Positions 1-64,000 of a stretch of 64,000 nt of DNA are shown piece by piece. The position numbers and the translations under genes were made by a program. Position 1 is the stretch's first letter, and every line of letters begins with the position of its first letter. The stretch is from Alphaproteobacteria bacterium 46_93_T64 (GTDB lineage: Bacteria; Pseudomonadota; Alphaproteobacteria; Sneathiellales; Sneathiellaceae), in the NCBI GenBank assembly GCA_002163135.1, contig MAAN01000041.1, positions 129,020-193,019 on the forward strand. Reading direction: 5' to 3'. The notes beneath the pieces are model-generated. The model made no database searches. It was given only the letters and a program-made list of their open reading frames with translations, and was not told the origin of the DNA.

Positions 1-1
1 A

Positions 2-799
2 CTAAGCCGCCCGGAAAAATTGAACACTATGGTGATGGAGTTTTGGCAAGATATGGTCGATGTCTTTGCCGTAATTGAACAAACACCTGAAGCGCGGGTT
101 GTTGTCATCTCTTCGCAAGGACGTCATTTCACTGCTGGCTTGGATCTAAGTGCATTCGCAGGTCTTGCCGGTGAGATAAATAGTGGTGTTGATGGGGGCC
201 GTATCCGCGAACAAATGAAAAATAACGTGTTAGAAATGCAGGAAAGCTTCAATGTTATTGAGAAATGCCGACTGCCAGTTTTAGTCGCTGTGCAGGGTGC
301 CTGTATTGGCGGTGGAGTGGATTTGGTAAGTGCAACGGATATGCGTTACTGCACTGAAGATGCCTTTTTCTGTATTCAGGAAATTAACATTGGTATGACT
401 GCCGATGTCGGAACCTTGCAACGCTTGCCGCACTTGATCCCAGCTGTTCTTGTGAAGGAGCTCGCCTATACAGGGCGCCGCCTGCTTGCCGATGAGGCAT
501 TAAGCTCAGGTTTAGTGAACGCGGTTTTCTCAGATCAGGAAAAAATGCTGGAAAAAGTCATGGAAATAGCTGCGGAAATTGCGACGAAATCTCCGCTCGC
601 TGTGCATGGAACTAAAGAAATGCTTACCTATACACGGGATCATTCTGTGGATGATGCTTTGCGCTATATGGCCGTTTGGCAATCAGGAATGTTCTATTCC
701 AATGATTTGTTTGAAGCGGCTGCAGCGAATGCAGAAAAGCGAGCACCGATTTTTGAAGATATTCTCCCGCCCAAACAATTGGTCCGACGCAAACCTTAA
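2..799 (+). CDS. Delta(3,5)-Delta(2,4)-dienoyl-CoA isomerase-like crotonase, 5' end cut by the window
   Basis: The reading frame is open from the first bases of the window (L-S-R-P-E-K-L-N-T-M), the usual crotonase N-terminal motif, so the true start lies upstream. The protein isomerises dienoyl-CoA intermediates of unsaturated fatty acid beta-oxidation. The stretch GGVDLVSATDMRYC followed by IQEINIGMTADVGTLQRLP is very close to ECH1-type dienoyl-CoA isomerases and keeps their acidic residues (Asp of GGVD, Glu of QEI, Asp of ADVG). Plain enoyl-CoA hydratases have a different pattern there. The stop codon overlaps the stop of the convergent thioesterase gene. A general enoyl-CoA hydratase is the alternative reading. 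Confidence 0.88.
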   Translation, partial: LSRPEKLNTMVMEFWQDMVDVFAVIEQTPEARVVVISSQGRHFTAGLDLSAFAGLAGEINSGVDGGRIREQMKNNVLEMQESFNVIEKCRLPVLVAVQGACIGGGVDLVSATDMRYCTEDAFFCIQEINIGMTADVGTLQRLPHLIPAVLVKELAYTGRRLLADEALSSGLVNAVFSDQEKMLEKVMEIAAEIATKSPLAVHGTKEMLTYTRDHSVDDALRYMAVWQSGMFYSNDLFEAAAANAEKRAPIFEDILPPKQLVRRKP

Positions 800-1206
800 C
801 GACCAATAATTTTCCAGATACCGTCGGCGGTAAGAATGATCTTGTCGCCGACCAGTAACTCTCCGCGGATAAAGACGACAGAAAGCCCTTGCCGTGTAAT
901 CGAGCTTTTTAGCGTGACCCATTCACCCTGTTTTGCGCCCGCAATAAAGTCGAAGTTCAGTGAAATGGTAACGCAAGGGCGCTTGCCGATGGCGTTATAA
1001 ACCTGAATTCCCATCATCTCGTCGGCAAATGCCATCATCATGCCGCCATGCAACATGCCGTTAAAGTTGGTGTGATGCTTTTCGACTAGAAATCCAAACT
1101 CATATTCATCGCCATCTCTTCTAAAATAAAGAGGGCCGATTTTTTCTGGAAACAGTTCAGGAGCTTTATAGAGGCGATAGCCGTCAGGGATTTGGGTGGA
1201 GGTCAT
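796..1206 (-). CDS. PaaI-type hotdog-fold thioesterase
   Basis: A 136-residue single-domain hotdog protein. It has the HGG motif (about residues 53-55) followed by an acidic pair (D62/E63) on the central helix, as in PaaI/YdiI acyl-CoA thioesterases, which hydrolyse aromatic or medium-chain acyl-CoA. I chose the ATG at 1206 (MTSTQIPDGY); an in-frame ATG at 1218 is also possible and neither has a strong Shine-Dalgarno sequence. The gene converges on the dienoyl-CoA isomerase gene and their stop codons share the bases TAA/TTA at 796-799. The neighbourhood suggests release of CoA from stalled beta-oxidation intermediates. The substrate cannot be read from the sequence. Confidence 0.85.
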   Translation of the reverse strand: MTSTQIPDGYRLYKAPELFPEKIGPLYFRRDGDEYEFGFLVEKHHTNFNGMLHGGMMMAFADEMMGIQVYNAIGKRPCVTISLNFDFIAGAKQGEWVTLKSSITRQGLSVVFIRGELLVGDKIILTADGIWKIIGR

Positions 1207-1268
1207 ACATATTCTCATTGTTTTTGTGCAGTATGACGTTTTTTCGGTTGAACGCAATAATTTCAAAA

Positions 1269-1305
1269 CTTGTCGGTCAGCGATTTATAATTTCCGACCG
1301 ACAAG
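1269..1305 (-). terminator. Rho-independent-like hairpin after the DUF1508 gene
   Basis: A perfect 10-bp inverted repeat, CTTGTCGGTC at 1269-1278 and GACCGACAAG at 1296-1305, with a 17-base loop. Read on the minus strand it begins 8 bases after the DUF1508 stop codon and is followed by TTTTGAAATT. The loop is long and the T tract short, so termination may be weak. Confidence 0.55.
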
Positions 1306-1313
1306 AAATATTC

Positions 1314-1490
1314 TTATTCCTCGAAACCGTTGCGGATTGCGTTTGCAAGGCAATCTGACTTGTTGTGGTACCCTTCTGAAGAAGCCCCAACAACGCGGCC
1401 ATTTGGTGCTGTGCGGCGCCAGCGCCATTCAGGGTTCTTTGCGTTATCTTTATAAAATTCCCATTTGTCGTTTTTGCCTTCAGTATCCAT
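1314..1490 (-). CDS. Small DUF1508 (YegP-like) protein
   Basis: A 58-residue protein consisting of one DUF1508 repeat: WEFYKDN, then EWRWRRTAPNGRVVGASSEGY, then KSDCLANAIRNG. This is the conserved core seen in YegP-type proteins, whose function is not established. The gene has a good ribosome site (GGAGAA, 8 bases before the ATG at 1490). It stands alone between the thioesterase and YjbQ genes with a hairpin after its stop. It is easily missed because it is under 60 codons and a meaningless frame covers it on the other strand. Confidence 0.88.
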   Translation of the reverse strand: MDTEGKNDKWEFYKDNAKNPEWRWRRTAPNGRVVGASSEGYHNKSDCLANAIRNGFEE

Positions 1491-1568
1491 TATAAATTCT
1501 CCATTGCTGTTTTCTCACCCAAGACGAATGCAAATGAAGGCTGTGAGAAGATTGAGGAAGGTAATTCG

Positions 1569-1988
1569 ATGAAACAGAAAAGCGGCGACATCTCAATCCC
1601 CACATCTGGGTGTGGCTTGATGGAGGTGACAGGCGTAATAAATGGTTGGGTGAAGCAGTCCGGAATTTCTGAGGGCGTTTTGACTATCTTTATCCAGCAT
1701 ACATCCGCGTCCTTAACGATACAGGAAAATGCGGACGCTGACGTGCAACTGGATTTACAGAATTTTTATGAGATGCTTGTGCCTGAAGGCTCTCATTTAT
1801 ATCGCCATTCAGCAGAAGGTCTCGATGATATGCCTGCCCATATTAAATCAAGTCTGACGGATGTGTCTTTAACCATTCCGGTGCTGCATGGCGCGCCAAG
1901 GCTTGGGACATGGCAGGGGATTTATATTTTTGAACACAGGACCAGATCCCATCATCGAAATCTGGCCCTGCATATCATTGGTGACTGA
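1569..1988 (+). CDS. YjbQ/UPF0047 family protein
   Basis: A 139-residue single-domain protein of the UPF0047 family. It shows the conserved blocks HTSASLTIQENADADV (about 46-61), EGSHLYRHS, DDMPAHIKSSL and GTWQGIYIFEHRTRSHHR. Family members form trimers, and some complement thiamine-phosphate synthase mutants, apparently as a side activity; the main role is unknown. The start ATG has a GAGGAAG ribosome site at 1554-1560. The gene converges on the M20 peptidase gene with two bases between the stop codons. Confidence 0.93.
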   Translation: MKQKSGDISIPTSGCGLMEVTGVINGWVKQSGISEGVLTIFIQHTSASLTIQENADADVQLDLQNFYEMLVPEGSHLYRHSAEGLDDMPAHIKSSLTDVSLTIPVLHGAPRLGTWQGIYIFEHRTRSHHRNLALHIIGD

Positions 1989-1990
1989 TT

Positions 1991-3451
1991 TTATTGGGCG
2001 ACATTTTCCATTAGGCGAATGTAAAACCGGATGATCTCAGCATAGTTTTTGATCATAACCCGCTCGTTCGTGCCATGAACCCGGGAAAGATCTTTCGGAC
2101 CAAACCGCATTGGAATAAATCGATAGTTATCATCTGCCAGTTTTTCGTAGTGCTTGCTGTCTGAACCTGCGAGCATCAGTCCCGGTGACACAATGACGTC
2201 GGGCAATGTCTCCATGATGGTTTTTTCGATTTTTTTGTAGCTCTCGCTCGTCTGTCTGGAGACTTTTGATGGGTTGCCGCCTTGCTTTACTTTAACGGTT
2301 ACCGACGGATCGTTGACAGTATCGTTTACATGCGCCACCACATCTTCAATCGTGTTTCCGGGCAAAATACGGAAATTTACAGTCGCTGTTGCTGATGTCG
2401 GCAACACGTTATCTTTTGTGCCCCCTTGGATAATCGTCGCCGCGGTTGTTGTTCTGACCATGGCATTGGTCGCGCCGCCTTTGCCAAGTTGACCCAAAAG
2501 TACGGGTTCTAACAACCAGCGATTTGAAATGACAGCTTTCAATGAGGTTGGCATATAGGGCGCCAACGCATCAAACATGTCTGATACAGGGCGTTGCAGA
2601 GCGGTGGGTAGGCGGTTTGCTTCGAGTGCTGATACTGCTTTGGAAAGTTTGCCGACCGCTGTTTCTTTCGGTGGGATGGACGAATGCCCTCCCGTTGCTG
2701 TGGCTGTAAGCTCAAGGGTAAGATAGCCCTTTTCGGCAAGTGCAATGAACGCAATAGGTCGTTCAATACCTGGCATAATTCCTTGAACGATAACCATGCC
2801 TTCGTCCAGTGTGAAAGCAACTCTCACGCCCTGTTCTTCCAAAAATTCAGAAATCTTACCAGCGCCATTAGGACCGCCAATTTCTTCATCATGACCAAAG
2901 GCGAAATAGATCGTCCTTTTTGGCTTCAGGCCAGCTTTAAGCTGAAATTCAGCGGCCTCAAGCAGCGCCATAACAGAGAGCTTGTCATCGAGAGTCCCTC
3001 GGCCCCAAACGGCGCCATCTTTGATAACGCCTGAAAATGGAGGATGTTCCCACCTGTCTTCGGTGCCCGGTTCAACCGGTACAACATCCATATGTCCCAT
3101 TAAAATTGCCGCAGGAAGAGCTGGATCGCTGCCTTCCCATTTGTAGAGAAGGCTGTGCTCACTAATGATTTGTTTTTTAAGGTTGCTTGCTACTGTTGGA
3201 AAGGACGCGTTTAGCAGCGCATGCATTTTTCCAAATTCAGCAGCGGCAACCGGGGCTTCCCTCGATTGTGAGATGGTTTTAAATTGAACCGCCTGACTTA
3301 AACGCTTGGCGGCTGCCATTTCATCGATTTGAGGAATAGCGATTTGTTCTGTAATAACTTCAGGAGGCGTATTCGTAATTGTATTGAACGCTATCACTAC
3401 GGTAAGCCCGACAATGACAACAAATATTAGTAGTCCAAGTTTTTTGAGCAA
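1991..3451 (-). CDS. M20 family metallopeptidase, PM20D1-like, membrane-anchored
   Basis: 486 residues. An N-terminal hydrophobic segment (about 5-23) should anchor or export the protein. The M20 zinc site is complete: H120-x-D122 in MGHMDVVP, bridging D155 in GTLDDK, and E189/E190 in HDEEIGG; a late SDSKHYEKL supplies the C-terminal histidine. The long insertion and the ILMGHMDVVPVEPGTEDRW block resemble carboxypeptidase S and PM20D1, which cleave or form N-acyl amino acids; the substrate here is unknown. The start is TTG at 3451, supported by a strong GGAGGG site. It lies 47 bases downstream of the aldehyde dehydrogenase gene on the same strand and is probably cotranscribed with it. Confidence 0.88.
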   Translation of the reverse strand: MLKKLGLLIFVVIVGLTVVIAFNTITNTPPEVITEQIAIPQIDEMAAAKRLSQAVQFKTISQSREAPVAAAEFGKMHALLNASFPTVASNLKKQIISEHSLLYKWEGSDPALPAAILMGHMDVVPVEPGTEDRWEHPPFSGVIKDGAVWGRGTLDDKLSVMALLEAAEFQLKAGLKPKRTIYFAFGHDEEIGGPNGAGKISEFLEEQGVRVAFTLDEGMVIVQGIMPGIERPIAFIALAEKGYLTLELTATATGGHSSIPPKETAVGKLSKAVSALEANRLPTALQRPVSDMFDALAPYMPTSLKAVISNRWLLEPVLLGQLGKGGATNAMVRTTTAATIIQGGTKDNVLPTSATATVNFRILPGNTIEDVVAHVNDTVNDPSVTVKVKQGGNPSKVSRQTSESYKKIEKTIMETLPDVIVSPGLMLAGSDSKHYEKLADDNYRFIPMRFGPKDLSRVHGTNERVMIKNYAEIIRFYIRLMENVAQ

Positions 3452-3498
3452 CGAAATGCCCTCCGAAATTATTGATTTAGGTATTCTACTGTTGTTTC

Positions 3499-4926
3499 TT
3501 AGATTGAGAAACCGCCGAGTTTGGTTTCTAAATACTCTGAAATCCCCTCGCGCCCACCTTCGCGGCCTAGACCACTTTCTTTCATGCCGCCAAACGGAGC
3601 GGCAGCGGCGGTTGGATTGATATCATTGATACCGATGATACCGAATTTAAGGCTTTCATACATGCGAAACGCCCGGCCGATATTTGGGGTGTAGACATAG
3701 GCTGCCAGCCCGTAATTGGTATCGTTGGCTTTCTCAAGGACTTCGTCTTCGTCTTCAAATGTGATGACAGGTGCAACAGGGCCAAAGGTTTCTTCGCGAT
3801 AGATCAGCATGTCTTCGCGTACATCCGCTAGAACGGTTGGTGCGTAGAAATGACCTTTATCAAGACCGTTTTCCATAAGCCGGTGACCGCCGCAAATCAC
3901 GCGCGCACCTTTTTCAACAGCGTCCTTTACTTGACGCTCCACTTTATCAACAGCGCCGGGACCAACGAGAGGGCCGATGCTGATGCCGTCATCCATACCG
4001 TTCCCACCGCGCATGCGCTGCACTCTTGCTTGCAGGGTGTCTATAAAGGGCTCGGCAATGGATTTGTGGACAAATATTCTGTTCGGACTGATGCAGGCTT
4101 GTCCGGTATTGAGGAACTTAACAAGGGACAAGCCCTTAGCAGCATGTTCCGGATCGGCGTCGTCAAATACGATGAACGGTGCGTGGCCACCAAGTTCCAT
4201 AGAGACGCGTTTCAAATTAGCTGCGGCACCTTGGGCAAGCATCTTCCCGACATTGGTGGATCCGGTGAAAGTGAGTTTTGCGATTTTCGGGTTGCTTACA
4301 AATTCTTCGCCGATTGGCGCCGGATTTTCAGTGGTGACCAGATTAACAACGCCAGCGGGAAGACCAGCCTCTTCAAAGATCTTGAACATCTCAACGGCAC
4401 AAAGCGGTGTCGCTTCGGCAGGCTTCAATACGATCGTGCAACCCGCGGCAAGCGCCGGCGCAATCTTCCGCGTGAGCATGGAGATCGGATAATTCCAAGG
4501 TGTCACTGCGCCAACGACGCCAACCGGATGTTGTTGCACAATAAAACGTTGATCTCCACGAGGGGCTGGAATCGTCTCGCCATAAATTCGTTTGGCTTCT
4601 TCCGCATACCAGAGAAGAAAATCCGCACCATATTGCACTTCATTACGCGCGGCCTTAAGCGGTTTACCCTGTTCGGTTGTCATTGTGACCGCAAGGTGCT
4701 CTTTCTTTTCGATCATCAAATTATACGCACGATACAGAAGGGAAGAGCGCTGGTAGGCGGTTGTTTTGGACCAAGTTTTGAAGGCTTCTGCGGCAGCGTC
4801 AATGGCCGCAACTACATCTGCTTTACCGCCGTTTGGAACTTCGCCGACGATTTCACCGTTTGCCGGATTTGTGACATTAAACCTTGCGCCGTCATTTGCG
4901 TCGCACCACTGGCCATTAATAAACAT
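3499..4926 (-). CDS. gabD: NAD(P)-dependent aldehyde dehydrogenase, succinate-semialdehyde dehydrogenase type
   Basis: 475 residues covering the full aldehyde dehydrogenase fold. From the chosen start the catalytic cysteine is C278 (NTGQACIS), the general base E244 (MELGG), and the oxyanion asparagine lies in TPWNYP. The sequence resembles GabD-like enzymes that oxidise succinate semialdehyde to succinate in GABA and polyamine breakdown, but the substrate of this broad family is not certain. I chose ATG 4926 (MFINGQW) over GTG 4938, because an AAAGGTGG ribosome site sits 8 bases before it while nothing precedes the GTG. The gene is divergent from the thiol dioxygenase gene and leads into the M20 peptidase gene. 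Confidence 0.86.
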   Translation of the reverse strand: MFINGQWCDANDGARFNVTNPANGEIVGEVPNGGKADVVAAIDAAAEAFKTWSKTTAYQRSSLLYRAYNLMIEKKEHLAVTMTTEQGKPLKAARNEVQYGADFLLWYAEEAKRIYGETIPAPRGDQRFIVQQHPVGVVGAVTPWNYPISMLTRKIAPALAAGCTIVLKPAEATPLCAVEMFKIFEEAGLPAGVVNLVTTENPAPIGEEFVSNPKIAKLTFTGSTNVGKMLAQGAAANLKRVSMELGGHAPFIVFDDADPEHAAKGLSLVKFLNTGQACISPNRIFVHKSIAEPFIDTLQARVQRMRGGNGMDDGISIGPLVGPGAVDKVERQVKDAVEKGARVICGGHRLMENGLDKGHFYAPTVLADVREDMLIYREETFGPVAPVITFEDEDEVLEKANDTNYGLAAYVYTPNIGRAFRMYESLKFGIIGINDINPTAAAAPFGGMKESGLGREGGREGISEYLETKLGGFSI

Positions 4927-5072
4927 TTCAGCGTCCACCTTTGTTATTTTTTTACTGTTGTAACGGCCTTAACGCATTCTTTGTGCGGCTGTAAAGAAGG
5001 ATTTATCCGCTTGCGGGCCTTAGGTTGCTGTCTTACAGATGGAGGGTAGCAATTAATAAAAAGGATTCTCTG

Positions 5073-5651
5073 ATGCCAAACAGTTCTGAACGCCGGGAAA
5101 AAGTTGCGTGTACCGTTGCCAACATTCGTAAACTGTTTGATGGAAAAGAGCCGAGTCGTGAGATGCTGGCACAGGTGAAAACCGAATTGGTAAAGCTTGC
5201 GACATCGAAGCATCTATTCACCTTGGAAGATTTTCCGCCACCAGAGGCCGATGATCCACGAAATAGCTGTCTTTACCGTCTATCAGAAGACGAGGATCAT
5301 AAGTTTGCACTCTATGCCAATGTGGCGAATGCAAAAGTTGATGCGCCGCCACACGATCACACCACATGGGCTGTAATTGTTGGCCTGTTGGGAGTTGAAG
5401 AAAACAAGTTTTATAAAAAGGCTGAAGACGGAGTTGAAATCTTTGGCGGCGAGTCGGTGCAAGAGGGAACAGGGGTCATGTTGATGCCTGACGATCTGCA
5501 TAGCATCCATATCGCGGAAGGAGAGCCCGTTCTCAATTTCCATATGTATGGTCTTGCGCTGGAGCAACTGCCCGGTCGCAACTACTGGAGCGCTCCAAAA
5601 AAAGAGTGGCGAACTTTCCCAGCCCATACCGATATCCGTGAGGCACGCTAA
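5073..5651 (+). CDS. Cysteine dioxygenase-family cupin (thiol dioxygenase)
   Basis: 192 residues, a CDO-type cupin. The iron-binding His-x-His is H94-x-H96 in PPHDHTTWAV; the third ligand is in DDLHSIH (H143 or H146). Such enzymes add O2 to a thiol (cysteine, 3-mercaptopropionate or a related compound) to make a sulfinate. Start ATG 5073 is preceded by an AAGGA site. The stop overlaps the start of the rhodanese gene (TAATG), so the two are translationally coupled. That points to a sulfur-processing role, perhaps with a sulfane or persulfide intermediate; this is inference. The exact thiol cannot be told from the sequence. Confidence 0.85.
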   Translation: MPNSSERREKVACTVANIRKLFDGKEPSREMLAQVKTELVKLATSKHLFTLEDFPPPEADDPRNSCLYRLSEDEDHKFALYANVANAKVDAPPHDHTTWAVIVGLLGVEENKFYKKAEDGVEIFGGESVQEGTGVMLMPDDLHSIHIAEGEPVLNFHMYGLALEQLPGRNYWSAPKKEWRTFPAHTDIREAR

Positions 5652-7258
5652 TGCCGTTGAAAACCGTCACTGCCGTTTCAGTCTATAAAGCGCTTAAATC
5701 AGGCCAAGAAATGGCTTTTCTGGATGTGCGGGAACACGGGGTTCATTCGCAAGGACATCCGCTTTTTGCCGTCCCTATTCCGCTAAGCCGTTTTGAATTG
5801 GAAATCGAGCGGCTGGTCCCCCGTAAATCAGTCCCAATTTATCTGTTGGATCAGGGGGAGGGGGACGTCCTCGCTGCCAGAGCTGCCGAAATTCTTGCAG
5901 AATTCGGGTATACGGATGTGTCTGCTCTTGAGGGCGGAATATTTGGTTGGCAGGATGCGGGATATGAGATTTTCTCTGGTGTTAATGTTCCAAGCAAAGC
6001 TTTCGGTGAGTTTGTCGAACATCAATACGAAACGCCGCATATAACAGCAGAGCACCTTCAAACACGACTGGAGGCTGGTGAAGACATCACCATATTGGAT
6101 AGCCGCCCATTTGAAGAATACAGTCGCATGTGTATTCCGGGCGGCATTGATATGCCGGGCGCCGAGTTGGTAAATCGTATTTTCGAAAATGTTCTGGATG
6201 AAAATACCCCAATTGTTGTGAATTGCGCTGGAAGAACACGAAGCATCATCGGTGCGCAGTCCTTAATTAATGCGGGCGTAAAAAACCCTGTGATGGCCCT
6301 TAAAGATGGAACCATGGGCTGGTATCTTCAAGGATACTCCACAGAAAACGGGGCAGATCGTGTTGCAACCGCTCCCTCTGATGCGGCCTCGAAGAGAAGT
6401 GCTTCTGCTGCAAGCGAATTGGCAGGGCGTATTGGCATTAGCACAATTGGTAAGCAAGATCTGGAGAAGCTGCAGGCGAATTCAGATGAAAAATCCATAT
6501 TTTTATTGGACGTTCGAACGCGCGAAGAGTTTCTGAACGGGCATTTGGTGGATAGTCAACATGCTGCTGGCGGCCAACTCGTACAAGCAACCGATGAATA
6601 TGTAGGCGTTCGCGGGGCAACTCTTATCCTCATCGATGATAAAGAAGTTCGGGCATTGATGAGTGCGACATGGCTTAAACAGCTTGGCTGGAACGAAGTC
6701 TATGTTCTGAGCGCACTTGGCGAATTTGAGTTGCAATCAGGGGAGCCCAGCGAATTCCAGGTTTCCAAATTTGTGGAAATCAGCGCTTTGGAGTTGGATG
6801 CTGTTATTCATTCAGGGGAACCTATTGCTGTCGTGGATTTGAGCACGTCTCTTCAATACAGAAAAAATCATATACCAACATCTTTTTGGGCGATTAGATC
6901 ACGGTTGGCTTCTGACCTCATTTTCCTCCCGCCCGTGGGGTTAGTGATTCTGACAGCAGAAGATGTTCGGATGGCACATTTGGCAGCAGCTGAAGTTTTA
7001 GCCGTTCGCCCCCAAGTCATTGTTAGAGTTCTTCAAGGGGGGAATAAAGTCTGGCGCGGGGCGGCGCTGAAGACGGAAGCAGGGGACAGCCAATTCTTGA
7101 GTAAAGCGGAGGACATCTGGTATAAACCCTACGACAACAAAGAAAAGATCCGCGAGAGAATGCAGGAATATCTTGATTGGGAAACGGCGCTGGTGCCACA
7201 AGTTATTCGGGATGGAATTGCCCAGTTTAAAACCATTGAAGATCTGGCCATAAAGTGA
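5651..7258 (+). CDS. Four-domain rhodanese-like protein
   Basis: 535 residues with four rhodanese-like domains (roughly 5-110, 130-230, 265-370 and 385-495), and no signal peptide. Only the second keeps an active-site cysteine (C192 in VNCAGRTRS). At the matching positions domain 1 has LLDQGEG, domain 3 LIDDKEV and domain 4 LTAEDV. The protein would carry sulfane sulfur on C192, with three inactive domains as scaffold or recognition modules. It overlaps the thiol dioxygenase gene by one base, so the two products probably act together on sulfur compounds. The substrate is unknown. Confidence 0.87.
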   Translation: MPLKTVTAVSVYKALKSGQEMAFLDVREHGVHSQGHPLFAVPIPLSRFELEIERLVPRKSVPIYLLDQGEGDVLAARAAEILAEFGYTDVSALEGGIFGWQDAGYEIFSGVNVPSKAFGEFVEHQYETPHITAEHLQTRLEAGEDITILDSRPFEEYSRMCIPGGIDMPGAELVNRIFENVLDENTPIVVNCAGRTRSIIGAQSLINAGVKNPVMALKDGTMGWYLQGYSTENGADRVATAPSDAASKRSASAASELAGRIGISTIGKQDLEKLQANSDEKSIFLLDVRTREEFLNGHLVDSQHAAGGQLVQATDEYVGVRGATLILIDDKEVRALMSATWLKQLGWNEVYVLSALGEFELQSGEPSEFQVSKFVEISALELDAVIHSGEPIAVVDLSTSLQYRKNHIPTSFWAIRSRLASDLIFLPPVGLVILTAEDVRMAHLAAAEVLAVRPQVIVRVLQGGNKVWRGAALKTEAGDSQFLSKAEDIWYKPYDNKEKIRERMQEYLDWETALVPQVIRDGIAQFKTIEDLAIK

Positions 7259-7406
7259 TTTCTTGCAGAATAATTTGCTTGCTGTAAAAAAGAGCTATAG
7301 CGCCCTTCGTTGAGCAAAGCGGGGGTCTTGCGTTTTGCAGAGAGTGCGCCTAGCATAGTAGGTAATGGACGCAATAGACGTCCTGAAGAATAATGGAGAA
7401 ACCCCA

Positions 7407-8603
7407 ATGGATTTGTCGTTTACTAACGAAGAAGTCGCATTTAAGTCTGAAGTTAGGGAGTTTATTGAAAACAACCTTCCGGCAGACGTGAAGGACCGCT
7501 ATTCGCGCGGAATTCACTTCACCAAGGAAGGCCAGGAACGCTGGCAAAAAATCCTGAATAGTAAAGGCTGGTTAGCGCCTAACTGGCCAGGTGAATACGG
7601 CGGAACTGGCTGGACAGCCACTCAAAAGTATATTTTTGCACAGGAGATGGGACGCGCTTCCGCGCCGCCGCCAATGCCGTTTGGTGTTAGCATGGTAGGG
7701 CCTGTGATCTATACTTTCGGTAACCAAGAACAAAAAGATTATTATCTACCCCGTATTTTGCAGTCGGAGGACTGGTGGTGCCAAGGGTATTCAGAACCGG
7801 GATCAGGTTCAGATCTTGCCTCTTTGAAGACCAAAGCCGTACGCGATGGAGACGATTACATTGTCAATGGTCAGAAAATCTGGACCTCTCATGCGCAGCA
7901 CGCCAATCTAATCTTCTGTCTTGTCCGTACCGATCAGGATGTAAAAGCCCAAGAGGGTATTTCGTTCCTGTTGATTGATATGGACTCACCCGGCATCACA
8001 TTGAAGCCAATTATTGGTCTAGATACAGAGCACACATTGAATGAAGTGTTCTTCGATGACGTTCGGGTTCCTGTGAAAAACCGGATTGGGGAAGAAAATA
8101 AGGGTTGGACTTACGCGAAATTCTTGCTCGGAAACGAGCGGACAAGTATTGCCCGGATTGCTCAATCAAAATTGCGCTGCGAGCATTTGCGTGAAGTTGC
8201 GAGTGCTGAACGTGTAGATGGTGGCTTGTTGCAAGACGATGCCGATTTTATGCGAAAACTCAATCAGATCGAAGTTGATCTGATGGCGCTGGAATATACC
8301 GAACTACGGATGCTCTCCAAGATCGAACACGGTGAAACTTTGACGGCTGAACCTTCATTGCTGAAGATCAAAGGGTCTGAGATCCAGCAACGTCTTACAG
8401 AACTTCTAGTCGAGTCTTTGGGCATGTATGGTGCTGCATATGAAGCGTTAGAAGTTCGTGAAGGTCGGAATGATCAGAACTTTGCTCCTGATTATGCGCA
8501 TGGCCCAATGGCTGAACATCTCTACTTACGCGCTGCGACGATCTATGGTGGCAGTAACGAAATTCAACGAAACATCATCTCCAAGATGGTTCTGGGACTA
8601 TAA
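7407..8603 (+). CDS. Acyl-CoA dehydrogenase, catalytic-type subunit
   Basis: 398 residues of the acyl-CoA dehydrogenase fold: YSEPGSGSDLASL (flavin-binding block), GQKIWTSHAQHA, and C-terminal IYGGSNEIQRNI. In medium-chain enzymes the catalytic glutamate sits in YEGT near the C-terminus; here that position is glycine (YGGS). A glutamate in LLGNERTSIA (about E243) matches the base position of isovaleryl-CoA-type enzymes. Start ATG 7407 has a GGAGAA site; an upstream in-frame ATG at 7365 has none. The gene is 12 bases upstream of a second, divergent acyl-CoA dehydrogenase gene, an arrangement typical of heteromeric enzymes that act on branched or polycyclic acyl-CoA. Confidence 0.9.
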   Translation: MDLSFTNEEVAFKSEVREFIENNLPADVKDRYSRGIHFTKEGQERWQKILNSKGWLAPNWPGEYGGTGWTATQKYIFAQEMGRASAPPPMPFGVSMVGPVIYTFGNQEQKDYYLPRILQSEDWWCQGYSEPGSGSDLASLKTKAVRDGDDYIVNGQKIWTSHAQHANLIFCLVRTDQDVKAQEGISFLLIDMDSPGITLKPIIGLDTEHTLNEVFFDDVRVPVKNRIGEENKGWTYAKFLLGNERTSIARIAQSKLRCEHLREVASAERVDGGLLQDDADFMRKLNQIEVDLMALEYTELRMLSKIEHGETLTAEPSLLKIKGSEIQQRLTELLVESLGMYGAAYEALEVREGRNDQNFAPDYAHGPMAEHLYLRAATIYGGSNEIQRNIISKMVLGL

Positions 8604-8615
8604 GGAAAAATAATA

Positions 8616-9749
8616 ATGGATTTTGAACTTTCTGAAGAACAGGTTCTGTTAAAAGACAGTATCGATCGTTTTGTAAAGGATAATTACAGCTCTGAAGATC
8701 GCATTAAGCTTTCTCAAACCGATTTGGGATTTAGCCGCGACCATTGGAAAACAATGGCAGAACTTGGCTGGCTCGGTATGGCTTTCTCCGAAGAAGTCGG
8801 CGGCTTTGGCGGCGGCGCTGTTGAAACAATGATCATGATGGAAAGCATGGGGCGCGGCCTCGTGTTGGAACCATTTGTCTCAACTGTTCTTTTGGGCGGT
8901 GCATTGATTGCCGAAGCTGGAAATGAAGCTCAAATCGAAGCAATCATTCCTGAGCTCATTGAAGGTAATTTGATGTTGTCTTTCGGTTATGCCGAAGCTC
9001 AATCGCGATTTAATTTGAATGATGTTGAAACAACAGCAAGCAAATCCGGTGACGGATATGTTCTAAACGGAACAAAAGCCGTAGTTTATCACGGTGGTAC
9101 CGCTGATAAGATTGTTATCTCTGCTCGGACAAGTGGCGCCTCTCGTGATGCCGATGGCATTTCACTGTTTGTTGTGGATACAGACGCTGCTGGCGTTGAT
9201 ATTCGTTCCTACGCAACAGTTGACGGGCAACGTGCCGCTGATGTGCGTCTGGAAAATGTAACTGTTCCTACAACTGCACTATTGGGTGCAGAGGGTAAAG
9301 CCGGTCCGGTCATAGAAAAAATTATCGATCGCGCAACTGGTGCACTTTGCGCTGAAGCTGTTGGTGCCATGACAGCGGCCAATGAAATTACCAACGAATA
9401 TATCAAAACTCGTAAGCAGTTTGGGACTGCGATTGGCAAATTCCAAGTGCTGCAACATCGCATGGTTGATATGTATATGGAAGCGGAGCAGTCCAAATCC
9501 ATGTCTGATATGGTCGCTATGAAGCTTGATCTTGGGTATGAAGATGACACGCGTAAAGCTGTATCAGCAGCCAAAGCACAAGTTGGTAAGGCCGCCAAAT
9601 TTGTCGGCCAGCAATCCATTCAGCTGCATGGCGGCATGGGTATGACCGATGAGTATTCTATCGGTCATTACTTCAAACGCTTAACCACTATAGAAATGCT
9701 ATTTGGCAATACAGATTTTCATCTGAACCGTTTTTCTAACTTGTCATAA
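8616..9749 (+). CDS. Acyl-CoA dehydrogenase, probable non-catalytic partner subunit
   Basis: 377 residues with the acyl-CoA dehydrogenase N-terminal, middle and C-terminal domains. I find no glutamate at either known base position: the C-terminal block reads MLFGNTDFHLNR rather than YEGT, and the helix-G block reads IIDRATGALCAEA. It keeps RKQFGTAIGKFQVLQHRMVDM, which holds the flavin-contacting Arg/Gln-Phe motif. By analogy with the alpha2-beta2 enzymes of mycobacterial steroid catabolism (ChsE4-ChsE5), I infer it pairs with the product of the gene just upstream. A strong terminator follows, so the two genes form one unit. Confidence 0.88.
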   Translation: MDFELSEEQVLLKDSIDRFVKDNYSSEDRIKLSQTDLGFSRDHWKTMAELGWLGMAFSEEVGGFGGGAVETMIMMESMGRGLVLEPFVSTVLLGGALIAEAGNEAQIEAIIPELIEGNLMLSFGYAEAQSRFNLNDVETTASKSGDGYVLNGTKAVVYHGGTADKIVISARTSGASRDADGISLFVVDTDAAGVDIRSYATVDGQRAADVRLENVTVPTTALLGAEGKAGPVIEKIIDRATGALCAEAVGAMTAANEITNEYIKTRKQFGTAIGKFQVLQHRMVDMYMEAEQSKSMSDMVAMKLDLGYEDDTRKAVSAAKAQVGKAAKFVGQQSIQLHGGMGMTDEYSIGHYFKRLTTIEMLFGNTDFHLNRFSNLS

Positions 9750-9770
9750 TCCAAGTAACCTCCTAACCGA

Positions 9771-9800
9771 AAAGCCGAAGGAAATTCCTTCGGCTTTTTT
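9771..9800 (+). terminator. Rho-independent terminator of the acyl-CoA dehydrogenase pair
   Basis: Perfect 11-bp stem, AAAGCCGAAGG at 9771-9781 and CCTTCGGCTTT at 9787-9797, with a five-base loop and a run of T to 9801. It lies 21 bases after the stop codon of the second dehydrogenase. Confidence 0.93.
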
Positions 9801-9816
9801 TATGAAAGAACACGTC

Positions 9817-10206
9817 ATGAAGTTTCCTTGGATTGTAATTGCGGCATTGATGGGGGCAAGTGGCGTCGCATTGGGTGCGATTGGGGCACACGTAGTTGCG
9901 GGAGATGACACCGCGCAAAAATACCAGAATCTAGCCGTCAATTATCAAATGTTCCATATCGCAGCGCTTGTCGCGGTCTCATATATTCTGAGCTCAAACG
10001 GTCGCGGAAGAACCTTTGCAAATATTTCAGGAATCCTCATTACAGCCGGCGTCATCCTATTCTCAGGATCTCTATATTATCTTGGTTGGACAGGCGAAAG
10101 CCTTGGGTTCAACTTAACACCCGCCGGCGGTATGTGTTTGATTTTCGGATGGTTATTTCTTGCGATAGGTGGATTTCAAAACTGGCGGCATAAGAGTTCA
10201 AATTAA
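9817..10206 (+). CDS. DUF423 family small membrane protein
   Basis: 129 residues with four predicted membrane segments. It shows the DUF423 pattern: GASGVALGAIGAH near the N-terminus, NYQMFHIAAL, and FSGSLYYLGWTG. Its function is unknown. I chose ATG 9817 (MKFPWIV) because the alternative ATG at 9802 sits in the T run of the preceding terminator, with no room for a ribosome site. The stop codon overlaps that of the convergent histidine kinase gene (shared TTAA at 10203-10206). Confidence 0.88.
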   Translation: MKFPWIVIAALMGASGVALGAIGAHVVAGDDTAQKYQNLAVNYQMFHIAALVAVSYILSSNGRGRTFANISGILITAGVILFSGSLYYLGWTGESLGFNLTPAGGMCLIFGWLFLAIGGFQNWRHKSSN

Positions 10207-12797
10207 TGCTTCATCGGCTTTTGTCCGGCATCGAGGGCATTTCGAATGCATGTGGCTAATTCGCGTTTGTTATAAGGTTTTACCAGCAAGTGTTTTGTGA
10301 GTTCCGCAATTTCATAATGTCCTTCATGCAAGGTATTTTCATGCCGCCGAGTGAACCCGCTAGTCAGCACAATTTTGAGGTTCGGATATTTCTCTCGCGC
10401 CTTTAAGGCCAATTGGTATCCATCTAGATTACCGGGCATGACTATGTCACTGAACATCAAATCTATGTCGTGTGAATTATTGAGTATGTTAAGGGCCTGA
10501 TCGCCATTACTGGCTGTAAGAGTTTTGTACCCGAGCGTTTCGAAATAGGTGACTGCAACATTAATGAGTTCCTCTTCATCATCGACCACCAAGATCGTTT
10601 CAACTCCTTTCGGGATGGCAATGTCATTCGTATTTGTCGTGATTGTGTCGGTTGTGGTTTCCGTGATACGCGGAAAATATAAGCGAATTACAGTCCCTTT
10701 TCCTGTCTCTGAATAAATTTTAATATGACCTTGGCTGCGCTTTACAAACCCGTAAACCATACTCAAGCCTAGTCCGGTCCCTTTGCCCGCAGCTTTCGTT
10801 GTGAAGAACGGGTCAAATATTTTTTCTTGAATTTCTGGGCTCATTCCAGAGCCGGAGTCACTGATAGAAATCATAACAAAATCGCCAATGGCACCTGTTG
10901 GGTTTCGTTGGATGTAATATTTATCAAGCGTCTTGTTAGCTGTTTCTATCGTCAGGTTTCCGCCATCCGGCGTGGCGTCTCTTGCATTTAGGCATAAATT
11001 GAGAATGGCATCTTCGAGTTCCCCCTCATTTACACATACAGGCCAAACATCTTCTTCAAGCTTGGTCTCTATATTTATGGATGCGGTAAGCGATTTTGAA
11101 ATCAAACCCAGCAGTCCAGTTATGGCATCGTTCACAGAAATATTTTCTTTTTCATGTTCTTCATTTCGAGAGAAACCAAGTAATTTACTTGTAAGTTTTG
11201 CTGCCCGTTCAGTGGCTTTTAGTGCATTAGTTGCTCGCATTTGCCCGTCTTCATCCAGTACTGAATGTTCCTGCAAGATTTCTAGATTACCTATAATGAT
11301 GTTTAAGATATTGTTGAAATCGTGCGCAATTCCACCTGTTAATTGCCCGACAGCTTCCATTTTTTGAGAGTGACGTAACTGCGTTTCTAAGTCCCTTTGC
11401 TCTTTCTCAGCGTTCTTCAAATCTGTGATGTCCGTGGAAATTCCGCACACGGCATAAATCTGTCCATTTGAATTTAGCAGTGGAAATTTCACAGAAATAA
11501 AAATGTGATCTTCCCCATCAATTGGTGAAATCTCTTCTCTTTCGATGGGATTTCCGCCTAAGAGTACTTCTCTATCATTCTCGCGGAAGGTTTGAGCAAC
11601 TTCTTTTGGGAACAGATCAAAGTCGTTTTTCCCGATAAAATCGTCAATTTTCACCTTGAAGAGTTTTTCATAGCGCTTGTTTACCAGCAGATAGCGCCCG
11701 CCAAGATCTTTGACATAGATGATGGCGTTTGCATTGTTAATTATGGCTTGTAATCTCTGTTCGCTTTGTTCAAGAAGTTCTGTTCTCTCTCCAACACGTT
11801 TTTCCAACTCTCGGTTCATTTTTAGTACTTGGTTATTTGCTTCGACAGCGACTTGCTCCAATTTTTCTGCAGCTTGGGTTTTCTTCTGAAGTTCAGAAAT
11901 CGAGAATTTGATGTTATTTACCATCTCATTAAAAGAATTCGCCAAGATACCGATTTCATCAGTTCGATTATTTGCCAGCTTATATTGCTGCAAGTCTCCT
12001 TGTTGGTTCATTTTCGAAATATGGGATAAATCTTGAATTGGGGAGAGAACCTTTGAAATCAGTTTAGAGGAAGAAATGACAACAATAATAGTGAGCGTTA
12101 GCGTCAAAAAAATTAGGACTATAATGTGATATCGTTGCTGTTCAGTGTATTTTTCTTTGGTTACGAGGGTCCTTCTTTCAAGTTCTGCAAAAAACTCACC
12201 GATAGGCGCCATAATTTTCAATTTTGCATAGTGATATGATTTCCCATGCAACAGATTACGGGCAAACTTTGGGTCAGGGGCTCGAATAATAGTAAAATTT
12301 CCAGCACTATCCTTAAACCGCCCTTTTAGCGCATTAAATGCGGTGATCTCCATGTCTACCAAATCATTTGATTCCGCTTCTGATTGTCTTAAGAGGCGGA
12401 TTTCTATGGATGATAAGTTTAATTCAAGTAGTAGAGATTTTAGAGAACGTTTTTCCGTATCCGGACTAGGTAAAGTATCAGTCGCTGTGACAAGGTCCCA
12501 GAATATGCCTGAGTAATTGGGAGGGCGCTCGACATTGCCATTTCGAATGTCGAGTATGTGTTGAAAATATTGTTCGTATATAGGGTTTTCTGTGATGACA
12601 TAAGTTCGAGCCATTCGAGTGAGATCGTCAGAACTTTGACGCAACTGATCCGCAAGTATAGCGGCTCTGTAGCGTTGATTTTCTGCTCTAGAAAGCTTTT
12701 CGCTCACATTCCCAAGACTGAAGGCAAGCCCGATAATTGAGCATAGAAGCGCAATGATCGTGATTAAGACAAGAATGCTTTTTTGTCTCAGAAGCAT
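10203..12797 (-). CDS. Membrane-bound hybrid histidine kinase (HAMP-PAS-HisKA-HATPase-REC)
   Basis: 864 residues. Order: transmembrane segment about 7-28, periplasmic sensor region about 30-215, second membrane segment about 224-247, HAMP about 248-300, coiled coil about 300-350, PAS about 350-460, HisKA with phospho-acceptor H492 (GGIAHDFNN), HATPase with N-box around N604 and G-boxes near 645-680, and a C-terminal receiver with phospho-acceptor D784 (MFSDIVMPG), acidic pair D739/D740 and K840. The receiver is fused to the kinase and no separate response regulator or Hpt gene is nearby, so the output path is unknown. The periplasmic region resembles no sensor I can name. Confidence 0.92.
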   Translation of the reverse strand: MLLRQKSILVLITIIALLCSIIGLAFSLGNVSEKLSRAENQRYRAAILADQLRQSSDDLTRMARTYVITENPIYEQYFQHILDIRNGNVERPPNYSGIFWDLVTATDTLPSPDTEKRSLKSLLLELNLSSIEIRLLRQSEAESNDLVDMEITAFNALKGRFKDSAGNFTIIRAPDPKFARNLLHGKSYHYAKLKIMAPIGEFFAELERRTLVTKEKYTEQQRYHIIVLIFLTLTLTIIVVISSSKLISKVLSPIQDLSHISKMNQQGDLQQYKLANNRTDEIGILANSFNEMVNNIKFSISELQKKTQAAEKLEQVAVEANNQVLKMNRELEKRVGERTELLEQSEQRLQAIINNANAIIYVKDLGGRYLLVNKRYEKLFKVKIDDFIGKNDFDLFPKEVAQTFRENDREVLLGGNPIEREEISPIDGEDHIFISVKFPLLNSNGQIYAVCGISTDITDLKNAEKEQRDLETQLRHSQKMEAVGQLTGGIAHDFNNILNIIIGNLEILQEHSVLDEDGQMRATNALKATERAAKLTSKLLGFSRNEEHEKENISVNDAITGLLGLISKSLTASINIETKLEEDVWPVCVNEGELEDAILNLCLNARDATPDGGNLTIETANKTLDKYYIQRNPTGAIGDFVMISISDSGSGMSPEIQEKIFDPFFTTKAAGKGTGLGLSMVYGFVKRSQGHIKIYSETGKGTVIRLYFPRITETTTDTITTNTNDIAIPKGVETILVVDDEEELINVAVTYFETLGYKTLTASNGDQALNILNNSHDIDLMFSDIVMPGNLDGYQLALKAREKYPNLKIVLTSGFTRRHENTLHEGHYEIAELTKHLLVKPYNKRELATCIRNALDAGQKPMKH

Positions 12798-12943
12798 ATC
12801 AGTATCCGGGTGCTTATGTTTGATTTACATAATTTAATTCTTCTATGAAATGTAAGCAACCGAAATGATAAAGCAACTGGATCTATACGGTAGATCGAAT
12901 TTTGCGGAACAATGTGTAAGTCAGTATTGTATGTATTGGATCT

Positions 12944-13522
12944 TTACGCGAATGAAGCTTCTTTAAAATGTTTGCGGCACAATGCTATGTATTTATCATT
13001 ACCGCCGATCTCTTTTTGGGCCCCTTCATGAATTGGGCTACCATCCTCTGATACACGGATCACCATAGTGGCTTTGCTGCCGCAATGGCAGATTGTTTTA
13101 AGTTCTTTAAGCTCGTCAGCCCACGCGAGCAAATGTAAACTGCCTTCAAATAAATTGCCCTGAAAATCTGTGCGCAGCCCATAACACAACACAGGAATAC
13201 GGAGCTGGTCCGCTATTTCCGACAGCTGAAAGACCTGCATTCTTGAAAGAAACTGGCTTTCGTCCACCATTACGCAATCAATCGCCCGTGTTTTCAAAGT
13301 TTCCTTAGCAAGTTCGTATAAGTCTGTCTCTTCAGTAAACAGGTTCGCCTCGGCTTCCAGTCCTATTCTTGAGGAAATTTTTCCCACTCCGTAACGATCG
13401 TCAAATGCCGCCGTTAAAAGAAGTGTCTTCATGCCACGTTCTTCATAATTGAAGGCGGATTGCAGTAAGGTCGTGGATTTACCCGCGTTCATAGTTGAAT
13501 AATAGAAGTAAAGTTTGGCCAT
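12944..13522 (-). CDS. tdk: Thymidine kinase
   Basis: 192 residues, a type II (TK1-like) thymidine kinase that phosphorylates thymidine in the salvage pathway. P-loop STMNAGKST (9-17), catalytic glutamate E88 in VDESQFL, lasso zinc ligands in CHCGSKA with a late CRKH, and the thymidine-binding region near the C-terminus. It is the last gene of a three-gene minus-strand run, GST then DUF1643 then tdk, with 9 bases between the DUF1643 stop and this start. The length is normal for the family. Confidence 0.95.
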
Positions 13523-13531
13523 AGTTTTTGC

Positions 13532-14029
13532 TTACATGTTTGTCCAAGGAACTGGAGTTTGAGCGTAGGGCATATAAAGCGGATGCCTTGGCTGGTCGTG
13601 TTTCGTCAGGGCGAGCATGTGGACATTTACACCCGCGTCATTCAGGAGCCTCCTAACTTGTTGGTCGCGCCCCAAGTAGGTACCATGACTTCCCCATGCA
13701 CAAACGATCATGTCACAGGATCTTGCTGTCTCTAGCAGTGTTTGATCGTTTTCTGGACCATTGGGCTTTTTGGCTTTTTTTAGGTCTTTTGGATCTGTTG
13801 CCCGATACGCAAAGATATTTACGACTTCCAAAGCACCAAAACCCATTTCAACGGCACGCCGGTGGCAGCGTTCCACTGTGGGGTCATTTTTAGAAGCATC
13901 CGCGGTCGATGGATTGAGCATTAAAAAAGCAACTGAAGGACCATCTGCCCAGCGGCGCCATAAACGATACCTGTATTTCATGCAGTCACTGAAGATGGCG
14001 TCACTCTCGCCGAAAAAACGTGCCTCCAT
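13532..14029 (-). CDS. DUF1643 family protein
   Basis: 165 residues matching DUF1643: YRYRLWRRW, FLMLNPSTADASKNDPTVERC, VVNIFAYRATDPKDL, VCAWGSHG and HPLYMPY. The family occurs in chromosomes and phages and has no proven function. Its ATG follows directly on the GST stop codon (TAAATG), which suggests translational coupling. Nothing in the context points to a role, although its conserved position next to thymidine kinase here fits a nucleotide-related job (inference). Confidence 0.9.
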   Translation of the reverse strand: MEARFFGESDAIFSDCMKYRYRLWRRWADGPSVAFLMLNPSTADASKNDPTVERCHRRAVEMGFGALEVVNIFAYRATDPKDLKKAKKPNGPENDQTLLETARSCDMIVCAWGSHGTYLGRDQQVRRLLNDAGVNVHMLALTKHDQPRHPLYMPYAQTPVPWTNM

Positions 14030-14728
14030 TTAACTATCCACCTGTTGGGCGAGAGATGGAAAATAGCAGGGCGCGGCCTCTTCATTCCAAATAGGGCGCT
14101 TTTTCATTATATTAAGGTAGTCCTCAGATGTCGTCCAAGTGTTCAACCATTTATGGAGGTTGGGATAAGGGGACGCATCAAACCAATCCCGGTCACTGTT
14201 TGCAAACTGCCGGATAAATGGAAATATTGCGATATCGGCAAGGCTCGCTTGCGTTCCCATTAGATAGGGGTGCTCCCGCAGACGTTCATTTAGTTTCGCG
14301 AGGAAAGCTTCGCCTTCACTCCGGTAATTTTCCTTCGAATTCTCGGGAAAGCGGACATGATACTTATATTGATCAAGCGCGGATTTGAACGGGCCATCAT
14401 TCTCTGCAATCAATTCATCTATCGTGAACCGCGTTGGATCGTCGTCGGGATATAAGGAAAGTGGATCGTTCAGTGAAACTGCCCACAGCATAATATCAAG
14501 GCTTTCTTCCAGAACGCGCCCATCTTCAAGTATCAGTACCGGAACTGTAGCTTTTGGGCTTGCCGCGACCATTTGCGCCGGCTTGTCTTTTAAAAGAATA
14601 TCTCTCAATTCGATTTTTAGTTTTGAGGCTAAAACCACCATTCGAGCCCGCATGGCGTAGGGGCAGCGGCGGAAGCTGTATAACACGGCAGGCTGGGGTG
14701 CTGAAGGTTGAAGCATACTGTTGGACAT
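14030..14728 (-). CDS. Glutathione S-transferase, Grx2-like N-terminal type
   Basis: 232 residues. The thioredoxin-like N-terminal domain (about 12-90) begins YSFRRCPYAMRARM, with a cysteine in the active-site position as in glutaredoxin-2-like and omega-type GSTs. A helical C-terminal domain follows (LADIAIFPFIRQFA). It should use glutathione for conjugation or thiol transfer. First gene of the GST-DUF1643-tdk run. The start at 14728 has no clear ribosome site and an ATG at 14716 is possible. Confidence 0.85.
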   Translation of the reverse strand: MSNSMLQPSAPQPAVLYSFRRCPYAMRARMVVLASKLKIELRDILLKDKPAQMVAASPKATVPVLILEDGRVLEESLDIMLWAVSLNDPLSLYPDDDPTRFTIDELIAENDGPFKSALDQYKYHVRFPENSKENYRSEGEAFLAKLNERLREHPYLMGTQASLADIAIFPFIRQFANSDRDWFDASPYPNLHKWLNTWTTSEDYLNIMKKRPIWNEEAAPCYFPSLAQQVDS

Positions 14729-14802
14729 GGTTCTTTGATCACTGGCAAATATGTACTGATAATCACCTATGGCAATTTGTTGTATCTGTAAAGAAGGTTT
14801 GC

Positions 14803-15654
14803 TTACCAGCGAAGTCTGTTTACACGGCGCAGCATCGCAGCGCGCATCATTTCATTTTGCTGTGCTACTTGTTTTTCCAGTATTTCATCTTCTTTTACAG
14901 CAGCGTCATCCAGGATCGTAACAACATTTGATTTTGGAACAGGTTGCGCCGCGACTGAAACCGCTAAATAGGCCATAGAGGCTTCTTTCGCACTGGTCTT
15001 CTTATCCTCATTCTCGCCAATTATCTCCGACGGGTGAGGATGGATAATGTCCATTTGTTTGTCTTTTGTTGGTGCGGCCAATATATCGACTTCTTCCGGC
15101 GCAAAGTCAGGTGTCAGCGTAAGAGCAGTTTGTTCAACCACTTCTTCTGCGTGTAAAACAGCTGGTTCAGGAGGGATTTCTATAACTTCTGACGGAAGTT
15201 CGTTATCTGCCGTTTGTATAGGGAAGTCTGCTATTTCTGTTTCTTCGTTTTCCGTCTCAATTCGGCTGGGTTCTTTTTTTGCAAAAATCTGAGGCACGCT
15301 TAACGGGTTCCTGCGCCGATTTGGGCGCGGTACCGCATTAATTTGGTCTTCCAGTTTTTCTGGCATCCAGGTTTTACCAATAATTTTCTTCTTTTTTGCC
15401 TGTACAGGCTTCTTGCGTGGGGGCTCTTGCGGCGTTAGCGGGAGAGGTTTTTCCTCTTCCGTTTTTGACGGTGTGTTGGAATTCCAAAGAGGAAGGCGTG
15501 TTTCAATGTGGCCTACCAGATACAACATCGCACTACTTAAGCGCTTGTTTTTCTTCTTCAATTTCCGGTTTTCGGCAAGCAGGCGTTTTTCACGGACAGA
15601 CATTGCCGCCGTGTTTTTGTAAAAACCGTTTAGCTTTTTACCTGCGAAATTCAT
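14803..15654 (-). CDS. Hypothetical coiled-coil, Pro/Glu-rich protein
   Basis: 283 residues, not recognised. Residues about 18-42 are strongly charged with coiled-coil character (many Lys, Glu and Leu). About 58-240 is low in hydrophobic residues and rich in Pro, Glu and Lys, typical of a disordered linker. The last 40 residues (VKEDEILEKQVAQQNEMMRAAMLRRVNRLRW) form a second amphipathic basic helix. No signal peptide or membrane span. The architecture suggests a cytoplasmic tether or scaffold between two partners; that is inference. No strong ribosome site at 15654; an ATG at 15603 would drop 17 residues. It is divergent from urtA. Confidence 0.7.
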   Translation of the reverse strand: MNFAGKKLNGFYKNTAAMSVREKRLLAENRKLKKKNKRLSSAMLYLVGHIETRLPLWNSNTPSKTEEEKPLPLTPQEPPRKKPVQAKKKKIIGKTWMPEKLEDQINAVPRPNRRRNPLSVPQIFAKKEPSRIETENEETEIADFPIQTADNELPSEVIEIPPEPAVLHAEEVVEQTALTLTPDFAPEEVDILAAPTKDKQMDIIHPHPSEIIGENEDKKTSAKEASMAYLAVSVAAQPVPKSNVVTILDDAAVKEDEILEKQVAQQNEMMRAAMLRRVNRLRW

Positions 15655-15994
15655 GTTGCGCGAAATGTGCCCCCCGGCACGCCAATTTGTTTTCTATAAG
15701 TTGTTGTATTTGCGTAGATCCTAAGTTCGCTAATAGTTTAAATCAGTTTAATGTCATTGAAAATACCTGAATTCATTTTCTTGGTATTTGGGACACTTGT
15801 TGGCAGGAGTATTTCTGCGTTAGCCTAAAAATTAGTCACTAATTCTAGAAATAATGGAAGTTTCTGATTTGTGCTCATATTTTGTTCAATTGGAGCGGGT
15901 AGCATGATTTTATTTCTGAAGGAAGTTTTGCAGTTTGATAAATTTAAATAACAAAAACAGCTAGTTATGAGTTTTTTTGGTAAGATTTAAAGAA
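15655..15994. other. Intergenic region between the orphan protein and urtA
   Basis: A 340-base AT-rich spacer. Beyond the urtA promoter at its right end, I see only a short inverted repeat, GTGCC-CCCC-GGCAC at 15667-15680, close to the orphan gene start. No small open frame with a ribosome site, tRNA or convincing NtrC palindrome was found. Confidence 0.6.
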
Positions 15995-16011
15995 TTGGCA
16001 CGCCCTTTGCT
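15995..16011 (+). promoter_or_regulatory. Sigma-54 promoter of the urt-ure operon
   Basis: TTGGCAC at 15995-16001 and TTTGC at 16006-16010 place GG (15997-15998) and GC (16009-16010) exactly ten bases apart, matching the RpoN -24/-12 consensus TGGCAC-N5-TTGC. Transcription should start near 16022, leaving a leader of about 30 bases before the urtA ribosome site. RpoN promoters need an enhancer protein; NtrC is the expected one for urea genes. Confidence 0.9.
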
Positions 16012-16050
16012 TTTTTGGCAGTAGTTCAAAAAAATAAATGGAGGTGTTCA

Positions 16051-17340
16051 ATGTTCAATCTAAAGAAGGCTATCGGTAAGCTATCGACAGCGGCGCTCGT
16101 TGCTGCGGGTGCTTTTGGTCTGGCGGCACCTGCCGTTAGCGCGGAAGACGTTATTAAAGTGGGTGTTTTGCATTCATTGTCTGGAACAATGGCGATTTCA
16201 GAAACTACTCTTAAAGACTCTGTCTTGATGATGATTGATGATCTGAATAAAAATGGTGGCTTACTTGGTAAAAAAGTAGAAGCCGTTGTTGTTGACCCTG
16301 CATCAAACTGGCCACTTTTCGCTGAAAAAGCACGCGAGTTGATCGAAGTAGATAAAGTAGACGTCGTTTTCGGTTGCTGGACTTCGGTTTCCAGAAAATC
16401 AGTCCTTCCAGTATTTGAAGAGCTTAACAGCATGCTGTTCTACCCTGTTCAGTATGAAGGTGAAGAAAGCTCACGCAATGTGTTCTACACAGGTGCGGCA
16501 CCAAACCAACAAGCAATTCCTGCTGTTGAATATTTGATGAGCGAAGATGGCGGCGATGTTAAACGCTGGGTACTCGCTGGTACCGATTATGTATATCCGC
16601 GTACAACAAACAAAATTCTTGAAGCCTTCTTGAAATCAAAAGGTGTCAAAGACGAAGACATCATGATTAATTATACGCCATTCGGTCATTCTGATTGGCA
16701 AACAATTGTATCTGATATCAAGAAATTTGGCTCAGAAGGTAAGAAAACTGCGGTTGTCTCTACGATCAACGGTGATGCAAATGTTCCTTTCTACAAAGAG
16801 CTTGGAAACCAAGGTCTGAAAGCATCCGACATTCCTGTTGTTGCATTCTCTGTTGGCGAAGAAGAACTTGCCGGCCTTGATACGAAGCCTTTGGTTGGTC
16901 ATCTGGCTGCATGGAATTACTTCATGAGTGTTGAAAGTCCAGAAAACGAAGCTTTTATCAAAAAGTGGAAGACTTTCATCGGTGATGACAAACGCGTAAC
17001 AAACGATCCAATGGAAGCAACTTATCTTGGCTTCAAAATGTGGGTACAGGCAGTTAAACAAGCAGGTACAACTGATGTGGATGCCGTTCGCCAAGCAATG
17101 TATGGACAGGAAGTTAAAAATCTGACCGGTGGTACTGCTGTCATGAATACAAACCATCATTTATCAAAACCAGTTCTTATCGGTGAGATCCAAGAAGATG
17201 GACAAATCGAAACTGTTTGGAACACAGAAGGCCTAGTGAAAGGCGATGCGTGGAGTAACTTTATTCCTGAAAGTGCAAAGCTGACAGCTGACTGGACATA
17301 CCCGTTCGTATGTGGTGGCTGTGAAAAACCAATGTTTTAA
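16051..17340 (+). CDS. urtA: Urea ABC transporter, periplasmic urea-binding protein
   Basis: 429 residues. Signal peptide about 1-31 (basic start, hydrophobic core, cleavage around AVSA-ED), then the type I periplasmic binding fold of the UrtA/FmdD family: KVGVLHSLSGTMAISE, VVVDPASNWPLFAEKAREL, VFGCWTSVSRKSVLPVFE, and YPVQYEGEESS. It captures urea for UrtBCDE. I chose ATG 16051 because of the GGAGGTG site just before it; the upstream in-frame codon at 16015 lies inside or next to the promoter. A terminator-like hairpin follows the gene. Confidence 0.96.
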   Translation: MFNLKKAIGKLSTAALVAAGAFGLAAPAVSAEDVIKVGVLHSLSGTMAISETTLKDSVLMMIDDLNKNGGLLGKKVEAVVVDPASNWPLFAEKARELIEVDKVDVVFGCWTSVSRKSVLPVFEELNSMLFYPVQYEGEESSRNVFYTGAAPNQQAIPAVEYLMSEDGGDVKRWVLAGTDYVYPRTTNKILEAFLKSKGVKDEDIMINYTPFGHSDWQTIVSDIKKFGSEGKKTAVVSTINGDANVPFYKELGNQGLKASDIPVVAFSVGEEELAGLDTKPLVGHLAAWNYFMSVESPENEAFIKKWKTFIGDDKRVTNDPMEATYLGFKMWVQAVKQAGTTDVDAVRQAMYGQEVKNLTGGTAVMNTNHHLSKPVLIGEIQEDGQIETVWNTEGLVKGDAWSNFIPESAKLTADWTYPFVCGGCEKPMF

Positions 17341-17356
17341 TCGCAAGAAAACATAA

Positions 17357-17388
17357 GGGTAGAGGCGTATTGCCTCTACCCAATTTTT
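17357..17388 (+). terminator. Intra-operon hairpin between urtA and urtB
   Basis: Perfect 10-bp stem GGGTAGAGGC (17357-17366) and GCCTCTACCC (17372-17381) with loop GTATT, followed by AATTTTT. It probably stops part of the transcripts, or protects the urtA message, so that more binding protein than permease is made. Confidence 0.85.
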
Positions 17389-17412
17389 CGGTTTTAAGAT
17401 TGGTATATCCCC

Positions 17413-19050
17413 ATGCGTATTTTAAAAACTGCTTTGCTCCTTGGTTTACTTTTCGTATTCGCTGAGGCAGAGCAACCAGTACATGCAGAGACCCTGCAGG
17501 AGCTGACCTCAGCGTTATCGGTAAAAAGTTATTCAAAAAAAGCAGTTGCAGTTAAAAAATTAGCGGCATCAGGTGCAGAAGAAGCCGGTGTTATTCTTCA
17601 TGCTTTGATGGACGGAGCCCTGTTTACTCGAAAAACAGATGGTAAAATCGTTCTCGGCTTAAAAAATGAGAGTATTTATAGTTTAAGTGACCCTATAAAC
17701 GGCAGTGCACTTGGACAGGCTAAAAAATCCGAACTTAAAAAAGTAAAAATCAATAACAAGGTTCGTATAGCTATTAGAGCTGGTCTTGGTAGGCTTGATC
17801 TGTCGCATCCAGACTCCGAAAAGCGTATTTCCGCGGCAGCTGCGATCTTTAAATCCGGCGATCCCTCTATGTTGGGTGTGTTACTGGAATTAGTAAAAAG
17901 CGAAACCGATGAAGATGTCTTGCCAGCCATAGTTCGAGCGGCTGCGGCATTGGAGCTTACCCATAGCTTGGATATCGATGCGCGTATTAATGCGGTGGCG
18001 CAGCTAAAGAGTACCGGCGGCCCAGAAGTAAAAGCATTGCTGATTAAAACACTGAGCAATATTCAGGGCCCTGCAACTCCGGAAAATCTGCAGCTTGAAA
18101 GCGCGCTCAAAGGAGCTTTGGCGGATGTTGAACGCCAGCTTGAAACCTATGGTTTGATTGAAAATTTATTTCAAGGCGTGTCCCTTGCATCGGTGTTGTT
18201 ATTGGCGGCCATTGGCCTTGCGGTGACGTTTGGTGTCATGGGTGTGATCAACATGGCCCATGGTGAGATGGTCATGATCGGCGCCTATACCACCTATGTA
18301 ATTCAGGAAACTTGCCGATTATATTTTCCGGGCTTCCTCGACTTTTCGCTTATCGTGGCCATTCCATTGGCGTTTGCCGTTGCCGGAACATTTGGCATTT
18401 TGTTGGAGCGTAGTGTTATCCGGTTTTTGTACGGACGTCCGCTTGAAACGTTGCTGGCAACTTGGGGAATTAGCTTAATTCTACAACAACTTGTTCGAAC
18501 AATTTTTGGCCCAACAAACAAAGAAGTAAGCACCCCCGGGTGGCTAAGCGGTGCTTGGGAGGTAACAAGCGGCCTATCGTTCACGTATAATCGGATCGCC
18601 ATTATTTTCTTCGCGTTGGTTGTTCTCTTTTTCCTGATGATGGTTTTGAAAAGAACCTTGTTCGGTCTTCAAATGCGTGCCGTAACACAAAACCGCATGA
18701 TGGCCCGTTCCATGGGGATTAAAAGCGCCCGGATTGACGCAATGACATTTGGCCTAGGATCCGGCGTCGCAGGTATGGCGGGCGTAGCGCTCAGCCAAAT
18801 TGATAATGTCAGTCCTAATCTTGGGCAAGCTTATATCATCGATAGCTTTATGGTTGTCGTTTTTGGTGGTGTTGGAAACCTATGGGGAACGCTGGTCGGG
18901 GCGGGAAGTCTAGGGATCGCAAACAAGTTTCTAGAACCTTATTCCGGTGCGGTTCTTGCCAAGATATTTGTGTTGGTCGCGATTATTCTCTTCATTCAAA
19001 AAAGGCCTCGGGGTTTGTTTGCCCTCAAAGGTCGTTCGGTAGAGGGTTGA
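17413..19050 (+). CDS. urtB: Urea ABC transporter permease UrtB
   Basis: 545 residues. Signal-like hydrophobic start (about 1-24), then an exported alpha-helical HEAT-like domain (about 25-240), then the branched-chain-type permease domain (about 250-540) with VMGVINMAHGEMVMIGAY, IRFLYGRPLETLLATWG, TLFGLQMRAVTQNRMMARSMG and a C-terminal FIQKRPRGLFALKGR. The long N-terminal extension is normal for UrtB and absent from LivH. With UrtC it forms the urea channel. Confidence 0.95.
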   Translation: MRILKTALLLGLLFVFAEAEQPVHAETLQELTSALSVKSYSKKAVAVKKLAASGAEEAGVILHALMDGALFTRKTDGKIVLGLKNESIYSLSDPINGSALGQAKKSELKKVKINNKVRIAIRAGLGRLDLSHPDSEKRISAAAAIFKSGDPSMLGVLLELVKSETDEDVLPAIVRAAAALELTHSLDIDARINAVAQLKSTGGPEVKALLIKTLSNIQGPATPENLQLESALKGALADVERQLETYGLIENLFQGVSLASVLLLAAIGLAVTFGVMGVINMAHGEMVMIGAYTTYVIQETCRLYFPGFLDFSLIVAIPLAFAVAGTFGILLERSVIRFLYGRPLETLLATWGISLILQQLVRTIFGPTNKEVSTPGWLSGAWEVTSGLSFTYNRIAIIFFALVVLFFLMMVLKRTLFGLQMRAVTQNRMMARSMGIKSARIDAMTFGLGSGVAGMAGVALSQIDNVSPNLGQAYIIDSFMVVVFGGVGNLWGTLVGAGSLGIANKFLEPYSGAVLAKIFVLVAIILFIQKRPRGLFALKGRSVEG

Positions 19051-19054
19051 TCGA

Positions 19055-20230
19055 ATGAACATACAAAAACTAACAGAAAAAGGCCCGTTTGTATCTCTAT
19101 TGATGGGTCTTCCTGGCGGCGGTAAAGCGTTTATGGGGATACTCCTTTCCGCCGCCATTTTTATTGTTGTGGGAAACCAGTTCGTGCCAGAAGGCAACTT
19201 CTTTCATGTGCCCACTTATATGGTCAGCCTGCTGGGAAAATACCTTTGCTACGCATTACTTGCTTTAAGTGTCGATCTTATCTGGGGTTTCTGTGGGATT
19301 TTAAGTCTTGGACATGGGGCATTTTTTGCTTTGGGTGGTTATGCCATGGGCATGTACTTGATGCGGCAAATCGGTGATCGCGGCGTTTACGGTAATGCAG
19401 AACTTCCTGATTTTATGGTGTTTCTAAATTGGCAGGAACTTCCGTGGTATTGGTTTGGGTTTGAGAGTTTTGCATTCGCTGCGTTAATGGTCATGCTGGT
19501 TCCGGGAATTCTAGCCTTTATCTTTGGCTGGTTCGCCTTCAGATCCCGCGTAACCGGTGTATATTTCTCCATTATCACGCAAGCGATGACCTATGCATTG
19601 CTCCTTTCGTTTTTCCGAAACGACATGGGTTTCGGGGGTAATAACGGCCTGACCGATTTTAAAGATATACTAGGCTTTGATTTAAGGGCGGACAGCACAA
19701 GGCTTGGACTGTTTGTCGGATCTGTATTGGCGCTTGCATTTGGATATCTGGTTTCATCGTTTGTAACCCAATCCAAGTTCGGACGTATTTTGATCGCCAT
19801 TCGCGATGCAGAAAGTCGGACACGATTTACCGGTTATCGTGTGGAATATTACAAACTTTCCGTCTTCGTGATGTCAGCTGTTTTGGCAGGAATTGCAGGC
19901 GCTCTTTATGTGCCGCAAGTGGGTATCATTAATCCATCGGAATTCTCTCCCGCAAATTCTATCGAGATTGTCATTTGGGTCGCTATTGGCGGGCGGGGAA
20001 CACTCTGGGGGGCCGTTCTGGGCGCTATATTGGTGAATTGGGGAAAAAGCTACTTTACCGGCGCCCTTCCAGAGGCGTGGCTCTACATGCTGGGTGGACT
20101 ATTTGTCTTCTCAACGTTGGTATTGCCAAAAGGCATCGTCGGAACTTTTCCAATTTTCTATGCAAATATTCGCTCTAAGCTTTCTGGAAAATCAGAGACG
20201 CGACAAGCCACTGAAGCGGGAGATATCTGA
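19055..20230 (+). CDS. urtC: Urea ABC transporter permease UrtC
   Basis: 391 residues with about ten membrane segments, LivM-like. Key blocks: LIWGFCGILSLGHGAFFALGG, FAFRSRVTGVYFSIITQA, GRILIAIRDAESRTRFTGY and AIGGRGTLWGAVLGA. Starts four bases after the urtB stop, with AGAGGG as ribosome site, and its stop overlaps the urtD start by one base. Works as a heterodimer with UrtB. Confidence 0.95.
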   Translation: MNIQKLTEKGPFVSLLMGLPGGGKAFMGILLSAAIFIVVGNQFVPEGNFFHVPTYMVSLLGKYLCYALLALSVDLIWGFCGILSLGHGAFFALGGYAMGMYLMRQIGDRGVYGNAELPDFMVFLNWQELPWYWFGFESFAFAALMVMLVPGILAFIFGWFAFRSRVTGVYFSIITQAMTYALLLSFFRNDMGFGGNNGLTDFKDILGFDLRADSTRLGLFVGSVLALAFGYLVSSFVTQSKFGRILIAIRDAESRTRFTGYRVEYYKLSVFVMSAVLAGIAGALYVPQVGIINPSEFSPANSIEIVIWVAIGGRGTLWGAVLGAILVNWGKSYFTGALPEAWLYMLGGLFVFSTLVLPKGIVGTFPIFYANIRSKLSGKSETRQATEAGDI

Positions 20231-21003
20231 TGGATATGAGTGTACACAATAAGATAGTCGATCCTGCATCCTCCATCCTGTATCTGGATGGCGTAAGTGT
20301 GAGCTTTGACGGATTTAAAGCACTGAATGATCTGAGTTTTGTCGTTCAACCCGGAGAAATGCGGGCGATCATCGGGCCAAATGGAGCCGGAAAAACGACC
20401 ATGATGGATGTCATTACGGGAAAAACACGCCCTGATGAGGGGGAGGTGTATTTCAGAGATGCAACCGACCTTACGCGGCTTGATGAAGCGAGAATTGCAA
20501 ATCTAGGCATTGGCCGAAAGTTTCAAAAACCCACAGTCTTCGAAAGCCATACGGTTTTTGACAATCTGGAACTTTCCTTGAAGTGCGATAAGAGCCCGTT
20601 TGCGTCGCTGTTTTCGAAACTGACTTCTGAACAATATGATCGTATCGAAGAAATCTTAGAGACTATCAGGTTGCAGGATCGGCGCGATTGGTTGGCGGGT
20701 AATTTGTCACATGGGCAAAAACAATGGCTGGAAATTGGAATGTTACTAATGCAGGATCCTGAACTTCTGCTGGTAGATGAACCTGTTGCCGGTATGACGG
20801 ACGCTGAAACTGTCCAGACAGCCGATCTCCTACGGTTAATTTCAAAAAGTCATTCGGTCGTTGTTGTCGAACACGATATGGAGTTTGTTCGCTCGCTAAA
20901 TTGTAAAGTGACTGTTCTGCATGAAGGTCACGTGTTGGCGGAAGGTAGTCTCGAAACGGTTGCGAGTAATCCACAAGTTATTGAAGTTTATTTGGGGCGC
21001 TGA
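20230..21003 (+). CDS. urtD: Urea ABC transporter ATPase UrtD
   Basis: 257 residues, LivG-type ATPase. Walker A GPNGAGKTT, Q-loop FQKPTVFESHTVFDNLELSL, signature LSHGQKQW (as usual in UrtD), Walker B LLLVDEPVAGM, switch histidine in VVEHDMEF. Translationally coupled to urtC (TGATG). Hydrolyses ATP to drive urea import together with UrtE. Confidence 0.95.
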   Translation: MDMSVHNKIVDPASSILYLDGVSVSFDGFKALNDLSFVVQPGEMRAIIGPNGAGKTTMMDVITGKTRPDEGEVYFRDATDLTRLDEARIANLGIGRKFQKPTVFESHTVFDNLELSLKCDKSPFASLFSKLTSEQYDRIEEILETIRLQDRRDWLAGNLSHGQKQWLEIGMLLMQDPELLLVDEPVAGMTDAETVQTADLLRLISKSHSVVVVEHDMEFVRSLNCKVTVLHEGHVLAEGSLETVASNPQVIEVYLGR

Positions 21004-21005
21004 TC

Positions 21006-21701
21006 ATGCTGAAAGTTGAAAATATCGATTTGTTTTATGGTGCAAGTCAGGCGCTTCGGAAAGTCTCCCTGGAAGTAAACAAGGGAGAGGTGACGTCGTT
21101 GATGGGGCGAAATGGCGTCGGAAAAACCAGCACACTTAGAGGCGTGGTTGGCCAACATCCGATTTCATCGGGAACAATCCACTGGGAAGGTGAAGATATC
21201 TCACAGTTGGGTGCTGCAGACAGGGCACGGCGGGGGATCGCCGTTATTCCTCAGGGTCGGGATATCTTTCCCTTACTGACAGTTGAAGAAAATTTGAAAA
21301 CCGGATTTGCCTGCCTTTCAAGATCCGACAGGAAAATTGATGCAGAAATCTATGATCTGTTCCCCGTGTTAAAAGACATGTTGGGACGACGCGGCGGTGA
21401 TTTGTCCGGAGGTCAGCAGCAACAGCTTGCAATTGCACGCGCGTTGGTTACAAAACCAAGGTTACTCGTACTGGACGAGCCAACCGAAGGGATCCAGCCG
21501 TCTATTATCAAGGATATCGCACGCGTTATTTCTATGTTGCGCGATAAAGGGGGGATGGCAATTTTATTGGTTGAGCAGTATTTTGAATTTGCAAGAGACC
21601 TTGCTGATCGCTTTGCGGTTATGGACCGGGGTGAAGTCGTGATGCACGGCTTGAAAAAGGATATGTTGGAAAGTGACGTTCGCAAATACCTTACAGTCTG
21701 A
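21006..21701 (+). CDS. urtE: Urea ABC transporter ATPase UrtE
   Basis: 231 residues, LivF-type ATPase. Walker A GRNGVGKTS, signature LSGGQQQQ, Walker B LLVLDEPTEGIQPS, switch region LLVEQYFEFA (the histidine position is Gln, common in LivF/UrtE). Begins two bases after urtD. The ureD gene starts 16 bases after its stop. Confidence 0.95.
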   Translation: MLKVENIDLFYGASQALRKVSLEVNKGEVTSLMGRNGVGKTSTLRGVVGQHPISSGTIHWEGEDISQLGAADRARRGIAVIPQGRDIFPLLTVEENLKTGFACLSRSDRKIDAEIYDLFPVLKDMLGRRGGDLSGGQQQQLAIARALVTKPRLLVLDEPTEGIQPSIIKDIARVISMLRDKGGMAILLVEQYFEFARDLADRFAVMDRGEVVMHGLKKDMLESDVRKYLTV

Positions 21702-21717
21702 TCAGGATGCCGTTGCT

Positions 21718-22542
21718 ATGCTGGCACGCTCTGAAGGGCGCGTGGAGATTTCTTTCAAACATGACGGAGAAGTGTCCTGTTTGAAGCATCTATATCAATC
21801 TGGTTGTGGCCGCGTACGTTTTCCGTCAGTGGATAATACTCGGTTTCCAGAAGCAGTTCTGATCAATACATCGGGCGGTCTAACTGGTGGCGATAACATG
21901 AGTTTTGACGTCGTCCTTCACGAAAAGGCTGAGTTAACAGTGACAGGGCAAGCCGCTGAAAAAATATACAAATCAATCGGTCCGGATGTAGTTGTTAGGG
22001 CTCGATTGAAAGTGGAAGAGGATGCCTATCTTGAGTGGTTGCCGCAAGAAACCATTCTGTTTGACCGGGCAAGACTAAATCGAGTGAATAAAATTGAATT
22101 GACGAAGAACAGCAAAGTATTGGCGGTTGAAGCCACTATTCTTGGACGTTCTGCCCATGGTGAAACTGTGAGCGATGCCAATTTGGTCGATGGTTGGGAA
22201 ATTCGGCGAGACGGCAAACTTGTTTGGTATGACCGCTTTCGCTTTGATGGAAATATGGAGGATGTATTGAAACGCCCTGCGCTGATGGATGGTGCCACCG
22301 CATTTGCAACCCTTATCGTTGCGGCATCTGATACAACGAAATATCTGGAGATTGCTCGGAAGGCAGAACAAAATGTCAGCAGTCGCATGGGAAGCACGTC
22401 GCTGGATGATGACCTAACAATTATTCGTTTTCTCGATAATGATCCACAAGCTCTTCGCAAAAATCTGGTATATGTCATTCAAAAATTACGAAAAAAACTC
22501 ATAGGCGTAGAGCTTCCAATGCCTGCCGTCTGGGAAATATAA
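21718..22542 (+). CDS. ureD: Urease accessory protein UreD
   Basis: 274 residues. UreD forms a complex with UreF and UreG that loads nickel into urease. Family blocks: [45 protein letters not shown] and LGRSAHGE. The open frame extends back into urtE, but ATG 21718 gives the usual family N-terminus and has an AGGA site ten bases ahead. The LFDRA and GGLTGGD motifs are intact. Confidence 0.94.
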
Positions 22543-22553
22543 GGGGATATAGG

Positions 22554-22856
22554 ATGCAGTTATCACCAAGAGAGAAAGATAAACTTCTGGTGTCTCTGGC
22601 CGCTATGGTTGCTAGAGGCCGCTTGGACCGCGGTGTCAAATTGAATTACCCGGAAGCCATCGCACTCATTACAGATTATGTCATTGAAGGCGCCCGTGAC
22701 GGGAAGTCTGTTGCGGCGTTGATGAGTGAAGGGGGCACCGTTATCTCTAAAGGTCAGGTAATGGATGGTATCGCCGACATGCTGCCAGAAGTGCAGGTAG
22801 AAGCAACTTTTCCAGACGGGACAAAACTCGTCACAGTTCACAATCCCATCAGATAG
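22554..22856 (+). CDS. ureA: Urease subunit gamma
   Basis: 100 residues, the standard length for a separate gamma subunit. [12 protein letters not shown] start, [25 protein letters not shown] and [21 protein letters not shown]. Part of the (UreA-UreB-UreC)3 urease. Preceded by a GGGG-rich ribosome site; ten-base gap to ureB. Subunits are encoded separately, as in most proteobacteria, not fused as in Helicobacter. Confidence 0.97.
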
Positions 22857-22865
22857 GAGAGACCC

Positions 22866-23180
22866 ATGAAACCAGGTGAAATTATACCGGCTGACGGGGA
22901 AATCGAGCTAAATGTTGGGCGCGAAAAATGCACGATGCAAGTTGCCAACACTGGGGATCGGCCGGTTCAGGCTGGCAGTCATTATCATTTTGCAGAGGTA
23001 AATGGTGGTTTAGAGTTCGACCGGAAAAAAGCGCACGGGTTTAGGCTTGATATCGTATCTGGAACAGCCATTCGGTTTGAGCCGGGACAGACACGCAGTG
23101 TAAATTTGGTTGCGCTCGGTGGGATGCGGAAAGTCTATGGTTTTCGCGGTGACGTAATGGGAACCCTTGAGGAGAAATAA
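22866..23180 (+). CDS. ureB: Urease subunit beta
   Basis: 104 residues. [14 protein letters not shown] start, [21 protein letters not shown], and [16 protein letters not shown]. Standard length; GGAG ribosome site seven bases upstream; the stop lies one base before the ureC start. Structural subunit of urease that helps position the active-site flap of UreC. Confidence 0.97.
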
Positions 23181-23181
23181 A

Positions 23182-24894
23182 ATGACAACAAAAATCTCAA
23201 GACGCGCGTATGCAAATATGTTTGGGCCGACAGTGGGTGATAAAGTTCGGCTCGCCGATACAGAACTTTTCATTGAAGTTGAAAAAGACTTCACGACTTA
23301 CGGCGAAGAAGTGAAATTTGGCGGCGGTAAAGTTATTCGTGACGGTATGGGGCAGTCGCAAGTTACCCGTGCTGGCGGGGCCGCTGATACGGTGATTACC
23401 AATGCGCTTATTTTGGACCATTGGGGCATTGTTAAAGCCGACGTTGCGCTTAGAGATGGAAAAATTTTCCGAATTGGCAAAGCCGGAAATCCCGATATTC
23501 AGAGCGGTGTTGATATCATTATCGGCCCTTCGACTGAGATTATCGCTGGGGAGGGAAAAATCCTGACAGCTGGCGGTGTGGATGCACATATTCACTTTAT
23601 TTGTCCTCAACAAATCGAAGAAGCACTGGCGAGTGGCGTTACGACCATGATGGGCGGGGGAACAGGACCCGCAACGGGTACCAATGCAACCACTTGCACG
23701 CCGGGTGCCTTTCATATCGGACGGATGCTGCAAGCTGCGGAAGCTTTCCCTATGAATTTGGGCTTCTTTGGTAAAGGAAATGCGAGCCTGCCCGAAGGTT
23801 TGATAGAACAGGTAGAGGCAGGGGCTTGCGGATTGAAATTACACGAAGACTGGGGAACGACACCGGCGGCAATTGATTGTTGTCTTGGTGTTGCGGATGA
23901 AATGGACGTTCAGGTTCTTATCCATACGGATACTCTGAACGAAAGTGGTTTTGTTGAAGACACCATTGCAGCCTTTAAAGGCCGCACGATCCATGCTTTT
24001 CATACAGAAGGTGCGGGCGGCGGACATGCGCCAGACATCATCCGGTTAGCCAGTGAAGAAAACGTTATTCCCTCTTCCACAAATCCAACACGTCCGTTCA
24101 CTGTCAACACAATTGACGAACATTTGGACATGTTGATGGTTTGTCATCATCTGGATCCGAATATTCCAGAAGACGTTGCTTTCGCGGAAAGCCGAATTCG
24201 CAAAGAAACCATTGCCGCTGAAGATATCCTTCATGATTTGGGAGCGTTTTCAATTATCTCTTCCGACAGTCAGGCTATGGGCCGTGTGGGCGAAGTTCTA
24301 GTTCGCACTTGGCAAACAGCGGACAAGATGAAAAAACAACGCGGCCGATTAGCAGAAGAGAGCGGAGATAATGATAACTTCCGTGCCAAACGATATATTT
24401 CAAAATACACCATCAACCCAGCGATCGCACAAGGTATCGATAGCTATGTTGGATCAGTAGAACCTGGAAAGTTGGCAGACCTTGTTCTCTGGTCACCGGC
24501 CTTTTTCGGCGTTAAACCGGAATTGATATTGAAAAGCGGAACAATCGTGATGGCGCCAATGGGCGATCCAAATGCCTCAATCCCGACACCGCAACCCGTG
24601 CATTACCGTCCAATGTTTGGTGCATATGGCCGCAACCTTACAGCAAGTTCGGTTAGCTTCGTCAGTGAAGCCGCATTAAGCAACGATATCAAAGGAACTT
24701 TGGGGTTGGAGCGTGAAACTCTGCCTGTTCGCAATACTCGTGGTGGCATTGGAAAATCATCCATGATCCATAATGATGCAACGCCGGTGCTTGATGTGGA
24801 TCCTGAAACTTACATTGTGAAAGCGGACGGTGAAATTCTCGCATGTGAGCCAGCGACAGAGCTTCCGATGGCCCAACGTTATTTTATGTACTAA
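23182..24894 (+). CDS. ureC: Urease subunit alpha (catalytic)
   Basis: 570 residues. Every residue of the di-nickel site is present: H136 and H138 (DAHIH), K219 for carbamylation (GLKLHEDWG), H248 (LIHTDT), H274 (HAFHTEG) and D362 (SDSQAMGR). The mobile flap has C321-H322. It hydrolyses urea to ammonia and carbamate. I chose ATG 23182 with GGAGAAAT ahead; an in-frame start at 23167 lies inside ureB and has no advantage. The stop overlaps the ureE start (TAATG). Confidence 0.98.
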
Positions 24895-25397
24895 TGATGG
24901 AAACAGTTCTTGAATTTATACCTGCCGTCACTCCCTTTTCAGGGAAAACTGTTGGATCCGTAACTCTTGATTTTGACAGCCGTCGGCGCAGACGCATTCG
25001 TCTGACAACAGATGAAGGGCAGGATTTTTTGCTGAACCTAGCAGAAGTTGCGACCCTTCGGGACGGAGATGTTTTGATCCTTAAAACAGGAGACGGAATT
25101 GTTGTGAAGGCGGCGCCAGAACCGGTTGTCGATGTTACGTGTAAAGATACAGCAGAGCTTGTTCGGGTCGCATGGCATCTTGGTAACAGGCATCTTCCAA
25201 CACAGCTGCTTGGAGATCGCCTTCGTATCAGACAGGATCATGTGATAGAGGAAATGTTACAAATCTTGGGAGCTGTGCCGACACGTTTGTACGCGCCTTT
25301 TAATCCAGAAGGGGGGGCGTATGGACATGGGGAAACTCAAGGGCATGATCATGGGCACTCACATGATCATCCGCATTCTCATGGAAAAAATTCATGA
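24894..25397 (+). CDS. ureE: Urease nickel metallochaperone UreE with His-rich tail
   Basis: 167 residues. N-terminal peptide-binding domain, then the metal-binding domain with the dimer histidine region AWHLGNRHLPTQ. The C-terminal 24 residues hold eight histidines (GHDHGHSHDHPHSH), a nickel store as in Klebsiella UreE. It hands nickel to UreG and urease. Start codon either 24894 or 24897. The stop overlaps the ureF start (ATGA). Confidence 0.94.
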   Translation: MMETVLEFIPAVTPFSGKTVGSVTLDFDSRRRRRIRLTTDEGQDFLLNLAEVATLRDGDVLILKTGDGIVVKAAPEPVVDVTCKDTAELVRVAWHLGNRHLPTQLLGDRLRIRQDHVIEEMLQILGAVPTRLYAPFNPEGGAYGHGETQGHDHGHSHDHPHSHGKNS

Positions 25398-26074
25398 ATA
25401 TGAAGGGCCTGTATGAGTTGATGTCGTGGATGTCACCGTCCTATCCGGTGGGGGCCTATACCTACAGTCATGGCATCGAGTATGCCGTGGAGGCGGGGTT
25501 GATCCAAAACGTAGGCGACCTCATTCCTTGGATTTCAGATATTGTAGAATATGGCTCTGGCCGTATGGATAGTATTATTCTTTGTGAAACTTATCGTGCC
25601 GCGACATTGCAGAATGAAACACAATTGCTGGAAACGGCCGAGATCGGGTTTGCCTGCAGGGCAACCCGCGAACTGGATCTTGAAACCAGTGCGCAAGGCC
25701 GCGCATTTATGACAATTACAAAAGAAGTCTTCCCGTCAAAAAGCTTGCAAATCCTTCATGAAAAATGGAGCGGACCAATTGTGTATCCGGTTGCTGTTGC
25801 GGCAGCAGCGGCTGACAGGGATATTGGATTGGAGACGACACTTACAGCTTATCTACACGGATTTGTATCTAATTTGGTCTCTGCAGCAGTTCGAATTATA
25901 CCCCTTGGCCAGACGGATGGGCAGCGAGCGATTGCGGCGCTTGAAAGCGTGTGCGCGAACCAAGTCCAGGCTGCTTTATCTTCAACATTAGATGATTTGG
26001 GAAGCGCCACTTTGTTGGTGGATTGGTGCTCCTGCAAACATGAAACACAGTATACGAGGTTATTTAGATCATGA
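25394..26074 (+). CDS. ureF: Urease accessory protein UreF
   Basis: 226 residues, all-helical GTPase-regulating chaperone of the UreDFG complex. Blocks: [43 protein letters not shown] and [21 protein letters not shown]. Coupled by ATGA overlaps at both ends to ureE and ureG. Start 25394 or the in-frame ATG six bases later. Confidence 0.94.
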
Positions 26075-26697
26075 CAGCAAATGCAAATGGACCCTTGCGG
26101 GTAGGAATTGGTGGGCCCGTTGGTTCTGGTAAAACGGCGCTGACTGATGCCCTTTGTAAAACGTTACGGGATCATTACAATATTGCTGTTATCACTAACG
26201 ATATTTATACCCGCGAAGACGCAGAATTTTTAACCCGTTCTGGCGCCCTGTCACCTGACCGAATTGTGGGTGTGGAGACAGGGGGATGTCCCCATACAGC
26301 CATAAGGGAAGATGCTTCTATAAATTTGGCAGCTGTGGCGGACCTCAATGAAAAATTTGAGGATTTGGAGCTGATCTTGATCGAAAGCGGGGGCGATAAT
26401 CTTGCCGCAACATTTTCGCCTGAACTTGCTGACATAACTATCTATGTAATTGATGTTTCTGCGGGCGATAAAATTCCGCGTAAGGGCGGGCCGGGGATAA
26501 CAAGATCAGACTTGCTCGTAATTAACAAAATTGATTTAGCCCCATACGTGGGAGCCGATCTGGGTGTTATGGATCGAGATTCCAAAAAAATGCGGGGAAC
26601 GCGGCCCTTCGTATTCACCAATATTAAGGATGGTAAAGGGGTGCCAGAAGTCGCAAAATTTATTATCGAAACTGGCGGACTTGAACCACGAATATAA
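26071..26697 (+). CDS. ureG: Urease accessory GTPase UreG
   Basis: 208 residues, SIMIBI GTPase that delivers nickel. P-loop GPVGSGKT (15-22), nickel-binding C73-P74-H75 (TGGCPHTA), switch IESGGDNL and base-recognition VINKIDLAP. Last gene of the urt-ure operon; the next gene converges on it with two bases between stops. No strong terminator is visible here. Confidence 0.97.
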
Positions 26698-26699
26698 AC

Positions 26700-27050
26700 C
26701 TATTTAGTGGGCAGGTTTTTACTCTTGCATTCATATGTTCTGTAGGTTTGCTGAATGTAGCAAGAACGGCCTAAATTGATCACCAGATTACCTTTGCAGG
26801 TGAAAAAGCTTACCCATGCCTCATATTCCTTCTCTTCGCCTAGTTCCCCGGCTAGAAGGTAACGTGTGATATAGTCAATGACTTTTATTTTACTTCGGTC
26901 AATTGATAGCTTATCTAGATGCTCGTTAACAACCGGGCCGCAATCTTCTGCGTCATAAATGCCCATGCTTGCGTGAAGTGTTTGTCCGTGTCCAGTAGTT
27001 GCAAGGCTTAATCCGCAGAAAACAACACCCAGTAACAATGTATATTTCAT
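26700..27050 (-). CDS. Small secreted hypothetical protein
   Basis: 116 residues, not recognised. A signal peptide (about 1-22, KYTLLLGVVFCGLSLATTGHG) directs it to the periplasm. The mature part has four cysteines (ECG-type context at DCGPVV, FTCKGN, RSCYIQ, YECKSK), enough for two disulfides. ATG 27050 has a good GGAGGA site; an upstream start is worse. It is monocistronic and convergent to ureG, with no functional clue. Confidence 0.8.
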   Translation of the reverse strand: MKYTLLLGVVFCGLSLATTGHGQTLHASMGIYDAEDCGPVVNEHLDKLSIDRSKIKVIDYITRYLLAGELGEEKEYEAWVSFFTCKGNLVINLGRSCYIQQTYRTYECKSKNLPTK

Positions 27051-27229
27051 GACATCCTCCATCTGGTGACATAGGTCGTAAGGACTCTAATTACAATTTG
27101 GTGCAGGTTAGATTATTGGGCAACAATGCGGTCAAATATTCGAGATGTTGTGCTTTATTTCTTTGGAGACTACAGTCTTGGGGCAAACAATCTCTAATGC
27201 GCAATAATAAATAAAATAAAGGTGCTCGC

Positions 27230-28090
27230 ATGAATGTATGGCAAATTGGTGATGTCAAAATAACCCGTATTGTGGAAGTCGAAATGGCAGGGGGAACACG
27301 TTTCATCCTACCGGAAGCTACCCCAGAAGCTGTTCTTCCGATCAAATGGTTGGCGCCGCACTTTATGACAGAAAAGGGCAAACTGATTATGAGTATCCAT
27401 GCACTTGTGGTGGATACCGGATCACACCGGATTATCGTCGATACTTGTATTGGGAATGATAAAGAACGCGATATTCCTGCCTGGAACAATATGCAGACAT
27501 CTTTCTTGGGCGATCTGGAAGAGGCCGGATATCCGCGTGAGAGTATTGATGCTGTTCTGTGTACCCATCTGCATGTGGATCATGTGGGATGGAACACGAT
27601 GTTAAAAGACGGAGAATGGATTCCAACCTTTCCAAATGCACGATACCTGTTTGGTAAAACTGAGTGGGAACATTGGCAGCAGGAGGTAAATGACCAATAT
27701 GGCGAAGCTTTGGACGACTCTGTAAGGCCTATTGTGGACGCAGGGTTGGCAGAGTTTGTTGCCAGTGATTACCAAATTTGCGCAGAGGTTTCGTTGGTGC
27801 CGACACCAGGACATACACCAGGACATGTCAGTGTACGAATATCGTCAAACGGTGATGAAGCCTTTATCACAGGCGACTCTCTCCATCACCCGTGCCAGAT
27901 AGCACGACTGGATTGGTCATGCGCCGCCGATACTGATAAGGAAATGGCACGTGCTACCCGGACCGAAATGCTGGATGGGTTAGCAAACAGTGAAACACTC
28001 GTCATTGGAACCCATTTCGCAACACCTTCTGCCGGGCATGTAAAAAAAGACGAAGATGGTAGTTATTGGTTGAAGGTCATGTCGGATTAA
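27230..28090 (+). CDS. MBL-fold metallo-hydrolase
   Basis: 286 residues. The metallo-beta-lactamase signature is H113-x-H115-x-D117-H118 (THLHVDHVGWN), with further ligands in TPGHTPGH, TGDSLHH and IGTHF. Two-zinc hydrolase of the quorum-quenching/AHL-lactonase-like or YtnP-like branch; the substrate is not determined. AAGGTG ribosome site nine bases before the ATG. No signal peptide. Precedes a GST gene on the same strand by about 90 bases. Confidence 0.9.
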   Translation: MNVWQIGDVKITRIVEVEMAGGTRFILPEATPEAVLPIKWLAPHFMTEKGKLIMSIHALVVDTGSHRIIVDTCIGNDKERDIPAWNNMQTSFLGDLEEAGYPRESIDAVLCTHLHVDHVGWNTMLKDGEWIPTFPNARYLFGKTEWEHWQQEVNDQYGEALDDSVRPIVDAGLAEFVASDYQICAEVSLVPTPGHTPGHVSVRISSNGDEAFITGDSLHHPCQIARLDWSCAADTDKEMARATRTEMLDGLANSETLVIGTHFATPSAGHVKKDEDGSYWLKVMSD

Positions 28091-28180
28091 GGTGCTCTAG
28101 AGCGCTTTTCGCTGCGTTTTGCGAAGAACTGTGCTATTTACATCTTGGGGCGCAAAACATCTCTCGGTATGAGGAACAAA

Positions 28181-28810
28181 ATGAAACTGTATGATCTGCC
28201 TGGACCACCAAGTCCTCGTCGTGTGCGCGTATTTCTTGCTGAAAAAGGCGTAGAAATTGATATTGTCGCTGTGAATATTCGTGAAGGGGCGCAATTCAAA
28301 CCGGAATTTGCGGCTATCAATAGTCGCCTTACGATCCCCGCATTAGAATTGGACAACGGTACGGTCATTAGCGAAACCGACGCCATTCAGCGCTATTTGG
28401 AAGAAAAATTTCCAGAAAATCCGTTGTTCGGAAACTCACCGGAAGAACGGGCTGTTGTAAATAACTGGCTTCGTATCATTGAAGCAGACGGCTTCATGGC
28501 TGTTGCTGAAGCGCTTCGTAATGGCGCGCCGCGCTTCGAAAATCGGGCTTTGACAGGTGTGCGGAATGTTGCACAAATTCCAGCGCTGGGCGAGCGTGGC
28601 GTAAACCGTATCGGATATTTCTTCGAAGACTTGGATAAGCAATTGGAAGGCCGCAAGTATATTGCTGGCGACACTTTCACGGTCGCAGATATTAATGCGC
28701 TGGTTACTGTGGATTTTGCTGGTATGGCCAAACAAAGTGTTCCGGACACATGTGCAAATATAGCGCGCTGGTATGCTGATGTTTCTTCACGCCCGAGTGC
28801 ACAAGCCTAA
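28181..28810 (+). CDS. Glutathione S-transferase
   Basis: 209 residues. N-terminal thioredoxin-like domain MKLYDLPGPPSPRRVRVFLAEKG with a serine-proline active-site context, SRLTIPALELDNG and ETDAIQRYLE for glutathione binding, then a helical C-terminal domain (FTVADINALVTVDF). Start ATG 28181 has a GAGGAA site. Function probably detoxification or reductive chemistry. Confidence 0.9.
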   Translation: MKLYDLPGPPSPRRVRVFLAEKGVEIDIVAVNIREGAQFKPEFAAINSRLTIPALELDNGTVISETDAIQRYLEEKFPENPLFGNSPEERAVVNNWLRIIEADGFMAVAEALRNGAPRFENRALTGVRNVAQIPALGERGVNRIGYFFEDLDKQLEGRKYIAGDTFTVADINALVTVDFAGMAKQSVPDTCANIARWYADVSSRPSAQA

Positions 28811-28813
28811 AGA

Positions 28814-29311
28814 CTACAGTTTTCTACCGCGAATGTAGTAGATCATGTCAATCGAGGGCGGTGTTTTGCCAAGCTGGCTAAGCATCTGGTGGCACTGTCC
28901 TCGGTGATGTGTTTGGTGGTTGAATAAATGAGACAGGATTTCGGCTACCTTTTCATGGCAAAGTTCACCGGCCGTGGTTTTGTAATCCAAAATATTTTGC
29001 AAACTATCTTCTGTTTGACGGTCGACAAATTGAATAAGACGTTGATCGATTTGTTTTCGGCTCTCAAAGAGTTCTGCAAAATTAGTGAATAAGATTGTGT
29101 CAAGTGTGGCAGGTTTTGCGCCTTCTCTCTCCAATCGCTCCATCCATAAAAGATCCCCGACTAAAATGTGATTTAGCGTTCCAGTGATCGATTTGAAGAA
29201 GCCCAACAAATCTTGTTCTCTTTGTGAGCTCTCAAGAGCGGAAACAGCGTCATACAGGACAGTGTTTGCCCAGGAATTATAACCGGCAAAATTTGAAAAA
29301 TGATCTTTCAT
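28814..29311 (-). CDS. DinB family metal-binding four-helix protein
   Basis: 165 residues. DinB-fold proteins hold a metal with three histidines. Here they are about H48 (TLNHILVGDLLW) and about H132 and H136 in SHLFNHQTHHRGQ. Members act as thiol-dependent S-transferases (with bacillithiol or mycothiol) or have unknown roles. AGGAA site before two adjacent ATGs (29314/29311). Converges with the GST gene. Confidence 0.9.
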   Translation of the reverse strand: MKDHFSNFAGYNSWANTVLYDAVSALESSQREQDLLGFFKSITGTLNHILVGDLLWMERLEREGAKPATLDTILFTNFAELFESRKQIDQRLIQFVDRQTEDSLQNILDYKTTAGELCHEKVAEILSHLFNHQTHHRGQCHQMLSQLGKTPPSIDMIYYIRGRKL

Positions 29312-29329
29312 CAAGGTTTCCTAAATGAT

Positions 29330-29812
29330 TTAGAGCCAGCGTCTTATTTTTTGCTTGTAGGCAAGATACTCGTCTCCGAATTTTCGTGCCAAATACGCTT
29401 CTTCAAGTGCTATGACACGATAATAAATAACAAGCAGGCAGAAAGGGAGAAGTGCCATGGCGCCAAAACTGCCAGCGGCAAATGCAACGCCTAAATAGGC
29501 AAAGGCCATTCCAACATATATGGGGTTACGTGAATACGCGTAAAGGCCGGTGGACAGGATCAACGTTGTTGGTTTCCATGGTTCTACATTGGATCCTGAT
29601 TTTTTATGTGCAAGGGCTTCCTTAATGATCACACACAAACTAACAGCAAACAAAAGGGCGCCGAATAAAGTACGCCCACCAGATCCGATTTCTCCGTTTA
29701 TCCAATCGGATTGAAGCAATAAGCCTGCAATTAGAAACGCAGCAAAACATAAAGGGGGCGGTATGCGAACTTTTGCATTGTCATTTTGGTCGGATGCATT
29801 ATCGGATGTCAT
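29330..29812 (-). CDS. Isoprenylcysteine carboxyl methyltransferase-like membrane protein
   Basis: 160 residues with about four membrane segments and the ICMT/phospholipid methyltransferase C-terminal motif: TGLYAYSRNPIYVG, then EEAYLARKFGDEYLAYKQ. It uses S-adenosylmethionine to methylate a lipid or a small acceptor; bacterial substrates of this family are mostly unknown. Ends 18 bases upstream of the DinB start codon, so the two may be one transcript. Confidence 0.88.
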   Translation of the reverse strand: MTSDNASDQNDNAKVRIPPPLCFAAFLIAGLLLQSDWINGEIGSGGRTLFGALLFAVSLCVIIKEALAHKKSGSNVEPWKPTTLILSTGLYAYSRNPIYVGMAFAYLGVAFAAGSFGAMALLPFCLLVIYYRVIALEEAYLARKFGDEYLAYKQKIRRWL

Positions 29813-29906
29813 AACTTACCCCTACAATTTTGAATATGGTGCCACACACGTTCAAATGATAAAAGTGTGCGGCATATAAGGACAAGCTAAATATCTGTGC
29901 TTGGGG

Positions 29907-31097
29907 TCACGTCGGGCTCACGTTTTCCGCCAAAAACTTAATCGCAGCTTCCGTTCCGCCGGAGCCATGGGGAATGCCAAGTGCTTTCAAACCGATTTCA
30001 ATGGTGCCGAGCGTTCCAAGTAACATCGGTGCATTCGCAAAGCCCATATGGGCAATACGCATGGCTTTTCCATCAAGGGCACCAATGCCTATTCCAACAA
30101 TGACACCACATTTTTTGTCGCAATATTCTAAAAGTTCAGCAGGCGCGTAGCTTTCTTCAAACAAGACTGTTGTGACGCCCGTAGATCGGTCTTCAGGTTT
30201 CGGTACATTGAAGCTGAGGACGCCACCTTCTGCCCATTTTTCAACCGCGGCCCATGTTGCACCTGCAAGCAGACGGTGCCTATAACTAGCCGCCTCGACG
30301 GTTTCTTCTTTCAGAATTTTGAAGGACTGTTCCAATGCAAATAATAAATGCTCGGGCGGAGTGCCTGAATATTTTTGATAGTGGATATCCCCCATGCGAC
30401 CGGTCCAATCCCAATAAGCGGTCCGTAAATTGGCTGTTTGGTGGACTTCCATCGCGCGTTTACTGACAGCGTTAAAACTGAGACCAGGCGGTGACATTAG
30501 GCCTTTTTGTGCGGCTGCAACAGCCACATCAACACCCCAATTATCCATCTCAAATTCCATGGTGCCAAGGGAGGCAATGGTATCCACCATAAACAGCGCA
30601 GGATGGTTACTACTCTTGATGGCTTTTCCAACCGCAGCAACATCATTTACAAGGCTTGAGGCAGTATCAACCTGCACCATTAAAATGGCTTTGATTTCAT
30701 GATTTGTATCTTGTTTCAAGCGAGCTGCAACCACATTCGGCTTTACGGCTTCTTGCCAAGAGCCTTGCAGGATTTCAATATCTAATCCAAGTGTTGCACC
30801 AGCGGCTCCCCAGCCATTAGCAAAGAGACCGCTTTCAAGCACTAGGACCTTGTCGCCTCTACTGCAAACGTTGCTAAGGGCAGCTTCCCAAGCGCCGTGT
30901 CCGTTTGCAATGAAGATAAAGGTTTTTCCTTTGGTATTGAACACATCCTTCAAGTCCTGAAGCAGGGTATCTGTCAGGCGTGGGAAATCCTTTTGGTAAA
31001 TATCGATCGCAGGCTGATGCATGGCGCTAAGGACAGAGTCAGGGATATTTGTAGGTCCAGGAATACTTAAAAATTCACGGCCAGTGCGAACAGACAT
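29907..31097 (-). CDS. PLP-dependent aminotransferase, serine/alanine-glyoxylate type
   Basis: 396 residues, class V aminotransferase. Opens with SIPGPTNIPDSVL as in AGT/SGAT enzymes; PLP lysine K198 in AAAQKGLMSPPG; D172 in VDTIASLGTM. It should move an amino group from serine or alanine to glyoxylate, giving glycine and hydroxypyruvate or pyruvate. Fifty bases downstream of two MFS carriers on the same strand, which may import or export a related compound. Substrate not certain. Confidence 0.87.
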   Translation of the reverse strand: MSVRTGREFLSIPGPTNIPDSVLSAMHQPAIDIYQKDFPRLTDTLLQDLKDVFNTKGKTFIFIANGHGAWEAALSNVCSRGDKVLVLESGLFANGWGAAGATLGLDIEILQGSWQEAVKPNVVAARLKQDTNHEIKAILMVQVDTASSLVNDVAAVGKAIKSSNHPALFMVDTIASLGTMEFEMDNWGVDVAVAAAQKGLMSPPGLSFNAVSKRAMEVHQTANLRTAYWDWTGRMGDIHYQKYSGTPPEHLLFALEQSFKILKEETVEAASYRHRLLAGATWAAVEKWAEGGVLSFNVPKPEDRSTGVTTVLFEESYAPAELLEYCDKKCGVIVGIGIGALDGKAMRIAHMGFANAPMLLGTLGTIEIGLKALGIPHGSGGTEAAIKFLAENVSPT

Positions 31098-31147
31098 TAT
31101 GTGGGGGCCCTTTCAAGGAAATGAGGAAAGGCGAAGGTAACCGAACA

Positions 31148-32431
31148 TTATTTCGGGTGCAACTCTTGTGAACTGCTCGCGCCATTTTTTCGCCGTTTCC
31201 GTCTGAACGTTTCCTGTACACTGGTATAGAGTTGTTTGCTGGAGGCCCCAAGACCGCCAACCGGAACAAAACGTGCTTTTTGAGTCCCGGAAGGCCGACG
31301 GAAAATTCTGAAAAGTACAAATATTGCCAATAAGCTTGTATTGCCAGCAATTAGATAAAACATGGCTTCAGGTCCGAACTGGCCCATAGCCTGCGAACTC
31401 GCGATTGGGCCAAGGCTCGCCCCTAAACCGTATGCAAACAGGATGCCGCCTGAGACTTGTACCAGCCGGTCTTTATCAGCAAGGTCGTTCGCTTGGGCGG
31501 AGGACATCGGATAAATAGTATAGGCAATAGCGCCGTAGCATAGTGCTGCGGAGAATAGAAAAAGACTATTATTTTGAAGGCTGGCCCAATTGATCGCAAA
31601 TGCCGCAGCTGCTGTGGAAATTGTGACCAGGATCAAGATCATACGCCTGTCAAATCGATCAGATAATCTTCCAACTGGAAACTGAAGTAGCATGCCTCCG
31701 AGTAAAAGGCAGGCCATAAACGTTGATATTTCACCAAGTTCTAGTCCCATGGATTTTGCGAAAACGGGAGCCATGGTGTTAACCGAGCCGTTGGAAAGTC
31801 CCGCTGAGAAAATCCCGATGACGGCCACGGGTGAGATTTTATAAAGATCTCGCATGCTCATCCGCTCTGGTGCCGCTGGTTTCGGGGCCGTCGCACGTGT
31901 CATCAGAATTGGAACAAGTGCGATTGAGAATATAATGGATGCAATAGAAAACAGCTCAAAGGAAGCAGGGTCTGCCACCGTAAGTACAAATTGGCCTAAA
32001 CCAGCCCCCATATAACTAGTGATCATATATAGGGATAACACGCGGCCTCGATTGTCGTTGTTCGAGCGTTCATTTAACCAGCTTTCAACAATCATCACCA
32101 TGCCAGCCATACAGAAACCGCATACGGCACGAAGGATGAGCCAAACCAGCGGGTTAATGACAAGCAAGTGAGCCAATACAGCAACAGACATGATAGAGGC
32201 AAAAGCGGCGAAAGATCGGATATGTCCGGCGCGCGCGACAAATTTCGCGGCGTTCATAGCGCCAACTAGCATGCCGACAAAATAGGCAGACAGAATAACA
32301 CCTGTGATTTCTGTCGAAAATCCCTCGAGCTTACTCCGCAAGCCGAGCAAGGTATTGAACATACCGTTTGCCAAAAGAAGCAAACCGTAGCTGAGAAGAA
32401 GCGATGCTACCGACCTGATCGTTGTCCACAT
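31148..32431 (-). CDS. Major facilitator superfamily transporter
   Basis: 427 residues with twelve membrane segments, YcaD-like MFS. Motif A variant GRLSDRFDRRMI in the middle loop and SWLNERSNNDNRGRVLSLY. A basic C-terminal tail (TFRRKRRKNGAS). Transport direction and substrate are unknown. Second gene of a run of three: Bcr-type MFS, this MFS, aminotransferase. Confidence 0.85.
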   Translation of the reverse strand: MWTTIRSVASLLLSYGLLLLANGMFNTLLGLRSKLEGFSTEITGVILSAYFVGMLVGAMNAAKFVARAGHIRSFAAFASIMSVAVLAHLLVINPLVWLILRAVCGFCMAGMVMIVESWLNERSNNDNRGRVLSLYMITSYMGAGLGQFVLTVADPASFELFSIASIIFSIALVPILMTRATAPKPAAPERMSMRDLYKISPVAVIGIFSAGLSNGSVNTMAPVFAKSMGLELGEISTFMACLLLGGMLLQFPVGRLSDRFDRRMILILVTISTAAAAFAINWASLQNNSLFLFSAALCYGAIAYTIYPMSSAQANDLADKDRLVQVSGGILFAYGLGASLGPIASSQAMGQFGPEAMFYLIAGNTSLLAIFVLFRIFRRPSGTQKARFVPVGGLGASSKQLYTSVQETFRRKRRKNGASSSQELHPK

Positions 32432-32452
32432 TTGCTTGGACTTACCCTTTGT

Positions 32453-33673
32453 TTAAGTGCTCAATTCCACAGTTTTAGAGTTCGTAATATACATCACCAT
32501 AAGAGACATTAACCCAAAAAAGCAAAAACCAACAACTAGTGGTAAAATGGTTCCATCATAAGCTTGCGCAACGATGGTGCCCAAAATTACAGACATGAAG
32601 GTTGAGATGGATGTGATGATAGCGGAGGCCACACCTGCAATATGTCCAAGCGGCTCCATTGCTTGTGCATTAATATTCCCAAAGAGAATACCCACGCAGA
32701 AAAAGATACAGAGCAAAAAGATCATCAGGCTCCACAGCGGAGGTTGACCCGCGTTAAAGATTGAATAAGCCAAATAACTGATCGAGAGAAGGGCGAACGT
32801 CCAAAGAGCTTTGGTAATGAGGTTTCTCATCCCAAGCTTCATTACGAGCGAAGAATTAGCAAAGGAAGCGCCCCCAAAAGCTAGGGCTAAAGAGCCAAAA
32901 TAAATTGGAAACATCTCTCCGACACCATATTGCTCCTGGAAAATTTGTTGAGACATTGTCAAAAAGCTGAGAAACGCTGAAAAGACAAATCCGGACAGTA
33001 TCGTGTATCCAAGTGAAATAGGCGTTTTAAACACTTCGATGGCTGCGGCTGTAAGACGTGTCGATGAAAAGGGTGATCTATTTTCTTTCGCCAAAGTTTC
33101 GCGCTGACGAAATGTAAACCAGATTAAAGCAAATATCCCGAGTAGGAACATTGCCCCGAAGATGGCGCGCCAGTCGGCAAAAATCAGGATAATTTGGCCA
33201 AGTCCGGGGGCTAACACAGGGACTAAAATAAAAACGGTCATGACAAGTGATGTGAAACGGGCCATTTCGCGGCCGGAATACTGATCCCGAATAAGTGCGA
33301 TTGAGACAACGCGAGGTCCTGCCGCCCCGAGCCCTTGTAAGAAGCGACCTATCAGCATGACATTGAAGTCAGTGGCAAATATAGACAGGACGCAACCAAC
33401 AAGAAAAATTGCGATGCCTGCGTATATGGGGCCTTTCCGACCGATGCTGTCGGAAATTGGGCCGTAGAACAGCATGCCAAACGCCATGCCTATAAATGTC
33501 GCCCCAATAATAAATTGCCGACCGTTCGTATCAAATACACCCAAATCCCGCTCAATATGTGCAAGTGCAGGTAACATGCTATCGATTGAAAGGGCGATAA
33601 GAGAGCTCAAAAGAGCCAGCAAAACGACCTGTTCAACCGTACCGATAACGGGTGATTGGGAATTGTTTGACAA
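32453..33673 (-). CDS. Bcr/CflA-type MFS drug-resistance transporter
   Basis: About 406 residues, twelve membrane segments. SIDSMLPALAHIERDLGV, then motif A FYGPISDSIGRKGPIYAG and GRFLQGLGAAGPRVVSIALIRD, as in Bcr/CflA efflux pumps. I place the start at TTG 33673 (SNNSQSPVIG), which has GGAG seven bases upstream and gives normal family length. The longer frame from 33757 adds 28 residues with no ribosome site. First gene of the MFS-MFS-aminotransferase run. Confidence 0.85.
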   Translation of the reverse strand: MSNNSQSPVIGTVEQVVLLALLSSLIALSIDSMLPALAHIERDLGVFDTNGRQFIIGATFIGMAFGMLFYGPISDSIGRKGPIYAGIAIFLVGCVLSIFATDFNVMLIGRFLQGLGAAGPRVVSIALIRDQYSGREMARFTSLVMTVFILVPVLAPGLGQIILIFADWRAIFGAMFLLGIFALIWFTFRQRETLAKENRSPFSSTRLTAAAIEVFKTPISLGYTILSGFVFSAFLSFLTMSQQIFQEQYGVGEMFPIYFGSLALAFGGASFANSSLVMKLGMRNLITKALWTFALLSISYLAYSIFNAGQPPLWSLMIFLLCIFFCVGILFGNINAQAMEPLGHIAGVASAIITSISTFMSVILGTIVAQAYDGTILPLVVGFCFFGLMSLMVMYITNSKTVELST

Positions 33674-33868
33674 GAAAGTACTCCGAAAACGATACGAAAA
33701 TTGATTTGCTAACCGCAAAACTCTGGTTTGCGGAGTAGGGCAGGACGCGGTTGGCATTGTGCAATATTACACAGAGGTGTGTCTAGTATGTATGCGCTTG
33801 TGTCTGTTCGTTAGCAATTTGTGACCGCTGCAATTGACAAAAGTTCGATATCATTGCTTAACTCAGCT

Positions 33869-34624
33869 ATGTTTTCAGAAATCGAACCCAGCCCTAGATA
33901 TCGGCAACTTCTTGAATTGTATAAATTAATGCATGGGCATGGCGTTAGCCGTCGATCAGGTAATGAAGTGATAGATGTGGCCGCCCACAATACGTTTTTA
34001 GGGCGCGGTATTTTTCGGCACATAAACAGTATTAGAACTCTGATACAGGTAAGTGGTTCTATTTCAATTCTGGATTACGGAAGTGGCAAAGGCGTTCAGT
34101 ATACCGACGATGTTCTTCGGAACGGCAAAAAAGTCTCAAATTCACTTCATGAATATTGGAAAGTACAGGATGTTGCCTGTTTCGATCCGGGGATTAGTGA
34201 TGAAGATGATGCGCTGGATAAAAAATATGACGGTGTTATTGCAACAAACGTTCTTGATCTCATTCCAGAAGAAGATTTGAAGTGGGTCGTTGAACGTCTG
34301 TTCTCTCGAGCAAACAAATTTGTTTTTTGCAATGTTGCGGATTTTCCTTCTCCTACATCCCTGCCCAGCGGCGAAAATGCGAGAGTTACAAAGCGGTCCA
34401 GTCTGTGGTGGCGTGCTTTGTTTGCAGAAGCAAATAAAAAACACCCAGAGATAAATTATTGCATCGCTTTTGGAACACGCCGAAAAAAATCGGATGGCGA
34501 GATTGTGGAAAATACAGGCTATTTACACAATTGTCAGGATCTCTCCATGCCCGGTGAGAAATATGCATCCCCTGTAGGAAAAGATCCAAAAGAAAAGAGC
34601 GTAACCGCGCGCGAGGACGATTGA
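33869..34624 (+). CDS. SAM-dependent methyltransferase-like protein
   Basis: About 251 residues. ISILDYGSGKGVQY is a methyltransferase motif I, and DVACFDPGI plus YDGVIATNVLDLIPEEDLKWVVE match motifs II and III-IV of class I methyltransferases. The substrate is unknown. No ribosome site is clear; GTG 33821 would add 16 residues. The C-terminal 25 residues are highly charged. Divergent from the Bcr gene and just upstream of an MFS gene. Confidence 0.72.
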   Translation: MFSEIEPSPRYRQLLELYKLMHGHGVSRRSGNEVIDVAAHNTFLGRGIFRHINSIRTLIQVSGSISILDYGSGKGVQYTDDVLRNGKKVSNSLHEYWKVQDVACFDPGISDEDDALDKKYDGVIATNVLDLIPEEDLKWVVERLFSRANKFVFCNVADFPSPTSLPSGENARVTKRSSLWWRALFAEANKKHPEINYCIAFGTRRKKSDGEIVENTGYLHNCQDLSMPGEKYASPVGKDPKEKSVTAREDD

Positions 34625-34705
34625 GCTTTCCTGCAAATGCAAAGTTGGTCTACTGTTTGGGTGAATAAAGAGCCAGCAAATGGCTGGGCCGTTAGAAAGC
34701 CACCT

Positions 34706-36067
34706 ATGATGACCTCTCGCAAATCTGTTACCTCACTTAATCAGCGCCTTGCTGATGTCCCTGTTTTCTACGGATGGATTGTCGTTGCAATCGTGTTCGT
34801 CACGATGGGGATTGGGGTGAATGTCCGAACTGCGTTTTCTCTCCTATATCCAGCCATTCTTGAAGAATTTGGATGGGACCGCGCGACAACAGCGGCTGCA
34901 TTTACAGTCGGATTTATTTTTGCCGGTGCTATGTCCCCTATACTGGGAAGATTGATGGACCGGGTTGATCCCCGGTATTTGATCTCAGCGTCAGCGTTAT
35001 GTGTAAGCGCAGGTTTGGTTCTCTCCACCTACGCAACTGTTCCTTGGCATATATACATGACCCTTGGCGTCCTTGTTGTTGGTGCAGGTATCATGTTGAC
35101 CTATGTAGGGCACTCCATGTTTTTACCAATGTGGTTTGAAAAACGACGAGGGCTTGCTGTCGGCCTTGCGTTTTCAGGTGTCGGTGTTGGTTCAATTATT
35201 TTGATGCCGTTGATACAGGAAATTATTACCGAAGACGGGTGGCGTGCCGCCTGTTGGGTCATGGCCGGGATGTTACTTATTCTAGTACTTCCGCTCAATT
35301 TGGTTTTTCAGCGGAAATCACCAGATGTTCTTGGTTTGAAACCTGATGGGGAGAGCTCTACCCGTTCATCTAAGCTGCAATCTTATGATCCAAGCAGTGC
35401 GATCGTGGATATCGAATGGGCAAACACAGAGTGGTCACTTGCAAAGGCTGCTAAAACACCAGAATTCTGGTGGATGAGCCTTGCGAGTAGTTGTGCACTT
35501 TATGTTTGGTATGCGGTCCAAATTCACCAGACCAAATACTTAGTCGAAGTCGGCTTTTCAACCTTAGAGGCTTCCTTCGCATTGGGATTAGTCGCGTTTG
35601 CAGGTGTAGCTGGGCAAATTTTTCTTGGGCATTTGTCCGATAGAATTGGTCGGGAGTGGGTGTGGAGCATATCCGTAAGTGGTTTTGCACTTTGTTATCT
35701 TTTATTGTTGTTCATGGAATTCCACCCGTCACCAATTATTCTCTATATTATGGTGATTGTTCAAGGTGGATTGGGATATGCCTCTGCAACCGTTTTTGGC
35801 GCCATGCCGGCGGATCTTTTTCAAGGGAAACGGTATGGTGAGATTTTCGGGGTTTTCAGTATGTTGGCGCTAGTTGGCGGTGGTATCGGGCCTTGGTTGA
35901 CGGGCTATCTTTATGATGTGAGCGGTAGCTATCAAAGCGGATTTTGGTTAGCCTTTGCGCTGTGTATTTTGTCGATTATTTCTGTCTGGATGGCGGCACC
36001 CCGTAAACGACGTCTTGTCGCAGGACAGGCAGAAAAAAGAGCAGCATTAGAGACAGTAAAAATTTGA
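34706..36067 (+). CDS. MFS transporter, OxlT/monocarboxylate-like
   Basis: About 453 residues with twelve membrane segments, in the oxalate:formate antiporter/monocarboxylate branch: [45 protein letters not shown] and [13 protein letters not shown] place the start at ATG 34706, which leaves about 20 residues before the first membrane span; the longer frame from 34637 has no ribosome site. The SDR gene follows by 13 bases. Confidence 0.83.
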
Positions 36068-36080
36068 ATTTGGAGTAAAA

Positions 36081-36830
36081 ATGGGAAAAATAGCAGTTGT
36101 TACGGGAGCTGGCGCAGGTATCGGTCGTGCTGTCGCCTTAGCTTTGTTGGAGAAAGAATATACAGTTTACTTGGCTGGGCGGACCTTGTCCAAACTAGAA
36201 GAAACGAAGACTTTGGCCGAAGAGTATGAAAACGCAGCGCATGCAGTCGCAACAGATGTATCTGATCCAAAGGCGGTCGCTAACCTGTTTGCTGAAGTAA
36301 AAGAAAATTCGGGCCGGCTTGATTTACTGTTTAACAACGCCGGCATCGGATCGCAGCCCATACCCGTGGATGAACTGGCAATCGAAACATGGCAAAATGT
36401 CGTGAATACCAATCTTAACGGTTCCTACTACTGCGCTCGAGAAGCATTTGGAATGATGAGAAATCAAAATCCAATGGGGGGCCGTATTATCAATAATGGC
36501 TCCATTTCTGCACATGTCCCTCGCCCGTTTAGTGCTCCCTACACGTCAACGAAACACGCGATTACAGGACTTACTAAATCACTGTCGCTTGATGGACGCG
36601 CCTACAATATTGCTTGCGGTCAGCTGGATATCGGGAATGCGGCAACCGATATGACAGAGATTATGCAAAAAGGGGTTCCGCAGGCTAACCTTGAAATCAA
36701 GCCAGAACCGGTGATGCCAGTAGAAAATGTGGCCTCTGCGGTTCTTTATATGGATAGCCTGTCGCTTGAAGCGAACGTGCAATTTATGACGGTAATGGCT
36801 ACAACGATGCCGTTTATCGGACGGGGTTAA
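36081..36830 (+). CDS. Short-chain dehydrogenase/reductase
   Basis: 249 residues, classical SDR. Cofactor motif TGAGAGIG (8-15), NNAG 85-88, catalytic S141 or S143, Y154-x3-K158 (YTSTK). The residue after beta-2 is Gly-Arg (AGRT), suggesting NADP preference. GGAG site five bases upstream. Follows the MFS gene closely, so the pair may import and oxidise or reduce one compound. Converges with the TetR gene. Confidence 0.9.
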
Positions 36831-36842
36831 ATGACGAGTTGG

Positions 36843-37481
36843 TCAGTCGCCGAGTTTTGTTGATAAATAGGCAATAATCATTTTAAGTAGTTCAGCCAGC
36901 AACAGATCAGAATCCTCTTTGGATTTTAACTCTGTTGCGCGCCGGACAACGGCGGTTGTCATAATAACAATAATGCGAACTATGTTTTTTGCTTCTTTAG
37001 ATGGTAATTCTTGTGCTTCCAGCAAGCCATACCGAGAGAAAAAATCGATCATCCTGTTTGTAGAAGCTTGATTGATACCTTCCCATTCAGTGTTGTTTGC
37101 GAGAGCCGCATTCAGTTTTTGATGTAGAATATTTTCTGTTTCAACTTTGATATGAGCGTTTACCACTACCTTTACGACATGCCGCCAATGGGCTTGTTCA
37201 CTTACTTCATCAAAGATCTTCTTCAACCGTTGGTCTTTTGCATTGAGTACACGCTCCCCCAACGCAAGCAAAACGCCATCTCGATCTTCAAAATATTGGT
37301 AAACTGAACCCACCGGAACATTTGCTTTTTCCGCTATTAGGCTGGTCGTAATTTCGGACGGATCGCAACTGATAACGAGCTGCTCCGTTGTTGCAATGAT
37401 CCGTTCAACCCGTTCTTTCGATCGAAGTTGCAGGGGCGTTTTGCGTGCTTTTATTTTGTCAATTTGCATATGGGTTTTCAT
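36843..37481 (-). CDS. TetR family transcriptional regulator
   Basis: 212 residues. N-terminal helix-turn-helix (about 20-65): RIIATTEQLVI, then TTSLIAEKANVPVGSVYQYFEDRDGVLLALGE, the TetR hallmark. The C-terminal ligand domain is unrelated to any I can name. Divergent from the beta-helix/diheme cytochrome pair and convergent with the SDR gene, so either could be its target. Start 37481 or 37469. Confidence 0.9.
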   Translation of the reverse strand: MKTHMQIDKIKARKTPLQLRSKERVERIIATTEQLVISCDPSEITTSLIAEKANVPVGSVYQYFEDRDGVLLALGERVLNAKDQRLKKIFDEVSEQAHWRHVVKVVVNAHIKVETENILHQKLNAALANNTEWEGINQASTNRMIDFFSRYGLLEAQELPSKEAKNIVRIIVIMTTAVVRRATELKSKEDSDLLLAELLKMIIAYLSTKLGD

Positions 37482-37534
37482 AATATATGAATTGTGTTCA
37501 CGTTAATAACTTGACCAAAGCAGGTAAATTGCAA

Positions 37535-37555
37535 AAACTAAAATCTAGCTAGTTT
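37535..37555. promoter_or_regulatory. Possible TetR operator
   Basis: Inverted repeat AAACTA (37535-37540) and TAGTTT (37550-37555) with a nine-base spacer, midway between the TetR gene and the beta-helix gene. Its size and place suit a TetR-type operator, but six-base AT-rich arms can arise by chance. Confidence 0.35.
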
Positions 37556-37626
37556 CTGAAATTTAGCGGAATACACATATAAAGGATATATAAAATGATA
37601 AAATACAGTGTAGGCGAGGATTATAA

Positions 37627-38913
37627 ATGAGATTCCTAGCTAAAAAACTGACTTCAATATGTACCCTTTATGTCATTATATTTGCGAACTTGAGTTCGGC
37701 GATCGCAGGAAGTGATTACGTCATTTTACCGGGCGATGATGCTCAGGAGAAAATACAAGAAGCTTTGATACTGGCAGAACCAGGGGACCAGATTGAACTT
37801 GGCGCAGGCGTGTTTAAACTAACTGACGGTTTGTCTCTAGATGTCGACAATGTCACCTTAATTGGTCAGGGGATGTATAAAACGGTCCTTTCATTCAAAG
37901 GGCAGAAAAGTGGATCAGAAGGTCTGCTCGTAACTTCAGATCAAGTGGTGCTGAAAGACTTCGCCGTTGAGGATACAAAAGGCGATGCAGTTAAAATCAA
38001 GGGCGTCGATGGAATAGCAATGATCCGCTTGCGGGCAGAATGGACGGATGGACCTAAACCTACTAACGGGGCTTACGGTCTTTATCCGGTGCAATCGAAG
38101 AATGTGTATATTGACGGTTGTGTCGCAATTGGTGCCTCAGATGCTGGTATTTATGTCGGGCAAAGCGACAAGATAATTGTTCGTAATAGCAGGGGTGAAT
38201 ATAATGTGGCCGGTTTGGAAATTGAAAATAGCTTTAACGCTGATGTTTTCGATAATGTCTTAACGCACAATACCGGAGGTCTACTTGTTTTCGACTTGCC
38301 GAACCTCCCACAACAAGGTGGACATAATGTTCGATTTTTCCGCAATAAATCCATAGATAACGACACTCCCAATTTTGCACCAGAAGGAAATATTGTTGGT
38401 ATTGTACCGCGCGGCACGGGGATGATAGTGATGGCGAATGAAAATGTTGAGATTTTCGACAATGAATTTTCCGGTAACGATACAATGAATATTGCTGTTG
38501 CCAGTTATGTCGACGATTTTGATGACGAGACCTATGAGCCAACCCCAAAGAAAATTCATATACACAACAATATTTTTGGAAAATCAGGACAGAAACCAGA
38601 TACTGGTGAGTTTGGAACCATCGTACACGAAACAGTCGGAACTCCTGTCCCTGATATTGTCTGGGATGGCGTGCTACCGCTGATGGATTACATTTTCTTT
38701 GGGCAAGCAGATGAAGACAAACTGGCCATACACGATAACAAGCATCTAGCAGGTGTCCGTCCGTTTGGTAATGCGAACATGATCATGCATGTTATCGCGC
38801 CCATATTCCATAAAGCAAAATTTGATATATTACCTTATCAGAAATCATACCCTTCGCTCCCAGAGGTTGAAGTCATTATTAGAGGTCGCCCAGCTGCGGA
38901 ATTGATGAATTAG
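37627..38913 (+). CDS. Secreted parallel beta-helix repeat protein
   Basis: 428 residues. Signal peptide about 1-27 (LYVIIFANLSSAIAG). The rest is a right-handed parallel beta-helix: regular rungs such as VTLIGQGMYKTVLSF, VVLKDFAVEDTKGDAVKI, VYIDGCVAIGASDAGIYV, IIVRNSRGEYNVAGLEIE and NVEIFDNEFSGN. It matches the family I know as a beta-helix protein usually found next to a HNE_0200/SO2930-type diheme protein (TIGR03805/03806 pair, from memory). A pectate-lyase-like fold, but no lyase active site is evident. The stop is followed directly by the ATG of the cytochrome gene (TAGATG). Confidence 0.85.
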   Translation: MRFLAKKLTSICTLYVIIFANLSSAIAGSDYVILPGDDAQEKIQEALILAEPGDQIELGAGVFKLTDGLSLDVDNVTLIGQGMYKTVLSFKGQKSGSEGLLVTSDQVVLKDFAVEDTKGDAVKIKGVDGIAMIRLRAEWTDGPKPTNGAYGLYPVQSKNVYIDGCVAIGASDAGIYVGQSDKIIVRNSRGEYNVAGLEIENSFNADVFDNVLTHNTGGLLVFDLPNLPQQGGHNVRFFRNKSIDNDTPNFAPEGNIVGIVPRGTGMIVMANENVEIFDNEFSGNDTMNIAVASYVDDFDDETYEPTPKKIHIHNNIFGKSGQKPDTGEFGTIVHETVGTPVPDIVWDGVLPLMDYIFFGQADEDKLAIHDNKHLAGVRPFGNANMIMHVIAPIFHKAKFDILPYQKSYPSLPEVEVIIRGRPAAELMN

Positions 38914-39996
38914 ATGTTTTCGCGTGTCTTTTTACAGCTTGTTGCAACGGCCTGTTTGTTCGTTGGGGTTTCTTCGTCTGTTTGGGCTGAAACGGCCATA
39001 AATGATGAACTTCTTATGGCTAAGAAGCCTGCAAAGAAACTCGCCGACTACGGTTTGTTTTTGGATGAAGCTGCGCGTCAACCAATGACGCGCGTCATTT
39101 CGTATGAGCTTAACAATCCGTTGTTCACAGATTATTCGCTGAAATACAGGTTTATCTATATTCCTCGAAATGCTGGCGGCGCGCCTTATGATGAAACAGA
39201 TGTTCTGGCATTTCCTGTAGGCAGTGTTTTGGGTAAAACGTTTGCCTATCCAAATGATTTCAGATCACCAGACAAAGACATCCGTTTTATTGAAACGCGT
39301 TTACTTATTCACAAACAATCAGGTTGGAAAGCGTATCCGTACGTCTGGAATGACGCGCAGACAGAAGCAAAATTGAAAGTTGCTGGAAAAAGAAAATCTA
39401 TACCCGTTATCTGGAAGGACGGCACTCAAAGCTCTATCGACTATGCCGTGCCAAACATGAACCAGTGCAAAGGCTGTCATGTGACTTCAAACAAAAAACT
39501 CGCGCCCATTGGTCCCAAAATCCGAAATCTAAATCGAGATCATAGTTCTGGCGATGCCGTTTTTCAAAATCAGGTTTCGTATCTTCGTGATATTGGATTT
39601 ATTCAGGGCGGGCCAAAACAACCAAGTAAAATGCCAAGAGTGCCTGAGCCGTTGAATGTGGAAAGTGGAAGTTTGTTTAAACGGGCACGATCCTATTTGG
39701 ATGGAAACTGTGCCCATTGCCATGCCCCTGGCAGGCCTGCTGATACGAGTGGTTTATATTTGAACTATGAGGAAAAGCGTGAGGTGCACTGGGGTGTGAA
39801 TAAACATCCCGTTGCTGCAGGGCGCGGTGCCGGTGGGTTGAGGGTAGATATAAAGCCGGGGCAGCCTGAAAAATCCATTCTGTTTTATCGAATGAAGAGT
39901 ACTGATCCCGGAATTATGATGCCAGAACTTGGTCGATCCACCGTTCATTTGGAAGGTGTAGACCTTATAGGTAAGTTTATAACGGAGCTAAAGTAG
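38914..39996 (+). CDS. SO2930/HNE_0200 family diheme c-type cytochrome
   Basis: 360 residues. Signal peptide about 1-25. Two heme c motifs: C185-x2-C188-H189 (QCKGCH) and C266-x2-C269-H270 (NCAHCH). The N-terminal 170 residues form a family-specific domain with RVISYELNNPLFTDYSLKYRFIYIP. It should be a periplasmic electron carrier or heme enzyme. Directly coupled (zero gap) to the beta-helix gene; the partnership is the conserved hallmark of the family. What the pair oxidises or reduces is unknown to me. Confidence 0.88.
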   Translation: MFSRVFLQLVATACLFVGVSSSVWAETAINDELLMAKKPAKKLADYGLFLDEAARQPMTRVISYELNNPLFTDYSLKYRFIYIPRNAGGAPYDETDVLAFPVGSVLGKTFAYPNDFRSPDKDIRFIETRLLIHKQSGWKAYPYVWNDAQTEAKLKVAGKRKSIPVIWKDGTQSSIDYAVPNMNQCKGCHVTSNKKLAPIGPKIRNLNRDHSSGDAVFQNQVSYLRDIGFIQGGPKQPSKMPRVPEPLNVESGSLFKRARSYLDGNCAHCHAPGRPADTSGLYLNYEEKREVHWGVNKHPVAAGRGAGGLRVDIKPGQPEKSILFYRMKSTDPGIMMPELGRSTVHLEGVDLIGKFITELK

Positions 39997-40014
39997 GTCT
40001 GGTGAAAGGATTGC

Positions 40015-40713
40015 TTAGACCGCTTTTCCAGTAAGCGTAGCGCGTTCGGATAATTCGATCCAATTACCATCGCCATCTCGAACAAAACTAAAGCGTACAG
40101 TTGTCCCAAGTGTTCGCGGTGCGGACCCTTCTTGGCCGCCTTGGCGCAAGATGTTTTCATGTTCAGTATCGGCACCGAAAATTTGGGCAGTAAGATAGCG
40201 ATAGCCTTTGGCTTGATATGGTATGTCTTTTGGGTAGTCCCTTGCTTCATTTGCAAATATTAGGGTTTCGCCGGCTCTGTATATCTTGCGATCGCCCTCA
40301 CTTGTGGCTGGGAAAGCTAAAGCAGTTCCGTAAAAATGTTGGAATGCAGTTAAGTCTTTGACAGCCATTTCTATTGCGATGTATGTGATGCCATTATAAC
40401 CCATTGGAACAAGTGTCACTATGTTGCCATCTGGATCAGTTTTCTGAACAGGTTCTTTTATATTATCTCTGGCGATGAAGAGATTTTGGTACCCTGAGGG
40501 GCCAGCATCAACCAACTGATCTCTCGCGTGGTTGATTTTAAGGATGGGGCCGGTCGGTCCGTCTCCCAAGAAATGACGATGTTGATGAACTCCCCCACCA
40601 AGTTTTCCCAGATGGTCATATTGAAGACCGATCTCTTCTTGCCAGAACGGCAGCATCTCTTCTTTGTTATTTGTGAAAAGTCCGATATCCAGATGTTGCT
40701 TGGAAAGTTTCAT
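40015..40713 (-). CDS. VOC (glyoxalase/dioxygenase) superfamily protein
   Basis: 232 residues with two VOC modules: KLSKQHLDIGLFTNNKEEMLPFWQ near the start, and ITYIAIEMAVKDLTAFQHFYGTALAF from about residue 128. Metal ligands are probably among HLDI, HQHRHF and the C-terminal ELSE. Could be an isomerase, dioxygenase or resistance protein. Start ATG 40713 has a GGTGGGGG site; the frame extends to 40770 without one. A terminator separates it from the GST gene upstream. Confidence 0.82.
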   Translation of the reverse strand: MKLSKQHLDIGLFTNNKEEMLPFWQEEIGLQYDHLGKLGGGVHQHRHFLGDGPTGPILKINHARDQLVDAGPSGYQNLFIARDNIKEPVQKTDPDGNIVTLVPMGYNGITYIAIEMAVKDLTAFQHFYGTALAFPATSEGDRKIYRAGETLIFANEARDYPKDIPYQAKGYRYLTAQIFGADTEHENILRQGGQEGSAPRTLGTTVRFSFVRDGDGNWIELSERATLTGKAV

Positions 40714-40770
40714 TAAGGCCCCCACCCATTTGTTTTTGTTTATTTTACGGGGGTGAGATCTGGTAATCAA

Positions 40771-40806
40771 CGTAAATGAAAATTGGGGCCGCGAACGGCC
40801 CCAATT
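40771..40806 (-). terminator. Terminator of the GST gene
   Basis: Perfect 11-bp stem, AATTGGGGCCG at 40781-40791 and CGGCCCCAATT at 40796-40806, loop CGAA, three bases after the GST stop on the minus strand. The tail is TTCATTT, so the T run is only moderate. Confidence 0.75.
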
Positions 40807-40808
40807 AG

Positions 40809-41423
40809 TTAGTTAAGCAAGCCTTCGGCTTTCAAGGATGCCTGAACTGCTGGGCGGGCCGCTGCACGTTTTAGGAACGCTTGAACATTTGGCCACGTGC
40901 CAAGATCAATACCAACAAAATTGGTCCAGTTGGTCACAACGAACAGATATGCATCAGCAACGGAGAAATCACCGCCTAGAAGGTAGTTTCTGCCATCGGA
41001 AAGAATGTTTTCGAAGTTTGAAAGTTTCTTGCCAACGTTAGCGACAGCCACTTCACGCTCTTCTGCAGATAAATCCCTGCCAGAGAAGAAAGGTCCGAAT
41101 GCTTTGTGCAGTTCTGATGCAACAAAGTTCAAGTGCTGCTGTAGACGCGCGCGCTCTAGTGTGCCGTTTGCAGGGGCGAGTGTGGAGCTAGGTGTTTGAT
41201 CCGCCAAATATTGCAAAATGGATGCGCCTTCGATGAGGATATCGCCACTTTTAAGTTCCAAGGCAGGAACATACCCATTTGGGTTGACCTCTAGGAAGTC
41301 AGCGCCACTTTCAGTCCTCTTCGTCGCTGTATCTACTTTCTCAAGCTCGAAGTCGGCACCAAGTTCATTTAGAACGATGTGAGATGCAAGGGAACAAGCG
41401 CCGGGTTTGTAATATAACTTCAT
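40809..41423 (-). CDS. Beta-class glutathione S-transferase
   Basis: 204 residues. MKLYYKPGACSLASHIVL carries the beta-class catalytic Cys10; NPNGYVPALEL and EGASILQYLAD bind glutathione; the C-terminal domain contains FSVADAYLFVVTNW. GstA-like detoxifying enzyme. Divergent from an HxlR regulator that probably controls it through the two operator-like sites in the 130-base gap between them. Confidence 0.93.
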   Translation of the reverse strand: MKLYYKPGACSLASHIVLNELGADFELEKVDTATKRTESGADFLEVNPNGYVPALELKSGDILIEGASILQYLADQTPSSTLAPANGTLERARLQQHLNFVASELHKAFGPFFSGRDLSAEEREVAVANVGKKLSNFENILSDGRNYLLGGDFSVADAYLFVVTNWTNFVGIDLGTWPNVQAFLKRAAARPAVQASLKAEGLLN

Positions 41424-41481
41424 GGAAACATTCTCCGTTGTGATGACATGCTTAGTGGCATAGAACAGAGATAAATACGGT

Positions 41482-41498
41482 GGTTACATTTGTAAACC
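41482..41498. promoter_or_regulatory. HxlR operator-like site 1
   Basis: Imperfect palindrome GGTTACATTTGTAAACC. It shares the GGTTAC half and a trailing AAAC with site 2 (read on the other strand), 28 bases away. Lies midway between the divergent GST and HxlR genes. Confidence 0.5.
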
Positions 41499-41526
41499 AT
41501 ATTACTTTGTGTTAGTGTATTATCTA

Positions 41527-41543
41527 GTTTCCAATTGGTAACC
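41527..41543. promoter_or_regulatory. HxlR operator-like site 2
   Basis: GTTTCCAATTGGTAACC, a palindrome around CCAATTGG. Its other strand starts GGTTAC like site 1. It touches the ribosome site (CGGAG at 41544) of the HxlR gene, as expected for self-repression. Confidence 0.5.
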
Positions 41544-41553
41544 CGGAGCAACC

Positions 41554-41961
41554 ATGGCGCTTAAAATTCGGAAAAATAAAAGTCCTGAAGTTCCCAATGA
41601 CTGCCCTTTAAGCGCCTGTATGGCCGCAATCGGCGGTGCGTGGACCACAAATATATTGTGGTACCTTCGAGGAGGTCCTCGGCGGTTCAGTGAATTACGT
41701 CATGACATTCCGGGGGTTTCCGCCAAAATGTTGACAGCCCGTCTGCGTGAACTTGAAAAGAAATACATCGTAGATCGTGCTGTATTGCCGACCTCTCCGC
41801 CGTCGGTTGAGTATAGCCTGACGGAGCTTGGACAAGAGCTTTTACCTGCTATTGAAGGTATAGCTGCCGTGGGACATAAGCTTAAAATGAAAGAAATCGC
41901 TGAGCGGAAAAGGACAGGGGTTCAGAAGGCAGACCCTTCCGAACTGTCACAATCATACTGA
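41554..41961 (+). CDS. HxlR family transcriptional regulator
   Basis: 135 residues, winged helix of the HxlR type: CPLSACMAAIGGAWTTNILWYLRGGPRRFSELRHDIPGVSAKMLTARLRELE, then PPSVEYSLTELGQEL. The N-terminal cysteines (NDCPLSAC) are where redox-sensing members react with electrophiles. With a GST as divergent neighbour, sensing of reactive electrophiles is a plausible inference. CGGAG ribosome site. The 3' end overlaps that of the TauD-like gene by nine bases. Confidence 0.93.
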   Translation: MALKIRKNKSPEVPNDCPLSACMAAIGGAWTTNILWYLRGGPRRFSELRHDIPGVSAKMLTARLRELEKKYIVDRAVLPTSPPSVEYSLTELGQELLPAIEGIAAVGHKLKMKEIAERKRTGVQKADPSELSQSY

Positions 41962-42855
41962 TTGAAGGCGGTCTCTTTCTTCTTTGGGCATGGCAGGGCC
42001 AAAAGGAATCTCCCCGGCAATAGTGATTCGGTGTAATTCGCGTCTGAAGCCATCATAGTCGTTGAGAGCAAAATGCATGGCGCATCGGTTGTCCCACATT
42101 GCGATAGATTTATTATGCCAGCGGAAGCGGCAAGTGAATGCTTCTTGCAGGCTGTGCTTGAACAGTTTTTGTAATATCTCGCGGCTATCCCCTTCACTCA
42201 TACCTTTAAGACGTATTGTGTAGACCGGATTTACGTACAGAGATTTTTCTCCGGTTTCAGGGTGTGTGCGGACGAGAGGATGTTCAATTTCTTCGTGGGC
42301 GTCCTCGCTTCTGATGATTGTCATTGCCTTTTTATCAGTGTCACCCAGCAGGCTTTTTCCAGTTCCGTAAGGGCGTCTTGCAGAATGAATGGCAATTAGG
42401 GGCTCAATTATTTGTTTCATGCCGTCCGATAAGGTCTCATAGGCAAGCGTCATATTGGCGAACAAAGTATCACCGCCGTAGGGAGGAATATCGATCCCTC
42501 GTAAAATTGTGGCGAGTGGCGGGCATTGCTGAAATGACCAGTCGGAATGCCACTGTCCTCCAAAGTTAATGGTCTTAACTTCACTTGCTTCTTTAAGAAC
42601 AGCAATAACTTCAGGATACTCATCCATCGTTTTCACATAAGGTTCGACACCAAAAGGCCCGAACTGCGATGCAAATGAGATATATTCTGGCGTAGTCAAT
42701 TCTTGATCTCGGAAAAAGACGACAGTATTTTCAAGGAAAGCACGCCTAATTTCTGCTATTGTTTCTTTATCCAGATCCTTGAGATCCACATCCGAAATTT
42801 CGGCGCCAATGGTTCCACTGATTGGAGCTACGGTAATTCTCTTATACTCGGACAT
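41953..42855 (-). CDS. TauD/TfdA family Fe(II)/2-oxoglutarate dioxygenase
   Basis: 300 residues. Iron ligands H103-x-D105 (WHSDWSF) and a distal histidine in CAMHFALNDYDG; the arginine in RRELHRITIAG binds 2-oxoglutarate. Family members release sulfite from taurine, cleave 2,4-D and similar compounds. The SDWSFQQCPP context is closer to alpha-ketoglutarate-dependent aryl/alkyl-sulfate or TfdA-like branches than can be settled by eye. AAGGGAAG site upstream. An EamA exporter gene is 17 bases upstream on the same strand. Confidence 0.9.
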   Translation of the reverse strand: MSEYKRITVAPISGTIGAEISDVDLKDLDKETIAEIRRAFLENTVVFFRDQELTTPEYISFASQFGPFGVEPYVKTMDEYPEVIAVLKEASEVKTINFGGQWHSDWSFQQCPPLATILRGIDIPPYGGDTLFANMTLAYETLSDGMKQIIEPLIAIHSARRPYGTGKSLLGDTDKKAMTIIRSEDAHEEIEHPLVRTHPETGEKSLYVNPVYTIRLKGMSEGDSREILQKLFKHSLQEAFTCRFRWHNKSIAMWDNRCAMHFALNDYDGFRRELHRITIAGEIPFGPAMPKEERDRLQSV

Positions 42856-42872
42856 AAAACTTCCCTTTTCGT

Positions 42873-43766
42873 TTATGTGGATCTTTCTCGCCGGGCCGCC
42901 TGCAATTCCCTATGAGAGATGTAGGTTGTTGCACCAACAACAATTGCCCCGCCGAGCAATACAAAGTGATCAATCGCTTCGCCAAAAAGAAAATAGCCAA
43001 CAATAATGGCCCAGATCAGTTGCAGAAACCCGATGGGCTGAGTGACGGTTATGGGGGCCGCTTGCAAGGCACGGGTAATAGCATAGTGCCCTGCTGTCGC
43101 GAAAATAGCAGTAAGTAAAAGCCAGCCAAGTTCTTCGTATGTCGGGGACTGCCATTGTAAAATGGCCCCAGGCAGCGTCGCGATGGTACAGCCAAGAGAT
43201 ACCATGCCGACAATCATGATTGAACTTTCCGTCTCCGTGAGTTTCTTTGCAAGAAGAAAAGAAACGGCAAAAAGGGGTGTCGCGCAAAGTTGAGCAATTT
43301 GCCCCAGATTAAGCTCCTGAAAGCCGGGGCGAAGGATAATCATTGTACCAATGAAACCAAAGGCAATTCCTATAATCCGGCGTGCCCGTAATTTCTCCCC
43401 TAGGAATAGCCCGGCACCAATTGCTATAAAGATAGGGGAAGCATAGCCGATGGCGGTTACTTCAGCCACAGGAATGCGGGCCATTGCAAAGAACCACAGC
43501 ATTACCCCCCCTGCATGCACCAAGCTTCGAATTGTGTAGAGTTTAACTGTTAAAGGAGACATTCGCCTTGGCCAGTGACGGATCAGCATGGGAAGCGTCA
43601 ACAAGGTACCAAATAAATAACGAATAAATGCGGCTTCAATATTGGGGACGTTTGATCCTAAATATCGGATGACACTTGTCATCGCAACAAATAGAAGTGT
43701 GGATGCGACCATCCAAAGGACACCTTGCTGTATGCGATTATCACGCAAATCGATTATGTCGGACAC
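42873..43766 (-). CDS. EamA/DMT family transporter
   Basis: 297 residues, ten membrane segments in two EamA repeats. Typical GLFLGEKLRARRIIGIAFGFIGTMIILRPG closes the first repeat. Start is GTG 43766 with AAGGGA seven bases upstream. Probably in one transcript with the TauD-like gene, so the substrate of the two could be linked (inference). Confidence 0.9.
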   Translation of the reverse strand: MSDIIDLRDNRIQQGVLWMVASTLLFVAMTSVIRYLGSNVPNIEAAFIRYLFGTLLTLPMLIRHWPRRMSPLTVKLYTIRSLVHAGGVMLWFFAMARIPVAEVTAIGYASPIFIAIGAGLFLGEKLRARRIIGIAFGFIGTMIILRPGFQELNLGQIAQLCATPLFAVSFLLAKKLTETESSIMIVGMVSLGCTIATLPGAILQWQSPTYEELGWLLLTAIFATAGHYAITRALQAAPITVTQPIGFLQLIWAIIVGYFLFGEAIDHFVLLGGAIVVGATTYISHRELQAARRERST

Positions 43767-43881
43767 ATGTGTTCCCTTATTATTTTTATTAGTACCTATG
43801 TTCTAGGAAAAAGGATGAAGTGTCCAGTTACTTAGCATGCTTATGATTATTCTGACATGCTTGTGGTTTGAACTTTTGGAC

Positions 43882-44913
43882 TTATTTCGGCCACCAAATT
43901 GCGTATTGCCGTTCGCAGAAGCCGGGTAAGTTCGTAATCGATATGCGGTCCCCATTCTGCAACGTTAGGTGTCCATTGAAACGGCCAAAAAGTTGGTGAA
44001 AATCAAAGCCGCACTCAATTTCATCATTAAAGGCGGAATAACATCCTTCTGATGTAAATTTTAATTCAGATCCTTTGTTGTCTGAAGTGATTAGCCAGTC
44101 TTTGGTGAGATCATCAGCGTCATATTCAAAGTTAAATAAGCCAGCAGCCTGACGCTTTCCATCAATCCAAATCACGTTCTCTGAAGCACCTGTTTCGTTC
44201 ACGCCGTTTGATAGGTTCAGCCCAATGAGCTTGCCTGTCTCATCTTTACCGGTAATGCAGACCCAATTCCAAAAAGTATCCCGCCGCAGAAAGCCCGCTG
44301 TGAAATCATGGTGGGCGGTTGCATCCATTTGGGACAGATTGTAACGCTTTCCTTCAAGGAAAAGCTCGCCGCTCGCTTTAATGCCCGCCACTTTTTGGCA
44401 ATAACTCCACCCGTTCGCGGCGGTTGGGGTACATAGGCGTAAAGTCTCAAAGTCTGATTTCTCTTCAGAGAAGGATAGGTTTAAAATAGGGGCGTTATTG
44501 AGGGAAACATGAAGCTGCTTTGCACGGCCCTCCAATGTGCTTTCAAAACGAACTTGGAGCCCTTTGCCGGATAACTCAGAAATACCGTCATCTGGATCCA
44601 AATTTATTACTCCCAGATCATCGGGACCAACTCTGCAGCCTTTTTTTAGTGTTTTTCCTGTTTGGCGATCAAAAATATAAAAGAAAACGGTTTTCTGATC
44701 GTTAGCAAATGTTAAGGAGCATCCAGCGATAAATCGTTCTGAAGTGAAGCCAATAAAATGAAAGTGAACGAAACGCTTGTGCTTTTCCGTCTCCGCCAAC
44801 AGTTTCCGAAAAGGAGAGCGTAGCGGAAAGTCTAAGTAGTTAATATTCCCAACTGGGTTTTCAAACTGCCCAAAAGGAACACCTCCGTCCTCACTCAAAA
44901 ACTTCTTTTTCAT
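43882..44913 (-). CDS. DUF2804 family protein
   Basis: 343 residues, DUF2804: PVGNINYLDFPLRSPFR, HFIGFTSERFIAGCSL, ATAHHDFTAGFLRRDTFWNW and the conserved C-terminus LPGFCERQYAIWWP. A probable beta-rich lipocalin-like (AttH/CrtC-like) fold; function unknown. I start at ATG 44913 with AGGCGGA; the longer TTG start adds two residues. It lies 68 bases downstream of nasA on the same strand but is probably unrelated in function. Confidence 0.88.
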   Translation of the reverse strand: MKKKFLSEDGGVPFGQFENPVGNINYLDFPLRSPFRKLLAETEKHKRFVHFHFIGFTSERFIAGCSLTFANDQKTVFFYIFDRQTGKTLKKGCRVGPDDLGVINLDPDDGISELSGKGLQVRFESTLEGRAKQLHVSLNNAPILNLSFSEEKSDFETLRLCTPTAANGWSYCQKVAGIKASGELFLEGKRYNLSQMDATAHHDFTAGFLRRDTFWNWVCITGKDETGKLIGLNLSNGVNETGASENVIWIDGKRQAAGLFNFEYDADDLTKDWLITSDNKGSELKFTSEGCYSAFNDEIECGFDFHQLFGRFNGHLTLQNGDRISITNLPGFCERQYAIWWPK

Positions 44914-44981
44914 CGTCAAATCCGCCTATTTTAAAGGTATCATTGCTGAGTTCGTTCGGGAGTTCAATTATCTAAATCGAT

Positions 44982-47663
44982 TTATTCTGCGGCGATCATG
45001 CTAAGATTAATCAATTCCTGTATTTCCGATCGGCATGACCCACAGTTTGTTCCGGCATATATGTGCTCGCCAATATCTTTAACAGTTGCGCATCCTTGCT
45101 CTGTAATGGCGGTTTGTATTTGGTTGCAACCGACGGAAAAGCAGGAACAGACGATTGAGCCAGTGTCAGGTGTGTCTGCAGGAGGGCGACCAGCCGTGAC
45201 AGTGTATCGGAGGAGCGGATTGTCAAAGATATTTCCAAGTTGTGTTGTCGCCCAAGATTTTGAAATGTCTACTGCTCTGCGAGAAAGATATAGCGCTCCG
45301 ACAAACTCCCCACTTTCAAATGCTGCAAAACGGTGTTCCCCTTTACTGGTATCCCTATAGGTGACGAGATCACCAGCAATAAGTGATTCCATCCCTAAAA
45401 TGTTTGCAGCAAGTTTTGTATAGCTTGCCGGGATTTTCTTTAAGGCCAGTTCAACTCTCCAGCCACCGTCACATTTAGCAGCGGCCCAATAGTCGGCCCT
45501 AATCTCGACAGGTTTAGTTTTGGTAATCACAAAACCTTGTAAAACGGTTTCAAATAATCGAAGCTGACAATTTGAATTTTTGAGCGCAGGTTGACCTGAA
45601 TATGGATCCACAATCGCGGGCACAAGAGCGTCAACGCGGGCGCGTGACGCAAATTGATCATTCCAGTGAATTGGTACAAATACGGAATTTTTTTGCACCC
45701 TATCAGTGATATGGGCACGAACAACAATCAATGATTGTTCACTGGAAACTTCAACCAAATCTCTCTCAGATATATGAAGTTCTTTGGCATCATCCGGATG
45801 AATTTCAACAAACGGTTCCATCATGTGTTGTGATAGCCCTGGGCTTTTGCCGGTTCGGGTCATCGTATGCCAGTGATCCCGTACACGTCCGGTGTTTAGG
45901 GTTAGCGGGAACTTTTCAGATGTCGGTTTTTTCGGGGAAGATTTTTGTAATTGAAATTTTGCTTTCCCATCAGGTGTAAAGAAACCGCCATCAGTAAAAA
46001 ATCTCTTATCAGAAGTGTCTCCGGCGACTTTAATAGGCCACTGAACAGGGGCTAATTTTTCATAATATTCTTGGCTTATATCTTTAAGGCCTCCGATATC
46101 AAAATCGCGACTACCGCTATTTTTAAATGCGGAAAGGGCCGCGAATTCCTTCGCAATTTCATAGGATGATTTGTAGGGGAACTCGCTTGAATAGCCCATG
46201 CGACGGGCAACCTCACTCAGTTGCCACCAGTCAGGTTTTGCATTTTCTGGTGCCTTTAAGAAAGCTTTTTGATGGGATATGCGGCGCTCTGAATTTGTAA
46301 CCAATCCGTCTTTTTCTCCCCAGCCTAAACTGGGAAATTTAATGTGGGCTAGGGCGCTAGTATCTGTATCTACTTGAATATCTGAGACCACAACTAATGG
46401 ACACGCTTGCAGGGCGGCTTTCACTAAATCCGCATCGGGCATACTGTCCACAGGATTTGTAGCCATGATCCAAATTGCTTTGATCTCACCGCTCATAACA
46501 GAATTGAACATATCTACGGCTTTAAGACCCGGCTTGTCTGGGATCATTGGAGAGTTCCAAAATTCCTGTACGATCTCGCGGTGGTCTGAGTTTTCAATGT
46601 CCATATGGCAGGCAAGCATGTTGGCGAGGCCGCCAACTTCTCTACCACCCATAGCGTTGGGCTGTCCAGTGATTGAAAACGGTCCCATGCCTTCCTGGCC
46701 AATCCTCCCAGTAGCCAAGTGGCAATTGAGGATCGAATTTACTTTGTCAGTGCCAGAGACTGACTGATTGACGCCTTGGCTGTAAACGGTGACTGTTTTT
46801 TCGTGTTTGGCAAACAGCTCATAAAATGTTGCGAGTTCCGGCTGCGTTAGACCTGTGTGGTCAGCAATATTTTGATCGTCGAACAAGCAGGCAGCATTCA
46901 TCGCCTCTTCGAAGCCGGTTGTGTGTCTGTTGATATAATCTGTATTCAAATGTCCATTGTTTGCAAGGTAGGCAAGCAATCCTTGAAACAAGGCGACATC
47001 ACCATCCGGTTCGATCGCCAAGTGAAGGTCGGCAATATCAGCGGTCATCGTTTTTCGGGGGTCGATCAAGACTACTTTCATTTCAGGTCTTGCTTCTTTC
47101 GCGGCGGCGATGCGTTGATAGATGACAGGGTGGCACCATGCGAGATTAGATCCGACAATTATGATCAAGTCTGCAAGCTCCAGATCTTCGTATGTGCCGG
47201 GAACTGTGTCAGATCCAAAGGCACGTTTATGGCCGGCAACACTGGAAGACATGCAAAGGCGAGAGTTCGTATCGATATTGGCGGAACCAATAAATCCCTT
47301 CATAAGCTTATTTGCGACATAATAGTCTTCTGTCAGCAATTGACCGGAGACATAAAACGCGACGGATTCCTTTCCATGTTCTTTAATAGTTTCTTTGAAT
47401 TTGGTTGCCACAAGGTCAAGAGCGATATCCCAGTCCACTCGATTTCCATAAACCTCCGGATGTAAAAGTCGACCAGACAGGTCCAGCGTTTCCCCAAGCG
47501 CGGATCCTTTCGAACAAAGCCGGCCGAAGTTAGCAGGATGATCTGGATCCCCCTTGATATCGACGGAGCCATCGGCAAGGGGCGTTGCAAGAACACCGCA
47601 CCCGACGCCGCAGTAAGGGCAGGTGGTTTTTACAGTTTTCCCTGTCTGTGTAATGTCGAGCAT
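44982..47663 (-). CDS. nasA: Assimilatory nitrate reductase, catalytic subunit
   Basis: 893 residues, molybdopterin-guanine-dinucleotide enzyme that reduces nitrate to nitrite in the cytoplasm. N-terminal [4Fe-4S] ligands C15-x2-C18-x3-C22 and C50 (LCSKG). Mo-pterin regions such as WIMATNPVDSMPDADLV and LNTGRVRDHWHTMTR follow. A C-terminal BFD-type [2Fe-2S] domain has CSC and GTNCGSC. No twin-arginine signal. Its start overlaps the nirD stop (TAATG). Last gene of the nitrate operon. Confidence 0.96.
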   Translation of the reverse strand: MLDITQTGKTVKTTCPYCGVGCGVLATPLADGSVDIKGDPDHPANFGRLCSKGSALGETLDLSGRLLHPEVYGNRVDWDIALDLVATKFKETIKEHGKESVAFYVSGQLLTEDYYVANKLMKGFIGSANIDTNSRLCMSSSVAGHKRAFGSDTVPGTYEDLELADLIIIVGSNLAWCHPVIYQRIAAAKEARPEMKVVLIDPRKTMTADIADLHLAIEPDGDVALFQGLLAYLANNGHLNTDYINRHTTGFEEAMNAACLFDDQNIADHTGLTQPELATFYELFAKHEKTVTVYSQGVNQSVSGTDKVNSILNCHLATGRIGQEGMGPFSITGQPNAMGGREVGGLANMLACHMDIENSDHREIVQEFWNSPMIPDKPGLKAVDMFNSVMSGEIKAIWIMATNPVDSMPDADLVKAALQACPLVVVSDIQVDTDTSALAHIKFPSLGWGEKDGLVTNSERRISHQKAFLKAPENAKPDWWQLSEVARRMGYSSEFPYKSSYEIAKEFAALSAFKNSGSRDFDIGGLKDISQEYYEKLAPVQWPIKVAGDTSDKRFFTDGGFFTPDGKAKFQLQKSSPKKPTSEKFPLTLNTGRVRDHWHTMTRTGKSPGLSQHMMEPFVEIHPDDAKELHISERDLVEVSSEQSLIVVRAHITDRVQKNSVFVPIHWNDQFASRARVDALVPAIVDPYSGQPALKNSNCQLRLFETVLQGFVITKTKPVEIRADYWAAAKCDGGWRVELALKKIPASYTKLAANILGMESLIAGDLVTYRDTSKGEHRFAAFESGEFVGALYLSRRAVDISKSWATTQLGNIFDNPLLRYTVTAGRPPADTPDTGSIVCSCFSVGCNQIQTAITEQGCATVKDIGEHIYAGTNCGSCRSEIQELINLSMIAAE

Positions 47664-48007
47664 TATTTCTTGCCGTTGTTGGTTCTACGCAACTCAAGAA
47701 GAATATCATTTCCATCCAACTTAACTGGAAAACTCAAGGTTTCTCCTTTATCAGCTCCTTGAGCTTGTCCGGTTTCAAGTGATATGACCCAATTGTGAAG
47801 CGGACAGGTGACGCACCCATCGTGTACAATTCCTTGACTAAGTGGCCCGTTTTTGTGGGGACATTTATCTTCCAGTGCAAAAACCCTGTCATCGGCACTT
47901 CTGAAAAGGGCGATCGTCATATCTCCGTTTTGGACGCATCGGGCGCCTCGTTTGGGAATGTCTGATAATTGCCCGATTTTGATCCAGTTTTCAGTATGTG
48001 CATTCAT
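47663..48007 (-). CDS. nirD: Nitrite reductase (NADH) small subunit, Rieske-type
   Basis: 114 residues. The complete Rieske ligand set is present: C49-x-H51 (DKCPHKNG) and C68-x2-H71 (TCPLHNW). Some NirD proteins have lost these, so this one probably holds a real [2Fe-2S] cluster. Helps pass electrons to NirB. Coupled to nirB by an ATGA overlap and to nasA by TAATG. Confidence 0.95.
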   Translation of the reverse strand: MNAHTENWIKIGQLSDIPKRGARCVQNGDMTIALFRSADDRVFALEDKCPHKNGPLSQGIVHDGCVTCPLHNWVISLETGQAQGADKGETLSFPVKLDGNDILLELRRTNNGKK

Positions 48008-50451
48008 TCTGCGGCCTCCAGTCCAAAACTTGCCATGGGTTTGAATTCGTGTTTGTCTTTTCCTGAAACACGTTCAGACCAAGGGTCTTTCTGAGCAAAT
48101 TCCTGAGAGTAGACGAAGCGATCAAATAGGGCTTTTCTACCCTCATGATCATTAAGGATCTCTCTGCGAATTTCCTCCAGTCCGATGCGATTAAGCCATT
48201 TGTAGATACGCTCGAGATAATGTCCTTGCTCCCGATAGAGCTGGGTGAGGGCAACGATGTATTCGAGAGCTTCCTCTTCACTTGTGGCGTGGCCCAGCAG
48301 CTCGGTTCCTTTGATCTCCAGACCTGCAGCGCCGCCAAAATGAATTTCATATCCAGAATCCACACATATAACGCCGATGTCTTTACAGGTCGCCTCTGAG
48401 CAGTTTCGGGGGCACCCTGAGACAGCAAGCTTCAATTTTGCAGGTGTCCAGGATCCCCACATGAATTTTTCAATGCGAATGCCAAATCCTGTGGAATCTT
48501 GTGTGCCAAAACGGCACCAATCTGTGCCCACGCAGGTTTTGACGGTTCGAAGACCCTTGGCATAAGCATGTCCTGAGACAAATCCTGCGTCTCCAAGGTC
48601 TGCCCAGACAGCAGGCAGGTCTTTCTTTTGAACGCCGAGCATATCTATGCGCTGGCCGCCGGTGACTTTGACAGCAGGAATGTCAAATTTGTCAACCACA
48701 TCAGCAATTGCCCGAAGCTCATCCGATGTTGTCATACCACCCCACATGCGAGGTACAACAGAGTAGGTGCCATCTTTCTGGATATTCGCGTGGACGCGTT
48801 CGTTAATGAAACGGGACTGGTAGTCATCTTCGTATTCGCCCGGCCAGTCACTCACGAGATAATAGTTAAGTGCAGGGCGGCATTTTGCACAGCCACAGGA
48901 CGTTTTCCATTCCAATTCCTGCATAACTGCCGGGATGGATTTTAGTTCTTTAACCTTTATGAGACGCCGAACATCATCATGCCCAAGATCAGTGCATGGG
49001 CAGACAGCTGCGACTTTAGACGGATCGTAATTGTCACCTAATGATAAGCTCATCAATTGTTCAACAAGGCCCGTACACGTTCCGCAGGACGCCGAGGCCT
49101 TAGTGTGTGAGCGTACTTCATCAAGTGACGTTAAGTTGTTATCCTGTATGGCAATTACGATTGTAGATTTACAAATGCCGTTACAACCACAAATCTCTGC
49201 GTCATCCGGCAGGGCTGCAACGGCTTGCATCGGGTCCAGCGATGCGCCTCCTTGATAGGCTTGACCAAAAATCAGGCTATCGCGCATTTCTGAAATATCT
49301 GTTTGTTTTTTGAGAAGATCAAAGAACCATGTTCCATCACTGGTCTCGCCAAACTGAACGGCACCGATGATCCTGTTGTCTTTAAGAACCAGTCTTTTGT
49401 AGATCCCCTGCGTCGCATCGCGAAGGACAATTTCCTCGCGGTCAGCTGATTCCGCGAAATCGCCAGCCGAGAAAAGATCGATCCCGGTTACTTTGAGTTT
49501 TGTTGCCGTAACTGAACCCGTGAATTCTTCATCGCCGCCGCAGAGGTTCTTTGCCAGAACTTTGCCCATTTCATACAATGGTGCAACAAGGCCGTAACAT
49601 TCACCGCGATGTTCGACGCATTCACCGAGTGCATAGATATCTTCTTCGGATGTTTCCATCTTATCGTTTACGAGAATGCCACGATTGCAATCTATATCGA
49701 TAGTTTGAGCCAATGCGGCTGAAGGGCGGATACCCACAGCCATGACTATAATTTTTGCGTCAATGACAGTGCCATCATCAAGTTTTATGCCTGTTACTTT
49801 GCCACTTTTACCTAAGATTTCCTTTGAGTTGACCTCGGTAAGAACTTCTATGCCCTTATTCTTTATGGCTTTCTCGAGCAAATACCCTGCGGCTGGGTCT
49901 AATTGTCTTTCCATCAAAGTAGGCATTAAATGCAACACCGTTACGTCCATGCCTCTGGCATTAAATCCGGCCGCTGCTTCCAGTCCTAATAGGCCGCCGC
50001 CGATAACAACAGCACGCCCTTTTGACTGGGTCGCTTTTAACATAGCGTCCACATCATCTAGATCTCGGTAAACTAGAACTCCCTCTAGATCATGGCCCGG
50101 AAGCGGTATGATGAAGGGAGTGGAACCTGTTGCGATAATCAGTTTGTCATACACAGCTGTAATGCCTGTTTCGGACGTCACAGTTTTATTCGTTTTGTTG
50201 ATTTCGGTAACTTTTGCACCCTTGTGCAATGTCACGTTGTTGGTGTCGTACCAAGCGTCATCGTGAGTGATGATGTCTTCGTAAGTTTTCTCACCGGACA
50301 AAACAGGAGAGAGCATCAATCTGTTATAATTGACCCGAGGTTCAGCATTGAAAATTGTCACGTCATAGGCAGAGGCATCTTCTTCAAATAGGTGTTCCAG
50401 CATCCGGCCGGGAGACATACCATTTCCGATAATTACTAGTTTTTGTGTCAT
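48004..50451 (-). CDS. nirB: Nitrite reductase (NADH) large subunit
   Basis: 815 residues, reduces nitrite to ammonium with NADH. FAD site at the N-terminus (IIGNGMSPGRM), NADH site VVIGGGLLGLEAAAGF (148-163), two BFD-type [2Fe-2S] regions (C421/C423/C456/C459 and C484/C486/C519/C521/C524), and the siroheme-[4Fe-4S] motif C640-x5-C646 with C680-x3-C684 (GCPRNC). I start at ATG 50451 (MTQKLVIIG) with GGAGGG; five more codons upstream have no ribosome site. Confidence 0.96.
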   Translation of the reverse strand: MTQKLVIIGNGMSPGRMLEHLFEEDASAYDVTIFNAEPRVNYNRLMLSPVLSGEKTYEDIITHDDAWYDTNNVTLHKGAKVTEINKTNKTVTSETGITAVYDKLIIATGSTPFIIPLPGHDLEGVLVYRDLDDVDAMLKATQSKGRAVVIGGGLLGLEAAAGFNARGMDVTVLHLMPTLMERQLDPAAGYLLEKAIKNKGIEVLTEVNSKEILGKSGKVTGIKLDDGTVIDAKIIVMAVGIRPSAALAQTIDIDCNRGILVNDKMETSEEDIYALGECVEHRGECYGLVAPLYEMGKVLAKNLCGGDEEFTGSVTATKLKVTGIDLFSAGDFAESADREEIVLRDATQGIYKRLVLKDNRIIGAVQFGETSDGTWFFDLLKKQTDISEMRDSLIFGQAYQGGASLDPMQAVAALPDDAEICGCNGICKSTIVIAIQDNNLTSLDEVRSHTKASASCGTCTGLVEQLMSLSLGDNYDPSKVAAVCPCTDLGHDDVRRLIKVKELKSIPAVMQELEWKTSCGCAKCRPALNYYLVSDWPGEYEDDYQSRFINERVHANIQKDGTYSVVPRMWGGMTTSDELRAIADVVDKFDIPAVKVTGGQRIDMLGVQKKDLPAVWADLGDAGFVSGHAYAKGLRTVKTCVGTDWCRFGTQDSTGFGIRIEKFMWGSWTPAKLKLAVSGCPRNCSEATCKDIGVICVDSGYEIHFGGAAGLEIKGTELLGHATSEEEALEYIVALTQLYREQGHYLERIYKWLNRIGLEEIRREILNDHEGRKALFDRFVYSQEFAQKDPWSERVSGKDKHEFKPMASFGLEAAE

Positions 50452-50465
50452 TTTTCTTCCCTCCA

Positions 50466-52226
50466 TTAGACGGCAAAGGACGCAGTTTTGGATTTACCAG
50501 ATTGTTGTCTGGCAATCCGGTTCGCACGTTTTTCGCGGATTGATTGAAGTTGTTCTTCGCTTGGATCCGCTCCGCCTTCATAAACTTCTAGAAAGCTCAA
50601 GAGTTCTTCGCGGTAAGCGTAATAATCTGGATGGTCCAGTAGCGCTTGGCGAGAGCGTGGGCGCGGAAGATCCACTTCCATAATATTACCAATTTTCGCA
50701 TTTGGACCGTTGGACATCATCACCACACGATCAGCAAGCAAGATGGCTTCATCTACATCATGGGTGACGCAGATCGCAGTTACTTGAGTTCGTTTCCAAA
50801 CATCCATTAATACATCTTGGAGTTCCCATCGGGTTAGACTATCCAACATGCCAAAAGGCTCATCCAGTAGTAGAAGCTTCGGAGACAGAGCAAAAGCACG
50901 AGCGATACCAACACGCTGTTTCATGCCATTGGAAAGCCCCGCTGCCATTTTGTGCATGGCGTCACCTAGACCGACACGAGACAGGTAATATTCTACTACA
51001 TCGTGGCGTTCTGCCTTGCTTGCATTTGGATATACCCGCTCTACCCCCAACGACACATTGTCGTAGGCGGTCATCCACGGCAAAAGAGACGGCGCTTGAA
51101 ATACGACGGCGCGGTCCGGGCCTGCATTTGTGACATGAGTGCCATCCAGAATAATCGCCCCTTCAGATATCTTGTTTAGCCCCGAGACCATTGAAAGGAC
51201 GGTGGATTTGCCGCAGCCCGAATGCCCGATAATTGTAATGAATTCGCCCTTCTTGATTTTGAGATCAAAACCGTCAACAACCGTTAATGGGCCGTTGGGC
51301 GTGGGGTAGACTTTCTTCGTTTGGCTGAATTCCACATAACGATCCGATTTCGAGGACGCTGCGGCTTCCGCATAAGCGGTTGGAATTTTCTCGTTTCGGG
51401 TAATGGGTACGATGTTGGGAAGTGTTTTTTTCGTTGATTTGTCAGCTGAACGTTCAGCCCCCAGTGCCATAAGATATTCGGTGATCTTCCCGCGAATATG
51501 AATAAACTCTGGATCATCATTCATGGCAGCGCGATCTCTTGGGCGCGGCAATGTGATCTTGAACTCTGTTCCCAGTGTTGCATTAGGGCCTGGTTTTAAC
51601 GGAATTACGCGATCTGCAAGCAAAATGGCTTCATCAACATCATTTGTAATCAGGATGATTGTCTTTTTCTCTTTTTGAGAGATATCTGCGAATTCGTCCT
51701 GGAGTTTTGCGCGGGTAAGCGCATCCAGTGCTGATAAGGGCTCGTCCAGAAGTAGAACGTCGGGTTGCGTGGCAAGTGCGCGTGCCACGGATACGCGCTG
51801 CCGCATGCCTCCGGACAGCTCTGTTGGTTTCCGGTGTTTCGCATGTTCCAGACCAACCATTTTAATGTATTTGTCACAAAGCGCTTTTCGCTCTTTTTTT
51901 GGTTTGGACTTTAAAACGCTATCGACCGCCAGTTCGATATTCCCCTGAACAGTCATCCAAGGCATCAAGGAATAGGATTGGAATACCACGCCAATATCCG
52001 TGCTAGTTTCAGTTATTTGTTTTCCTTTAAAGATGACGCCCCCCTGATCAGGTTTCGACAGTCCAGCCAACGCTGAAATTAAGGTGGTTTTGCCGGAGCC
52101 AGAGAAACCGACAATGGCGATAAATTCACCTTCCTCAACTTTCAGATTAATGTTGCTAAGGACTTCTGTACGGTTGCCTCCATCATCAAAATGTTTGGAC
52201 AGGCCTGTTATTTCCAAAATGGGCAT
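50466..52226 (-). CDS. Nitrate ABC transporter, fused double ATPase (NrtCD-like)
   Basis: 586 residues with two complete ABC ATPase domains joined by a short linker (about 255-300). NBD1: Walker A 40-47, Q83, signature LSGGM 137-141, Walker B D161/E162, but Asn195 where the switch histidine belongs (LITNDVDEA). NBD2: Walker A 334-342, Q377, signature LSNGM 431-435, D455/E456, H489 (VTHDVDEA). Powers nitrate import with NrtB and NrtA. AGGAG site before ATG. Unlike cyanobacterial NrtC, there is no substrate-binding domain. Confidence 0.93.
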   Translation of the reverse strand: MPILEITGLSKHFDDGGNRTEVLSNINLKVEEGEFIAIVGFSGSGKTTLISALAGLSKPDQGGVIFKGKQITETSTDIGVVFQSYSLMPWMTVQGNIELAVDSVLKSKPKKERKALCDKYIKMVGLEHAKHRKPTELSGGMRQRVSVARALATQPDVLLLDEPLSALDALTRAKLQDEFADISQKEKKTIILITNDVDEAILLADRVIPLKPGPNATLGTEFKITLPRPRDRAAMNDDPEFIHIRGKITEYLMALGAERSADKSTKKTLPNIVPITRNEKIPTAYAEAAASSKSDRYVEFSQTKKVYPTPNGPLTVVDGFDLKIKKGEFITIIGHSGCGKSTVLSMVSGLNKISEGAIILDGTHVTNAGPDRAVVFQAPSLLPWMTAYDNVSLGVERVYPNASKAERHDVVEYYLSRVGLGDAMHKMAAGLSNGMKQRVGIARAFALSPKLLLLDEPFGMLDSLTRWELQDVLMDVWKRTQVTAICVTHDVDEAILLADRVVMMSNGPNAKIGNIMEVDLPRPRSRQALLDHPDYYAYREELLSFLEVYEGGADPSEEQLQSIREKRANRIARQQSGKSKTASFAV

Positions 52227-52235
52227 AGCAGTCTC

Positions 52236-53330
52236 CTAACGGTTAGACGAAAAGGTGAAGGCTTGTTGCAGGGTGTACATCACCCGATCAAGCATGAAGC
52301 CGATGACACCGATGGTCAGGACTGCAACTATAATTTTGGCGAGGGATTGAGAGGAGCCATTTTGAAACTCATCCCAAACGAATTTTCCAAGTCCCGGATT
52401 TTGTGCCAGCATTTCGGCGGCGATGAGTACCATCCATCCCACACCAAGCGACAATCGCAGGCCTGTAAAGATCAGTGGAAGAGATGACGGGAGAACTAAT
52501 TTGGTGACGGTTTTGAATGTAGGAAGCTGCAAGACCCGACCGACATTCATCAGATCTTTGTCGACTGAGGCGACGCCAAGGGCCGTGTTTATAAGGGTTG
52601 GCCATAAAGAACACAGAGTGACAGTTACAGCAGATACCACCAATGACTTGGGAAACAAAGAAGTAGGATTGGCGTAGGCTGCAGAAACAATCATCGTGAC
52701 GATGGGAAGCCATGCAAGCGGTGATATCGGTTTGAAGATCTGAATAAGCGGGTTGATTGCTCCGTTCACTGCCTTTGAAAGACCAGAGGCAATCCCCAGT
52801 GGCACTGCGATTAGGGTCGCGATGATAAATCCCAAACCAACAGTGAAGAGTGATGTGATGATCTGATCTATGTAAGTCGGTTTTCCGGTATACTTGCGGA
52901 CTTTAACTTTATCAGCTTTACCTGCGGCAATCAGATTAGCGTTGCGTTTTTCTTGGCGGTCAAAAAAGGCATCCGCTTTTTTCCGTTCACGAACATGGTC
53001 GTCCCATAAATTTAGGGTTTGTTCCCAAACAGCAAGTGGACCCGGAATTACGCCGAGTGATGTTTTTACTTGAGGTGCCAAGACTCCCCATGCAATGAGA
53101 AACAATGCAATCCCAAGCATCGGAATGAACAAGACCCGCCTAAGTTCTGCCAGTTGTTCTTTAGGATTGTCGCCGGCAGCAATTTTTAAAACGGGAGTTA
53201 CCCACGAAAAGCCAAGAGCCTCCAGCCATCCTGATGCCGCGTTAATGCGGGAAAACATCTTTTCTTGTCGGGCCTTTTTCTTAATTGCGGCCTCTATATC
53301 AGTCATCTGAGATGCAGTGGAGTCAGACAT
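52236..53330 (-). CDS. nrtB: Nitrate ABC transporter permease
   Basis: 364 residues. A long cytoplasmic N-terminal part (about 1-40), a first membrane segment (about 50-70), a charged loop (KKADAFFDRQEKRN), and a BPD-type permease domain (about 150-350) with PISPLAWLPIVTMI and the coupling stretch DLMNVGRVLQLPTFKTVTKLVLPSSLPLI. Start ATG 53330 has AAGGA; the frame continues upstream without one. Ten bases upstream of the ATPase gene. Confidence 0.93.
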   Translation of the reverse strand: MSDSTASQMTDIEAAIKKKARQEKMFSRINAASGWLEALGFSWVTPVLKIAAGDNPKEQLAELRRVLFIPMLGIALFLIAWGVLAPQVKTSLGVIPGPLAVWEQTLNLWDDHVRERKKADAFFDRQEKRNANLIAAGKADKVKVRKYTGKPTYIDQIITSLFTVGLGFIIATLIAVPLGIASGLSKAVNGAINPLIQIFKPISPLAWLPIVTMIVSAAYANPTSLFPKSLVVSAVTVTLCSLWPTLINTALGVASVDKDLMNVGRVLQLPTFKTVTKLVLPSSLPLIFTGLRLSLGVGWMVLIAAEMLAQNPGLGKFVWDEFQNGSSQSLAKIIVAVLTIGVIGFMLDRVMYTLQQAFTFSSNR

Positions 53331-53392
53331 TATCGTATCCTTGTTACGGGGATTATATTTAAGGCGTGCAACTGCCCAACTTGCGAACTGAA

Positions 53393-54787
53393 TCAACCGC
53401 CGACGACAGCGCCAGCTTCGATCGTTTCCTGGGATTTTAAGCCAATGGAATGAGCGTTGATGTAGTCATTAGGCCTATTGCCGTCATATTCGATACCATC
53501 GATAAATGCAGTCGTTGGCGCCCGATATCCATTACTCTTCCATGGGAAATCAGCTTCATCAACGTGGCCTTCTTCAACCAACATACGAGCGGCTTTCAAA
53601 TATGTGTCTGGCAAGTAAACGGATTTGGAAATCTCTGTGTACCAATCATCACTTTTTCCGTCCGTAATCTGTCCCCAACGCCGCATTTGGGTGAGGTACC
53701 ATGTTGCATCTGAATAATAGGGGTATGTTGCATAGTGGCGGTAAAAGACGTTGAAGTCTGGAATGTCGCGCTTGTCACCTTTTTCAAATTCAAAGGTTCC
53801 GGTCATAGAATTTGCAATAACCTCTTTGTCGGCTCCGACATATTCTGAACGAGAGAGGATTTCCACAGCTTCTGACCTGTTGGCGTTGTTATTTTCATCC
53901 AACCATTTTGCAGCCCGGATAAGTGCCTTCGTCAGCGCGAGTGTTGTTTTCGGGTTTATCTCTGTAAATTCTTTGGTAAGGCCGAATACTTTTTCCGGGT
54001 TATTTTTCCAGATCTCATAATTTGTAATTACCGGGACACCAATGGCCTTTATGACGGCCTGCTGGTTCCATGGCTCTCCAACGGAGTATCCGTTAATTGT
54101 GCCAGCTTCCATCGTAAACGGCATTTGAGGTGGTGGCGTTACGGATAGCATAGCATCCGCCTGAATTTGACCTGCAATGTCATTCCGACCGTAAAATCCC
54201 GGATGAATATTGCCAGATGCTAACCAATATCGAAGTTCATAATTGTGGGAGGAGACGGGAAAAACCATTCCCATGTTAAAAGGTTTGCCTTCTGATTGGA
54301 ATTTATCAACAACCTTCTTCAGTGCGTCTGCCTTGATGGGATGGATAGGTTTACCGTTCGCATCATGAGGAACGTATTTCTTCATTATGCTCCAAACTTC
54401 ATTTGAAACAGTAATGCCGTTGCCATTCAAGCCCATTGAAAGCGGTGTCACGATATGTGCTTTCGTGCCAAACCCGATCGTTGCGGCCAGTGGTTGCCCT
54501 GCCAGCATATGGGCACCGTCTAATTCGCCAGTGATGACCCTGTCGAGTAATACCTTCCAGTTTGCTTGGGGTTCCAGTGTCACATAAAGGCCTTCGTCTT
54601 CGAAATACCTTTTCTCGTATGCTATGGCGAGCGGGGCCATATCCGTGAGCTTGATGAAGCCGATTTTTAACTCGTCTTTTTCCACTTCGAGCATTTCAGC
54701 AGAAGCCCAACCCGGAACCATCAGAGACGAAAAAGCAATCGCTGTTGTGAGCAAAATTTTTCTGCATATCGCATCAATAGGCTTCAT
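53393..54787 (-). CDS. nrtA: Nitrate ABC transporter, substrate-binding protein (NrtA-like)
   Basis: 464 residues. Signal peptide about 1-31 (PGWASA-EM). NrtA/CmpA fold: [62 protein letters not shown] and a C-terminal [13 protein letters not shown]. Binds nitrate or nitrite in the periplasm. First gene of the nitrate operon; ATG 54787 follows GGAA. The sigma-54 promoter lies about 75 bases upstream. Bicarbonate-binding CmpA is related, but the nitrate genes next door decide the call. Confidence 0.93.
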
Positions 54788-54862
54788 TTGGTTATTCCGT
54801 TCATCAATATGCCATGCCAAAGATCGTCGGCAAATTTATCGAGTAGCTAGATGAAACGTACA

Positions 54863-54880
54863 TTGCACGGGATGTGCCAG
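54863..54880 (-). promoter_or_regulatory. Sigma-54 promoter of the nitrate operon
   Basis: Minus strand TGGCAC (54879-54874) and GTGCA with GC at 54866-54865, giving the exact GG-N10-GC spacing of RpoN promoters. The -12 box has GTGC where the consensus prefers TTGC. Transcription should start near 54853 and give a leader of about 66 bases before nrtA. Confidence 0.82.
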
Positions 54881-55261
54881 AACGAAAATATTTTGTGTTA
54901 TATTAATAATATCAAGTAGTTATAGGTGATTTATGTGTATTGATAGCAGAAGTGAAATGCAGTTGGGTGCTGCTTTTTTTGTGCGGTGCACAAAAGTTAG
55001 GCTATGTTCTGATATTTTTAGTTTGATTCGACTGAATGTACTAAGAAAAGTCGTTTCAGGCTATTTATGGTTAATAAAACGTTACTAAGGGTTGCAACTC
55101 GAAAGTCTAGTTTTACGACAAGTAGCGTCAGGTGCCTAAAAGTAGCGGGTAGAGCGAAAAATACTTTATTTTCGCGTATAAGGTGATAATGGTATCAACT
55201 AATCAATGTGAAGGACGGGTGCTTTTTAATTAGCTTTCGGCCATATACGGGAAAGCTAAGC
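54881..55261. other. Intergenic region between nrtA and the VPLPA-CTERM gene
   Basis: About 380 bases without a gene. It holds the upstream region of the nitrate promoter including a perfect 19-bp palindrome (54977-54995), and a short direct repeat AAGTAGCG near 55122 and 55141. The rest is AT-rich and I see no other structure. Confidence 0.55.
54977..54995. promoter_or_regulatory. Perfect palindrome upstream of the nitrate promoter
   Basis: TTTTGTGC-GGT-GCACAAAA, two perfect eight-base arms around a three-base centre. Its centre is about 133 bases upstream of the predicted sigma-54 start, the normal distance for an enhancer site. It does not match the NtrC consensus GCACCA-N3-TGGTGC, so the binding protein is unknown. 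Confidence 0.6.
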
Positions 55262-55885
55262 ATGAAAAAAATTATTTTAGGGCTTGTCGCTCTGGCGGCG
55301 TTTGTCGCGCCAGTATCTATAAATTCAGCTTCTGCAGCACTTGTCAGTAATATCAATACTGGTGAGGCTATATATTCTATCAATGGTCCGGGAACTGGTG
55401 GAGCCATAAATGCCCTTGAAATTGTTAAGCACCCGAATTGGGTAACTCCTACAGGTGATAGTGATTGGATAGGCGTTTCAAACGGTAGCCAAACTGATGC
55501 CGTGGGCGTATTCACATATGCAACATCTTTTGATCTGACGGGTTTCGATGCTTCTACAGCGTCTATAGCTGGTAAGGTTTCAGTCGACAATTCAGCAGTT
55601 TTCAAACTCAATGGCGTTGAAATCGGGATTTCTGTTGCGGGTTTTAGATCGTTAGTTGATTTCTCATTGTTGAGTGGATTTATAGATGGTCTGAACACTC
55701 TGGAAATACTTGTCACCAACAAGGCAGGCGGTGGCCTAAACCCAATGGGATTATTGATCAGTGACACTGCTATTCAAGTTACAGCAGTGCCGTTGCCAGC
55801 GGCTCTACCGCTTTATGGCGCTGGTGTCGTGCTGTTGGGACTCGTTGGCTGGCGACGTAAAGAGAAATCAATAGCTGCGGCCTAA
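55262..55885 (+). CDS. VPLPA-CTERM sorting domain protein
   Basis: 207 residues. Signal peptide about 1-24 (ILGLVALAAFVAPVSINSASA). The mature part is a small beta-rich domain rich in Asn, Gly, Thr and Ser. The C-terminus is a textbook VPLPA tag: VPLPAALPLYGAGVVLLGLVGW then RRKE, i.e. motif, membrane span and basic anchor. An exosortase/archaeosortase-like enzyme, not in this window, should cut the tag and send the protein to the cell surface or exopolysaccharide. Monocistronic, closed by a terminator. Confidence 0.88.
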   Translation: MKKIILGLVALAAFVAPVSINSASAALVSNINTGEAIYSINGPGTGGAINALEIVKHPNWVTPTGDSDWIGVSNGSQTDAVGVFTYATSFDLTGFDASTASIAGKVSVDNSAVFKLNGVEIGISVAGFRSLVDFSLLSGFIDGLNTLEILVTNKAGGGLNPMGLLISDTAIQVTAVPLPAALPLYGAGVVLLGLVGWRRKEKSIAAA

Positions 55886-55913
55886 ATCGGCTTATTGCTT
55901 GGTAGTTATGATT

Positions 55914-55940
55914 AGGCGCTCCTTCGGGGCGCCTTTTTTT
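55914..55940 (+). terminator. Terminator of the VPLPA-CTERM gene
   Basis: AGGCGCTCC (55914-55922) pairs with GGGGCGCCT (55926-55934) through one G-T pair; the loop is TTC and seven T follow. Clear rho-independent terminator 28 bases after the stop. Confidence 0.92.
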
Positions 55941-55980
55941 GTGCCTTTAATAGACCCGGCCATAAAAACGCATTAGTCTA

Positions 55981-57003
55981 ATGTGTATGTTTCTATTAAT
56001 CTTGGCAATCATCCTTGCGTCTATAATTGGTTTCTCCGCCCACCGTGCAAGTCTTTGCACCGTGAGTGCCGTTGAAGAAATAATAACGACACGCCGCGCT
56101 TACATGCTTGGTAGTTTCCTTAAAGCTGCGCTTTGGGTGATAGGCGTGACTTTGATTCTTACACAAATTTTCTCGAAAATGCCTGCGCATGTAGATGGAT
56201 GGGATCTGACGCCCTACACAATTGTCGGCGGTTTGGTATTTGGTGCAGGTGCGGCCCTTAATGGTGGCTGTGCCGTATCCACATTAACACACCTTGGAAG
56301 CGGTAATTTGGGGAAACTATTGACGTTGGCGGGTTTTTTGTTGGGAGCAATGTCCTTCGGTTACATCAAAACGACAGGATGGATTTCTTCGCCCCAGCCA
56401 GTTGAAGCATTGCTTGTGCAAAATAGTAGTTGGAAGAACTGGATGCTGGGAGCGGTCGCGCTTTGGATGGTGTGGGAAGTGGTCCGTATTCTTAGAGTGC
56501 AGCTGAAAACCCACAAAATGGGGAACTTGATTGCGCCACGCTACAAATTGTCAAGCGCCGCCTTTCTAATTGGAATTTGCAACGGTGTCTTGTTCTTTGC
56601 TTACGGTATTTGGTTGCATACAAGGTTGCTTGGGGATACAGCCCGTTTTCTAGTTTTAGATGCTCCGCAGCCGGACGTATTTCTGTGGGTGTTGTTTGGT
56701 TCTTTGGTGCTGGGAATTACCCTCTCCGCCCTGCAATCACAGCGATTTGCATTCAAGTGGAGGCCTCAAAAACATTGGATCGCATATTTTTTCGGCGGTA
56801 TATTTATGGGAAGCGGAGCTGCGCTGATACCGGGAGGGAATGATGTAATCCTGCTCAGTGCTCTGCCTTCATTGTCTTTGCATGCTGTCCCGGCTCTGAT
56901 CTCCATTTTAGTCGGCGTTGCCGCGGCCTTGTACGCGCTGCGACTAATCGGTAACGAAATTGAGCATGTGGACTGCCAAGGAGACCTTTGTAAAAGCGAC
57001 TAA
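55981..57003 (+). CDS. YeeE/YedE family sulfur transporter-like protein
   Basis: 340 residues with about nine membrane segments. The two YeeE half-motifs with cysteines are present: GFSAHRASLCTVSAV (about 17-31) and GAGAALNGGCAVSTLTHLGSG. In the characterised relative TsuA such cysteines pass thiosulfate through the membrane. Cargo here is thiosulfate or another sulfur compound, by inference. Start 55981 or ATG 55987; no ribosome site is clear. Convergent with the disulfide reductase gene. Confidence 0.88.
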   Translation: MCMFLLILAIILASIIGFSAHRASLCTVSAVEEIITTRRAYMLGSFLKAALWVIGVTLILTQIFSKMPAHVDGWDLTPYTIVGGLVFGAGAALNGGCAVSTLTHLGSGNLGKLLTLAGFLLGAMSFGYIKTTGWISSPQPVEALLVQNSSWKNWMLGAVALWMVWEVVRILRVQLKTHKMGNLIAPRYKLSSAAFLIGICNGVLFFAYGIWLHTRLLGDTARFLVLDAPQPDVFLWVLFGSLVLGITLSALQSQRFAFKWRPQKHWIAYFFGGIFMGSGAALIPGGNDVILLSALPSLSLHAVPALISILVGVAAALYALRLIGNEIEHVDCQGDLCKSD

Positions 57004-57039
57004 GTCTCTCATGACAGTCCAAATACTACATAATATCGC

Positions 57040-58386
57040 CTATAGAAGGTTCTTCACATCAGAGGAGAAGGTCGGGAAAGCAAACATATCTTCTTTCACT
57101 GCCGTAGCCGTAATGCCGTGCCGCATGGCAAAAGCAAACAGGTGAATGAGCTCCTCTCCGTTATGCCCAACCATATGAGCCCCTAGAATTTGATCAGTTT
57201 TCGTATCAACAATAACCTTGGCCCAAGCCACGGTTTCTGCGTAACTCTTCCCAGAAAACCAGCCTGTCATGTCATTCACTGACACTTTCACGTCCAACTC
57301 TTTATCAGCAGCTTCTTTTTCTGTTATGCCGACTGTGCTGAGGGCAGGGATCGTATAGACGCAACTCGGCGTTATTGAGTAGTCCGGTTTCAGTGTCGGA
57401 CCATTGACAATGTTATTACCAACGATCTTGCCTTCATAAGTCGCTATGGGTGATAGTTGAGGAGATGTGACAAGGCTATCACCACAAGCCCACACCGACG
57501 GATTACTGGTTGAACGCAAATATTCATCTGTTTCGATGGCGATGCGATCATGTGTAACGTTCGCGGCTTCAAGGTTCAGTGTATCGACATTGGCAATGCG
57601 TCCTGCGCCATTGATGATACGATCAGCCTCTGTCGTCATTTCTTGGCCGTCATGCTCGTAAATTACGCGCAATTTATCGCCTGTTTCTTGAATTTCTTTA
57701 ACCCGAACGTTTGTTTTTACGGTAACCCCAATTCGTTCGCTTTCCGCTTGAATAGCAGCTACTGCACCGCTTTCAATGCGAGGGAGTAACTGCGGCATGA
57801 CTTCCAATATAGTTACTTTGGTGCCTGCACGTGCATAGACATGGCTGAATTCCATGGCGATAACGCCGCCGCCGATAAAGACCACTTCATTCGGTTGTTC
57901 TTCTTCCGACAGAACTTCGTCGGAAGTGATCATCAATTCTGCCCCGGGAATGGGAAGTGGCCGGGTTTTTGAGCCCGTTGCGATTACAATATTATCAGCC
58001 TCAAGTATCTGCCCGTTCACTTCGATGGTGTTTGGTCCAACAAATCTGGCGGATCCCCAATACACGTCACCTCTTTTTTTGGCGACGCCAGCCATGGCAT
58101 CGGGGATAAAGCTCACCATGTCTTTTTCGCGTTGGATGAGCTTTGTCCAATTAAGCTTTGGCTTTCCAACTTCTATTTCATGGACGCTTGCCATTTCAAT
58201 TTCATGAAGAGAGTGAGCGGCTGCGACAAGAACTTTCTTAGGTGTACATCCCCTGTTTGGGCAAGTTCCACCAAAGTCGCGTTCTTCTATGAAAGCAATT
58301 TTCTTACCTGCTTCATGAGCGATAGCAGAAACGCCCAGTCCGGCATTACCGCCGCCCAAAATTATAATGTCATATTTGTTTGTCAT
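57040..58386 (-). CDS. FAD-dependent pyridine nucleotide-disulfide oxidoreductase
   Basis: 448 residues, class I disulfide reductase fold. FAD site IIILGGGNAGLGVSA, redox pair C42-x4-C47 (GGTCPNRGCTPKK), NAD(P) site VVFIGGGVIAMEFSHVYARAG, second FAD block SVWACGDS. The C-terminus reads MFAFPTFSSDVKNLL where glutathione reductase and lipoamide dehydrogenase have the catalytic His-Pro-Thr...Glu, so the acid/base histidine is missing. It resembles glutathione reductase or mercuric reductase overall, but the substrate is not clear. Confidence 0.86.
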   Translation of the reverse strand: MTNKYDIIILGGGNAGLGVSAIAHEAGKKIAFIEERDFGGTCPNRGCTPKKVLVAAAHSLHEIEMASVHEIEVGKPKLNWTKLIQREKDMVSFIPDAMAGVAKKRGDVYWGSARFVGPNTIEVNGQILEADNIVIATGSKTRPLPIPGAELMITSDEVLSEEEQPNEVVFIGGGVIAMEFSHVYARAGTKVTILEVMPQLLPRIESGAVAAIQAESERIGVTVKTNVRVKEIQETGDKLRVIYEHDGQEMTTEADRIINGAGRIANVDTLNLEAANVTHDRIAIETDEYLRSTSNPSVWACGDSLVTSPQLSPIATYEGKIVGNNIVNGPTLKPDYSITPSCVYTIPALSTVGITEKEAADKELDVKVSVNDMTGWFSGKSYAETVAWAKVIVDTKTDQILGAHMVGHNGEELIHLFAFAMRHGITATAVKEDMFAFPTFSSDVKNLL

Positions 58387-58718
58387 GTAACCAATCTCAT
58401 TCAGTGTTGATAGATCTAGCTAAACCCTATAATTAAATAGTCGAACTTACTAATGTAGGTGGCCGCAGGCTACGATGAAGTAAAATAAAAGTGACGAGTT
58501 TGTGATATGGGAAAAGGATTAGCAAAGATGTGCGCTAAAATGTGGAAAACCGCATAATTTGAATGTCTAATAGTGTGTTCTCTTAAAGTGAGAAACATGG
58601 TTATTCTTATTTACGCGTATTCGAAAAACGTTTGAAAACTCCTTGTGAGATTGTGAACCTTGTGTCACTGTTTTCCGCATAAAACTGAAACAATTCGAAA
58701 ATTATTGGGGGAGAAACC
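58387..58718. other. Intergenic region upstream of phnD
   Basis: 332 bases, AT-rich. Three tandem copies of TTGTG at 58643, 58651 and 58660 (spacing 8 and 9) sit about 60-75 bases before the phnD start. No Pho-box with the usual 11-base spacing, sigma-54 site or small gene was found. Confidence 0.5.
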
Positions 58719-59696
58719 ATGAAATTGAAAAATTTGGCGCTAGGCGCCGCAGCTACGCTTCTTGCGTCAGTTATGGCATCAACAAGTTCGTATGCCGCTG
58801 AGTGTGCTCGCGGCACATTGGATTCGCGCTATTGCGATGTAGATGGCGATCTTTTGGCTGATACGCCAGCAGATGCTTCAAAGCAGCTTGACCCGTCAAC
58901 GCTTGTATTTGCATATACGCCAGTTGAAGATCCTGCTGTATATAAAGAAGCATGGAGCGATTTCCTGACGCATATGGAAAAAGTAACGGGCAAAAAAGTT
59001 CAGTTCTTCCCCGTACAAAGTAATGCAGCACAAATCGAAGCCATGCGTTCTGGCCGTTTGCATATTGCGGGCTTCAACACAGGTTCAAATCCGCTTGCTG
59101 TGAACTGTGCTGGTTTTAATCCATTTACAATTATGGCATCTGCAGATGGCAACTTCGGTTATGAAATGGAAATCATTACATATCCAGGCAGCGGCATTAA
59201 TAAAGTTGAAGATATCAAAGGCAAGCAACTTGCCTTTACATCACCGACTTCAAACTCTGGTTTCAAAGCGCCTTCAGCTATTCTGAAAGCTGATTTCGAT
59301 ATGGAAGCCAAAAGAGATTTTGAACCTGCGTTCTCAGGTAAGCATGATAACTCTATTCTTGGTGTCGCGAATAAAGATTATCTAGCTGCCTCTATCGCAA
59401 ACTCTGTGATGCACCGTATGTTAAAGCGTGATGTGATTAAAGCGGATCAAGTTAAATCCATTTACAAGTCACAAACATTCCCAACAACAGGTTTTGGTGT
59501 GGTGTATAACCTCAAGCCAGAACTTAAAGCCAAAATTGAAGAAGCATTTTTCTCCTTCGAATGGGCAGGGTCTTCGTTGGAAGAAGAATTCTCAAAATCA
59601 AATGAAGCTCAATTCTTGAAAATGACATACAAAAAATTCTGGGATGTTATTCGCAAAATCGATACTGCAAATGGTGTAAAATACACTTGTAAATAA
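58719..59696 (+). CDS. phnD: Phosphonate/phosphite-type ABC transporter, substrate-binding protein
   Basis: 325 residues. Signal peptide about 1-27 (ASTSSYA-AE). PhnD fold: LVFAYTPVEDPAVYKEAWSDFLTHMEKVTGKKVQFFPVQ, MRSGRLHIAGFNTGSNPLA, KGKQLAFTSPTSNSGFKAPSAIL. Four N-terminal cysteines (ECARG, YCDVD, NCAG, YTCK) are extra to the family core. The ligand may be a phosphonate, phosphite or phosphate ester. Strong GGGGGAG ribosome site. A terminator-like hairpin follows. Confidence 0.9.
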   Translation: MKLKNLALGAAATLLASVMASTSSYAAECARGTLDSRYCDVDGDLLADTPADASKQLDPSTLVFAYTPVEDPAVYKEAWSDFLTHMEKVTGKKVQFFPVQSNAAQIEAMRSGRLHIAGFNTGSNPLAVNCAGFNPFTIMASADGNFGYEMEIITYPGSGINKVEDIKGKQLAFTSPTSNSGFKAPSAILKADFDMEAKRDFEPAFSGKHDNSILGVANKDYLAASIANSVMHRMLKRDVIKADQVKSIYKSQTFPTTGFGVVYNLKPELKAKIEEAFFSFEWAGSSLEEEFSKSNEAQFLKMTYKKFWDVIRKIDTANGVKYTCK

Positions 59697-59707
59697 GTGA
59701 TCAATGT

Positions 59708-59739
59708 AACCGTGAGCGTTATTTCGCTCGCGGTTTTTT
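59708..59739 (+). terminator. Intra-operon hairpin between phnD and phnC
   Basis: AACCGTGAGCG (59708-59718) pairs with CGCTCGCGGTT (59725-59735) with one G-T pair; six T follow. Probably stops part of transcription after the binding-protein gene. Confidence 0.82.
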
Positions 59740-59761
59740 CTTGGCGTATGTGTAGGTTATA

Positions 59762-60541
59762 ATGCTTCAAATACAAAAATTGACGAAAAAATACCCCACA
59801 GGTGATCTCGCCCTTACGGCTGTAGATCTTGAAATTCCTAAGGGGCAGGTGCTTGCGCTAATTGGCCCGTCTGGTGCTGGTAAAAGTACGCTTATTCGTT
59901 GCATCAACAGGCTTGTTGAACCAACAAGTGGAACTGTCACTCTCAATGGCGAAAATATTACTTCGTTGGGATCTAGAGGACTGCGCACCGTTCGCCGGAA
60001 AATGGGAATGATTTTCCAAGAATATGCGCTGGTGGAACGCTTGACCGTTATGGAAAATGTTCTGTCCGGTCGCTTAGGCTATGTCGGTTTTTGGCGGAGC
60101 TTTTTACGCAAATATCCGCAATCTGACATCGATGAAGCTTTTCGTCTTTTAGACCGTGTAGGTCTTCTCCATATGGCGGATAAACGCGCGGATGAACTCT
60201 CTGGTGGTCAACGCCAACGGGTCGGTATTGCGCGGGCTCTCATACAAGATCCTGACTTGTTACTTGTTGATGAGCCAACTGCATCGCTTGATCCAAAGAC
60301 TTCTCGTCAGATCATGCGCCTCATTTGTGAGCTTTGTGAAGAGCGTGGTTTGGCTGCAATTATCAATATCCATGATGTTGCATTGGCACAGATGTTTGTA
60401 CAGCGCGTTGTTGGTCTAAAACTTGGTGTGATTGAGTTCGACGGTGCGCCCGATGAATTGACGCCGGATGTCCTGACCACCATTTACGGTGAGGAAGACT
60501 GGGAAGCCACAATTGAAAAAGTTGACGAGGAAGACGCATGA
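59762..60541 (+). CDS. phnC: Phosphonate-type ABC transporter ATPase
   Basis: 259 residues. Walker [11 protein letters not shown]-loop [23 protein letters not shown] (the PhnC-specific stretch), signature [10 protein letters not shown], Walker [13 protein letters not shown], switch histidine in NIHDVALA. Energises the importer. Coupled to phnE1 by an ATGA overlap. Confidence 0.95.
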
Positions 60542-61368
60542 GTACGGTTGTACTTGATGACGCTTTGCTTGAGCAACGATTAGGAACAGCTTGGCGTAAA
60601 CCCCATTTTATTAAGAATCCGATTTTAAGATGGACTCTGTTGATTGGTGCGCTGGTCTATCTGGTTCTTGCCTTTGGCTCGATCGATGTAAACTGGACAC
60701 GTGTGAGCGAGGGTCTTATCCGTGGTTGGAAATTTGTTGTTGCTTTTGCAAACCCGGATTTCTTCACGCGCGGCACTGATATCCGTGAGGGGTTAATCGA
60801 AAGTGTTATTATGGCGGTGTCATCCACTGTGGTTGGTATCGCGATTTCAATCCCAATTGGCCTCGGGGCGGCAAGAAACATTGCACCGTTGCCTGTTTAT
60901 TTGGTCTGCCGGGGCATCGTCGCACTTTCTCGCGCTCTTAATGAAATCATTGTCGCCATTTTAATGGTCGCTATTTTTGGATTTGGTCCGCTCGCAGGTT
61001 TTATTACACTAAGCTTCGCAACGATTGGTTTCCTAGCCAAATTGCTAGCGGAAGAAATCGAAGACATGAACAAGGTTCAGGCGGAAGCTGTTAAAGCCAC
61101 TGGATCCTCGTGGTTACAATGGATTAATTACGGCGTTCAGCCGCAAGTGATGCCGCGTCTTGTCGGGCTTTCAATCTATCGTTTAGATATTAACTTCCGT
61201 GAATCTGCTGTGTTAGGGCTTGTCGGCGCTGGTGGTATCGGGGCAACTTTGAATACTGCGTTTGATCGATATGAGTTTGATACAGCCGCGGCTATCTTGC
61301 TGATGATTATCGGTACCGTAATGGTACTTGAATATTTATCAGGTGTTATTCGGAAGAAAGTACAGTAA
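60538..61368 (+). CDS. phnE: Phosphonate-type ABC transporter permease 1
   Basis: 276 residues, PhnE permease with about six membrane segments. Coupling motif [24 protein letters not shown] and the PhnE ending [17 protein letters not shown]. One of two consecutive phnE genes whose products should form a heterodimer. Overlaps phnE2 by one base (TAATG). Confidence 0.94.
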
Positions 61369-62186
61369 TGCCAGTTTCAGAAAATTCTTCAGGTGTAAAA
61401 GTCTGGCAAATCCGGGATCGAAACCAGACACTTGTTCGCTGGTTTGGTTATCTGATTGCTGTGGCGGTATTTATGTATTGCTGGAAGCAAATTTCCGATG
61501 CGACCACATGGTATTTCGTATGGGATGCTCCAAGGATTGCCGCTGATATCGGATCGCGTGCTATGCCGCCACGTTGGGAATATATTGGTGAATTGTGGGG
61601 ACCCATTTGGGACACACTTAACATTGCAACTCTCGGCACCGTACTTGCCTTGATCATGGCTGTTCCGGTCGCCTTTCTTGCTGCGAGTAATACAACGCCA
61701 AGCAAGATTTTCGTGCGGCCCATTGCTCTGTTTATCATTGTATCTACCCGATCAATCAACTCCCTGATCTGGGCGCTATTGCTGGTGTCGATTATCGGAC
61801 CAGGTGTCGCTGCCGGGCTTGTGGCCATTGCCATTCGTTCAGTCGGTTTCTGTGCTAAATTGCTTTATGAAGCCATTGAAGAAATCGACACCAAGCAGAT
61901 TGAAGCGATTACAGCTACGGGGGCTTCTCGCTGGCAGGTGATGGTATATGGTATTGTTCCACAAATATTACCCTCCTTTGCCGGAATCTCCGTTTTCCGT
62001 TGGGATATCAATATCCGGGAATCCACTGTTCTTGGGCTTGTTGGCGCGGGCGGTATTGGATTGCAATTGCAATCTTCGTTAAATGTACTCGCTTGGCCAC
62101 AAGTTGCATTGATCCTTCTTGTGATCCTTGTCGCCGTTGTCATCGGAGAATGGGTATCAGCAAAGGTGCGCGGTGCAATCATCTAA
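61368..62186 (+). CDS. phnE: Phosphonate-type ABC transporter permease 2
   Basis: 272 residues, second PhnE. Coupling motif EAITATGASRWQVMVYGIVPQILP and [21 protein letters not shown]. Partner of the preceding permease. The HAD hydrolase gene begins inside its last codons. Confidence 0.94.
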   Translation: MPVSENSSGVKVWQIRDRNQTLVRWFGYLIAVAVFMYCWKQISDATTWYFVWDAPRIAADIGSRAMPPRWEYIGELWGPIWDTLNIATLGTVLALIMAVPVAFLAASNTTPSKIFVRPIALFIIVSTRSINSLIWALLLVSIIGPGVAAGLVAIAIRSVGFCAKLLYEAIEEIDTKQIEAITATGASRWQVMVYGIVPQILPSFAGISVFRWDINIRESTVLGLVGAGGIGLQLQSSLNVLAWPQVALILLVILVAVVIGEWVSAKVRGAII

Positions 62187-63111
62187 ATATTTTGAAGACC
62201 TGTTTCCTTGTTTAAACGGGGAACAGGCTTTCGATCTGTATCAAGAAATACAGACTCAACTTCCTCAGGCAAGTTATCCTGCATTCTCTGTAGCTAAGGC
62301 GTCCCTTCTGGATGTCGCTGAGAACATTGACACATTCGTTTTTGATGCCTTTGGCGTGCTAAATGTCGGCGAGTCAACTATCGATGGTGCCGTTCAGCGT
62401 ATCGCTGATTTAAGGGCGCTTGGGAAAAACGTTTTTGTCCTGACGAACGCCGCCAGTTACAATGCAAAAGACACATTTACCAAATTCGAAAATCTCGGGT
62501 TTGATTTTTCAGCGTCTGAAATTGTCTCCAGCCGGAATGCGGCGGAGGCTGCTTTGATCTCTATTGGGGCTGATATGATCTGGGGCGTCGCAGCGACAGA
62601 TAAATTCGATATTTCTGAACTCCCTCAGACAGCTCTTAAGCTTGGGGATGATGTCGAGGATTACGACGCAGCAACCGCTTTTCTGTTCTTGTCAGTACAA
62701 GATTGGAATGCTGATCGTCAGGCAATGCTTGAGGCGTCACTTGAGAGAAACAAAAGGCCGGTTATTATTGCCAATCCGGACATTGTCGCGCCACGTGGAA
62801 ATACGTTTTCAACTGAACCCGGTTACTTTGGACACCGCATGGCACGTCTTCTGGATGTTGAAGTGCAGTTCCACGGCAAACCGTTTCCGTCAGTATACGA
62901 TATCGTTGCGAAACGTTTGGCGGCTTCTAACGTGGCTCCTGAGCGAATTTGTATGGTTGGAGATACACTCCACACAGATATTCTTGGTGGCGCAGCACGT
63001 GGTTGGAAAACAGCTCTTGTTACTGATCATGGTTTGTTTAAAGGGCTGGATCCTAACCATTACATAAAACAGAGCGGCATTGCTCCTGATTGGATGATTG
63101 GCTCCATTTAG
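62173..63111 (+). CDS. HAD-superfamily class IIA-like hydrolase with variant motif I
   Basis: About 312 residues. Motif I is [10 protein letters not shown]: the nucleophile Asp is present, but the second Asp of D-x-D is Phe. Motif [10 protein letters not shown], motif III lysine in [12 protein letters not shown], motif [19 protein letters not shown], giving a NagD-like class IIA layout. I start at GTG 62173 with AAAGG upstream, overlapping phnE2 by 14 bases; an earlier frame start lies deep inside phnE2. Coupling to the transporter suggests it acts on the imported phosphorus compound. Confidence 0.85.
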
Positions 63112-63193
63112 GATAATTGTCTTCTTTTTTCTCAACTTGTTTATTAGTCTATTCTCAAGTTGCACCTCTCAGCTATTGAAAAGGAAGACGGTC

Positions 63194-64000
63194 ATGCCAG
63201 CAAAAAGCGAAAAAATCATGTTTACAAGTGCGACCGGTGAACAGCTCGCTGGCCGTTTGGACTTCCCCGTGGGTGCCCCAACAGCGTACGCGCTTTGGGC
63301 GCATTGTTTTAGTTGTACTAAGGATATTTACGCGGCCTCTCGTGTGGCGAACGGATTGACAGAGCAGGGAATTGCTGTTCTTCGATTTGATTTCACAGGG
63401 CTTGGGGCAAGTGAGGGGGATTTTGCCAATACAAATTTTTCATCGAACGTGGATGATCTAGTTGCGGCGGCCAATTTCTTGAGAGAGAACTATCAGGCTC
63501 CCAAAATGTTGATTGGCCATTCGCTGGGCGGTGCTGCCGTACTTGCAGCCGCCTCACACGTTCCCGAAGCGGATGCCATCTGTACTATCGGTGCGCCAGC
63601 TGATCCTGCGCATGTTGCACATAATTTCCAAAGTTCCAGAGCAGAGATTGAGGAGCAAGGGGAGGCAGTAGTCCTTCTTGCTGGGCGGCCATTTCGGATT
63701 AAAAAGCAGTTTTTGGAAGACATTGAAGGGCAAAAACTGGAACGTGATATTGCGAAAATGAAAAAGGCACTGCTCGTATTTCATTCCCCCATCGATAGCA
63801 TCGTTGGTGTTGAAAATGCCGGAACGATTTTTCAGGCAGCAAAACATCCTAAAAGCTTTGTCTCCCTTGATACTGCAGATCACCTTTTGAGCAAAAAAGA
63901 AGACGCTGCATATGTTGCCAATATCATAGCGGCTTGGGCGGCCCGATATATTAATCTATCAGGTGCTGGTTTACCGCTCCCGTCGGCGGCTCCGGGCACT
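63194..64000 (+). CDS. Alpha/beta hydrolase, probable hydrolase-OsmC fusion, 3' end cut by the window
   Basis: The frame is open from ATG 63194 (AAGGAAG upstream) to the last base, 269 codons. Alpha/beta hydrolase: [52 protein letters not shown], nucleophile Ser in [10 protein letters not shown], acid Asp in HSPIDSIVG and final His in DTADHLLSK. This N-terminal half matches the YhfA-type fusion whose second half is an OsmC peroxiredoxin domain; that half would lie beyond the window. Start of a new transcript or continuation of the phn operon, 82 bases after the HAD gene. Confidence 0.85.

Follow-up and report, generated by a model that had tools for sequence, protein, structure and literature searches.

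Introduction

Cytochrome P460 carries an unusual catalytic heme that has been studied in ammonia and methane oxidisers, and the chemistry characterised for it is the oxidation of hydroxylamine. Among proteins built on a right-handed beta-helix, the AlgE4 epimerase has a catalytic set composed of Tyr149, Asp152, His154, Arg195 and His196, and NosD serves the copper site of nitrous oxide reductase. According to Table 2 of PMC11928373 and the available portion of PMC6427953, the positions of McP460 that matter here are numbered Pro71, Gly73, Lys78 and Arg50, and the same portion of PMC6427953 adds Trp24 and Lys115 to the fully conserved set of P460. With regard to beta-helix proteins of family TIGR03805, a member annotated as such, Bcam1339, lies in a Burkholderia exopolysaccharide cluster, where the part of PMC3584217 available to us mentions no cytochrome. 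As for the gene pair formed by TIGR03805 and the diheme cytochromes of TIGR03806, no functional study was found in the literature searched, in line with what an earlier note on this DNA had said of its function. Here we analyse one such pair in a window of 64,000 nucleotides, the whole stretch of DNA examined, from Alphaproteobacteria bacterium 46_93_T64.

Results

The locus. The features of the locus are collected in Table 1.

Table 1. Features of the locus, in window coordinates.
Feature	Position	Strand	Details
TetR-family gene, divergent; probable local regulator	36843..37481	-	PF00440 TetR_N 28.3 bits, PF17918 TetR_C_15 28.6 bits
Inverted repeat, candidate TetR operator	37525..37565		16-nt arms, 88% complementary, 9-nt gap; between TetR and beta-helix genes
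Beta-helix gene, TIGR03805	37627..38913	+	428 aa, predicted exported right-handed beta-helix; 406.4 bits
Diheme cytochrome c gene, TIGR03806 ("SO2930 family")	38914..39996	+	360 aa, predicted exported; 367.4 bits
P460/c'-beta-like domain with heme 1	39004..39621	+	Cytochrome residues 31-236: R79, P101-x-G103-x4-K108, C185-x2-C188-H189
C-terminal heme-2 domain	39661..39993	+	Cytochrome residues 250-360: C266-x2-C269-H270, M336-P337

The TAG stop of the beta-helix gene (38911-38913) directly abuts the ATG of the cytochrome gene (38914-38916), both proteins begin with what on inspection are Sec-like signal peptides, and both score above the curated cut-offs of their families (141.5 bits for TIGR03805 and 313.3 bits for TIGR03806). 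The cytochrome has two CxxCH motifs (residues 185-189 and 266-270), as expected of a two-heme TIGR03806 protein, and its residues 250-360 are a probable class I cytochrome c. The earlier note was therefore accurate in describing two genes with a TAGATG junction, signal peptides on both products, and these two families. It had also suggested a periplasmic or surface site; the proteins do look exported, but a surface location is not evident for the window pair: inspection revealed no lipobox in either protein. Lipobox-like motifs are seen in 18/92 beta-helix and 26/107 cytochrome ORFs of plausible length among the relatives. The AlphaFold models have pLDDT values of 91.6 (beta-helix) and 88.3 (cytochrome).

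Conservation of the pair. In a survey of 398 sampled Pseudomonadota genomes, the window's own included, TIGR03805 was found over its curated cut-off in 45 genomes and TIGR03806 in 37, all of which are among the 45 (hypergeometric P ~1e-44, with shared ancestry ignored). The beta-helix gene adjoins the cytochrome gene on the same strand in 33 of these 37 genomes and forms a single ORF with it in the other four (L031, L032, L033 and L066); two further single-ORF fusions, L067 and L068, fall under the TIGR03806 cut-off, and a natural fusion of both proteins has ~880 residues. The pair analysis leaves out four genomes whose TIGR03806 matches are all weak (G333, G367, G180 and G185), as well as an additional TIGR03805 match below the cut-off in G122. 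When named loci were considered, namely the 80 best-scoring of the 584 cytochrome relatives listed, a choice biased to close relatives, the beta-helix gene immediately preceded the cytochrome gene in 69 loci, lay one ORF from it in one and was fused to it in another, and could not be located in nine. A mirror-tree comparison of both proteins across 108 loci (L073 and multi-row loci left out, species tree not controlled for) gave a Spearman correlation of 0.67, against a maximum of 0.11 in 200 permutations, which fits co-inheritance of the two proteins. Judging from record titles among the matches listed, the cytochrome, mostly with the beta-helix, occurs in Pseudomonadota including SAR86, Bacteroidota, Planctomycetota, Acidobacteriota, Neomarinimicrobiota and Binatia, and Hyphomonas is also among the listed cytochrome-bearing matches. 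We consider it almost certain that the beta-helix protein and the cytochrome form a functional unit. The genome survey that the earlier note had proposed as a check thus found co-occurrence beyond chance, kinship being ignored, and its view of the pair as a conserved unit holds in every sampled genome with TIGR03806 over the cut-off.

The heme-1 domain. In the VIA-align fold comparison of the cytochrome, the top 17 entries, which correspond to six proteins, were all P460 or c'-beta structures (Z 7.2-5.4, the next entry being at 3.7), and the best single match was the c'-beta 7s5o (Z 7.2), tied to within 1 with P460 entries. The model has the beta-sheet fold ending in CxxCH seen in these proteins, at Z values below 8 that make the match a moderate one. 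When profiles were compared with hhalign, using 21 of 22 loci (L178 left out), the score against P460 was 51.7 (P 2e-7; best of 130 shuffles 30.1), with 33 columns in the confident part of the alignment; taken separately, residues 113-236 scored 27.5 and residues 31-95 scored 11.6, and the score of the C-terminal domain was 23.4 over 10 columns. PDB sequence searches with single proteins gave no matches, and Foldseek alone returned nothing for the cytochrome at E < 0.001, its list mixing P460/c'-beta with unrelated folds. The cytochrome profile retrieved from the PDB only other c-type cytochromes, none of them P460, the best match, in the heme-1 motif, being to a trimeric cytochrome c555 (E 4e-7, a value that sums three repeats of ~11 bits each), so that the P460 link rests on fold and profile-profile comparison. 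On that basis, the heme-1 region is very probably a P460/c'-beta-type heme domain. Because the Pfam P460 model, PF16694, did not match the window cytochrome at E 0.001, nor anything else in its genome, we file the protein as P460-like and not as a member of Pfam P460.

Residue conservation was read from an alignment of 126 cytochrome rows, 123 of them distinct (the repeats are L073, identical to the window, L121, identical to L042, and L148, identical to L060); length filters removed no row from this or from the beta-helix alignment. K108, which occupies the position of the P460 cross-linking lysine in the PxGxxxxK register, is found in all 123 distinct rows, R79 in 121, and E127, a candidate distal carboxylate (Glu96 / Asp102 position) whose strand register is uncertain, in 122. 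The spacing of P101, G103 and K108 in the window equals that of Pro71, Gly73 and Lys78 in McP460, and the motif also contains Lys106 of AL212 P460, as counted from the alignment. The R79-K108 distance is 28 in 106/123 distinct rows, as between Arg50 and Lys78 of McP460, and 29 in the window, and the stretch from K108 to CxxCH measures 77 residues in most rows. The heme-2 CxxCH is present in 123/123 distinct rows and M336 in 121/123, with 2 gaps. Apart from H189, H268 and H270 of the heme motifs, only M336 among the histidines and methionines reaches 93% conservation, and therefore no sixth ligand is evident for heme 1. We rate a Lys-cross-linked catalytic heme at this site as somewhat more likely than not.

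The beta-helix groove and its other partners. The A-module fold of AlgE4 was recovered for the beta-helix protein with Z 34.9 and rmsd 2.7 over 306 residues, and AlgE4, AlgE6 and the polysaccharide lyase RbmB together span Z 34.9-30.9 over 306-309 residues at 16-20% identity. The profile match to AlgE4 (E 0.0026) is poor around the AlgE4 catalytic residues. Within the main beta-helix alignment (111 rows, 108 distinct, with the same three repeats), Y150, Y153, D172, Y176, Q179, E198, E200, N201 and N215 of the groove are invariant in 108/108 distinct rows and F222 is kept in 107. Whether a carbohydrate-type ligand occupies this groove is, in our judgment, evenly balanced; the beta-helix fold is widespread (439/693 chains at Z >= 8), hence the ligand could be something other than a glycan.

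All six over-cutoff TIGR03805 proteins without TIGR03806 have a CxxCH of their own and are encoded after a CCP_MauG gene. In the four of six sister-family proteins that were compared, none of which has the P460 domain, most of the groove is retained, an indication that it is not merely a docking face for that domain. As far as sequence can tell, redox coupling of the TIGR03805 beta-helix recurs with different heme partners, and the same groove is wired in two ways, either to a P460-diheme protein or to a fused monoheme and a MauG-like peroxidase.

Neighbours and regulation. We inspected all 87 directly downstream ORFs. Upstream or divergent candidates numbered 161 (79 + 82), and from these 74 were hand-picked, with spurious-looking ORFs left out. 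The tallies cover the 25 commonest of 81 (downstream) and of 80 (upstream/divergent) families, and because a simple rule-based procedure defined the ORFs, errors among the neighbours are possible. A TonB plug was encoded in 7/87 downstream ORFs and GSDH, a PQQ sugar-dehydrogenase domain, in 2/87, TetR accounted for 13/74 selected upstream or divergent ORFs, and a cluster of related ORFs of TetR-like size (median 212 aa) supplied the immediate neighbour of the pair at 10 of the best 80 loci. Thus, of the earlier note's suggestion that a divergent TetR gene may control the pair, the gene itself is confirmed, but control is plausible for only part of the family. As a guide to substrate, these 87 downstream and 74 upstream or divergent ORFs showed recurring TonB and TetR and no consistent substrate. 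On an annotated Novosphingobium plasmid, the pair is flanked by TonB receptors and dehydrogenases. No exact palindrome was common to the 14 TetR-pair intergenic regions, the window's included. Two overlapping 9-mers, AAAGTGAAA and AAGTGAAAC, each occur in 6/14 of these regions.

Discussion

The pair is probably a previously undescribed oxidation enzyme of the cell envelope. Our fuller reading, which we offer tentatively and with a little less than even confidence, is that the two proteins are the subunits of one oxidoreductase located in the periplasm or the outer envelope. The beta-helix protein, with its epimerase/polysaccharide-lyase fold, would bind the substrate, for which a glycan or a similar polymer is the likeliest candidate, in its Tyr/Asp/Glu/Asn groove, and would contact the cytochrome, whose N-terminal P460-type domain would hold heme 1 with its distal side open and lined by R79 and the cross-linking K108. 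Heme 1 would oxidise the substrate held in the groove, and heme 2 (His270/Met336) would receive the electrons and hand them to the cytochrome c pool of the periplasm. Some relatives point to sugars: GSDH is the partner in 4/4 sub-cutoff TIGR03806 fusions without beta-helix, a GSDH gene comes after the lone cytochrome of L123, and Bcam1339 belongs to an exopolysaccharide cluster. In the strongest form of the proposal, the pair would represent a new enzyme class, oxidoreductases that modify glycans by means of heme: the beta-helix holds the polymer, a Lys-cross-linked P460 heme oxidises it and heme 2 exports the electrons. Under this form, a tyrosine-derived cofactor made in the groove by MauG or P460 is also conceivable. 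We regard the strongest form as unlikely. The earlier note had envisaged an oxidase acting on a polymer or on a copper- or iron-linked substrate; a redox enzyme working on a beta-helix-held substrate is retained here, the copper link is not, and the matches to a P460-type heme site and an epimerase-type beta-helix make our reading the more specific of the two.

Alternatively, the diheme protein might only relay the electrons of another enzyme, the beta-helix being a scaffold or an adhesion domain and the P460-like pocket a relic of the fold, a possibility we rate as rather unlikely. For the GSDH-TIGR03806 fusions, accepting electrons is the function that first suggests itself, and two of them, L071 and L072, have no R79 and fail to align around M336. 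The Shewanella literature, in the portion available, also counts SO_2930 and SO_2931 among outer-membrane cytochromes. Such retention of K108, R79 and E127 as we report, however, would be unexpected for a relic, and the beta-helix groove is invariant too.

It is on the whole improbable that the pair is a small-molecule enzyme or sensor, in which heme 1 would handle NO, hydroxylamine or peroxide and the beta-helix would only localise it. Fold and motif are those of hydroxylamine-oxidising P460, and one c'-beta has peroxidase-like activity according to the available part of the review PMC11928373, but no ammonia or methane oxidiser appears by name among the matches listed, and the invariant groove would be left unexplained. 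A nitrogen-oxide or copper link was rejected: NosZ, as judged by the TIGR04244 model only, is over cut-off in 1/37 pair genomes, with ~4.9 expected.

That same scarcity of NosZ bears on a NosD-type delivery of copper, with the beta-helix loading a metal site and the cytochrome acting as reductant, which we consider very improbable: NosDFY does appear in the fold list (Z 29.3), ABC_tran is encoded in 3/74 selected upstream or divergent neighbours, and NosD models match weakly (PF05048 at 29.5 bits, and TIGR04247 at 33.8 bits, short of its cut-off of 300), but AlgE4 and AlgE6 are the better fit (Z ~35). A role in metal reduction is disfavoured to the same degree, given two hemes only, a spread that reaches SAR86, Hyphomonas and Bacteroidota among the matches listed, and no single-mutant phenotype in the available portions of the literature searched.

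The P460 assignment provides a testable hypothesis for a pair that previously had none, as it predicts that the ferrous protein has its Soret band near 450-460 nm. If the assignment is correct, the P460 superfamily would gain a branch with two hemes and a partner protein, from organisms that are not known as nitrifiers, and another role would be suggested for two outer-membrane cytochromes of Shewanella that are commonly classed with the metal-reducing ones.

Compared with described systems, the pair in the window does not stand out from other TIGR03805/TIGR03806 pairs (in NCBIfam, "beta_helix_1" with "SO2930 family diheme c-type cytochrome"), being alike in scores and gene order and with no difference seen; the pair is widespread, and what is new is the functional reading, with the match of the first ~200 residues of the cytochrome, heme 1 included, to P460/c'-beta. 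The cytochromes P460 of N. europaea, M. capsulatus and Nitrosomonas sp. AL212 (PF16694) resemble the window cytochrome in fold (its residues ~28-238), in the PxGxxxxK motif containing the Lys of the cross-link, in the position of the distal Arg, and in a CxxCH near the domain end. The window cytochrome differs in being 10-14% identical to them in fold alignments, in escaping the Pfam model, in the 77 residues that separate K108 from CxxCH in most rows of its family, and in having heme 2 in an additional C-terminal domain and a beta-helix protein as partner. The window family keeps the Lys that is absent from c'-beta proteins, which have Met or Phe there in the entries of Table 2 of PMC11928373. 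The AlgE4 and AlgE6 epimerases and the RbmB lyase share the right-handed beta-helix of the window protein, which at the low identity reported above is likened to them by fold only, and which has a redox partner. Finally, operons that encode a MauG-type diheme peroxidase and a beta-helix-monoheme protein have the same groove and heme partners encoded alongside, but in place of the TIGR03806 protein of the window they use the fused monoheme together with a MauG-like protein encoded separately.

Results

Location and conservation of the pair

The genes for the beta-helix protein and the diheme cytochrome c, both predicted to be exported, were found where the earlier note had placed them, the stop codon of the former abutting the start codon of the latter, and their assignment to TIGR03805 and TIGR03806 was upheld by the family scores (see table). 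Among the matches listed, the closest named relative is Sneathiella glossodoripedis, with 63% identity in the cytochrome. Elsewhere in the window, a reading of the sequence finds genes that probably serve assimilatory nitrate/nitrite reduction.

Coordinates of the features discussed (window positions unless a locus, L, is named)
Feature	Position	Strand	Basis or remark
TetR-family gene, divergent from the pair	36843-37481	-	Pfam match
Inverted repeat, 16-nt arms, between TetR and beta-helix genes; candidate operator	37525-37565		repeat search
Beta-helix ORF, TIGR03805	37627-38913	+	score far over curated cut-off
Diheme cytochrome ORF, TIGR03806	38914-39996	+	score far over curated cut-off
Molybdopterin nitrate-reductase-like gene with C-terminal iron-sulfur region, and Rieske-type small protein	44982-48007		sequence reading
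PQQ sugar-dehydrogenase (GSDH) + TIGR03806-like fusion ORF	L069:6868-10458		very large
GSDH + TIGR03806-like fusion ORF	L070:7382-13498		very large
GSDH + TIGR03806-like fusion ORF	L071:6379-13488		very large
GSDH + TIGR03806-like fusion ORF	L072:6719-13192		very large
Pair within a run of DUF1501 and PSCyt1 genes	L131:1696-7883		Flavobacterium sp. SUN052
TonB receptor gene beside pair seemingly split by annotated IS5 transposase gene	L180:9711-13503		Novosphingobium sp. EMRT-2 plasmid pABRDHK22

In a sample of 398 genomes from the phylum Pseudomonadota, with presence defined as a score over the curated family cut-off, TIGR03806 occurred in 37 and TIGR03805 in 45, all 37 lying within the 45 (P ~1e-44 for co-occurrence, with the relatedness of genomes ignored). 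The two genes adjoin on the same strand, or are merged in a single ORF, in 37/37 TIGR03806 genomes, as expected from the earlier claim that they are conserved as a unit. Single-ORF fusions occur at loci L031, L032, L033 and L066; those at L067 and L068 score under the cut-off for TIGR03806. At L031 and L032 a second TIGR03806 cytochrome gene lies near the 881-residue fusion, giving two copies per genome, a layout that resembles that of SO_2931/SO_2930. Of the other eight TIGR03805 genomes, G193 and G078 carry the two sub-cutoff fusions, and in six the beta-helix is divergent (L074-L077, L181, L182). All six divergent proteins carry a single CxxCH of their own, and their genes directly follow one that Pfam calls CCP_MauG (6/6). 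Over-cutoff TIGR03805 proteins are thus linked to a c-type cytochrome in 45/45 cases in this sample, whether as a pair, as a fusion, or through their own CxxCH and CCP_MauG neighbour, and the divergent loci represent a second, P460-free pairing of the same beta-helix with redox proteins, in which a MauG-like gene is followed by a beta-helix-monoheme gene. A cytochrome c gene precedes this set in L074, L076, L077, L181 and L182; an AraC gene is additionally present in L074, L077 and L181, and a TonB receptor gene lies upstream in L074 and L077 and divergently in L076.

Among 80 named loci, the best 80 of 584 cytochrome relatives, the beta-helix gene is directly upstream of the cytochrome in 69, one ORF away in one (L131, where the intervening gene encodes a 397-aa protein that matches no Pfam family) and fused in one (L140); it was not found in nine, two of which (L087, L154) are at contig ends. 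By record title, the matches listed span Pseudomonadota, Bacteroidota, Planctomycetota, Acidobacteriota, Neomarinimicrobiota, Hydrogenedentota and Binatia.

Structural likeness of the cytochrome to P460

When an AlphaFold model of the cytochrome (29-sequence alignment, pLDDT 88.3) was compared with solved structures, the top 17 matches, from six proteins, were all cytochromes P460 or c'-beta, with 116-139 residues aligned inside model residues 28-238 and Z 7.2 to 5.4, values that the tool's own note rates as moderate (Z < 8); the 18th match dropped to Z 3.7. Such a list is telling, because the fold search is blind to heme and yet returned only heme proteins at the top. In an independent comparison, a profile of residues 31-236 (126 rows), set against 21 proteins from PF16694 loci, gave a probability of 93.7 and a score of 51.7, against 15.6 for the best of 30 column shuffles and 14.9 for the reversed set on the P460 side, and 30.1 for the best of 100 query shuffles; two random halves of the cytochrome rows scored 51.9 and 47.4. 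The confident part of this alignment covers 33 columns only, and the signal lies mainly in residues 60-115 (34.1 alone, with 27.5 for 113-236 and 11.6 for 31-95); with the confidence filter off, the heme-1 CxxCH pairs with the CxxCH of P460. In a PDB sequence search with the cytochrome profile, the best match was to a cytochrome c555 trimer rather than to P460, and it fell on the heme-1 motif.

Across 123 distinct cytochrome rows, both heme motifs, P101 and K108 are invariant, and E127 (122/123), R79 (121/123), G103 (118/123) and M336 (121/123, with two gaps) are kept. Besides M336, no His or Met beyond the heme motifs is conserved at 93% in this alignment, so heme 1 would have no obvious sixth ligand and may be open, unlike heme 2, for which Met336 is the predicted ligand. 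E127 is a candidate distal carboxylate, the residue type needed for NH2OH oxidation.

The groove of the beta-helix

The beta-helix model (pLDDT 91.6), also compared with solved structures, best matched the mannuronan epimerase modules of AlgE4 and AlgE6, at Z ~35 and rmsd 2.6-2.7 across 306-309 residues. Next came an alginate epimerase/lyase (Z 33.6) and the RbmB lyase (Z 31); lower in the list are polygalacturonases, phage proteins and, at Z 29.3, NosD. Groove residues on successive rungs (Y150/Y153, D172/Y176/Q179, E198/E200/N201, N215/F222) are invariant in 108/108 distinct rows except F222 (107/108), and the strand pattern of the model indicates that Y153, Y176, E198 and E200 should face outward. 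The divergent proteins of L074-L077, which occur without TIGR03806, keep Y150, D172, Y176, E198, E200, N201, N215 and F222, with Y153 replaced by Phe and Q179 by Met. Because the groove is retained despite a change of redox partner, a ligand site explains it better than a docking face for one partner.

Discussion

Our best reading is that a glycan-like substrate would be held in the beta-helix groove, that the substrate or a group on it would be oxidised by a P460-type heme on a contacting cytochrome subunit, and that heme 2 would pass the electrons outward. Of this, the analysis establishes the anatomy and the conservation, while the lysine cross-link, the open heme, the direction of electron flow, the subunit contact and the substrate are inferred. 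A tie between the cytochrome and carbohydrate oxidation is suggested by sub-cutoff TIGR03806-type domains without a beta-helix, which are fused to GSDH in 4/4 proteins (L069-L072), and by Chitinophaga L123, where a GSDH gene comes after a cytochrome without a beta-helix. L071 and L072 contain starch-binding modules, and L070 has modules of the F5/8 type. K77, R79, K108 and E127 are kept in L069 and L070 (G103 is Arg in L069); K77, R79 and R129 are altered in L071 and L072, E127 also in L072, and the M336 region of both is not alignable. The GSDH fusions carry, variously, InlB-type repeats and F5/8 type C, ThuA, CBM26 and DUF1592-type domains. The same GSDH partners also favour the alternative that the cytochrome is an electron relay. 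A NosD-type role for the beta-helix is disfavoured, as NosZ (TIGR04244) is over cut-off in 53/398 genomes but in only 1/37 pair genomes (G146). Of the earlier interpretation, the conserved unit and a redox enzyme acting on a polymer stand, the latter as the best reading, while a copper link is not supported by the NosZ (TIGR04244) counts.

In agreement with the earlier statement that the pair has no known function, a literature search limited to open-licence papers found neither a functional study of it nor a report of P460 joined to it; one paper lists a TIGR03805-annotated protein as part of a Burkholderia exopolysaccharide cluster (PMC3584217). The pair is already a catalogued family; the new leads, which open it to testing, are the heme site of P460 type and the invariant groove on the epimerase fold.

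In M. capsulatus cytochrome P460 (McP460), the cross-linking Lys78 and Gly73 are kept in all 144 P460 sequences of one study (PMC6427953), and Pro71 and Arg50, the latter above the heme, within the subgroup of McP460 (PMC6427953; PMC11928373, Table 2); Trp24 and Lys115 are further conserved P460 residues (PMC6427953). In the window, P101, G103 and K108 have exactly the spacing of Pro71/Gly73/Lys78, and R79 lies upstream of them. R79 and K108 are 28 positions apart in 106/123 distinct rows, which is the McP460 distance; for the window the value is 29. By counting along an alignment, Lys106 of the Nitrosomonas sp. AL212 P460 occupies the motif position of K108, which may likewise form a cross-link. 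According to section 6 of PMC11928373, all characterised cross-link-deficient P460 proteins are inactive, and peroxide restored the cross-linked enzyme in one case, so the lysine allows a clear-cut test. Since c'-beta proteins have Met or Phe where P460 has this lysine (PMC11928373, Table 2), its retention makes the window family P460-like rather than c'-beta-like.
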